DNA from: Actinomycetota bacterium
GTDB taxonomy: Bacteria > Actinomycetota > CADDZG01 > WHSQ01
NCBI GenBank assembly: GCA_009379915.1
Contig: WHSV01000033.1
Span: forward strand, 1 to 33,815
DNA: 33,815 bases
Reading direction: 5' to 3'
The first letter of the stretch is position 1. Each line of letters opens with the position of its first letter. The notes beneath the pieces were generated by a model that was not told the origin of the DNA, did no database searches, and saw only the letters and a list, made by a program, of their open reading frames with translations. This document shows positions 1 to 33,815 of the stretch, one piece after another. Position numbers and translations under genes: made by a program.

Positions 1-111
1 AAGGAGTTCAACCTGACGCGCGAGCGCATTCGGCAGATCGAGGCCAAGGCGCTGTCTAAGCTTCGTCACCCCTCGACGCCGGGCAAGCTGCGCGACATGG
101 TGACCATCTAG
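1..111 (+). CDS. Primary-type RNA polymerase sigma factor, C-terminal end (partial)
   Basis: The window opens inside a reading frame that ends at TAG 109-111. The 36 visible residues include [20 protein letters not shown], the recognition helix and following segment of sigma region 4.2, which contacts the -35 element. This motif is characteristic of the sigma-70 family, RpoD/SigA/HrdB-like. The tail ([12 protein letters not shown]) is short, as expected for the C-terminus of a primary sigma factor. Regions 1-4.1 lie outside the window, so the choice between principal sigma and a close SigB-type paralogue cannot be made here. Confidence 0.88.
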
Positions 112-222
112 CCGAACCCCAGAGCCGAGCGTTCGCCTAGCTTGACGGCGGCCGATAGGTGCGGCCTCGCCCCTGAAGTGGGTAGAACCTGCCCCCCTTC
201 GCCGAGGCGGGGCGCCACCCTC

Positions 223-228
223 TACACT
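223..228 (+). promoter_or_regulatory. Probable -10 hexamer (TACACT) for a leaderless transcript
   Basis: TACACT ends exactly 6 nt before the ATG at 235, and no Shine-Dalgarno sequence lies between. This spacing puts the transcription start at or next to the A of the start codon, the usual geometry of leaderless actinobacterial mRNAs. No convincing -35 is visible. The same geometry recurs at several other starts in this window. Confidence 0.5.
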
Positions 229-234
229 GAACCG

Positions 235-525
235 ATGGTCACCACCGTCGTTCTCGCCACCTGCGACATACACCGGGTTCCCGAAACCGCCCAAGCGATC
301 GCGGACCTCACCGAGGTCAGCGAAGTCTACTCCGTGGCCGGTGATTACGATCTCGTCATCATGGTTCGGGTGCGGGAGCACGAGGAGCTTGCTCGGGTCG
401 TGACCGAGGGGATCGCCAAAGTGCCCGGGGTCGAGCGGACTCAGACCCTCGTGGCCTTCAAGGTTTACTCCCACCACGACGTCGAAGCCATGTTCTCAGT
501 GGGGCTGGAAGAGGAAGCACTCTAG
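235..525 (+). CDS. Stand-alone Lrp/AsnC ligand-binding (RAM) domain protein
   Basis: A 96-residue protein with no helix-turn-helix. The pattern VTTVVLATCDIH...VYSVAGDYDLVIMVRV...VPGVERTQTLVAFKVYS matches the RAM / AsnC_trans_reg fold, whose GD(Y/H)D segment forms part of the amino-acid effector site. Such SAM-only (stand-alone RAM) proteins form dimers or larger rings and are thought to sense amino acids or modulate full-length Lrp proteins. The reading frame is open further upstream to 142, but ATG 235 is preferred because the domain begins directly there and a -10-like hexamer sits 6 nt before it. thiI follows 11 nt downstream on the same strand and is probably co-transcribed. The ligand is not predictable. 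Confidence 0.85.
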   Translation: MVTTVVLATCDIHRVPETAQAIADLTEVSEVYSVAGDYDLVIMVRVREHEELARVVTEGIAKVPGVERTQTLVAFKVYSHHDVEAMFSVGLEEEAL

Positions 526-536
526 GGGGCCGCAGT

Positions 537-1712
537 TTGGCCGACGTTCTGGTCATCCACTATCACGAGATCAGCCTGAAGGGTCGAAACCGTGACTTCT
601 TCGAGGACACCCTCGGGCGCAACCTGAAGCGGGCCCTGCGCGGCACGGGTTACGACAGGATTCGACGAGGATTCGGTCGCATCACGGTGGACTTCAAGGC
701 GGCCAATCGGCTCGCGGACGCGGTGGAACGCGCCTCGAAGGTGTTCGGCATCGCGAACATCGGCGTCGGCCGGCGAGTCGCCCAGGACATCCACGAGATC
801 GGGGCCGTGGCGCTCGAGTTGATGGAGGCGGAGCCGTTCGAGTCCTTCGCGGTGCGCGCCCGTCGGAGTCACTCGACGTTTGCGATGAAATCCTCGGAGA
901 TCAACGAGATCATCGGCCAGCGAATCAAGGACGCCACCGGGGCGCCGGTCAGGCTCAAGGAACCGGACGCCACCGTCCACATCGAGGTTTTCGGAAATAC
1001 CGCCCTCGTCTACCGGAGGCGCATTCGAGGCCTTGGCGGACTGCCCGTGGGGACCTCCGGACGGATGATCGCTCTTCTGTCCGGCGGGATCGACTCCCCG
1101 GTCGCCTCATGGCGCATGGCGCTTAGGGGGGCCGAGATCGAATTTCTTCACTTCCACGGCCGTCCCTACACGGATCCAAGCTCGATCCGACAGGTCGAGG
1201 AGCTGCTCGACGTCCTCGTCCAGTATCAGCTCAGGGGACTGCTTCACCTGGTTCCGCTTGGTGACGCTCAGAAAGAGATCGTCCTTCACTCACCCGCGAA
1301 TCTGCGAGTGGTGCTGTACCGGAGAACGATGATGCGCATCGCCGCCGCACTTGCCACCCAGCGCGAGGCTCAAGCGTTGATCACAGGCGACAGTCTCGGT
1401 CAGGTTGCATCGCAGACGGTCGAGAACATCAACACGGTTAGCGGGTCGATCCCCGGCGTGCAGGTTTTCCGCCCCTTGATTGGCATGGACAAGATGGAGA
1501 TCATCAAGACTGCACAGGCGATCGGCACGTTCGACATCTCGACGCGCAAATACCAGGATTGCTGCGTATTGTTCGAGCCCCGCTCGCCCATCACGCGCGC
1601 CACCGCGACCGCGGCAGACCGGGCCGAGGACGAGCTCGACGTCGACGCACTCGCCGGCAAGGCATTGGCAGGCATCGAGACGCGCGTTTTCGAGCTGCCG
1701 TCTCTTAAATAG
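537..1712 (+). CDS. thiI: tRNA 4-thiouridine synthetase / thiamine sulfur-transfer protein ThiI
   Basis: A 391-residue protein starting at TTG 537, preceded by an AGGGGG ribosome-binding site. The order is an N-terminal ferredoxin-like region (about 1-60), a THUMP RNA-binding domain (about 60-165), and an adenylating PP-loop domain with SGGIDSP at 182-188 and LITGDSLGQVASQT at 281-294. ThiI adenylates U8 of tRNA and transfers sulfur to it; in many bacteria it also supplies sulfur to thiazole synthesis. The C-terminal rhodanese domain of the E. coli enzyme (482 aa) is absent, as in Bacillus and archaeal forms, so persulfide must come from another protein. Cys342-Cys343 in the KYQDCCVLF segment match the conserved Cys near the end of the PP-loop domain. 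The cysteine desulfurase and separate rhodanese further along the window are possible sulfur donors; this link is inference. Confidence 0.93.
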   Translation: MADVLVIHYHEISLKGRNRDFFEDTLGRNLKRALRGTGYDRIRRGFGRITVDFKAANRLADAVERASKVFGIANIGVGRRVAQDIHEIGAVALELMEAEPFESFAVRARRSHSTFAMKSSEINEIIGQRIKDATGAPVRLKEPDATVHIEVFGNTALVYRRRIRGLGGLPVGTSGRMIALLSGGIDSPVASWRMALRGAEIEFLHFHGRPYTDPSSIRQVEELLDVLVQYQLRGLLHLVPLGDAQKEIVLHSPANLRVVLYRRTMMRIAAALATQREAQALITGDSLGQVASQTVENINTVSGSIPGVQVFRPLIGMDKMEIIKTAQAIGTFDISTRKYQDCCVLFEPRSPITRATATAADRAEDELDVDALAGKALAGIETRVFELPSLK

Positions 1713-1796
1713 GGCAGTCTGGACAGCGGCCAGGACGTGCTCCGGCGGGGGCCCGGTAATGTGACTTGGAGCCATCGTCCGAGTCCAGGGGGGACA

Positions 1797-3592
1797 ATGG
1801 ACGACATCTTTGAATCGGCGCTGCGCGCGCCGATGTCACGCCGGACTTGATCAAAGGGATCGCAGCCGCAGGCGCTGCCTCGTGGGTGACGACGCTGCCG
1901 GGCACCGCCGAGGCCAAGCCGAGTCGCTTCCATCACTTCAACGCAATCGCGCCCAGCGAGGCGGACGAGCTGCAGGTCCCGGACGGGTACGCACAGGAAG
2001 TCGTCATCAGCTGGGGCGAGGAGTTCGGCGATGGACTCGTGTTTGGCTACAACTGCGACTACTCGACATTCTTCCAACTCGGAAAGCGCCGGGATGAAGG
2101 ACTCATCTGGGTCAACCACGAGTACGTCATTCCCTTCTTCACCAGCGACTGGACGAGTTCGATGGACGCGAGCTGGAACCCGCACGTCGAGCCCTACCTC
2201 TCGATCATGCAGCGAGAAGGAAGAGGTCGGCGGGTCGATAATCCACGTCCGCCGCGACCGCTCGGGTGCATGGAAGGTGGTGAAGGGGTCCGAGCACTCG
2301 AGGCGCTTCTACGGCGACGGACCGGTCGTTCCGTACGACGGTCCGGTCGCGGGATCCGGGCTGGTTCCCGACGAGGGCGTGCTCGGCACGCTCGCAAATT
2401 GCTCGGGTGCTCAGACGCCCTGGGGCACGGTGCTGAGTTGCGAAGAGAACTTCCAGAGCTACGGACTGAAGCGCGCGATGCCGTTTGCGCTCGGCTGGAT
2501 CAGGGACGACGGCTCCACCGAGGAAGAAGTCAACTACTACATCGGCGAGCCCGGCATCAACGTCGACAACCAGCCGGTGACCGACCGATGGCCGTTCTAC
2601 GGTTACGTGGTCGAGATAGATCCGTTGACGGGCGAGGCCGTCAAGCACACGGCCCTTGGACGCATCCACCACGAGAACGTCGGCTGGCGCATCGCACCCT
2701 CGGGGCGGGTCATCGCCTACACCGGAGATGATGCGCCGGCGGCCGACGGCATGTTCTTCAAGTTCGTGTCGTCGGGGCGTTACCGCAAGAACATGTCCCG
2801 CTCGGATGCGATGAGGTTGCTGAGCGACGGACAACTCTACGTCGCCCAGTGGTTCCCGTCGGCCAACGACGCGGCGGTCGACCAAGGAGTGGGCGTGTGG
2901 CATCCGCTCGACATGAACGATCCGGAGGCGATGGCGTTCACGACGAGGTGGATCGAGGCGAACATCGTTCCCCAGAGCGGAGGCGACCTCACGCAGTTCA
3001 GGGTTCCCCGCGCCGAGGACTGCGAGTGCGTACCAGGGCGGCCGAAGGACGTCCTGATCTCGCTTACGAGCGCGCGAGGGCGTCCCGCCGACCCCGCGGC
3101 TTACGGCATCGTTCGGCTTCTCGTCGAGAGGAACGCAACCGCCGGCTCGCACGAGTTCGAGTGGGTCGACCTTCTCGAAGGGGGTCAGGACGCGGGGTTC
3201 GCGAGTCCCGACAACCTGGGGTTCTCGGGACGGGGCCACCTCTGGGTCGTGACCGACATCTCGAGCTCGAGCCTCAACACCCCGGGGCGTGGATTCGAGT
3301 GGCACGAGAACAATGCAATCTTCTACGTGCCGCTCAGGGGCCGCAACGCGAACATCGCGTTCCGCTTCGCCAACGCCCCCGTACACGCCGAGCTGACGGG
3401 GCCGACCTTCGTCGAGAGCCAGGACACGCTGTTCCTCAACGTGCAACACTCGGGCGAGGAAACGCCCACCGGGAAGGAGTCCCGGGCAACCCCGCCACGT
3501 ACACGTCGTGGTGGCCGAAAGGAAACCGCACCGCGGGGACAGGCGAGCCCTCCAAGCCCCTTCCCTCCCTCGTCGCCATCAGGAAGCTATAG
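1797..3592 (+). pseudogene. PhoX-family (DUF839) alkaline phosphatase gene with three frame changes
   Basis: Homology to PhoX runs through the stretch, but in three switches of frame. The start (ATG 1797, RBS GGGGGG) reads DIFESALRAPMSRR, then meets TGA at 1848. Restoring one G near 1842-1847 gives SRRDLIKGIAAAGAAS, a textbook twin-arginine signal peptide. The frame from 1847 runs through WVNHEYVIP to about 2210. The next frame starts near 2214 (EKEEVGGSIIHVRR) and runs to about 3470 (TLFLNVQHSGEETPTGKE). A third change leads to PGNPATYTSWWPKGNRTAG and stop TAG 3590-3592. PhoX enzymes are secreted Ca/Fe phosphomonoesterases used in phosphate scavenging. The net length is almost preserved (deletion, insertion, deletion of one base each), which fits either a young pseudogene or local sequencing/assembly error, since other genes in the window are intact. 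A terminator follows at 3603. Confidence 0.8.
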
Positions 3593-3602
3593 CCAACATA
3601 CG

Positions 3603-3650
3603 CGAAAGAGGGGGTCGCAGGGGGGCGCCCCCTCTTTCGTTCCTTCTTTC
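3603..3650 (+). terminator. Rho-independent-type terminator after the PhoX gene
   Basis: A perfect 12-bp inverted repeat, CGAAAGAGGGGG (3603-3614) and CCCCCTCTTTCG (3628-3639), is separated by 13 nt and followed by a T/C-rich run TTCCTTCTTTC. It lies 11 nt after the PhoX stop codon. Confidence 0.75.
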
Positions 3651-4254
3651 GCTCCGCTAACTGGTTGGCTGGGTTCGGCTCTGGTTATCGAAGGGCCCGT
3701 CACCCTGCGTATTCGTCCCGCGCCGTACGGTTCCCTTCCCGGGTGCGAAAAAACCTGCCCGGTTAGTCGGTTTTCTTGGAGCTCAGGCGGTGGTGTCGGC
3801 CGAAAACCCCAAAGGCAGCACCGAAGGCGGAGATGGGGGGTGTTCGGTTTCGTGTACGCCGGTCCGGACGGTGCGGGGGCCGGAAACCCAAAACCGGCAC
3901 CGAAGGGAATTTGGGCTGCTCGCCTCGGTCTTGCGGGTCCGGCGGGGGGCAAGATCGAACCATTGCCGAATATGTTCGCTGTTCGACCATCACGGGCAAG
4001 AGAACAGTCGAAGAGGCTCCCACCGCACTCGCGGCCATAGGTTCGACCTGAGACGACGGCCAGAGTCGGTGAATGGTCGAAAGTTCACAACCAAGCCGGA
4101 GCGGGCCCCGAAAACCTCGCCCCGCACCCACTTCCCCCGTCGATGCTCGGTTTTGCCTTTGTCTTGTTCCGGAGCGGGCCCCGAAAACCGGCGCGCGGCC
4201 AACCCATCGCCCCCTTTGATGCTCGGTTTTGCGTTTGACTCGACGGCAGCGGCC
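3651..4254. repeat. Non-coding region with degenerate 73-80 bp stem-loop repeats
   Basis: No convincing gene is present between the PhoX terminator and the aldehyde dehydrogenase stop. Two tandem copies of a 73-bp element start at 4096 and 4169; both begin CCGGAGCGGGCCCCGAAAAC and both carry GATGCTCGGTTTTGC about 45 nt later. Two related, more diverged copies start at 3798 and 3878 (80 bp apart), with GGCCGAAAACCCC and GGCCGGAAACCC plus CACCGAAGG. Within a unit AAAACC(G) and (C)GGTTTT can pair across a loop of about 33 nt, for example 4184-4190 with 4224-4230. On the minus strand the last units directly follow the aldehyde dehydrogenase stop and could act in termination or RNA stability. The function is unknown. 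Confidence 0.6.
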
Positions 4255-5838
4255 CTAGAGCTTCTCTCTCATCGCCCTGCCCACGCTGCCGGCGAACCGG
4301 CGAGCGGCTCCGAGCTTGTCGGTCATCGAGGGGGCGGACAGCGCTTCGGCTACCGCTCGCAGCACATCGCTCGTGGCCTCGCCGTAGGGGTACCAGAAGA
4401 GCCGCTTCAGCCTCACCGGGCCGTTGGTACCGACGTGGGTGGGCACGGTGAACTCCCTTATCCCGTAGACGCCGTTCAAGCGGCCGTAGCCCGACTCGCC
4501 GACGCCGCCCCACGGTGACCACGGAACGCCGGCTGCCTCGGCGTGGCAGTTGATGGTCACCGTGCCCGACCGCACCTCGGACGCAATGCGCCTGGCCCGG
4601 CTTCGGTCACCGCTCCACACCGATGCGCTCAGGTTGAAGCCCTCTTCGTTTGCGCGCCGGATCGCTTCGTCGTCGTCCCACACTCTCACGATCGGTAGCA
4701 GGGGGCCGAACGTCTCCTCCCCGAAAACCTCCATGCTTTCGGTGCGGCCCTGGATGATCGTCGGATAAGCCCACAGCGTCCCGCCGGCATTTGCTTTCCC
4801 CGCGTCCGGCCCTCCGGCAACCAGAGTGGCTCCCTTGTCGACGGCATCGGTGAGGTGGCCCTTGAAAGTGTCGAGCTGGGTGGGTGTGGTCATCGATCCG
4901 ATGTCGCCTCGGCCGTCCTGACGGAGGCGAGCCAGCTTGGCTGCGAGCTCGGACTCGAACTCGTCCGCGATCGAGTCGGCAACGTAGGCCCGCTCGACCG
5001 CCGTGCAGGCTTGGCCCGCGTTCAAAAAAGCGCCCCAAAGCACACCGGAGGTAGCGAGGTCGAGGTCCGCGTCGTCGCAAACGATTGCCGCATCCTGTCC
5101 CCCTAGCTCCATCACGACGGGGGTCAGATGCTTGGCCGCGGCCTCCGCGATCCTTCGCCCCGTTGCGGGAGATCCGATGAAACTCACCTTGTCGCAGGGA
5201 GCGTCGACGAGAGCGGCTCCCACGTCGCCCGCACCCTGCACGACCGTAGCGACTCCGGCGGGAAGAGGTTCGATCACCTCTCGAATGCGTTCACCGACCC
5301 CGGGCGTAACCTCCGATGGTTTGAGAACGACCGTGTTGCCGGCGAGAAGAGCCGGAACCATCCCCATCAACGACAGAAAGAAGGGATAGTTCCACGGAGC
5401 GATGCACCCGACTACGCCGAAGGGTCGATACTCGACACGCGAGGTGAGACCCATCACCGGACCAATAAGCGCACCGGGGCGATCCGGTCGCAACCATTTC
5501 GGTGCCATGCGTTCCTGGTACTGAAGCCCAACAACCGCAGGCATGAGGTCGTGCGCGAGCGCCTCAGAATGTGGCTTCCCGCATTCCTGAGAGATCGTTT
5601 CAACGATCTCGTCGAGATGACGGTAAATGCGGTGGCGCACCTCGCGCAGATGACGCGCTCGACCCTGCGGAGCGATCGCGCCCCATTCCGATTGCACCTT
5701 CCGGGCGGCAGCGACGATGCCCTCGATCTCCTCCGGCTTGCTGGGGCTGATCTCGCCGAGAACCTCACCCGTCTGAGGGTTCCTCGACTTCAAGGTCGGA
5801 GACTTCGATGACCTGACTTTGGTCTTGGTGCCTGCCAT
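4255..5838 (-). CDS. NAD(P)-dependent aldehyde dehydrogenase
   Basis: A 527-residue protein of the aldehyde dehydrogenase superfamily, which oxidises aldehydes to carboxylates. Catalytic features are present: Asn150 in APWNYPF, the nucleotide-binding GSPATG at 222-227, general-base Glu244 in MELGGQD and nucleophile Cys278 in NAGQACTAVE. GVGESGYGRLNG near residue 440 is the usual C-terminal bridging motif. A C-terminal tail of about 60 residues extends past the core, and a basic N-terminal extension precedes NPQTGEVLGE. The family resembles succinate-semialdehyde / generic aliphatic aldehyde dehydrogenases, but the substrate cannot be assigned. ATG 5838 is chosen as the first start; a GGGGAG lies about 12 nt upstream. 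It is downstream of, and co-directional with, the MoaD-Tag fusion gene (58-nt gap). Confidence 0.9.
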   Translation of the reverse strand: MAGTKTKVRSSKSPTLKSRNPQTGEVLGEISPSKPEEIEGIVAAARKVQSEWGAIAPQGRARHLREVRHRIYRHLDEIVETISQECGKPHSEALAHDLMPAVVGLQYQERMAPKWLRPDRPGALIGPVMGLTSRVEYRPFGVVGCIAPWNYPFFLSLMGMVPALLAGNTVVLKPSEVTPGVGERIREVIEPLPAGVATVVQGAGDVGAALVDAPCDKVSFIGSPATGRRIAEAAAKHLTPVVMELGGQDAAIVCDDADLDLATSGVLWGAFLNAGQACTAVERAYVADSIADEFESELAAKLARLRQDGRGDIGSMTTPTQLDTFKGHLTDAVDKGATLVAGGPDAGKANAGGTLWAYPTIIQGRTESMEVFGEETFGPLLPIVRVWDDDEAIRRANEEGFNLSASVWSGDRSRARRIASEVRSGTVTINCHAEAAGVPWSPWGGVGESGYGRLNGVYGIREFTVPTHVGTNGPVRLKRLFWYPYGEATSDVLRAVAEALSAPSMTDKLGAARRFAGSVGRAMREKL

Positions 5839-5896
5839 GGCAGCGTCACTCCCCGCTTCCGCTCATCCGTGCTCGCTCACCCTCCTGGGAATCAGC

Positions 5897-6703
5897 CTAA
5901 AGGAGATCGCGATAGCGCCAGCAGCTGACGATGTGATCGTTGACCATGCCCGTCGCCTGCATGTGCGCGTAGCAGATAGTGGGGCCCACGAACTTGAAGC
6001 CGCGCCGCTTGAGATCCTTGCTCATCGCTCTCGACTCCTCCGTCTCCGCCGGCAGATCTTCCATCGACGTGTGGCCGTTCACCACGGGTTTCCCGTCGAC
6101 GAACTGCCAGATGTAGTCGCTGAAGCTTCCGATCGAGTCACGTACCTCGAGAAAGGCCCGCGCGTTGGACACGGCTGCGTTCATCTTTGCTCGATTGCGA
6201 ATCAGGCCCTTGTTCGTGAGAAGCATCTCGACCTTGGTCTCGTCGTACCGGGCGATCTTCTCCGGATCGAACCCATCCAGGGCGTCCCGGTAGTTGGCGC
6301 GCTTGTTGAGCACGGTCGACCACGACAGGCCGGCCTGAACTCCTTCGAGCACCAGGAACTCGAATTGCCCACGGTCGTCTCGAAGCGGCACTCCCCATTC
6401 GGTGTCGTGATACTCACTCATGAGCTCGGAGGGAAGCGCCCAGTCGCACCGCACGACGTCGTCCGAGCCACCGCTGTACGGGGGCATTAGCGTGACCACA
6501 TCGCCGTCGGCGAGCGGATCCTCGAGTCGCCCTCGCTCGCCGTTCACGAGAAGCGCGTAGATGAGTCGCTCGGGAGCGCCGAGCAGATGAACGAGGTCGA
6601 GGACGCGAGCGGTGTCGTCGAGTTCGAGCGTCGCGCGATTACCCTCCGCGTCCGGTGGCAGGAACTCGCGCATCTGACCGAAGCACATGGCGCTGACCTT
6701 CAT
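5897..6703 (-). CDS. MoaD/ThiS-like beta-grasp domain fused to DNA-3-methyladenine glycosylase I (Tag)
   Basis: 268 residues. Residues 1-79 look like a MoaD-type sulfur-carrier fold: MKVSAMCFGQMREF, then LLVNGERG, GDVVTLMPPYSGG, ending in Gly78-Gly79 at exactly the place where MoaD/ThiS end. After a seven-residue linker, residues 85-268 are a complete Tag enzyme: RCDW, EYHDTEWGVP, LEGVQAGLSW, RGFKFVGPTICY, MVNDHIVSCW. The four zinc ligands of E. coli Tag have equivalents at Cys86, His99, His257 and Cys261, and Glu120 matches the base-binding Glu. Tag removes 3-methyladenine from alkylated DNA. A GTG at residue 84 (6454) would start a stand-alone Tag of normal length, but it has no obvious ribosome-binding site. 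ATG 6703 lies 6 nt after a TAGTCT hexamer, suggesting leaderless expression. The neighbouring rhodanese is suggestive but not proof of sulfur chemistry. Confidence 0.88.
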   Translation of the reverse strand: MKVSAMCFGQMREFLPPDAEGNRATLELDDTARVLDLVHLLGAPERLIYALLVNGERGRLEDPLADGDVVTLMPPYSGGSDDVVRCDWALPSELMSEYHDTEWGVPLRDDRGQFEFLVLEGVQAGLSWSTVLNKRANYRDALDGFDPEKIARYDETKVEMLLTNKGLIRNRAKMNAAVSNARAFLEVRDSIGSFSDYIWQFVDGKPVVNGHTSMEDLPAETEESRAMSKDLKRRGFKFVGPTICYAHMQATGMVNDHIVSCWRYRDLL

Positions 6704-6709
6704 GGAGCA

Positions 6710-6715
6710 AGACTA
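6710..6715 (-). promoter_or_regulatory. Probable -10 hexamer (TAGTCT) for a leaderless MoaD-Tag mRNA
   Basis: Read on the minus strand, TAGTCT is followed by TGCTCC (6 nt) and then the ATG at 6703. No ribosome-binding site precedes this start, so leaderless transcription is the simplest explanation. Confidence 0.5.
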
Positions 6716-6749
6716 TTGCGTGCTGCGTCGCCCTCCATCACCACTACGA

Positions 6750-6781
6750 GAAACGCCGCCCCGAAAGGAGCGGCGTTCTCA
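6750..6781 (-). terminator. Stem-loop terminator downstream of the rhodanese gene
   Basis: AACGCCGC and GCGGCGTT pair around a 10-nt loop, about 25 nt after the rhodanese stop codon. A short TTTCTC follows on the minus strand. The lack of a long U-run is common in high-GC actinobacteria. It separates the rhodanese unit from the MoaD-Tag gene. Confidence 0.55.
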
Positions 6782-6806
6782 TGGAGAACCAGGTACTAGC
6801 AGAGAG

Positions 6807-7646
6807 CTACTTCTCGATCGGGACACCCACGAGGCTGCCGTATTCGGTCCAGCTGCCGTCGTAGTTCTTGACGTTAGAGAAACCCAGAAGCTCGGCCAGC
6901 ACGAACCAGCTGTGACTCGAACGCTCGCCGATGCGGCAGTAGGCCACGACGTCTTTGTCCGACGTGATGCCCTCGGCCTCGTAGAGCTTCTGGAGTTCGT
7001 CGGCCGACTTGAAGGTACCGTCGTCCTTGACCGTCTTGGACCATGTGATGTTGGCGGCTCCCGGAATATGTCCCGGCACCTGCGCCTGCTCCTGGGGAAG
7101 GTGCGGCGGGGCGAGAAGCTCGCCACGGAACTCCTCCGGCGAGCGCACGTCCACCCAGGAACCACCGGATTCGACCCGCTTCGTCACCTCGTCACGGAAG
7201 ATGCGCAGCTCGGGACGCTCCGTTCCAACCGAGAAGCTCGTCGCGCTGCGGCTGGGCTCGTCCTGGCTCAGAAGGCGGGACTCGAGCTCCCACTTCTTAC
7301 GCCCGCCGTCCAGAAGCTTGAGATTGTCCGCGCCGCGGTACTTGAAGAGCCAGTACGCGTAGGTCGCGAACCAGTTGTTGTTGCCGGAGTAGAGCACGAT
7401 CGTCTGCTCGTTGCCGATGCCCTTGTCGCCGAGGAGTTTCGCAAGCTGCTCGGAGTTGATGAACTCGCGCCGCGGGAGATCGTGTAGCTCCGTCTCCCAG
7501 TTGATAGCGATCGCACCGGGAATGTGGCCCTTGGTGTACGCCGTGGTGTCTTCGTCGACCTCGACGAGCGCAACATCGTCGCTGTCGAGGTTGGACTCGA
7601 GCCAGTCGGTGGTCACGAGCACGTCTGGGTTGGCATATTCGGCCAT
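6807..7646 (-). CDS. Two-domain sulfurtransferase (rhodanese; thiosulfate/3-mercaptopyruvate type)
   Basis: 279 residues with two rhodanese domains. The N-terminal one (about 10-130: VALVEVDED, GHIPGAIAINW, LYSGNNNWFA) lacks the catalytic Cys; the C-terminal one (about 150-275: WVDVRSPEEF, GHIPGAANITW) carries the active loop CRIGERS with Cys237. The CRxGxR(S/T) loop is typical of thiosulfate sulfurtransferases, which move sulfane sulfur via a cysteine persulfide; 3-mercaptopyruvate enzymes usually have CGSGVT. ATG 7646 follows the upstream regulator's stop codon directly, with its GAGGAGGAG ribosome-binding site inside that gene, so the two are an operon. Because ThiI in this window has no rhodanese domain, this protein could help supply persulfide; that is inference. 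Confidence 0.92.
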   Translation of the reverse strand: MAEYANPDVLVTTDWLESNLDSDDVALVEVDEDTTAYTKGHIPGAIAINWETELHDLPRREFINSEQLAKLLGDKGIGNEQTIVLYSGNNNWFATYAYWLFKYRGADNLKLLDGGRKKWELESRLLSQDEPSRSATSFSVGTERPELRIFRDEVTKRVESGGSWVDVRSPEEFRGELLAPPHLPQEQAQVPGHIPGAANITWSKTVKDDGTFKSADELQKLYEAEGITSDKDVVAYCRIGERSSHSWFVLAELLGFSNVKNYDGSWTEYGSLVGVPIEK

Positions 7647-8087
7647 CTAGATCTCCTCCTCGAATTCAATGTTCTTCCTGCGTTCAACCAGTTCTCGGAT
7701 TCGTTGCAGTTGGGTTTGCGCGTCCGCAAGCATCCTTTCCAGCACACGTACCTGAACCTCGACCTCACCCTGTTGTTCCCGCTGCATGCTCGCCGCCTCG
7801 ACGTCGACGCCGGCCTCCGCAAGCGCCCCGGCCTCTCCCTCCCAGGTGAAGTAGACCTTGGCGGGACGGCCCTTGTTGCGTCTGCGCGTCTCGGTCATCA
7901 AAAAGCCCGCCTCGACCATGAGATCGAGGTGGGCGCGCGCCACGTTGGGATGGATCTTGAAGGAGTCGGCGATCTCCTTCACTGTCCTCGGACCCGTTCG
8001 GAGCAGCATCGCCAGAATCGCCGCCCGGGTCGGCAGGGAGAGAACCTTCGCGGTTCTCGTAGCGGCGTCGTCTCCCAGTTCCGTCAT
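7647..8087 (-). CDS. ArsR/SufR-like winged-helix transcriptional regulator
   Basis: 146 residues. The N-terminal part (about 12-80) is a winged helix: LPTRAAILAMLL, TVKEIADSFKIHPNVARAHLDLMVEAGFL as recognition region, and NKGRPAKVYF as the wing. The C-terminal part (95-140) is a predicted coiled coil rich in Glu, Gln and Arg, probably for dimerisation. The domain plan resembles SufR/DeoR-type repressors, but the protein has no cysteine at all, so it cannot bind a Fe-S cluster through cysteines as SufR does. ATG 8087 has AAGG 5 nt upstream. It is transcribed with the rhodanese gene and presumably controls it; whether it also acts on the suf genes 1.4 kb upstream is open. Confidence 0.82.
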   Translation of the reverse strand: MTELGDDAATRTAKVLSLPTRAAILAMLLRTGPRTVKEIADSFKIHPNVARAHLDLMVEAGFLMTETRRRNKGRPAKVYFTWEGEAGALAEAGVDVEAASMQREQQGEVEVQVRVLERMLADAQTQLQRIRELVERRKNIEFEEEI

Positions 8088-8104
8088 GCCGCCTTGACTA
8101 CCAC

Positions 8105-8132
8105 AGAGTAGAAACGTTTAGCAAGTTGTGAA
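8105..8132 (-). promoter_or_regulatory. Candidate promoter of the regulator-rhodanese operon
   Basis: On the minus strand TTCACA (8127-8132) and TACTCT (8105-8110) are separated by 16 nt in a locally AT-rich stretch, 18 nt before the regulator's ATG. A weak CTAC-N6-GTAG inverted repeat overlaps the -10 and could be an autoregulatory site. Confidence 0.35.
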
Positions 8133-8148
8133 TAGTGTTAATTGCCCA

Positions 8149-8634
8149 TTAGCGCGCTCCATCGACCAGTTTGCGCCCGTCCAGCGGCTCGGTGAGCTCG
8201 ACGGTGAAGACCTTGTAGACCGCTTGCTCGGTGCACACCTCGGCCTCCGGGTTCGTGCCGGTGAAGAGGTTCACGATGACCCTCTCGGCCTCGTAGGTGA
8301 GGTGGGCGTGGTCGACGCCGCCGCAGGCCTCGATTCCGTCCCAGAAGTAGATATCGAGGGCTTCGCCCGAGTTCACCACCTCGACCTTCTCGTAGGCGTG
8401 GGGCCTTGTCTCGACCAGGCCGTCCTGAGCCACCACGGGCATGGCCTTCATTTCGCCCATCCCTCGGCCGCCGGGGTCCGGCGAGGACGAGACCGGGGGG
8501 TCGGGGTCCTTGGGCGTCGCCGGCGGAGCGCCCGCGCCCGAGTCGTTGCCGCTCTCCTCGCTCGACGGCTCGCCGCAGGCCGCAACGAACAGGCTCAACA
8601 GGAGTATGAGTCCGACGATCGCCACTCTTCGCAT
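8149..8634 (-). CDS. Secreted lipoprotein of unknown function
   Basis: 161 residues from ATG 8634, chosen because MRRVAIVGLILLLSLFVAAC is a complete lipoprotein signal peptide with lipobox VAAC and a GGGGAG ribosome-binding site lies just upstream; the frame is open further but without a better start. After the lipid-anchored Cys comes a low-complexity Ser/Gly/Pro/Glu linker of about 40 residues. A compact globular domain of about 85 residues follows, containing two Cys (ACGGVDHAHL and AEVCTEQA) that may form a disulfide. The domain is not one I recognise. It is the last gene of the minus-strand run that starts at sufD. Confidence 0.75.
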   Translation of the reverse strand: MRRVAIVGLILLLSLFVAACGEPSSEESGNDSGAGAPPATPKDPDPPVSSSPDPGGRGMGEMKAMPVVAQDGLVETRPHAYEKVEVVNSGEALDIYFWDGIEACGGVDHAHLTYEAERVIVNLFTGTNPEAEVCTEQAVYKVFTVELTEPLDGRKLVDGAR

Positions 8635-8716
8635 GGCCCTACTCCCCTGTCGCTCGCAACATTCGGTGTCTTGGCAATCTGACTCCGTCACGGCCCTCGA
8701 TTGTTCCCCGCCGGAC

Positions 8717-9043
8717 TTACCGCTCGAGCCTCTTCATGAATACGAGATCGAAGGCCATCCAGATGGTCTTCGAGAACGGATAGAAGAGCACAGGGAAAAT
8801 CAGGTTGGTCGCCGCGCCGATGACCAGGAGCGTCACCCAGTCGATATCCGGAGCCATTGCGATGCTGGCCACGATGAACAGCAGGAGGAACAACCCCTCG
8901 GTCACGGCTGTGTTCATGATCACCGCCCCTACCCAGTAACCATCCTCGCGGGAGAACTCGTAGTCGCAGCGAGGGCACGAGTCCATCAGCTTGAAGTAGC
9001 TCGAGAAGATCTTGCGATTGCCGCAGATGGGGCAGGAGCGCAT
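8717..9043 (-). CDS. DUF983 membrane protein with N-terminal zinc ribbon
   Basis: 108 residues. The start carries CPICG and 18 residues later CPRCDYEFS, a CxxC-x(n)-CxxC zinc ribbon, then two predicted membrane helices (about 41-64 and 70-92), the DUF983 plan. ATG 9043 has only GGGGA close by; the in-frame codons before it (KTFTRGL) resemble the N-termini of relatives, so a non-standard earlier start is possible but no ATG/GTG/TTG is available before the TAA that ends sufU in the same stretch. Its role is unknown; position directly after sufU suggests co-transcription with the suf operon. Confidence 0.8.
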   Translation of the reverse strand: MRSCPICGNRKIFSSYFKLMDSCPRCDYEFSREDGYWVGAVIMNTAVTEGLFLLLFIVASIAMAPDIDWVTLLVIGAATNLIFPVLFYPFSKTIWMAFDLVFMKRLER

Positions 9044-9090
9044 TAGTCCCCGCGTGAACGTCTTTCTGGGGTTGTGGGAGGGGCCCTCGC

Positions 9091-9531
9091 TCAGTTCTTA
9101 CCCGATTCCTCGAACGCTTCGAGCAACGTGTTCCAGCCCAGCAGCGCGCACTTGATGCGCACCGGGTACTTGACGACGCCTTTCAGAGACACGAGATCAC
9201 CGAGGACCTCGGGCTCGCCCTCCTCCTCGCCCGCCATCATCTTCTTGATGGTTTCTGCCAGCTCGCCGGCGTCTTTGACCGTCAGACCCTGGACCTTCTC
9301 CGTCATCATCGATGCACTCGCCATGCTTATCGAGCAGCCCTTGCCCTCGAACGCGATCGCGCCGACATTCTCGCCGTCGAACTTCACGAACACCTCGATC
9401 TCGTCTCCGCACAGCGGGTTGTTGCGCTCGAGAGCGACGTCGTGCGGATCGAGCTGCCCCTTGTTCCGAGGTGCTCGGTAGTGGTCGAGAATGACCTCCT
9501 TGTACAGCTCCTCGAGGCTCAGGCAAACCAC
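9091..9531 (-). CDS. sufU: SufU zinc-dependent sulfurtransferase of Fe-S assembly
   Basis: 146 residues. Begins LEELYKEVILDHYRAPRNKG, the IscU/SufU signature. Zinc ligands of SufU are visible: Cys41 and Asp43 in NPLCGDE, Cys66 in GKGCSIS and Cys128 in KCALLGW. The insertion between the second and third cysteines (LTVKDAGELAETIKKMM...) distinguishes SufU from IscU. In Gram-positives SufU receives persulfide sulfur from SufS and passes it to SufBCD. The GTG start at 9531 overlaps the end of sufS by 13 nt, so translation is coupled. Confidence 0.95.
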   Translation of the reverse strand: MVCLSLEELYKEVILDHYRAPRNKGQLDPHDVALERNNPLCGDEIEVFVKFDGENVGAIAFEGKGCSISMASASMMTEKVQGLTVKDAGELAETIKKMMAGEEEGEPEVLGDLVSLKGVVKYPVRIKCALLGWNTLLEAFEESGKN

Positions 9532-10742
9532 CCCTTCGCTTTGTCAAGCGCCCCTACGAGCGCGTCGATCTCGTCGGGCGTGTTGTAGACGTAGAAGGAC
9601 GCCCGCGCGGTGGCCGGAACGCCGAGCACGCGCATGAGCGGTTGCGCGCAGTGATGTCCGGCTCGGATGCAGAGCCCCTCCTGGTCGAGGATCGTCGCCA
9701 TATCGTGGGGATGGACCTCGTCGAGATTGAACGATGCGACTCCCCCGCGAATCGAGATGTCCTTGGGTCCGTAGACCTTCGCACCGGCCTCCTCGAGCTT
9801 GGAGATTCCGTAGTCGACCATCTCTTTCTCGTGGGCTCTCACATTGCCCATTCCGAGGCCCTCCAGATACTCGACCGCCGCCCCCATACCCACCGCCTGA
9901 GCGATGTTGGGGGTGCCGGCCTCGAACTTGTGCGGCACCTCCGCCCAGGTCGAGTGATCGGGGAAGACCTCGCGGATCATCTCACCGCCGCCGTGGAACG
10001 GAGGCATCTCCTCCAGCAGGTCGAGTCGCCCGTAGAGAGCACCAGCCCCGGTCGGTCCCAGCATCTTGTGCGAGCTGTAGGCGAGGAAGTCCACGTCCAG
10101 TTCGTTGACGTCGATCGGGATGTGCGGGGCGGCCTGAGCGGCATCCACGACAATGCGTGCGCCCGCTGCGTGGGCCGCATCGGCAAGTGCGCGCACCGGG
10201 TTGATGGTGCCGAGAACGTTGGACATCAACGAGACCGCGACGACCTTGGTCCGCTCGGTGATGTACTCGTCGAGAAGATCAATACGGAGCAAGCCCTCGT
10301 CGTCCACCGGCAGGTGCCGCAGGCTCGCCCCGACTTCCTGGGCCAGCAGCTGCCAGGGCACGAGGTTGCTGTGATGCTCCATCTCGGTTACGAGAATCTC
10401 GTCGCCTGCCTTGACGTTGGCGCGCGCCCATGTGAAGCGGACGAGGTTGATGCCCTCGGTGGTGCCCCTCGTGAAGATGATCGAACGCGGATCGCGCGCG
10501 CCCACGAAGCGAGCACAGGCCGCCCGTGCACCCTCGTACGCTGCCGTCGCCCGTTCGCTAAGGTCGTACACGCCGCGGTGAACGTTGGCGTACTCGGTCT
10601 CGTAGAAACGCACCATCCGATCGACGACCTGGCGCGGCTTCTGCGAAGAAGATGCCGAATCCAGATAGATAAGCGGCTTCCCGTGGACCTGAGTCTCGAA
10701 GATCGGGAAGTCTTTGCGGAGAGACTCGACATCTAACGACAT
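9519..10742 (-). CDS. sufS: SufS cysteine desulfurase (class II, PLP enzyme)
   Basis: 407 residues. Converts cysteine to alanine and forms an enzyme persulfide for Fe-S assembly. Visible sites: YLDSASSSQKP near the N-terminus, His123 in EMEHHSN stacking on PLP, Asp200 and Gln203 in VVDAAQ, Schiff-base Lys226 in SSHKMLGPTG, and catalytic Cys365 in RAGHHCAQPLM. The short catalytic loop and RxGHHCAQP motif put it in group II (SufS/CsdA) rather than IscS. ATG 10742 has AAGGTG 7 nt upstream. It lies 30 nt after sufC and overlaps sufU. Confidence 0.96.
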   Translation of the reverse strand: MSLDVESLRKDFPIFETQVHGKPLIYLDSASSSQKPRQVVDRMVRFYETEYANVHRGVYDLSERATAAYEGARAACARFVGARDPRSIIFTRGTTEGINLVRFTWARANVKAGDEILVTEMEHHSNLVPWQLLAQEVGASLRHLPVDDEGLLRIDLLDEYITERTKVVAVSLMSNVLGTINPVRALADAAHAAGARIVVDAAQAAPHIPIDVNELDVDFLAYSSHKMLGPTGAGALYGRLDLLEEMPPFHGGGEMIREVFPDHSTWAEVPHKFEAGTPNIAQAVGMGAAVEYLEGLGMGNVRAHEKEMVDYGISKLEEAGAKVYGPKDISIRGGVASFNLDEVHPHDMATILDQEGLCIRAGHHCAQPLMRVLGVPATARASFYVYNTPDEIDALVGALDKAKGWFA

Positions 10743-10772
10743 GCTGTCACCTTCTCGTCTGCGCCAGGGCGA

Positions 10773-11573
10773 TCAAACACTCACTTCAGAACCTTCGACC
10801 TCGGCGAGCTCCTCCTCGGAGAGACCGAGTTCCTTCGCGATCCCAGCGTACCCCTCGGCCTCCAGTTGCTCGGCGAGCTCGAACCCGCCCGACTTGGCGA
10901 CCTTGCCGGCGATGAGGACGTGCACCTCCGTGGGACGGATGTAGTTCAGGAGGCGCTGGTAGTGCGTAATGAGCACAATGCCCACTTCGTCAGTTGCAAG
11001 CTTGTTGACGCCCGCACTGACATGCTTGAGAGCATCGATGTCGAGGCCGGAGTCCGTCTCGTCCATAATCGCCAGCTCGGGCTGAAGGACGGCCATCTGT
11101 AGGATCTCGTTGCGCTTCTTCTCGCCACCCGAGAAGCCCTGGTTGACGTAGCGGTCGACGAGCTCGCTGGGGATCTCGAGCAGGTCGATCTTCTCTTGCA
11201 GGTACATCCGGAATTGCATCGCACTCTTCTGATTCTCGGGATGCACCGCGTTGTAAGCGGTACGGAGGAAGTTCACGACGCTCACGCCCGGCACCTCCGT
11301 CGGATACTGGAACGCGAGGAAGATCCCCTCCTTGGCGCGCTCGTCCGGAGCCAGCCGGAGGATGTCTGTGCCTCTGTAGATCACCTTGCCGCCCGTGACC
11401 TCGTACCCCGGACGTCCGGTCAGAACGTAGGCGAGGGTGGACTTTCCCGAGCCGTTCGGCCCCATGATGGCGTGAATCTGGCCTTTGTCCACGGTCAGGT
11501 CGACGCCCTTGAGGATCTCGCGACCTTCGACGGTGACGTGAAGGTCCTCGATGTGAAGCAGTTGGTCTGCCAT
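10773..11573 (-). CDS. sufC: SufC Fe-S assembly ATPase
   Basis: 266 residues. A soluble ABC ATPase that drives the SufBCD scaffold. Walker A GPNGSGKST at 38-46, Q-loop in AFQYP near 89, signature FSGGEKKRNE at 147-156, Walker B LAIMDETDSGLD at 167-178, and switch His204 in LITHYQR. The SufC-specific GGEKKRNE and DSGLDIDAL are clear. The frame is open upstream to 11735, but ATG 11573 begins the conserved protein; GGGAG lies 11 nt upstream. It follows the Rieske gene by about 26 nt. Confidence 0.96.
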   Translation of the reverse strand: MADQLLHIEDLHVTVEGREILKGVDLTVDKGQIHAIMGPNGSGKSTLAYVLTGRPGYEVTGGKVIYRGTDILRLAPDERAKEGIFLAFQYPTEVPGVSVVNFLRTAYNAVHPENQKSAMQFRMYLQEKIDLLEIPSELVDRYVNQGFSGGEKKRNEILQMAVLQPELAIMDETDSGLDIDALKHVSAGVNKLATDEVGIVLITHYQRLLNYIRPTEVHVLIAGKVAKSGGFELAEQLEAEGYAGIAKELGLSEEELAEVEGSEVSV

Positions 11574-11599
11574 GTCGTCACTCACTCCCTTAGTCGTTT

Positions 11600-11926
11600 C
11601 TAGTCGTTTCTCCGAGGACCGACCAACACCAGGTCGCCCTCGATCTTTACTTCGTAGGTTGGTTCGGGTTGCGTCGCCGGCAGGATGCGAACAGATCCGT
11701 CGACGATGTTGAAGCACGAGCCGTGCAAGGGACACTCGACCTCGAGTTCATCGGGCTCGAAATCTCCCTCGGTGAGATAGGCCTCCTCGTGCGTGCACAC
11801 ATCGCCCATGGCATAGACGTCCTCGCCGACCCGGTAGAGACCGACCAGGTCGCCTCGCACGACCACCTGCTTGCATCCGGGGTCGGGAATCTCGTCGAGC
11901 TTGGCCACGGTTTCGAACGTAGCCAT
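11600..11926 (-). CDS. Rieske [2Fe-2S] ferredoxin of the suf operon
   Basis: 108 residues. A small Rieske-type ferredoxin with the two cluster-binding boxes CTH (Cys44, His46) and CPLHGSCF (Cys65, His68). It resembles the ferredoxin components of non-haem dioxygenases but is here inserted between sufD and sufC, a placement common in actinobacterial suf operons, where it probably donates electrons or serves cluster assembly. The ATG at 11926 overlaps the sufD TGA by one nucleotide (TGATG), so translation is coupled. Confidence 0.92.
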   Translation of the reverse strand: MATFETVAKLDEIPDPGCKQVVVRGDLVGLYRVGEDVYAMGDVCTHEEAYLTEGDFEPDELEVECPLHGSCFNIVDGSVRILPATQPEPTYEVKIEGDLVLVGPRRND

Positions 11927-13158
11927 CAACTGGCGACCTCGAGGCTCTGTCCACCCTCGACCTTCTTGGCGATCGCCCGTGCCAGCTCCTCGCGCAGCTC
12001 GGGCACACGGATGCGGTCGAGCACGTCGCCGAAGAATCCGAATACCACGAGCTTCTGGGCCGTTACCCGATCGATACCACGACTCATCAAGTAGAAGATG
12101 TGCTCCTCCTCGACCGGCGAGACGGTCGCGCCGTGTGTGCAACGAACCTCGTTCGCCTCGATCTCGAGCTGGGGGATCGATCGCGCGACCGCCTTCTCGG
12201 AGAGCACGATGTTGCGATTCGCCTGATAGGCGTCCGTCCCCTGTGCGCCCTTCGCCACCTTGATGAGACCGGAGTACTCCGAGCGGGAGACCTCCTTGAG
12301 AGCGCCCTTGTAGAGAAGGTCGGACGTCGTGTTGGGCACTGCGTGGCTCTGCAACGTGCGCTGGGCGAAGTGCTGGTCGCTGTCGGCGAAGTAGAGACCG
12401 AGCATCTCGGAAAACGAGCCCTCGCCGGTGAGGACGGACTCGACCTGTGCCCGGGCGAACTTCGAACCGAGCTGGACCGCGAGACTACGAACCGTCGAAT
12501 CTCGGTGACCGGTGAAGCGCTGGGTCTGGAAGTGGTGCACGTTGCGGCCCCACTCCTGGAGCGAGATGTAGTTGACGGTTGCGCCGCGACCGGCCGTGAC
12601 CTCGACCACGCTCGCGCACAACGAGGGGCGCTCGTGGCTCTCGGAGCGAAAACGGTCGACGAAGGTCACCTTGGCGTTGTCGCCGACCACGATGGTGGTG
12701 TGAGGAAAAGTAGACCCGCCGCCCGCGAGGTCGCGGAAGACCTCGTATGGAACCGCGATCTCGATGCCACCCGGCACGTAGACGATGATGCCGTCCGATA
12801 GAAAGGCTCCATGCAGTGCGGTGAACTTGTGCTCGTCGGTGGGAACGTCGGTGAAGAAGTGCTCCTTCAGGAGGTCGGGGTGATCGTTTGCGGCCGTCTG
12901 GTAGTCGGCGATGATCACACCCTTGTCGGCGAGATCCGCCGTCACCTCGGGCGCGCTCTGCGTGGGGACCGGTGCGTCGAAGCCGGAGAAGTCGAAGCGG
13001 CGCACGTCCGTGTAGCGCCATTCCTCGCCCTTCGGATCGGGGAGTTCGAGCTTCTCGAACAGATCGAAGGCCTGCAGCCGGCGCTCGGCCAGCCATCCCG
13101 GCTCGCCGAGGTCGGCCGACAGCGTCTCGACCGCGTCGCTCGTCAACGTCTGCGTCAT
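11926..13158 (-). CDS. sufD: SufD Fe-S assembly scaffold subunit
   Basis: 410 residues. SufD pairs with SufB and SufC in the cluster scaffold. Recognisable segments are GEEWRYTDVRRFDFSGF near residue 50, the beta-helix core with GRGATVNYISLQEWG, and the C-terminal EANEVRCTHGATVSPVEEEHIFYLMSRGI, containing the conserved His in HGAT. ATG 13158 is the only good start; GAGGAG lies 13 nt upstream, an unusually long spacing. It is the first gene of the run sufD-Rieske-sufC-sufS-sufU. sufB, normally adjacent, is about 4.5 kb away. Confidence 0.95.
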   Translation of the reverse strand: MTQTLTSDAVETLSADLGEPGWLAERRLQAFDLFEKLELPDPKGEEWRYTDVRRFDFSGFDAPVPTQSAPEVTADLADKGVIIADYQTAANDHPDLLKEHFFTDVPTDEHKFTALHGAFLSDGIIVYVPGGIEIAVPYEVFRDLAGGGSTFPHTTIVVGDNAKVTFVDRFRSESHERPSLCASVVEVTAGRGATVNYISLQEWGRNVHHFQTQRFTGHRDSTVRSLAVQLGSKFARAQVESVLTGEGSFSEMLGLYFADSDQHFAQRTLQSHAVPNTTSDLLYKGALKEVSRSEYSGLIKVAKGAQGTDAYQANRNIVLSEKAVARSIPQLEIEANEVRCTHGATVSPVEEEHIFYLMSRGIDRVTAQKLVVFGFFGDVLDRIRVPELREELARAIAKKVEGGQSLEVAS

Positions 13159-13245
13159 AAGTGGATCGTCACTCCTCTGAGTCCCTGCAGTGGCTGTCCC
13201 GACCTACCGGACGCCTACAGGAAGGGGTTCGTGAAACCGTTCACT

Positions 13246-13274
13246 ATCTTAGCAGGGCCGGCCCCCCACTTAGG
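13246..13274 (-). promoter_or_regulatory. Candidate sufD promoter
   Basis: On the minus strand TAAGAT (13246-13251) is a good -10; 17 nt before it lies CCTAAG (13269-13274), a poor -35 that forms part of the TTAGG-N4-CCTAA palindrome. A weak -35 under a palindrome is what one expects at a regulated promoter. The alternative -10, GATAGT, starts 3 nt downstream. Confidence 0.4.
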
Positions 13275-13283
13275 GCTGCCTAA
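13270..13283. promoter_or_regulatory. Palindromic operator-like site TTAGG-GCTG-CCTAA between sufD and the EamA gene
   Basis: A perfect 5-bp-arm inverted repeat with a 4-nt spacer. On the minus strand it covers the predicted sufD -35; on the plus strand it lies between the -35 and -10 of the EamA gene. The same arms and spacing occur at 19152-19165 in the sufB promoter, and I noticed no other copy in the window. Confidence 0.6.
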
Positions 13284-13291
13284 CAAGCGTT

Positions 13292-13297
13292 TACCCT
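13292..13297 (+). promoter_or_regulatory. Probable -10 hexamer (TACCCT) of the EamA gene, leaderless
   Basis: TACCCT is followed by 6 nt (GCTCAG) and then ATG 13304. No Shine-Dalgarno is present. The palindrome 13270-13283 sits just upstream, within the promoter spacer. Confidence 0.5.
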
Positions 13298-13303
13298 GCT
13301 CAG

Positions 13304-14230
13304 ATGGTTAAACGCTCGGCCGTCCCGGTTGCTTCCCAGGCCCCCGTTGGTCTCGCTGCGATTGCGTTGGCGGCAGCTCTGTGGGCACTGGGGGCTGTCG
13401 TGGCGGCGAATCTCTTCGACGACGGCATCAAGCCCCTCGAGCTCGCCGAGGCCCGGTCCATCGTGTCCGCCCTGGGCCTGGCCCCGATTCCCGTGTCGTG
13501 GCGGCCGCCCGTGGCCCGGCCCTCGCGCACCGTCCGGCGAAGCCTCGTGGTGCTGGGCGTTTGCATCGGGCTCGTGAACGCCGTGTACTACGTGGCCATC
13601 GATCGCCTTCCGGTGGCCGTCGCTCTGGTGCTCCAGTACACGGCACCGGCGATGGTCGTGGTGTACACGGCCGTGCGGCTGAGGAAGCGTCCTCGTAACG
13701 AGATCGTCGTAGCGGTCATCCTCGCTCTCGCCGGCGTCGCTCTCGTCTCCGGACTGCTGGGGGCCGACCTCGGTTCGGTCGACCTGTTCGGCGTGGCGAT
13801 GGGCCTCGCCTCTGCCGTGCTGTTCGCGTCCTACACGCTGGTGGGCGAAAGCGTCACCCGCACCTACGGACCGCTCGGAGCGATGTTCAGGGCCTTCTCG
13901 ATCGCGGGTTCGCTGTGGATCTGCTGGCAGGTCTTCAACGGCTGGCCTCACGAACTCTTCGATCCCGCGAACCTGCCCCAAGTGATACTGATCGGCCTCG
14001 GCGCCACGCTCGCTCCATTCCTCCTTTATCTCTGGGGTGTCGAACGAGTGAAGGCCGAGCGAGCCGCGATCGCGGCGACACTCGAGCCTGTGCTTGGGGC
14101 CGTGGTGGCCTGGGTTCTGTTGGATCAGACCCTCACAGTGGTGCAATTGGCGGGAGGCGCGCTCGTGATCGCGGCCGTGATCCTGATCCAGACGGGACGA
14201 TCGAAGCCGGTGCTGACCCCCGAGCTCTAG
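13304..14230 (+). CDS. EamA/DMT-family transporter
   Basis: 308 residues with about ten predicted membrane helices in two EamA repeats (about 15-140 and 155-300). Typical motifs are the N-terminal AALWALGAVVAANLF, RLPVAVALVLQYTAPAMVVVYTA at the end of repeat 1 and GVERVKAERAAIAATLEPVLGAVVAWVLL at the end of repeat 2. Family members export amino acids and other small metabolites (RhaT, YdcZ, EamA); the substrate cannot be read from sequence. It diverges from sufD across a 145-nt gap that holds the suf-type palindrome, so co-regulation with Fe-S assembly is plausible, for example to handle cysteine or a precursor. That is inference. Confidence 0.88.
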   Translation: MVKRSAVPVASQAPVGLAAIALAAALWALGAVVAANLFDDGIKPLELAEARSIVSALGLAPIPVSWRPPVARPSRTVRRSLVVLGVCIGLVNAVYYVAIDRLPVAVALVLQYTAPAMVVVYTAVRLRKRPRNEIVVAVILALAGVALVSGLLGADLGSVDLFGVAMGLASAVLFASYTLVGESVTRTYGPLGAMFRAFSIAGSLWICWQVFNGWPHELFDPANLPQVILIGLGATLAPFLLYLWGVERVKAERAAIAATLEPVLGAVVAWVLLDQTLTVVQLAGGALVIAAVILIQTGRSKPVLTPEL

Positions 14231-14312
14231 GGCGTCCACCTTCGCCTGGGTCTCCCGACCCGGCGCGCCCGCTTGCGATCACGGATGAGTACTCCGAGGG
14301 TGTTCGGTTCCC

Positions 14313-14330
14313 TTCAGAAAAAATTCTGAA
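14313..14330. terminator. Weak bidirectional stem-loop between convergent genes
   Basis: TTCAGAA (14313-14319) and TTCTGAA (14324-14330) pair around AAAA. It lies in the 183-nt gap between the EamA gene and the convergent flavoprotein gene. The stem is AT-rich and short, so the call is tentative. The rest of the gap shows no gene. Confidence 0.35.
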
Positions 14331-14413
14331 TCACTCCGAGTACCGGGACGGGACTTATGCCGTCGCCGGAGCCGTCCTTTCTCCTCCCCCTCCCCGGCCT
14401 CTGGGGGATTCAA

Positions 14414-15448
14414 CTATCCGATCGCGAGCTCGGCCAGGCGCTTGCCGATCAGCGGTGCGAACTTGAAGCCGTGTCCGCTGCAGGGTGATCCGACCACGAT
14501 CGGGCCGTGACGCTCGAGTACGAAATGCTCGTCGGGGGTGTTGGTGTAGATGCAGGTCTCGGCGCTCGCAGGTGTGGGATCGGCTCCCGGAAAGCGATCG
14601 GCGACCCACGCAGAGATGCGCTCGACCGACTCGAGATTCACTTCACCCGGACGATCTGGATCGGTGGTTGGGCCTGCGATGTGCTCTCCCGCCTTCAGAC
14701 CGAAGCCGGGAGCGGGGAGCGCGTAGATCGAGGGATTGCTCCACTCCACGAATGTGGGCGGGGACTCTTGGATCGCGAAGTACGAGACCGTTTCGCGCGT
14801 TGGTTTGACGTCCAGCGTCACTCCCGCCGTCGCGAGAAGTGGAGCGGACCAGCCCCCGGACGTCACGATCGCAACGCCACCGTGAAATGTCTTCTCTTTG
14901 GCATGGGCCTCGACCCCGTCCTCCGAGAGCTCGAGCGACTCGACGCGCGTGTTGCTGTGCAAGCGCACTCCGGCGTGCATCGCGACGCGAAGAAAGACTT
15001 CGAGCGCCCTGTCTGCCAGGGTGACTCCGGCGTCCGGTTGCCACAGAGCCGTCTCGTCGGGGGCCAGCCGGATTTGCGGCCAGCGATCACCAACGTCGGC
15101 CCCCTTGACCATTTCGAAGCTGGCCCCGCACTGCCCGAGCGCGTCGGCGTTGGCCTCGATCTGCTCGCCCGCATCGAACCCTCCGGTGGTCACGACCAGG
15201 CTCTCACCCGTCTCCTCCCCGGCCGCGCGCCACAACGACAGCGCTTCCTGGGCCATCGATACGTACAGGGTGTCTGGATAAGAGAGGCGGAAGATACGCG
15301 AGGTCCCGTGACTCGATCCGTTGGTGTGGCCGGGTTCGAACTGCTCTACGACGTTGACGGTGAGACCGGACCTCGACAGTGTGCGAGCCGTCGCCGCTCC
15401 CATGATTCCCGCGCCGACTATGACGACGTCGGACTCGAACACCTTCAC
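14414..15448 (-). CDS. FAD-dependent oxidase of the monomeric sarcosine oxidase / N-methyltryptophan oxidase family
   Basis: 344 residues. N-terminal Rossmann motif VVIVGAGIMGAATARTL (about 8-24) binds the ADP part of FAD. The family pattern SSHGTSRIFRLSY follows near residue 45, a region that in sarcosine oxidase lies close to the flavin. Cys299 in ETCIYTNTPDEHF is at the position of the Cys that covalently binds FAD in monomeric sarcosine oxidase, and SGHGFKFAPLIGK near the C-terminus carries the conserved Lys. The enzyme would oxidise an N-methyl or secondary amine with release of H2O2. It overlaps the upstream acyl-CoA ligase by 4 nt (ATGA), so the two are an operon. Confidence 0.88.
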   Translation of the reverse strand: MKVFESDVVIVGAGIMGAATARTLSRSGLTVNVVEQFEPGHTNGSSHGTSRIFRLSYPDTLYVSMAQEALSLWRAAGEETGESLVVTTGGFDAGEQIEANADALGQCGASFEMVKGADVGDRWPQIRLAPDETALWQPDAGVTLADRALEVFLRVAMHAGVRLHSNTRVESLELSEDGVEAHAKEKTFHGGVAIVTSGGWSAPLLATAGVTLDVKPTRETVSYFAIQESPPTFVEWSNPSIYALPAPGFGLKAGEHIAGPTTDPDRPGEVNLESVERISAWVADRFPGADPTPASAETCIYTNTPDEHFVLERHGPIVVGSPCSGHGFKFAPLIGKRLAELAIG

Positions 15449-17007
15449 CGAGTCGTCGCCTCTTTGTCCTTCAACACCCGCCGGAGGATCTTTCCGGAGG
15501 CCGACTTCGGGATGGACTCCACCACCTCGACCACCCGGACGCGTTTGTGAGGAGCAACTCGCTCGGCGACGTATGTCTTGACGTCGTCTTCGCCCAGCTC
15601 ACCCGCAAGAACGACGAAAGCCTTTGGGACCTCCCCGGCCTCCTCGTCGACCACGCCGATAACGGCGGCATCCGAGATCTGCGGGTGCGAGAGAAGGAGC
15701 GCCTCCAACTCGGCCGGCGCGACCTGCATCCCCTTGTACTTGATCAGTTCCTTGAGTCTGTCGACCAAGAAGAAGTAACCGTCGGAATCGACTCGCCCGA
15801 TGTCGCCTGAGTGGAGCCATCCCTCGGAGTCGATCGTCGTCGAAGTCGCCGCGTCGTTGTTGAGATAGCCCTTCATGACCTGAGGTCCGCGAATCCAGAC
15901 CTCGCCGAGCTCGCCGGGTGAGAGCTCCTCGCCGCTGGTCGGCTCGACGACAAGGCATTCGGTGTTCGGAATCGGGGGGCCAATCGAACCCGGCTTGTCC
16001 TTGGCCGGGTCATCGGGAACGACGTGCGTCACCGGGCTGGTCTCGGTCAGGCCATATCCCTGCATCACATGGCAGCCGAGACGCTCGGAGGCCGCGGCTG
16101 CGAGCTCTCCGCTGAGAGGTGCCGCGCCCGACATGATGAGCTTGATGCTCGACAGGTCGTAGTTGTCGACCACCGGATGCTTCGCCAGAGCGAGAATGAC
16201 CGGAGGCACGAGGTAGGCGCGAGTCGTGCTGTATTTCTGCGATAGCTCCAAGAATTGCTCGAGGTCGAACCGGGGAATCGTCACGATCGTGGCGCCGCTC
16301 CGCAGTCCCCCGTTCATCAGCACCGTCATCCCGTAGATGTGAAAAAAGGGCAGCAGCCCGATGAATATATCCGACGAGTCGACGGCGTGCGCTCCGAGAA
16401 ACTGCTCGATGTTGCCGACGAGGTTGTGGTGGGTCAGCATGACGCCCTTCGGAAAGCCCGTCGTGCCGCTCGAGTACGGAAGGACCGCCAGGTCGTCGTG
16501 TACGTCGAAGTCCACCGCCGGTGCATCCAGTCCCGCCGACAGAAGCTCCATGAACGAGGTTGCTCCCTCGGCTTCACCGAGAACGAAGACCTCCTCGACT
16601 CCCGCCTTGCCGGCAGCATCCTTTGCGTTGTCGAGGAACTGCGGAAGAGTGAGAAGGAAGCGAGCTTTCGAGTCCTCGAGCTGGAACGCCAGCTCGTCCG
16701 CGGTGTAGAGGGGGTTGACGGTCGTGACGATGCCGCCGACCGATGCAACTCCGTGGAACGCGATTGCGTACTCTGGCAGGTTGGGCAAATAGATGGCGAA
16801 GCAGTCGCCCTTGCCGAAACCTCGCGCCGTAAGCCCGGCAGCCAAGGCTCGCACTCGGCCGGCGAGCCCCTCGTACGTGATCGTGCGTCCGCTCGGCCCA
16901 TCGATCAGCGCCGGCTTGTCTCCGAACTCGATTGCTCGCTCGAGCACGAATGCGGTCAGCGGCACTTCTGGAATGTCCACCGCGGGATACGGACTGACGA
17001 CGACCAT
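15445..17007 (-). CDS. AMP-dependent acyl-CoA ligase (4-coumarate/fatty acid-CoA ligase type)
   Basis: 520 residues of the ANL superfamily: it activates a carboxylate as acyl-AMP and transfers it to CoA. Visible are the P-loop-like YSSGTTGFPKGV (178-189), MQGYGLTETSP, the hinge region DGYFFLVDRLKELIKYKGMQVAP, and the catalytic Lys506 in SASGKILRR. The sequence is nearest the 4-coumarate-CoA ligase-like clade, but these motifs do not settle the acid used. ATG 17007 has a GGGGGAA ribosome-binding site. It overlaps the following oxidase gene. Both genes lie between sufB and sufD on the same strand. Confidence 0.92.
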   Translation of the reverse strand: MVVVSPYPAVDIPEVPLTAFVLERAIEFGDKPALIDGPSGRTITYEGLAGRVRALAAGLTARGFGKGDCFAIYLPNLPEYAIAFHGVASVGGIVTTVNPLYTADELAFQLEDSKARFLLTLPQFLDNAKDAAGKAGVEEVFVLGEAEGATSFMELLSAGLDAPAVDFDVHDDLAVLPYSSGTTGFPKGVMLTHHNLVGNIEQFLGAHAVDSSDIFIGLLPFFHIYGMTVLMNGGLRSGATIVTIPRFDLEQFLELSQKYSTTRAYLVPPVILALAKHPVVDNYDLSSIKLIMSGAAPLSGELAAAASERLGCHVMQGYGLTETSPVTHVVPDDPAKDKPGSIGPPIPNTECLVVEPTSGEELSPGELGEVWIRGPQVMKGYLNNDAATSTTIDSEGWLHSGDIGRVDSDGYFFLVDRLKELIKYKGMQVAPAELEALLLSHPQISDAAVIGVVDEEAGEVPKAFVVLAGELGEDDVKTYVAERVAPHKRVRVVEVVESIPKSASGKILRRVLKDKEATTR

Positions 17008-17109
17008 TCTCGGTTCCCCCTTGTCGATGACCTCCGGACGAGTGTCCCACTTCGCGGAGACCGATGGAATTGTCCTGCACGGGCGGGAGATTCAGGGTAT
17101 GCAGTCGCA

Positions 17110-17370
17110 ATGGACGTCGACTCCATGGGCCTCTTCAGTTGGATCCTCGCCGGGATCCTCATTGGTGGGATCGCGCGCCTGCTTCTTCCCGGTCGCGATC
17201 CGATTGGTTGCCTCGCGACCATTGGGCTGGGCATCTTGGGCGCGCTAGTGGGGGGTTATGTGTGGCGTGAGGTCTTCGACCGGCGAGACAACATCTCGTG
17301 GATCGGCGCCATCATCGCCGCCATGGTCCTGCTATTGATACTCCGGTCGTTCACCTACCGGAGGCGCTGA
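17110..17370 (+). CDS. GlsB/YeaQ/YmgE-type small membrane protein
   Basis: 86 residues with three predicted membrane helices (about 8-26, 33-52, 63-80). The pattern GILIGGIARLLLPGRDP...TIGLGILGALVGGY is that of the transglycosylase-associated / GlsB-YeaQ-YmgE family, small stress-induced inner-membrane proteins with no proven activity. ATG 17110 is preceded by TATGCA at 6 nt, possibly a leaderless start; ATG at residue 6 is an alternative. It diverges from the acyl-CoA ligase gene. Confidence 0.85.
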   Translation: MDVDSMGLFSWILAGILIGGIARLLLPGRDPIGCLATIGLGILGALVGGYVWREVFDRRDNISWIGAIIAAMVLLLILRSFTYRRR

Positions 17371-17621
17371 CGAAGGCGCTTACTCCCGAATTAGGTCCCT
17401 CTGTCGGCATGCGGGTCGCGGCTTCGCCCTGGTCATGAGGTCTGTCCGTCCCAGGGAACCGTCGAGCCACACCGCTCGCCGCGCGTTGCCGATGGACGCA
17501 TATCCCTGATCGCCTCGATTGCAGGTAACGACCCGGGGAATACCGCCGGTGACCGGCAGATGCCAGACAGCAAAGAGGGGAACCACTCGGGCTCCCCTCT
17601 TGCCTTGATCTCGTTTTCTGT
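17371..17621. other. Intergenic region between the small membrane protein and sufB
   Basis: About 250 nt between convergent genes. Apart from the sufB terminator at its right end I see no gene or repeat here; codon-like reading frames are shadows without start signals. Confidence 0.5.
17573..17601 (-). terminator. sufB terminator stem-loop
   Basis: AAGAGGGGA (17573-17581) and TCCCCTCTT (17593-17601) form a 9-bp stem around an 11-nt loop. Read on the minus strand it follows the sufB stop by about 20 nt and is followed by TTGCTGTCT. Confidence 0.7.
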
Positions 17622-19055
17622 TTAGCCGACCGAGCCCTCCATCTGGAGCTCGACCAACCTCTGGAGCTCGACTGCGTACTCCATCGGCAGCTCCTTGGTG
17701 ATCGGCTCGATGAAGCCCCTGACGATCATCTGCATCGCCTCGGTCTCGTCGAGACCGCGGCTCATCAGGTAGAAGAGCTGGTCGTCCGAGACCTTGGACA
17801 CCGTCGCCTCGTGGCTGACCGCGGAGTTCTCCTCCTCGATCTCGATGTACGGGTAGGTGTCGCTGCGCGACTTCTCGTCGAGGATCAGTGCATCGCAGAT
17901 CACGTGACTCTTGGCGTGTGTGGCCCCCTTGTCGATGCGAACGAGCCCGCGGTAACCGCCGCGGCCTCCGTCCTTGCTGATCGACTTCGAGGTGATCGCC
18001 GAGGAGGTGTTCGCCGCGTTGTGGATGACCTTGCCGCCCGCGTCCTGGTGCTGGCCCCCGCCGGCGTAGGCAATGGACAGGACCTCTCCGCGCGCGTGCT
18101 CGCCGAGCAGGTAGATGCTCGGGTACTTCATGGTCACCTTGGAGCCGAGGTTTCCGTCGACCCACTCCATGATGGCGCCCTTGCCAGCCGTCGCGCGCTT
18201 GGTTACGAGGTTGTAGACGTTGTTCGACCAGTTCTGGATGGTCGTGTAGCGAGCGCGACCGTGGTCCTTGACGGCGATCTCGACGACCGCGGAGTGCAGC
18301 GAGTCGCTCGAGTACACCGGCGCCGAGCAGCCCTCGACGTAGTGAACGTAGGAGTTCTCGTCCACGACGATCATTGTCCGCTCGAATTGGCCCATGTTCT
18401 CCTGGTTGATGCGGAAGTAGGCCTGGAGCGGGATCTCGACCTCGATGCCCGGGGGTACGTAAATGAACGAGCCGCCCGACCACACCGCGGTGTTGAGAGC
18501 CGAGAACTTGTTGTCGGCCGCCGGAATAATGGTCCCGAAGTACTGCTTGACGATGTCCTCGTGCTCTCGCAGGGCCGTGTCCATGTCGCAGAAGATGATG
18601 CCGCGCTTCTCGAGCTCTTCCTGGGTCTTGTGGTACACGACCTCGGACTCGTATTGCGCGGTGACGCCGCCGAGGTAGTTCTTCTCGGCCTCGGGGATCC
18701 CGAGCTTGTCCCACGTCGCCTTGATGTCCTCGGGCATGTCGTCCCAGGACTTCACCTGGTTCATGGGCTTGATGAAGTAGTAAATGTTGTCGAAATCGAT
18801 GCCGCTCAGATCGGCACCCCAGGTCGGCAGGGGCTTGCGATAGAAGACGTCGAGAGCCTTGTGCCGGATCTTGCGCATCCAGTCGGGCTCGCCCTTGCGG
18901 TCGGACATCATGTCGATGACCTCGTGCGACAGGCCCTTTTGCGGCGCCTCGTCGTAGCTGGTCGCGTCGTGCCAGCCGTACTTGTAGTCGCCCTTTATCT
19001 GGCGAACCTGGTCGTTCTCCTGCTGGACCTTAAGGTCTTCAGCTTCTGTGGCCAC
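17622..19055 (-). CDS. sufB: SufB Fe-S assembly scaffold subunit
   Basis: 477 residues, the usual SufB length. Conserved segments are [19 protein letters not shown] at the start, the beta-helix core ([49 protein letters not shown]) and the C-terminal [21 protein letters not shown]. Cys387 in HVICDALIL corresponds to the essential Cys405 of E. coli SufB, the sulfur acceptor. The start is GTG 19055, with AGAGGGGG about 12 nt upstream. It is transcribed alone from its own promoter, with a terminator behind it, although its partners sufD and sufC lie in a second unit on the same strand about 4.5 kb downstream. Confidence 0.96.
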
Positions 19056-19141
19056 TACGGGAGACCCCCTCTAGTGCACTGGTCGGGTCGTTCGGGCGCT
19101 AACCCTGAGCGCCGTTGCTCTCGTGTCGGGTCCTGGCCCCC

Positions 19142-19170
19142 ACCCTATCAGTTAGGTCGTCCTAACCCAA
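19142..19170 (-). promoter_or_regulatory. sufB promoter with the shared palindrome TTAGG-TCGT-CCTAA in its spacer
   Basis: Read on the minus strand: -35 TTGGGT (19165-19170), a 17-nt spacer and -10 TAGGGT (19142-19147). The palindrome at 19152-19165 fills the spacer and touches the -35, a classical repressor position. It has the same arms and 4-nt spacing as the site at 13270-13283. The predicted 5' leader is about 80 nt. The nearest textbook comparison is the iron box of DtxR/IdeR, which uses similar TTAGG/CCTAA words but with different spacing. Confidence 0.55.
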
Positions 19171-19249
19171 CCCTTCGAGTGGAGGTATTTGCCCTGCTCA
19201 CAGTGATGAAAACAAAAGAAGTGGGCTCTCTGTTCCCGGTCCCTCGGGC

Positions 19250-20029
19250 TCAGTCCTGCCGGCGGACCGGGGCCGCCGCCGGGTCCACCGGAGGAGCGGC
19301 CATATCGACGTCCTCCTCGGTCTCGTCGGCGTGAAAACCGGGTCCCTGGCCGATTACCTGAAAGGTCTCGGCGGCCCCGTAACCCACGGCCTTGCCGACT
19401 TCGGCGAATCGTTGACGCATCCACGTTGCGATTCGCTCGGCATCCTCGCCCACCTGACTCTGATGGCACAGCAGCGCCTCGATCTTGCGGTCGAGCGTCG
19501 TGGTTATGTCCTCGGCATGGGGGCGATCGCCCGGACCCATGATCCAGAGCTCGCGCAACCCACGCCAGGGCTCGAGGCCCTCCGCGAGCAACTCGGGAAA
19601 GTGCCCCGGCGTCGTCCCCGCCGACAGGGTCACGTCGAGCGATGCCTGTCCGATGGCCCGGTGGTCCGGGTGGTTGACGAAGTCATCGATGACGGGAGTC
19701 GGATCCATGACGATGTAGCGGTGAGGACGGTACTGCCTGAACACGCGCGCGATGTCCTTGCGAAGTTCGAGCGAGTACTCGACGTAGCCATCCTGATAGT
19801 CGAGCCACACGACTTCCTTGACGCCAAGGACGTCGGCCGCGCGCTGGCTCTCCTCCATACGGAGCTTCGACAGATTGGTGCCCATCAATTCCTGGTCCTG
19901 GGTGCCGGTCGAACCGTCGGTCACGATGCACATCGTCACCTCGGCCCCCTCGTCCACCCATTTTGCGAGCGTGCCGGCGCAGCCGAACTCGACGTCATCG
20001 GGATGGGCGGAGACCGCCAGAACTCTCAT
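19250..20029 (-). CDS. PIG-L/LmbE-family zinc deacetylase
   Basis: 259 residues. Begins MRVLAVSAHPDD, with the zinc-binding HPDD at 9-12, and the second zinc site NHPDH (His120, His123). These metal enzymes remove acetyl groups from N-acetylglucosamine-containing molecules; actinobacterial members include MshB and Mca of the mycothiol pathway and other GlcNAc-conjugate deacetylases. I cannot say which substrate applies here. The last 30 residues are acidic and Ala/Pro-rich, probably unstructured. ATG 20029 has GGGAG 4 nt upstream and overlaps the stop of a 25-codon leader ORF whose first 12 residues mimic its own. Confidence 0.88.
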   Translation of the reverse strand: MRVLAVSAHPDDVEFGCAGTLAKWVDEGAEVTMCIVTDGSTGTQDQELMGTNLSKLRMEESQRAADVLGVKEVVWLDYQDGYVEYSLELRKDIARVFRQYRPHRYIVMDPTPVIDDFVNHPDHRAIGQASLDVTLSAGTTPGHFPELLAEGLEPWRGLRELWIMGPGDRPHAEDITTTLDRKIEALLCHQSQVGEDAERIATWMRQRFAEVGKAVGYGAAETFQVIGQGPGFHADETEEDVDMAAPPVDPAAAPVRRQD

Positions 20030-20103
20030 TCCGCGCTCCCGTGCGCGATCGTCGAGACGATCGTTTGGTCATCCGGATCCGCGCTTACGGAGAGAACTCT
20101 CAT
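20026..20103 (-). CDS. 25-codon leader ORF resembling the N-terminus of the PIG-L protein
   Basis: Reads MRVLSVSADPDDQTIVSTIA, then HGSAE and TGA. The first 12 residues match the first 12 of the following deacetylase (MRVLAVSAHPDD) at 10 of 12 positions, but in a different frame relative to it (starts are 74 nt apart). Its AGAGGGG ribosome-binding site is 8 nt before the ATG, and its TGA overlaps the deacetylase ATG (ATGA), so it could couple translation. The zinc-binding His is replaced by Asp. It could be a remnant of a partial 5' duplication or a functional leader peptide. Codons 14-20 also encode the palindrome described at 20043-20063. Confidence 0.5.
   Translation of the reverse strand: MRVLSVSADPDDQTIVSTIAHGSAE
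20043..20063. repeat. 21-bp palindromic repeat, copy 1 (upstream of the PIG-L gene)
   Basis: Core CGATCGTC-GA-GACGATCG (8-bp perfect arms) preceded by GCG. An identical 21-bp copy lies at 21005-21025, and on the minus strand both are preceded by GACCA within a few bases. Both copies sit 15-30 nt upstream of a minus-strand start codon (PIG-L and UspA genes), suggesting a shared operator or an mRNA hairpin. Confidence 0.65.
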
Positions 20104-20117
20104 TTTCGTTGCCCCTC

Positions 20118-20978
20118 TTAGTTGGTCCTCAGGATGAGGAGGTCGGTGGGCGCGTGGTGGCTGACCCTGTGCGGGACGTTGCCGAGTTTGAACCGCTGAG
20201 CGCCCGTCATACCGACACTTCCAACCACGATGAGCTCGAAATCTTCCTCCTCCGCGATCGAGATGAGCACTTCGGGGGCCGGGCCCTTGACGGTGCGGAC
20301 TTCAGCGTCGACGCCGTGTTTCGCCGCGTGCTCCTCGGAGCGCTCGAGCACATCCTGCGCCTGAGCCGCCCCCGCAATACGCCAGCGAAACTCGTCCGGC
20401 ACATCACGCAGCGAACGATCGGCATCCCACTGCGCGCTGATGCTGCCTGCGCTCGCGGCCATGCGTTCGAGCTCCGCGTCGCTCGGGGGATCGTAGGCGC
20501 ACACGATGAGCAGCTTGGCCCCCAGCGCCGAGGCCAGGTCGGCCGCCCTGTCCACCGCCGACATCGCCGTCGCCGAGCCGTCGGTTCCGACCATGATCTT
20601 CGAATAGGGCCCCTCACCCCTCGGTGGATCGGTCTTGACGATGAGGAGGTCGGTGCGTGCGCTGTGGCTGACCTTGTTCGGGACGTTTCCGAGCATGAAG
20701 CGACGAGCCCCGCTCATCCCGACGCTGCCCACCGCGAGGAGCGTGGCGTCACCGCCCGACTCGGCGGCCTCGAGCAGCACGTCCACCGGATTTCCCTTGG
20801 CGACGATCACCTCGGCGTCGAGGGATTCGGCCAGATCCTCGAGGGGTGCTCCCGGATCGGAACCGGCGTGTACGAGCACGAGCTTCGCCGACAGACCCCG
20901 TGCCAGCTCGGCGGCTCTCTGCGTCGCAACCTCGGCCGTCTTGCTGAGATCCGTCCCCGCGACGATGCGCTCGTACAT
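20118..20978 (-). CDS. Tandem universal stress protein (two UspA domains)
   Basis: 286 residues made of two Usp domains, about 1-118 (YERIVAGTDLSKTAEVATQRAAELA) and 123-286 (YSKIMVGTDGSATAMSAVDRAADLA). Each ends with the phosphate-loop-like motif GSVGM(S/T)GA.RF.LGNVP. In ATP-binding Usps this loop ends in G(S/T); here it is Gly-Asn in both domains, so nucleotide binding is uncertain. Usp proteins respond to starvation, hypoxia or oxidative stress by mechanisms that are mostly undefined. ATG 20978 has AAGGGG 6 nt upstream. A 21-bp palindrome precedes it, and the PIG-L leader ORF starts 15 nt after its stop. Confidence 0.93.
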   Translation of the reverse strand: MYERIVAGTDLSKTAEVATQRAAELARGLSAKLVLVHAGSDPGAPLEDLAESLDAEVIVAKGNPVDVLLEAAESGGDATLLAVGSVGMSGARRFMLGNVPNKVSHSARTDLLIVKTDPPRGEGPYSKIMVGTDGSATAMSAVDRAADLASALGAKLLIVCAYDPPSDAELERMAASAGSISAQWDADRSLRDVPDEFRWRIAGAAQAQDVLERSEEHAAKHGVDAEVRTVKGPAPEVLISIAEEEDFELIVVGSVGMTGAQRFKLGNVPHRVSHHAPTDLLILRTN

Positions 20979-21004
20979 CGAGGTCCCCTTTCTTGTCTTC
21001 GTCA

Positions 21005-21025
21005 GCGCGATCGTCGAGACGATCG
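21005..21025. repeat. 21-bp palindromic repeat, copy 2 (upstream of the UspA gene)
   Basis: Identical over 21 bp to 20043-20063, core CGATCGTC-GA-GACGATCG. It ends 27 nt before the UspA start codon, between the UspA gene and the upstream thioesterase gene. Confidence 0.65.
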
Positions 21026-21064
21026 CTGGTCTTCAGCGCGCTGTGTCTCCTGACGTCTCGGTGG

Positions 21065-21496
21065 TCAGGAAGCCGGTTCGGCAGTCTTGCGGACGGCGAG
21101 CGTGCACCGGGCCACGGCGACCTGCTTCCCGTCTTCCCCGACAATGTCGATATTCCACACGTGGACGGTCCGTCCCTTCCGAATGGGCCGCGCGGTTGCG
21201 GTCACCATGCCCGAGCGCTTGCCCCTGAGGTGGGTGATGTTGAGGTCTACACCGACCGCGAACTCGACTCCGGGCACGCAGTTCATGAACGATCCCATCG
21301 ACGCGGCGCTCTCGGCTATGACCGCCGACGCGCCTCCGTGCAGCAACCCCATAGGCTGATGCACCGTCGGGGTGACGTCCATCTCGAGCACCACCCGGTC
21401 GGCGGTGACCTCGATGGCGCGAATCCCCAGGGATTCGTGAATGGTGTTCTCGTAGACGAGCTCGGAAGCGAGATCGTCGGGCAGGGGCTTGTCCAT
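21065..21496 (-). CDS. Hotdog-fold acyl-CoA thioesterase (PaaI/YbdB type)
   Basis: 143 residues. The segment VHQPMGLLHGGASAVIAESAASMGSF (about 45-70) is the hotdog central helix motif with HGG and the catalytic-type Glu in AES. The strands LNITHLRGKRSGMVTATARPIRKGRTVHVWNIDIV follow the PaaI family order. Such enzymes hydrolyse aromatic or short-chain acyl-CoA esters; the acyl group is not predictable. ATG 21496 lies 6 nt after a TAGCAT hexamer with no Shine-Dalgarno, indicating a leaderless mRNA. Confidence 0.9.
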   Translation of the reverse strand: MDKPLPDDLASELVYENTIHESLGIRAIEVTADRVVLEMDVTPTVHQPMGLLHGGASAVIAESAASMGSFMNCVPGVEFAVGVDLNITHLRGKRSGMVTATARPIRKGRTVHVWNIDIVGEDGKQVAVARCTLAVRKTAEPAS

Positions 21497-21502
21497 GCCG
21501 GG

Positions 21503-21508
21503 ATGCTA
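21503..21508 (-). promoter_or_regulatory. Probable -10 hexamer (TAGCAT), leaderless thioesterase mRNA
   Basis: On the minus strand TAGCAT is followed by CCCGGC (6 nt) and ATG 21496. The spacing is identical to that at 223, 6710 and 13292. Confidence 0.5.
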
Positions 21509-21534
21509 CTTCGAGGCCCGAAGCCCCTACCCCA

Positions 21535-22260
21535 CTAGGACCGGGAAGAGCGCTTCTTCGAGTACATCGCGGCGTCGGCCGCGTTGAGCAATTCCTCGGG
21601 AGTGAATCCGTCCACCCCGTACAGGGCCATGCCGGCGCTGACGCTCAGGTTCGGCTCGATGTGTCGGGACTCCTCGACGAGAGCGTCGCCGAATCGCTCG
21701 ATCATCTTCAACGCCCCGGCTCGGTCCGAGTCGCGCAGCACTACCGCAAACTCGTCGCCGCCGTAGCGGGACACGCAGTCGGTTGCGCGCACGGCCGATC
21801 GCAGCGCACGGGCAACGGCAACGATGGCAGCCGATCCCGTCGAGTGGCCGAAGGTGTCGTTGATGGTCTTGAGGTCGTCCATGTCGAAGATGAGCAGTGC
21901 GAACGGAGTTCTTTTCGACTCCAGTTCGAAGAGCTCGTCGTAAAGACGCCCGACGTTGGCGACCTGGGTGAGCGGGTCTATACCGGCGATCTCCTTGAGA
22001 TGGGCGTGTGCCGTGAAATGAGTTTCGATGAGAATGCCGGCGAGGATGGCGAGGGGGCCGTACAGGGCGAAGCGGCTCCCGACATCGTTGAGAGGAACCA
22101 TCGCGACCACGAAAGCTGCACCAACCAGCAGCAGGCTCGCAAACCGCCGAGCAATTGGTCGCTCGAGCTGCTTGTTGAGACGTTCGGCCAGCGACCGGTC
22201 GTGCTTGATCCTTGGAACCCCAGCCATCGCCCCCACCACATGCTCCACTTTCGCCGCCAT
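21535..22260 (-). CDS. Membrane-bound diguanylate cyclase (GGDEF protein)
   Basis: 241 residues from ATG 22260 (GGGAG 8 nt upstream; a GTG at 22275 would add five residues). A cytoplasmic N-terminal segment of about 38 residues and two membrane helices (about 40-57 and 63-80) precede a GGDEF domain from about 92. The catalytic motif GGDEF is intact at 167-171, and the product-inhibition I-site RxxD (RATD, 158-161) is five residues upstream. FDMDDLKTINDTFGH carries the metal-binding Asp and the substrate Asn. An active, feedback-inhibited c-di-GMP synthase is predicted. No sensory domain is visible beyond the membrane hairpin. Confidence 0.92.
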   Translation of the reverse strand: MAAKVEHVVGAMAGVPRIKHDRSLAERLNKQLERPIARRFASLLLVGAAFVVAMVPLNDVGSRFALYGPLAILAGILIETHFTAHAHLKEIAGIDPLTQVANVGRLYDELFELESKRTPFALLIFDMDDLKTINDTFGHSTGSAAIVAVARALRSAVRATDCVSRYGGDEFAVVLRDSDRAGALKMIERFGDALVEESRHIEPNLSVSAGMALYGVDGFTPEELLNAADAAMYSKKRSSRS

Positions 22261-22384
22261 ACCTCCAGCTCCCACTTGAACGCCCCAGGACTATCTGCCA
22301 CCGGTGCGTCTACTAGCTCCAAATGACTAGTTACCTGTGTTTCGGCAGAGGACGCCGGCGACTTGAGGCATTTGTCGAGGGACT

Positions 22385-22684
22385 TCAGCGGGAGTCGTCC
22401 AGGGGGCTGACCGCTCGGATGTCGGTCTTGCGCACCTGCATGAAGTCAGATCGTTCGCCGACCGGCTCCCCGGTGAGCGTCGTCACCGTGGCGTCGGTCA
22501 CAGGGATGAAGAGACGATGGTCCCGCATGACCGACTCCCATGCCTCCGAGAAGCGGCCGAGCTCGGGGGCCAGGTAGATCGTGGCGTTTATCCGACAGGC
22601 GTCGAGCAGCAGGACGACGGGGGTCGAGTCGAGATCGACGCGCTCGTCGCCTTCGTTCACGGGCGTTGCTGATGGGTTCGTCAC
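22385..22684 (-). CDS. Small protein of unknown function
   Basis: 99 residues from GTG 22684. Contains STPVVLLLDACRINATIYLAP, then RLFIPVTDATVTTLTGEPVGERSDFMQVRKTDIRAVSPL, a compact alpha/beta pattern without Cys pairs or membrane helices. It resembles a group of small actinobacterial proteins with a central FIPVTDA motif, but I cannot name a function. No clear ribosome-binding site precedes the GTG. It diverges from mscL, with 53 nt between the starts. Confidence 0.65.
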   Translation of the reverse strand: MTNPSATPVNEGDERVDLDSTPVVLLLDACRINATIYLAPELGRFSEAWESVMRDHRLFIPVTDATVTTLTGEPVGERSDFMQVRKTDIRAVSPLDDSR

Positions 22685-22737
22685 GCTATTCTCATCGGCA
22701 CAAGACAGGCCCCGATTAATCGCGGCGGAGGTCCGAT

Positions 22738-23157
22738 ATGAAGAACATGCTCGACGAATTCAAAGAGTTCGCGCTCAAGGGCAACCTCATCGAGCTGGCG
22801 GTTGCTTTCATCCTCGCCCTCGCCTTCAGCGCGGTGGTCCTCTCGCTGGTAAACGACGTCGTCCTTCAGATCATCGCAGCCATCGTGGGACAGCCGAGCT
22901 TCGACGGGCTCTCGATCAACCTCAACGACTCGTCTATCCGCTACGGCGCGTTTCTGATGGCCCTGATCAATTTCCTTCTCGTCGCGTTCGTTCTGTTCCT
23001 GATCGTCAAGGCGGTCAACAAGCTGCAGCGGCCGAACCGAGAAGCACCGGCCCCCGCGACTCGCAACTGCCCCTTCTGTTTCACCGTGATTCCCGCGGCC
23101 GCGACCCGATGCAGTGCGTGCACCAGCGAGGTCGCACCGACCGAGCCGGCCAGGTAG
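22738..23157 (+). CDS. mscL: Large-conductance mechanosensitive channel MscL with C-terminal zinc ribbon
   Basis: 139 residues. N-terminal helix MKNMLDEFKEFALKGNLIELAVAF and first membrane helix AVAFILALAFSAVVLSLVNDVV are the MscL signature; the second membrane helix is at about 70-92. MscL opens under extreme membrane tension to release solutes on osmotic downshock. Instead of the usual charged C-terminal helix, the tail carries a zinc-ribbon pattern, Cys111-x2-Cys114 and Cys125-x2-Cys128. GGAGG lies 7 nt before ATG 22738. Confidence 0.93.
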   Translation: MKNMLDEFKEFALKGNLIELAVAFILALAFSAVVLSLVNDVVLQIIAAIVGQPSFDGLSINLNDSSIRYGAFLMALINFLLVAFVLFLIVKAVNKLQRPNREAPAPATRNCPFCFTVIPAAATRCSACTSEVAPTEPAR

Positions 23158-23163
23158 CCCCGC

Positions 23164-24066
23164 TCAGGGGGCGAGTGTGACCGGAACCTCGATCATGTTT
23201 ATAGGCCTGCCCGTCTCGGCCGACTCCTCGTAGACCTGGACGGTCGCCTCGGTCGGTTCCTCGACGTCGAACTCGACGTTCTCGGAGAAGTCGCCGCGGC
23301 ATCCGGACCCGCACGTCGCGGTCGTAAACGTCTCGGCAAGAACCTCACCGCCGGCGCCGACGATGCGGATCAAGACGTTCGCCTCGAACACGTTGGCGGT
23401 TCCGGCCACCGTCACAGGGCTGTCGACCTCGGATTCGCCCAAGGGACGATTGACGATGATGGCCGGTGAGAAATCCTCGAAGTCGGCTCGGGTGAAGTAC
23501 TTCTCGAAGACCAGACCCGCCTCCGAGAAGATCTCGGGCCGTTCCCCATCGAGCAAGAAGGTGACGCGCTTGACCGTCGGGAACTGAGTCAGGGTGAAGG
23601 TCACCTGCGCGAGCCTCATGCCCGCCGACATCGTGCCTCCGCCGGACTCGAACTCCGACGATAGGTCCACCGTCGCAGTCCCACGCTCGATGCTCAGGCT
23701 GTTGATCTCGGTTGCGGGTGGGACGGCCGACTTCAGGTTGCCGGCCCCCGCCGGTCCCTCTATCAACGCTCTCAGAGCCGCCGAGCCGACGCGCGGGATC
23801 GCGTCGATCGTGGCGATCGCCGGAGCCAACCGGTTGCCGGTGGAGAACCAGACTTGGAACGAAACCGTTTTGTTGTCCTCGTCGGGTGGTGATGGCTCCT
23901 CTGCGGGCGACGGATCTTCTGTGGGTTCCTCCGATGGCGTTGGGTCCTCGGTGGTCGCGGCCTCGGTGGTCTGATCCGGGGTTTCGGAGTCGTTGCTGCA
24001 CGCGCCGAGGAGCGCCAGAGCGGCGGCGCAAGCCAGAGACGCTTTCCGCAACCTCATCGTCGTCAT
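23164..24066 (-). CDS. Lipoprotein with GerMN and Gmad2 domains
   Basis: 300 residues from ATG 24066 (GGAG 9 nt upstream). Signal peptide with lipobox LLGAC, then a Thr/Glu/Pro-rich linker of about 50 residues. A GerMN domain follows (VWFSTGNRLAPAIATI...ALRALIEGPAG...INSLSIERGTATVDLSSEFESGGG), and then an immunoglobulin-like Gmad2 domain (PLGESEVDSPVTVAGTANVFEANVLIRIV...GCRGDFSENVEFDV). The GerMN-Gmad2 pairing is known from spore germination and cell-envelope lipoproteins; in non-sporulating actinobacteria it is thought to act at the cell wall. It converges with mscL, 6 nt apart. Confidence 0.88.
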   Translation of the reverse strand: MTTMRLRKASLACAAALALLGACSNDSETPDQTTEAATTEDPTPSEEPTEDPSPAEEPSPPDEDNKTVSFQVWFSTGNRLAPAIATIDAIPRVGSAALRALIEGPAGAGNLKSAVPPATEINSLSIERGTATVDLSSEFESGGGTMSAGMRLAQVTFTLTQFPTVKRVTFLLDGERPEIFSEAGLVFEKYFTRADFEDFSPAIIVNRPLGESEVDSPVTVAGTANVFEANVLIRIVGAGGEVLAETFTTATCGSGCRGDFSENVEFDVEEPTEATVQVYEESAETGRPINMIEVPVTLAP

Positions 24067-24207
24067 CGAATCAACTCCGTTCTCGAGGATCTCGAGGAGT
24101 CCATTGTTAACGTCCTCTGTCCATCTGACGACCAAATGGCCCCAAGAGTTGCGGAGCGGGACTTGAGATTGTTTTGCTGCGGAGCTCGACGTGGGAGAGT
24201 AACCATC

Positions 24208-25155
24208 GTGTCGGATGAAAGTCGGGCCGTGAAGACTGACGCGGAGCTCCCTCCCCCACCGGCCAGCCCGGTCTGGACGATGCCCCTGCGCCTTACTCCT
24301 TACAACCGCACAATGGGGTTCTTCAGGGCCCTGTTTCCCATCGTCACGGCCGTCGGGTTGATCGACTTCATCGTCTCTCAGCTCGATCCGGACAGGAACC
24401 TGGCGGGGAACTTCATTCTGCTCGCGGTGATGTGGCACGCGGGAGCAGCCCTGGCGTGTCTGGGAATCCTCATGATAAGGCCGGCCTTCACGCGCACGGC
24501 GCGCCTCGATGTCGACCCGGAGGGCGTGGCGATTATCCATCCCGGTGTGCTCCGACGACCGCTGAGAATCCCCAAATCGGATATCAGACTGGCCGCGGTC
24601 GACTCGACCGTCCCTCCCAGGCAGTTCCATGTCGGCCCCCGAGATCACCGGAGGTTTCCGATCACCGCACCCCACGGCTACGGGGGGCCTCCATTGCCCG
24701 AATTCCTGTATTCGCGCGTCGGCGGCTCGCCCTTCCCCTTGATCAGTCATGTCGGGGACCCACCGAACGTCCTGCTGCTGCTGAATCGGCCGGAGAAGCT
24801 CAACGGAGCGCGGCGTACCCACAAGGTGATGGCGGCCAAGGGACCAATCCATCTCGCCCGCCTGCATCAGGAGTCCCACGGGCTGCTCCTTCGGGTCGCC
24901 GAGCCCGAGCAGGCTCGCAGAGCGTTCCACCAGCACGAACTGCTCAGTAATGTGACGGGTCGCGATGTCCTCGCCGTCGGTCCGGGCCCTGCTCAACAGG
25001 AGCGGGCCCGCACCTACAACACGCGCGCCAACCTGCTGGTGGGAGCGATCATCCTGCTGAACTTCGGCCCCCTGATGCTCATCGAGGGAGTGGGGCCAAC
25101 CGAGAACTCGGTGCTACCGATCTCGTCTGAGATCGCTCCTGCGGGGAGGCCCTGA
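24208..25155 (+). CDS. Membrane protein of unknown function
   Basis: 315 residues from GTG 24208, chosen for the GGGAGAG ribosome-binding site 8 nt upstream; the frame is open to 24136 but without a signal. A Pro-rich N-terminus precedes two membrane helices (about 50-70 and 78-100), a soluble middle part with RLDVDPEGVAIIHPGVLRRPLRIPKSDIRLAAVD that suggests a PH-like membrane-adjacent domain, and a single C-terminal membrane helix (about 278-298). No catalytic motif is recognised. The following gene starts 1 nt after its stop, so the two are an operon. Confidence 0.7.
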   Translation: MSDESRAVKTDAELPPPPASPVWTMPLRLTPYNRTMGFFRALFPIVTAVGLIDFIVSQLDPDRNLAGNFILLAVMWHAGAALACLGILMIRPAFTRTARLDVDPEGVAIIHPGVLRRPLRIPKSDIRLAAVDSTVPPRQFHVGPRDHRRFPITAPHGYGGPPLPEFLYSRVGGSPFPLISHVGDPPNVLLLLNRPEKLNGARRTHKVMAAKGPIHLARLHQESHGLLLRVAEPEQARRAFHQHELLSNVTGRDVLAVGPGPAQQERARTYNTRANLLVGAIILLNFGPLMLIEGVGPTENSVLPISSEIAPAGRP

Positions 25156-25156
25156 C

Positions 25157-25882
25157 GTGGTCGACTCCGCCGAGGACCTCTACGGGTTGCCGCTGGACGA
25201 GTTCACCGCCGCTCGAAACGCGCTGTCGGCCGAGCTCAAGAAGGCCGGCGACGACGAGTCGGCCGCCGCGGTCAAGTCGTTGAAGAAGCCCCCGGTCAGC
25301 GCATGGGCGATCAATCAGCTCGCGCGATCAGACTCGGACGACGTGGCGGCCCTGCTCGAAGCGGGTGAGCGACTGCGTCGCGCCCAGGACTCGGTGATGG
25401 AGGGATCGGATCCGGCGGGTCTTCGCTCGGCCATGGCGGATCGGCGTGAGCTGGTCACGGAGCTGGCGCGGCGAGCGGCCAAGACGCTCGAGAAAGAGGG
25501 GGCCAAGCCCAGTCGAACCCACCTCGACCGCATCTCGGCGACCCTCATGAACGCGGCCGTCGACGACGATGCGAGGGAGGCTCTGCGCTCGGGAACTCTG
25601 GCGGCCGACGTCGATGCCACCGAGGAGCTCGGCGGAGCCTGGACGCTTGCTGCGGTCCCGGACCTGGACGAGCGGCCCGCGGTCGAGGTGCGCGCCGCCC
25701 GCAAGGAGGCCGAGCGGCTGAAGCGCGAGGCGGACGACGCCGAAGCGATGGCCGCCGAGATGGCCCAGGAGGCCGAGCGAGCCCGCAGCATCGCGGACCA
25801 GGCGATGCAGGCGGCCTCCGATGCGCGCCGATCGGCGCAGGAGGCCCGACGCCGAGCCAACGAAGCGCGCCACAACCTCTGA
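25157..25882 (+). CDS. Conserved actinobacterial protein with C-terminal coiled coil
   Basis: 241 residues from GTG 25157, with GGGGAGG 8 nt upstream in the end of the preceding gene. The N-terminal part (LYGLPLDEFTAARNALSAELKKAG, PPVSAWAINQLAR) is a conserved actinobacterial signature of unknown role. Residues 170-241 are a continuous Ala/Glu/Arg-rich coiled coil (KEAERLKREADDAEAMAAEM, QEARRRANEARHNL). No membrane segment or enzyme motif is present, so a structural or scaffolding role is possible. The tandem array begins about 160 nt downstream. Confidence 0.78.
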   Translation: MVDSAEDLYGLPLDEFTAARNALSAELKKAGDDESAAAVKSLKKPPVSAWAINQLARSDSDDVAALLEAGERLRRAQDSVMEGSDPAGLRSAMADRRELVTELARRAAKTLEKEGAKPSRTHLDRISATLMNAAVDDDAREALRSGTLAADVDATEELGGAWTLAAVPDLDERPAVEVRAARKEAERLKREADDAEAMAAEMAQEAERARSIADQAMQAASDARRSAQEARRRANEARHNL

Positions 25883-26041
25883 ACTGGGGGACGCCGAGCC
25901 CGTCGAGCAACGACCAGTTGCCGTGGCAGTGGAACTGGACGAGCCCACTCACAGACATTCTTGGCTGCGACGAGCAACCGTCCCACCCGTCGAACCAGGG
26001 TCGTCTCATATATGTCTCCTATGTCTCCCGGGAAACCCTGC

Positions 26042-26688
26042 TGGTCGTACTGGTCGTAGTGGTAGGCACCGACCGCACCGACCGCACCGACCGCGGGCCC
26101 GGATCAGAGCCGCCCTCGCCCACCGCTCGAGATAGGTCTCTCGAGGAAATTCACTGGTCGTACTGGTCGTAGTGGTAGGCACCGACCGCACCGACCGCAC
26201 CGACCGCGGGCCCGGATCAGAGCCGCCCTCGCCCACCGCTCGAGATAGGTCTCTCGAGGAAATTCACTGGTCGTACTGGTCGTAGTGGTAGGCACCGACC
26301 GCACCGACCGCACCGACCGCGGGCCCGGATCAGAGCCGCCCTCGCCCACCGCTCGAGATAGGTCTCTCGAGGAAATTCACTGGTCGTACTGGTCGTAGTG
26401 GTAGGCACCGACCGCACCGACCGCACCGACCGCGGGCCCGGATCAGAGCCGCCCTCGCCCACCGCTCGAGATAGGTCTCTCGAGGAAATTCACTGGTCGT
26501 ACTGGTCGTAGTGGTAGGCACCGACCGCACCGACCGCACCGACCGCGGGCCCGGATCAGAGCCGCCCTCGCCCACCGCTCGAGATAGGTCTCTCGAGGAA
26601 ATTCACTGGTCGTACTGGTCGTAGTGGTAGGCACCGACCGCACCGACCGCACCGACCGCACCGACCGCACCGACCGCACCGACCGCAC
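26042..26688. repeat. Tandem array: five 113-bp units plus a partial sixth
   Basis: Units begin at 26042, 26155, 26268, 26381 and 26494 and look identical by eye; a sixth starts at 26607 and breaks off at about 26688. Each unit contains three 9-bp TGGTCGTAN-type words, three copies of CACCGACCG (six in the last unit, 26632-26685), the palindromic GCGGGCCCG and a perfect hairpin CTCGAGA-N6-TCTCGAG. The unit length is not a multiple of three and every frame hits a stop, so it is not coding. The array lies between two convergent genes. GG-rich spacing on either strand would allow two-tier G-quadruplexes. Imperfect inverted sequences flank it (26023-26036 and 26689-26705). Confidence 0.92.
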
Positions 26689-26743
26689 GTTTCCTGAGGA
26701 GAGACCCTGTGCGCGCTTTTGAGGAGGTTCGTGCTCGGCACGT

Positions 26744-26773
26744 GGCGAGGCCCCCGGAATCCCGGGCCTCGCC
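26744..26773 (-). terminator. Terminator of the secreted protease gene
   Basis: GGCGAGGCCC (26744-26753) and GGGCCTCGCC (26764-26773) form a perfect 10-bp GC-rich stem, 15 nt after the protease stop codon on the minus strand. No U-run follows. Confidence 0.65.
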
Positions 26774-26788
26774 ATGGACAAGCTGGAT

Positions 26789-27664
26789 CTAGTAGAGCGG
26801 GTCGGGGATCAGGCTCGCCGTCGAGACGGGGCCCGCCAACGCCTCCATCCGGCTGATCGTCGTCCCCGCGATGAGGGCCGGGAGATAGTCGGTGCCGACG
26901 ACCAGGTGGGTCAGGTTTCCTGCGGCCGCACCCGTTGCGTTGCGAACCCCGGAGCCCGAGTCGCCGGGCGAGGCAGCGCCGTCCCAGCCGTAGGCCGCGT
27001 TGTTGTTACCGGTGTCGCCGGGACCCGTGTAGGTCACCAAACCGGCGCGCGGCGTTCCACCGGTGCCGATCACGAGACCGTGACCGGAATGTACGACGGC
27101 GTCGCCGAACCGCGGGTTCGCCGAGCCGGTCGGACCCGCCCAGTGGGCCATCGACGGGTTCACGTACTGCTGCATCGCCGGATAGATGTCGATCAATGCG
27201 AAGTCGTCGCCGATGCCGTTGTTGCGCCTCAGCGAAACAGTTCCTATGTTCATGAGAAGGCCGGGCGCGGCGACGATGGTGACCTCGTCACCGACGTTCG
27301 CACAGTGACCGGCGGTTCCGATCTCGGTCCCGTTGCCGAAGACGAAGTTCGTCGTGCAACCGGCAGGAAAAAGAATCCACGATCCCGGACGGATCCCGGT
27401 GAAGGCGAGCCCGCTCGCCGGAATCTCGAGGTCGACGCCTTCGGGGACCGCGACCGTCTTGCCCTTCTTGCCCGCGGCCACCGCTCTGCGATGCAGCTCG
27501 GCCGTATACCAATCGGGAGCCTCCTCCTTCAGCTCGACGGCGCGCGCGAAGTCGGGACGAGCGAGCGCCCCTCCGAGAAGCTTCGGAGACTTGGCCCCCG
27601 CCGTCGTGAGGGGCAAACACAGCATCGCTGCAAGTGCTGCTACGAGAACGAACTTGAGTCGCAT
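26789..27664 (-). CDS. Secreted trypsin-like serine protease (S1 fold)
   Basis: 291 residues from ATG 27664, with AAGGAG 6 nt upstream. Sec signal peptide MRLKFVLVAALAAMLCLPLT followed by AGA cleavage site. A propeptide-like stretch of about 70 residues precedes the protease domain. Catalytic residues are His120 in GTAGHC, Asp154 in GDDFALIDI and Ser236 in SPGDSGSGV; Cys103 and Cys121 may form the disulfide next to the His, as in S1 enzymes. Substrate preference cannot be stated. It is a single-gene unit with its own terminator. Confidence 0.88.
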   Translation of the reverse strand: MRLKFVLVAALAAMLCLPLTTAGAKSPKLLGGALARPDFARAVELKEEAPDWYTAELHRRAVAAGKKGKTVAVPEGVDLEIPASGLAFTGIRPGSWILFPAGCTTNFVFGNGTEIGTAGHCANVGDEVTIVAAPGLLMNIGTVSLRRNNGIGDDFALIDIYPAMQQYVNPSMAHWAGPTGSANPRFGDAVVHSGHGLVIGTGGTPRAGLVTYTGPGDTGNNNAAYGWDGAASPGDSGSGVRNATGAAAGNLTHLVVGTDYLPALIAGTTISRMEALAGPVSTASLIPDPLY

Positions 27665-27861
27665 CGGCGCTCCTTGGTAGCAAGACGGCATCCCAACCGA
27701 GACCGTCTGGGTCGGCTGCTAGGTAGGGATTCGCCCTAATTAGTCACGGTTCCTGCCTCGAGACCGCGCCGGAGACACCCCCAGAAGCGGTGATCGGCTG
27801 GTCGCTGGTTGATGTCGTACGAACCTGCAAGAATCCGCTGAAAAAAGGGGAGGGAACTTCG

Positions 27862-28245
27862 ATGCTCTCAGACACTCGAGTCGTAGCAACTCTGCCGGTC
27901 TCGGACCTCGGGCGTGCGAGGCGCTTCTACGCCGACATGCTGTCCTTGGAACCCCTACGGGAGCTGCCCGAGGGCCTTCTCTACGAGTGCTCCGACGGGA
28001 CTCGCTTCCTCTTGTATGTCACGACCGGCGTGCCCTTTGGCGAGCACACTCAGCTCGCGTTCGTTGCGAGCGATCTCGAGTCGGAGGTCGCCGATCTGAA
28101 GTCCGACGGCGTCGTCTTCGAAGAGTACGACCTTCCGAACCTGAAGACCGTGCACTCGATCGCTTATACGCAGTCCGGGCAGTCGGCGTGGTTTCGCGAC
28201 AGCGAGGGGAACCTGCTGGCCCTGAACCAGCGCGACGAAGACTAG
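27862..28245 (+). CDS. VOC (glyoxalase/bleomycin-resistance) family protein
   Basis: 127 residues from ATG 27862, with AGGGGAGGG 8 nt upstream. The two beta-alpha-beta-beta-beta modules are seen as ATLPVSDLGRARRFYADMLSLEP...FLLYVTT and TQLAFVASDLESEVADLKSDGVVFE...SAWFRDSEGNLLALNQ. Metal-binding positions are incomplete: the Glu of DSEGNLLAL is present, but the N-terminal His of glyoxalase I is missing, so it may be a binding protein rather than an enzyme. It converges with the reductase gene at 28304. Confidence 0.85.
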   Translation: MLSDTRVVATLPVSDLGRARRFYADMLSLEPLRELPEGLLYECSDGTRFLLYVTTGVPFGEHTQLAFVASDLESEVADLKSDGVVFEEYDLPNLKTVHSIAYTQSGQSAWFRDSEGNLLALNQRDED

Positions 28246-28303
28246 CCTTCAATACGAGCCCAGGACCAGAGCCAGTTGCTCGCGCCCTCCACGAATCGGA
28301 CCC

Positions 28304-28942
28304 TTAACCACCGTGTTTCATCGGAACCGTGTTGCCCTCCGGCGGAATCGGGTGCTCCTTCAACATGCGGGCGAGGTGCACCACGTTGTGCGACATCCAC
28401 GACGCGGTCTTCTGCGTGTAGGCGCTCGACCAACCGTCCGCCTCGATGAACGACGGACCCGGACCGGCGTCGCCGAGCCAGTAGGTGTCGGCATTGGGCG
28501 GGATCGTGCAACCCAGGTGCGAGAGATTGAAGAGCGTGGTCGAGGCCGCATCGTGGGCGCCGTCCTCGTTGCCGGTCACCACCACTCCGGCGACGGTGTT
28601 GTACAGCGGATACTGCCCCACCTCGTTCGTCGAGTTGTACGTTCCATCGAGCCGCTCGATGACGAGCTGGCAAACGCTCGACCTCACCCCGAACCAGATC
28701 GGAGTCCCGATGATGAGGATGTCCCCGGCGATGATCTTCTCGAGTATCTGCGGCCACTCGTCACCGTCGCCCTCGTCGGACGAGACGCCGAAAGGAACGT
28801 TGTAGTCGACTATGCGAATGGATTCACACGCGACATCGAGGTCCTCGAGATGGTTCACGACATGGTCCATCAGAGCCTGGGTATTGGAGACCTCGGGTGA
28901 CGTCTTGAGCGTGCAGTTCAACAGCACCGCGGAAAGGCGCAT
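28304..28942 (-). CDS. Flavodoxin-like NAD(P)H-dependent oxidoreductase
   Basis: 212 residues with the FMN-reductase/flavodoxin fold: LNCTLK...SNTQALMDHVV phosphate loop at 8-29, IIGTPIWFG in the second FMN loop near 80, and GVVVTGNEDGAH in the third near 125. Relatives are NADPH-dependent FMN or quinone reductases; the electron acceptor is not known. AGGAGG 6 nt before ATG 28942 overlaps the stop codon of the preceding permease gene, 9 nt upstream, so the two are co-transcribed. Confidence 0.88.
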   Translation of the reverse strand: MRLSAVLLNCTLKTSPEVSNTQALMDHVVNHLEDLDVACESIRIVDYNVPFGVSSDEGDGDEWPQILEKIIAGDILIIGTPIWFGVRSSVCQLVIERLDGTYNSTNEVGQYPLYNTVAGVVVTGNEDGAHDAASTTLFNLSHLGCTIPPNADTYWLGDAGPGPSFIEADGWSSAYTQKTASWMSHNVVHLARMLKEHPIPPEGNTVPMKHGG

Positions 28943-28951
28943 CTCAACCTC

Positions 28952-30160
28952 CTACTTGGACGGCTCACGGTGTAGACGTTCCCACCAGCGGCTCGTGGAC
29001 CGGTCATCCTTCGCCTGCTTGTTCGCCGCCCTCACCTCTTCGAAATCGGTCTCGGTCGTCATCTCGGACTCGAGAACCTCGTGGCGCCGAACGAAGGTTC
29101 CGATCGACGCCTGAATGATCGCGGCCGCGGGCAACGAGAGGAACGCTCCGAGCGGACCGGCAAGACTTCCTCCTGCAATCGCCGAGCCGATCGCGACGGC
29201 CGGATGCAACTGCATCGTGTGTTTCGTCAGGTGGGGGCTGAGAGCGTAATTCTCGACCTGTTGGTAGATGAGGATGTACACGAGAACGACGAGTGCGTCG
29301 AAGGGCTCGTTCAGCAGCGCGACGAGTATCGGCAGGACCGATGCGATGTAGGTGCCCACGACCGGAACGAACTGCGAGAAGAGTCCGGACCACAGCGCGA
29401 GAGGAAGCGCGAACGGGACTCCGAGAACTCGCAGAAGGATGTAGAGAAGACCTCCGTTGATCAACGCCAGCAGCAGTCTCGAGTAGAAGTACGCGCCGGA
29501 TTTGTCCACCGCGATCTCCCACGTCGCGAGCACCTCACGCTGGCGCCGCGGAGGCAACAACGAACAGATGCTCCGCCTCACCTTTGGTGCATCCGCCACC
29601 AGATAGAAGGTGAACAACAGGATCGTCAGGAGCTCGAACAATCCCGAAAGTACGGCGGCGCCGAAGCCGAGCAGGTTGCCCGCGACGTCCGCGCCGTAGG
29701 TGCGCAGAGCCCCCTCGATATCTTCCGCCTGGGTAGCCGCGTCGGTAACGGAAAGGTCGAGGCCGAACCAGTCATTGGCTCTCTCGGAGATCGTGTCGAG
29801 CCAGCCCGGAACCTCGGCGACCAGATCCCTGATCTGGCTGATCAATAGAGGGACCATCGAGACGAGCATGACGATGCCGAGCAATATCACGCCGAACAGG
29901 ATGAACCCCGTCGCCGCCCCGCGGCGCCAACCCTTCTGAGCGAGAAAGTTCACCGCGGGCTCGATCGCAAAGGAGAGAAACAGCGAGACGATGACCATGA
30001 AGACGAGGTTTCGCACTCTCAGGAGACCCTGCAGCAGCAGGTAAGCAGCGACGAAGTAGAGGATGACGGTTATGAGTAGCTTGGGTATCCAGGGGGGCAT
30101 GCCCGCGCCGGGGCGCTGGCCCTCTCGCTCTAAGTCGAGCGCCTCTGGAGGAGTGCTCAA
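28952..30160 (-). CDS. AI-2E family transporter (PerM/YhhT type)
   Basis: 402 residues starting at TTG 30160, with GGGAGG 6 nt upstream. About eight membrane helices; the family features PAVNFLAQKGWRRGAATGF near residue 70, a long periplasmic-side loop (120-165) and LAGPLGAFLSLPAAAIIQ near the end are clear. Members of this family export autoinducer-2, Na+/H+ or other solutes; the substrate cannot be given. The last 45 residues are a charged cytoplasmic tail. It is operonic with the flavodoxin-like reductase. Confidence 0.9.
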   Translation of the reverse strand: MSTPPEALDLEREGQRPGAGMPPWIPKLLITVILYFVAAYLLLQGLLRVRNLVFMVIVSLFLSFAIEPAVNFLAQKGWRRGAATGFILFGVILLGIVMLVSMVPLLISQIRDLVAEVPGWLDTISERANDWFGLDLSVTDAATQAEDIEGALRTYGADVAGNLLGFGAAVLSGLFELLTILLFTFYLVADAPKVRRSICSLLPPRRQREVLATWEIAVDKSGAYFYSRLLLALINGGLLYILLRVLGVPFALPLALWSGLFSQFVPVVGTYIASVLPILVALLNEPFDALVVLVYILIYQQVENYALSPHLTKHTMQLHPAVAIGSAIAGGSLAGPLGAFLSLPAAAIIQASIGTFVRRHEVLESEMTTETDFEEVRAANKQAKDDRSTSRWWERLHREPSK

Positions 30161-30214
30161 TCGGTGCCTCCCAGCCCGTTCCCTTTCGCCTCGCAGAAGC
30201 GTACTCCGAGGTAT

Positions 30215-30244
30215 TTGGTTTCACCGTATTCATGGAGGTAGGTT
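30215..30244 (+). promoter_or_regulatory. Promoter of the CBS-domain gene
   Basis: TTGGTT (30215-30220), an 18-nt spacer and TAGGTT (30239-30244). The GTG start lies 7 nt after the -10, so the transcript is probably leaderless. Confidence 0.5.
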
Positions 30245-30251
30245 CTCAAGC

Positions 30252-30623
30252 GTGGACATCGGGTCGGTTGCAACCGTGCAGGTCTTGACCGTGGGGCCGC
30301 GTCACTCGCTTTCCGAGGTGGCCCGCATGATGTACGCCAGACGCAGTGGCTCGGCTGTGGTCCAGGGCGAGGGAGAGAATCCCGGCATCATCACCGAGCG
30401 CGACCTGCTGCGCGCAGTGGCCGAAGGAGCCGACCTGTCTTCGGCCCCCGTCGAGGACTACATGACCGCGAACGCGATCACCGCGTCCTCGTCGTGGGAT
30501 GCGGAGAAGGCGGCGCGCTTGATGCTCGAGCACGGTTTCCGCCACCTCGTAGTCATCGACGACTCGGGCCGGGTCGAGGGCATCCTCTCGATCCGCGACC
30601 TCGTAAAGGCCCTTCTGAACTGA
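30252..30623 (+). CDS. CBS-domain pair protein
   Basis: 123 residues from GTG 30252; the frame is open upstream but the domain begins directly here and a promoter sits just before it. Two CBS motifs: VLTVGPRHSLSEVARMMYARRSGSAVV...GIITERDLLRAV (about 10-60) and ITASSSWDAEKAARLMLEHGFRHLVVIDD.GRVEGILSIRDLVKAL (about 75-122). A CBS pair binds adenosyl ligands such as AMP, ATP or SAM. Having no other domain, it probably acts as a sensor on a partner protein that I cannot identify. It diverges from the AI-2E transporter gene. Confidence 0.88.
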   Translation: MDIGSVATVQVLTVGPRHSLSEVARMMYARRSGSAVVQGEGENPGIITERDLLRAVAEGADLSSAPVEDYMTANAITASSSWDAEKAARLMLEHGFRHLVVIDDSGRVEGILSIRDLVKALLN

Positions 30624-30632
30624 CGGGGGTTG

Positions 30633-31202
30633 CTAGCGGGTGGGGGAGGCCTCGCGCGGGGACCTCATTCGGCGTAAGAGATCGCCAATCGTGGCGAGTG
30701 GGTTGTAACCGACCTGCCGGTAGGAGATGGTCTCGACCGGAACTCCGTAGACGGACAGGGCCTCGGCGGCCTTACTTTGATCCCAGTCGGCGGTGCGCTG
30801 GATTACGAAAAGACGGCGCGGATACGCGTACTGAGCCCGATACCCCTTGGATCCTGGGATCAGCTTTCCCCACAGCGACACCTCGCCGACGACGTCGATC
30901 GCAAGGCCGGTGAGTATCTGGCGACGAAGGTGCGTGAGATCACGCGCTGCGTAGATTCCGCAGCGGCACCTTTCACCTGGAGCGTCGTGCATCTCGATTC
31001 GCATTCCCGAGATGAAGCGGTAGCGAACGTCGATACCGGTGTGTTTTATGGCCGGGCAGCGCGCCTTGAAACGGGTGTTCGGCTGCCAGAGGAAGCCCCT
31101 CGCCCCCGATAAGGAATGGAGCAGACCTGCTTTCTTGTCGACTCGCCAGTACCGCCACCCGACGACCGGTTCGATGGCGTCGGGAACTGCAAAGGAGGTC
31201 AC
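30633..31202 (-). CDS. Conserved protein of unknown function, CxCGIYA motif
   Basis: 189 residues from GTG 31202, which overlaps the stop codon of the small upstream gene (GTGA). Features: VGWRYWRVDKKAGLLHSL near the N-terminus, FKARC at about 45 and the Cys-rich turn GERCRCGIYAARDL at about 76-89, then a beta-rich stretch with VGEVSLWGKLI. Similar W-rich proteins with a C-x-CGI(Y/H)A motif occur in actinobacteria and their phages, without known function. The three cysteines might bind a metal. It ends 10 nt from the convergent CBS gene. Confidence 0.7.
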   Translation of the reverse strand: MTSFAVPDAIEPVVGWRYWRVDKKAGLLHSLSGARGFLWQPNTRFKARCPAIKHTGIDVRYRFISGMRIEMHDAPGERCRCGIYAARDLTHLRRQILTGLAIDVVGEVSLWGKLIPGSKGYRAQYAYPRRLFVIQRTADWDQSKAAEALSVYGVPVETISYRQVGYNPLATIGDLLRRMRSPREASPTR

Positions 31203-31324
31203 GCGGGTGTGGGCTCCTTCTCCGGCCTCTTCTCGGGCTCGGGTTGGCGAACGGGCTTCGGCGTCCTGATCGGGTCCTCGGCCGGCTCCACCAGGATGGC
31301 GGGCTTCTCCTTGCCAGTGTTCAT
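31199..31324 (-). CDS. Small Pro/Glu/Lys-rich protein, translationally coupled
   Basis: 41 residues from ATG 31324, with GGGGAG 5 nt upstream. The sequence (NTGKEKPAILVEPAEDPI, then repeated Pro-Glu/Lys) is low in complexity and has no membrane segment or Cys. Its TGA overlaps the GTG of the next gene (GTGA), so the pair is coupled. Codon choice and a well-placed ribosome-binding site argue that it is real; the frame also extends to 31384, but with a weaker start. Function unknown. Confidence 0.55.
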   Translation of the reverse strand: MNTGKEKPAILVEPAEDPIRTPKPVRQPEPEKRPEKEPTPA

Positions 31325-31447
31325 CGGCTCCCCCTGAAATTGGGTTCGGCTTCTTATTGCGGGGTGCGCCATCTCATTCTGCACCCTCCGCCGTTTTTCC
31401 CTTACCCCCGGTTATTCAGGAGTTCTCGCGGGGGGCCAAATTTCCTT

Positions 31448-32674
31448 TCACCGGTGGCTCAAGTGACAGCGAGTGTCCACTTTGGGTGGTGCATCGGCGC
31501 GATCCTCGGGAGCTTTAAGTCCGGCGGCGATCCCTTGCACGATTGCGTCCTCGGTCGACTTGCTCGAGTTGCGCGACAGGATTGCGAACTCCGCCGTTCC
31601 CACGTGACGAAGTCGCACCCACCCCACCAGGGCCGAGGCCCCGTTCCACAGAGTCCCGGTCTTCGCGTGCAAGCCGAGTCCCTCGAGTCTGGCTGCGAGT
31701 GTTCCCTGTCCGGGACCCGGTAACGAGAGGCGAAGAGCGCGACCCCAAGGTTGCCGGCGCGCGTGTTCGAGCAGAGTGACGAGGCCGCCGGCGCTCACTC
31801 GGTTCGCGTAGGAGAGGCCGGAGGAGTCGTGGGCGATGAGATCGACGCCGCGGCGCGCAGCTAACTGCTCTATCGCCCTAGCTCCCTTCGACATCGTGCC
31901 CGGTCCTTCGAAGGTGCGAGCGCCGAGCAACTTGCCGAGCATCTCCGCGTAGAAGTTGGACGAGGTGACGTTCATGTGAGTCACCAGAGTTCGAAGCGGC
32001 GCAGACCTAACGCGCGTCACGACTCGCGCCCGTGCTGGGACGCGGCCCGATCTCGCTCGCCCGTCGACCTGAATCCCCCGGCTCTCGAGTGCGTAGGTGA
32101 GCGAGGCCCCGAGGGCCAGCGGTGGGTTCGGCATTCCGTTTCCGTCGATCGCAAGGGCCGTCGGTCGGTTCGCGAAGTCACGGCTCCAGGGTTGCCAACC
32201 GGGAGCGTTCCAGTCGTTCGCGAACGATGACGAGTCGACGACCACGGCTCCCCCGACTCGTTTGATGCCTGCTCGCCGGATGCGGTTCGCCAGGCGACCA
32301 ACGCCGGTGTGGGTCGAGTCTCCCCATCCCGAGACCATGGACGGGTCACCTCCGCCGGCGACCCAGAGGTTGCCGATCGCTCCACTGCTCTTGTTGCTCG
32401 ATGCCCGGGTCTTGATGCGATGCGCGGGTCCGAGCTCGTCGAACAGGGCCATGCTGAGGAGAACCTTCTGGACCGACGCGGGAGTGCGCAGTTGGTCAGC
32501 CGAGTGCTCGTACAGAGTCCTACCGCGCGCGGCCACTGCGACCGAGACGTCACTGCCGCGCGCAACCGCGTCGAGCTCACTTGAGGCAGCTTTGGCAGCG
32601 GCGCTGACCGAACCGCCAACCAACGATGCGGCAGCGAGCAGCGCGACCCAGGTGAGCCCGCGACGGATCCTCAT
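31448..32674 (-). CDS. D-alanyl-D-alanine carboxypeptidase, PBP4/DacB (S13) type
   Basis: 408 residues from ATG 32674 (a GTG directly before it is the alternative start). Signal peptide with a basic start and GLTWVALLAAASLVGGSVSA. The penicillin-binding triad is present: SxxK Ser67-Val-Gln-Lys70 in TPASVQKV, SSN in VTSSNFYAEML, and KTG in HAKTGTLW. S13 enzymes trim or cleave peptidoglycan stem peptides and cross-links in the cell envelope. TCTAAT ends 6 nt before the ATG, so the mRNA may be leaderless. A CTAATTAG palindrome at 32678-32685 overlaps this -10. Confidence 0.9.
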   Translation of the reverse strand: MRIRRGLTWVALLAAASLVGGSVSAAAKAASSELDAVARGSDVSVAVAARGRTLYEHSADQLRTPASVQKVLLSMALFDELGPAHRIKTRASSNKSSGAIGNLWVAGGGDPSMVSGWGDSTHTGVGRLANRIRRAGIKRVGGAVVVDSSSFANDWNAPGWQPWSRDFANRPTALAIDGNGMPNPPLALGASLTYALESRGIQVDGRARSGRVPARARVVTRVRSAPLRTLVTHMNVTSSNFYAEMLGKLLGARTFEGPGTMSKGARAIEQLAARRGVDLIAHDSSGLSYANRVSAGGLVTLLEHARRQPWGRALRLSLPGPGQGTLAARLEGLGLHAKTGTLWNGASALVGWVRLRHVGTAEFAILSRNSSKSTEDAIVQGIAAGLKAPEDRADAPPKVDTRCHLSHR

Positions 32675-32713
32675 CACCTAATTAGACGAACCCCGCGGGA
32701 CCCGGGTTCGGGT

Positions 32714-33406
32714 CTACGCTCGCAGTCCCTCGGAGGCGCAAAGGTCGCTCGTCTCGATCGCCAGTCCACCGTCGTCCGCCTGGACAAGGCCGAAGGTAGC
32801 GATCACTCTGCCGGCGCGCACAACGCGGACGGTCGGTACCTCCGCCTCGGGATATCCGGCGACCTCGACGACATCTTCGGGACCCAGTCCCTTGACTCCG
32901 TCCTTGACCAGCTCGACGGGGTCCTTACTAAGTCCATCACCCAGCGGGTACGCAAAATCGCTGATCGTGCTCTGCCCCATCGAGCCCGGCTCGCACTCGG
33001 TATCGGTGGAGATCCAGTGTCCTTCCGGATCCACGAGCTCGAGGTCGTATTTCACCGGTTTCCTGTCGCTCTCGTGTTGGCTGTAGGGATAGCACGCAAC
33101 TTTCATCTTGCCCGGCGGCACAGTGACGACCTCCTCGTGCCGCCCCTCGTCCACGTCGAGGCCCAGGCCGAAGAAGCTCGTCGGTTCTCCCGCTCGGTTC
33201 TCGATATCGAGATGAACTCCGTCGGGTTGCACCTCCACGACCGGAGTCCACAGGCGCGTTTCACCCTCCTCGGTGCAGACGATCTCCACGAAGGGGGCGG
33301 CGACCGGCCGGCCCTCCCGGGGTTCCGGGCTAGAGGGCTCCACTCCGCAGCCCGCCAGTACAAGCAGTGTGATCGCTAGGCCAAGTCTCATCCCGCCATA
33401 CATCAT
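32714..33406 (-). CDS. Lipoprotein of unknown function
   Basis: 230 residues from ATG 33406 (AAGGG close upstream; further ATGs at residues 2 and 6). Signal peptide MRLGLAITLLVLAGC with lipobox LAGC, then a short Pro/Glu linker. The mature part has VEVQPDGVHLDIENRAGEPTSFFGLG, a beta-sandwich-like pattern suggestive of an immunoglobulin or cupredoxin-type fold without the copper ligands, and paired Cys in VACYPY, TECEPG and DLCASEG. I do not recognise the family. It lies alone, 39 nt upstream of dacB on the same strand. Confidence 0.75.
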   Translation of the reverse strand: MMYGGMRLGLAITLLVLAGCGVEPSSPEPREGRPVAAPFVEIVCTEEGETRLWTPVVEVQPDGVHLDIENRAGEPTSFFGLGLDVDEGRHEEVVTVPPGKMKVACYPYSQHESDRKPVKYDLELVDPEGHWISTDTECEPGSMGQSTISDFAYPLGDGLSKDPVELVKDGVKGLGPEDVVEVAGYPEAEVPTVRVVRAGRVIATFGLVQADDGGLAIETSDLCASEGLRA

Positions 33407-33440
33407 GGCCCTTGGACGAGCCTAGTGACTCCAGAGTTCC

Positions 33441-33815
33441 TCAGGACTCGATGTTGTGCATCACGTGCTTGATCCGCGTGTAGTCCTCGAGCCCGTACAT
33501 CGAGAGGTCCTTGCCGTAGCCCGAGTGCTTGAATCCTCCGTGAGGCATCTCGGAGAGGAAGGGGATGTGAGTGTTGATCCAGACGCACCCGAAGTCGAGA
33601 CCCCTCGACATGCGCATCGCGCGGCCGTGGTCCTTGGTCCAGACGCTCGCCGACAGTCCGTACTCGACGTCGTTCGCCCAGGTCAGCGCCTTGTCCTCGT
33701 CGTCGAAGTGCTGCACCGTGATGACCGGTCCGAAGATCTCCTGCTGGATCATCTCGTCGGTCTGTCGCAGGCCGGCGACGACGGTCGGTTCGATGAAGAA
33801 TCCGTCGCGCTCGAC
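33441..33815 (-). CDS. Aldehyde dehydrogenase, C-terminal part (runs off the window)
   Basis: The last 124 residues plus stop are visible; the N-terminal part, with the catalytic Cys and Glu, is beyond the window end. EIFGPVITVQHFDDEDKALTWANDVEYGLSASVWTKD is the conserved bridging region and GGFKHSGYGKDLSMYGLEDYT the oligomerisation motif. The SMYGLEDYT ending is typical of gamma-aminobutyraldehyde / betaine-aldehyde dehydrogenases, so polyamine or betaine metabolism is possible. It is a different subfamily from the complete aldehyde dehydrogenase at 4255-5838. Confidence 0.9.
   Translation of the reverse strand, partial: VERDGFFIEPTVVAGLRQTDEMIQQEIFGPVITVQHFDDEDKALTWANDVEYGLSASVWTKDHGRAMRMSRGLDFGCVWINTHIPFLSEMPHGGFKHSGYGKDLSMYGLEDYTRIKHVMHNIES

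Follow-up and report, generated by a model that had tools for sequence, protein, structure and literature searches.

A 113-bp tandem array between convergent genes as a probable expanded member of a dispersed, composite hairpin repeat in an Actinomycetota bacterium

BOX elements, in the excerpt of PMC3049150 cited here, are small composite interspersed repeats of pneumococci in which a variable number of internal tandem modules lies between end modules; they are predicted to form RNA stem-loops, are over-represented between convergent genes and are viewed as parasitic. REP sequences and BIMEs, in the part of PMC3733652 drawn on here, are extragenic palindromes that occur as singles and in arrays, mainly in convergent or same-strand gaps, and REPs are defined by a tag and often accompanied by a RAYT.

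The window analysed is the 33,815-nucleotide stretch that forms contig 18 (C18) of a 3.39-Mb genome in 158 contigs, 95% complete. We conclude that the array it carries between two convergent genes probably belongs, in expanded form, to a dispersed family of composite hairpin repeats that are non-coding and carried intergenically by the lineage. BOX elements are the closest in kind, since here too end modules enclose a variable set of internal tandem modules and the element is dispersed between genes; the likeness drawn here is one of architecture. The element differs from BOX in its host lineage, in an internal module that carries the 3′ end of a host gene and in a hairpin laddered in 9-bp steps. 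With REP and BIME sequences, as excerpted, it shares palindromes, gene context and occurrence as singles and arrays, but its unit is larger and no constant GTAG/CGTC tag stands at the hairpin foot in our alignment (A1), where GTAG appears only near the apex and not in every copy. Unlike REPs with a RAYT, it has no matching Y1/RAYT-type transposase in the genome: PF01797 (Y1, IS200/IS605-type), the only transposase family searched, gave 0 matches in the 95%-complete genome, and a control search was positive in 5 of 14 well-known genomes. Minisatellite or VNTR loci resemble it in having exact tandem units in numbers that vary from locus to locus, whereas the array here is nested within a dispersed, modular-ended element. 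The kind itself is already known; the dprA-derived module and the 9-bp ladder are new in detail.

Structure of the array

The first-pass annotation had described a 113-bp array with nested 9-bp repeats between convergent genes, and that description is borne out. Direct self-comparison gave an exact lag-113 run of 619 bases (26041-26659), and TRF returned 5.5 copies (5.48) of period 113 with 100% matches over the same interval; the five full units are one identical sequence. Each unit runs from CTGGTCGTACTGGTCGTAGTGGTAGG through (CACCGACCG)3 and a spacer of about 40 bp to the hairpin CTCGAGATAGGTCTCTCGAG. Within the array TGGTCGTA occurs 12 times, CACCGACCG 21 times (3, 3, 3, 3, 3 and 6 per tract) and CTCGAGATAGGTCTCTCGAG, the CTCGAGA hairpin, 5 times. 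The array had also been called not codon-periodic, and we agree: 113 is not divisible by 3, and ORFs running across the array are short, with a shift of frame between units. The features of the locus are as follows.

25157-25882, + strand: left neighbour gene, 241 aa, no Pfam family above cut-off, 3′ end toward the array
25900-25985, − strand: relic of the start of a dnaE-type polymerase gene, first ~28 codons (SVSGLVQFHCHGNWSLLDG against SVSGFVQLHCHSNWSLLDG at C32)
26023-26040, no strand: resident C32-type element, left outer arm, GTCTCCCGGGAAACCCTG
26041-26659, no strand: tandem array with exact 113-bp period (TRF and self-comparison)
26041-26093, no strand: first core, left arm CTGGTCGTACTGGTCGTAGTGGTAGG plus (CACCGACCG)3, a 9-bp-phased hairpin
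26095-26135, + strand: first spacer, a copy of the final ~40 bp of dprA with its stop codon, recurring each 113 bp
26126-26145, no strand: CTCGAGATAGGTCTCTCGAG hairpin, with further ones at 26239, 26352, 26465 and 26578
26632-26685, no strand: final 9-mer tract, (CACCGACCG)6
26686-26724, no strand: resident C32-type element, right outer arm and flank, with GTTTCCTGAGGAGAGAC inside
26743-26774, − strand: separate G+C-rich hairpin 3′ of the right neighbour gene
26789-27691, − strand: right neighbour gene, 300 aa, sub-cut-off Trypsin_2 similarity, 3′ end toward the array

Elsewhere, a 76-bp repeat of 1.9 copies with the motif TCGATGCTCGGTTTTG lies at 4096-4237 of the window. The motif is also intergenic at contig C82 (L015 near 2228), and it may represent a second small intergenic repeat family.

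A dispersed family and the host gene ends within it

A search of the genome for further copies, as had been proposed, found that the units are not confined to the window. Queried with one unit as DNA, the genome gave further copies on nine other contigs, and the core pattern (TGGTCGNAN)2-TGGTAGG-(CACCGACCG)n is present in 18 copies at 10 loci. The DNA search, a 25-base pattern and a covariance model trained on 14 own-genome copies agree on these 18 cores and 10 loci, the model with E ≤3e-12 for all of them. C18 holds six cores, C158, C95 and C103 hold two each, and C67, C32, C84, C82, C137 and C22 hold one each. The number of 9-mers per core varies from 1 to 9, in keeping with the earlier reading as a VNTR when loci are compared. 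The outer flanks are locus-specific; C158 and C103 have 37 bp on the left and about 110 bp on the right in common. Beside the C22 element lie two degenerate 9-bp-phased stretches (L017 2135-2180 and 2240-2285) whose words are unrelated to the family.

The five identical units in the window, against diverged copies in the dimeric arrays at C95, C103 and C158, support the recent expansion or gene conversion suggested before. The exact count of identical units might instead be a product of assembly, the true repeat having fewer or more. The assembly is in 158 contigs, the 619-bp exact repeat is longer than short reads and the five units show zero differences; however, tandem units with diverged copies exist at those three other loci, and the last unit in the window is distinct, with six 9-mers. 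We regard a misassembled count as unlikely, though a serious possibility, and the doubt covers the count only and not the family. Contig C95 contains a run of N (L010 3899-4092), a possible assembly gap.

The ends of the window element have a counterpart at C32. The left end matches it with 89% DNA identity over 119 bp, this left flank occurring only twice in the genome, and the right end matches with 85% over 41 bp. At C32 the element is a single copy between a DUF6504 gene (PF20114, E 2.2e-13) and a dnaE-type polymerase gene, and the C32-like left end in the window includes the first ~28 dnaE codons, ending at 25900, a relic that here sits between two unrelated genes. Imperfect inverted sequences had been said to bound the array: GTCTCCCGGGAAAC at 26023 and GTTTCCTGAGGAGAGAC at 26689 are present, with imperfect complementarity, but they are the outer arms of this C32-shared single-copy element and not separate array termini.

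The spacer in the 113-bp unit corresponds to the final dprA codons (GARIRAALAQRSR, followed by the stop) at C67, and the dprA locus itself bears the element. Most of the 12 relatives with a readable DprA end have a GARxRA-type C-terminus (L079, in the wrong frame, and L083, a partial match, were left out of the 12), which marks this ending as native to DprA. The dprA-type spacer lies between the cores at C18, C95, C103 and C158, that is, in 4 of 4 multi-copy arrays, and each of these arrays is thus a resident element with locus-specific ends that holds at least one dprA-type unit. We infer that the unit originated a single time next to dprA, that recombination between the 9-mer tracts carried it to other loci and that its amplification in the window is recent.

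Folding, gene context and possible roles

The left arm of the core (TGGTC...) is complementary to the right arm of CACCGACCG repeats, giving a hairpin in 9-bp steps. Ten stretches were folded, each compared with shuffled sequence. Folding was well above the shuffles at C82 (z −3.6 and −3.9 on the two strands) and C137 (z −3.9), and in G004, a genome of another genus in the same family, at C88 (z −5.9) and C25 (z −3.2) and more weakly at C40 (z −1.9). C84 (z −1.0), C32 (z −1.7 and −0.7) and the last window unit (z −0.6) did no better than shuffles; the weak z of several members may arise because expanded 9-mers yield strong shuffles. Pairing of the outer arms is weak overall, slightly higher within than between loci (permutation p 0.043), with the own partner on top in 1 of 10 loci. 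Considered as the terminal inverted repeats of a MITE, the outer arms show convincing pairing at about 4 of the 10 loci: C137, C32, C18 and C82 (ranks 1, 2, 3 and 4 of 10). RNAalifold on the own-genome copies returned no compensatory changes. Between the own genus and G004 both arms differ yet stay complementary, judged by reading and not by a formal score.

By ORF reading, three of the own loci lie between convergent genes (C18, C82 and C22), seven between same-strand genes and none between divergent genes. The neighbouring genes have no common theme and include Ku, xerC, malate dehydrogenase, arginase, an alpha-amylase-like gene and a PALP enzyme, among others. No Rfam family matched at gathering score across the whole window.

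A bidirectional terminator had been proposed for the array, and the elements could be selected bidirectional terminators or mRNA 3′-end stabilisers whose strength is tuned by copy number. All 10 own loci and all three G004 loci follow one stop codon or more, and divergent genes flank none of them. The element starts 0-9 bp past the stop at C22 and C95, lies at or just behind the dprA stop in two genera and lies upstream of xerC in the own genome. A hairpin behind stop codons is what makes a terminator possible. However, no T-run follows any hairpin in 25800-26900, an interval with 0 terminator-like sites (hairpin plus T-run) against a mean of 0.2 in shuffles, and the right gene has its own hairpin at 26743-26774. 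Divergent gaps make up only 15% of intergenic bases (gaps ≥100 bp in a 234-kb own-genome sample), so that 0 of 13 has a probability of about 12% and the absence of divergent pairs is not significant. Moreover, the C32 element lies between same-strand DUF6504 and dnaE, which may form one operon, and other relatives have unrelated sequence at the corresponding site. A terminator role for the element is possible, but that the elements were selected for it, with copy number tuning their strength, seems to us rather unlikely.

Two other functional readings can be weighed against the same data. A G-quadruplex region, also raised by the first-pass annotation, is not supported: four G3+ runs with short loops were found on neither strand, and loose G2 patterns numbered 6 on + and 39 on −. 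The 9-bp direct repeats phased in one arm would suit an iteron-like protein-binding array that organises or segregates the chromosome, but the very uneven 9-mer number (1-9), and by pattern the lack of the element in most family members, make this reading very improbable.

Relatives and the origin of the family

The own genus comprises this genome only. A search of 60 relatives gave weak matches in four (E 1e-5 to 6e-4, 31-45 bp), and the full 113-bp unit was found in none of the 60. G004, one of 15 relatives in the family, has matching architecture at C88 (behind dprA), C25 and C40, and its commonest right-arm unit, GCATCGACC, is one base off GCACCGACC. The covariance model, built without G004, hit its C40 with E 3.8e-6; C25 and C88 scored about 0.005, like chance matches elsewhere, and were recognised by architecture only. 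That the element stands at the 3′ end of dprA in both genera points to a copy of long standing at this site; by our own rough estimate (3 x 10 / 1600 gene gaps), coincidence would have a probability of about 2%. Other model matches fell in G003 (E 6.8e-4, inside an ORF) and G009 (E 0.0014).

A 34-base pattern had no match in 84,980 species genomes, a set from which the own genome is possibly absent. GGTC-9-GGTC / GACC-9-GACC was of limited use as a family-specific signature, as it matched in 122 of 296 genomes and many large genomes also matched the reversed control. Its matches numbered 24 in the own genome (G000), 7 in G004 (at 3 places) and 4 together in the other 14 family genomes, where they are scattered and no such element was found by pattern; many of the matches listed look coding. 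We set aside, as unproven, a broader class of elements that share the 9-bp phasing but have unrelated words: outside the family, the own-genome sample has 9 intergenic matches at lag 9, compared with 6 at lag 12 and 7 at lag 21. Nor did a viral origin hold, as 7 viral contigs matched a loose pattern and 0 had a 9-mer array, and plasmids and phages gave no match. A literature text search for the near-doublet of the 9-mer and its complement found no match.

Two 9-bp-phased sequences in relatives are not tied to the family. In G003 a GAGGCCACT palindrome of a different word lies behind dprA (L096 7634-7679), the position occupied in G000 and G004, and in G002 there is an intergenic, non-palindromic (GAGGGCATC)n 9-mer array (L100 12699-12770).

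Our best reading is of a lineage-restricted, non-autonomous mosaic intergenic repeat, BOX- or BIME-like in kind, that expands through its 9-mer tracts. At the window locus a C32-type resident element would have been placed between the two genes, bringing the dnaE start along; its 9-mer tract would then have taken in a dprA-type unit, and slippage or unequal recombination between such tracts would have multiplied this unit to five. Each transcribed copy could fold as a 3′-end hairpin and may incidentally stop or stabilise transcripts, and the host probably tolerates the copies without needing them. More speculatively, the dprA-adjacent hairpin might be a master element of long standing, retained at one position in both genera, and might duplicate itself with variable lengths of adjacent host DNA (the dprA end, the dnaE start) to new gene ends by template switching or single-stranded DNA recombination at 9-mer tracts, without a transposase; we consider this improbable.

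Read as the mosaic repeat that we favour, and not as a dedicated regulatory device, this is in other respects an unremarkable repeat family from a sparsely sampled lineage. Its donor loci, dprA and dnaE, are readable directly from the copies, which gives an example of how a repeat family is assembled from host gene ends and then amplified. The origin and spread of REP- or BOX-like repeats that have no evident transposase thereby becomes a testable question in one genome.
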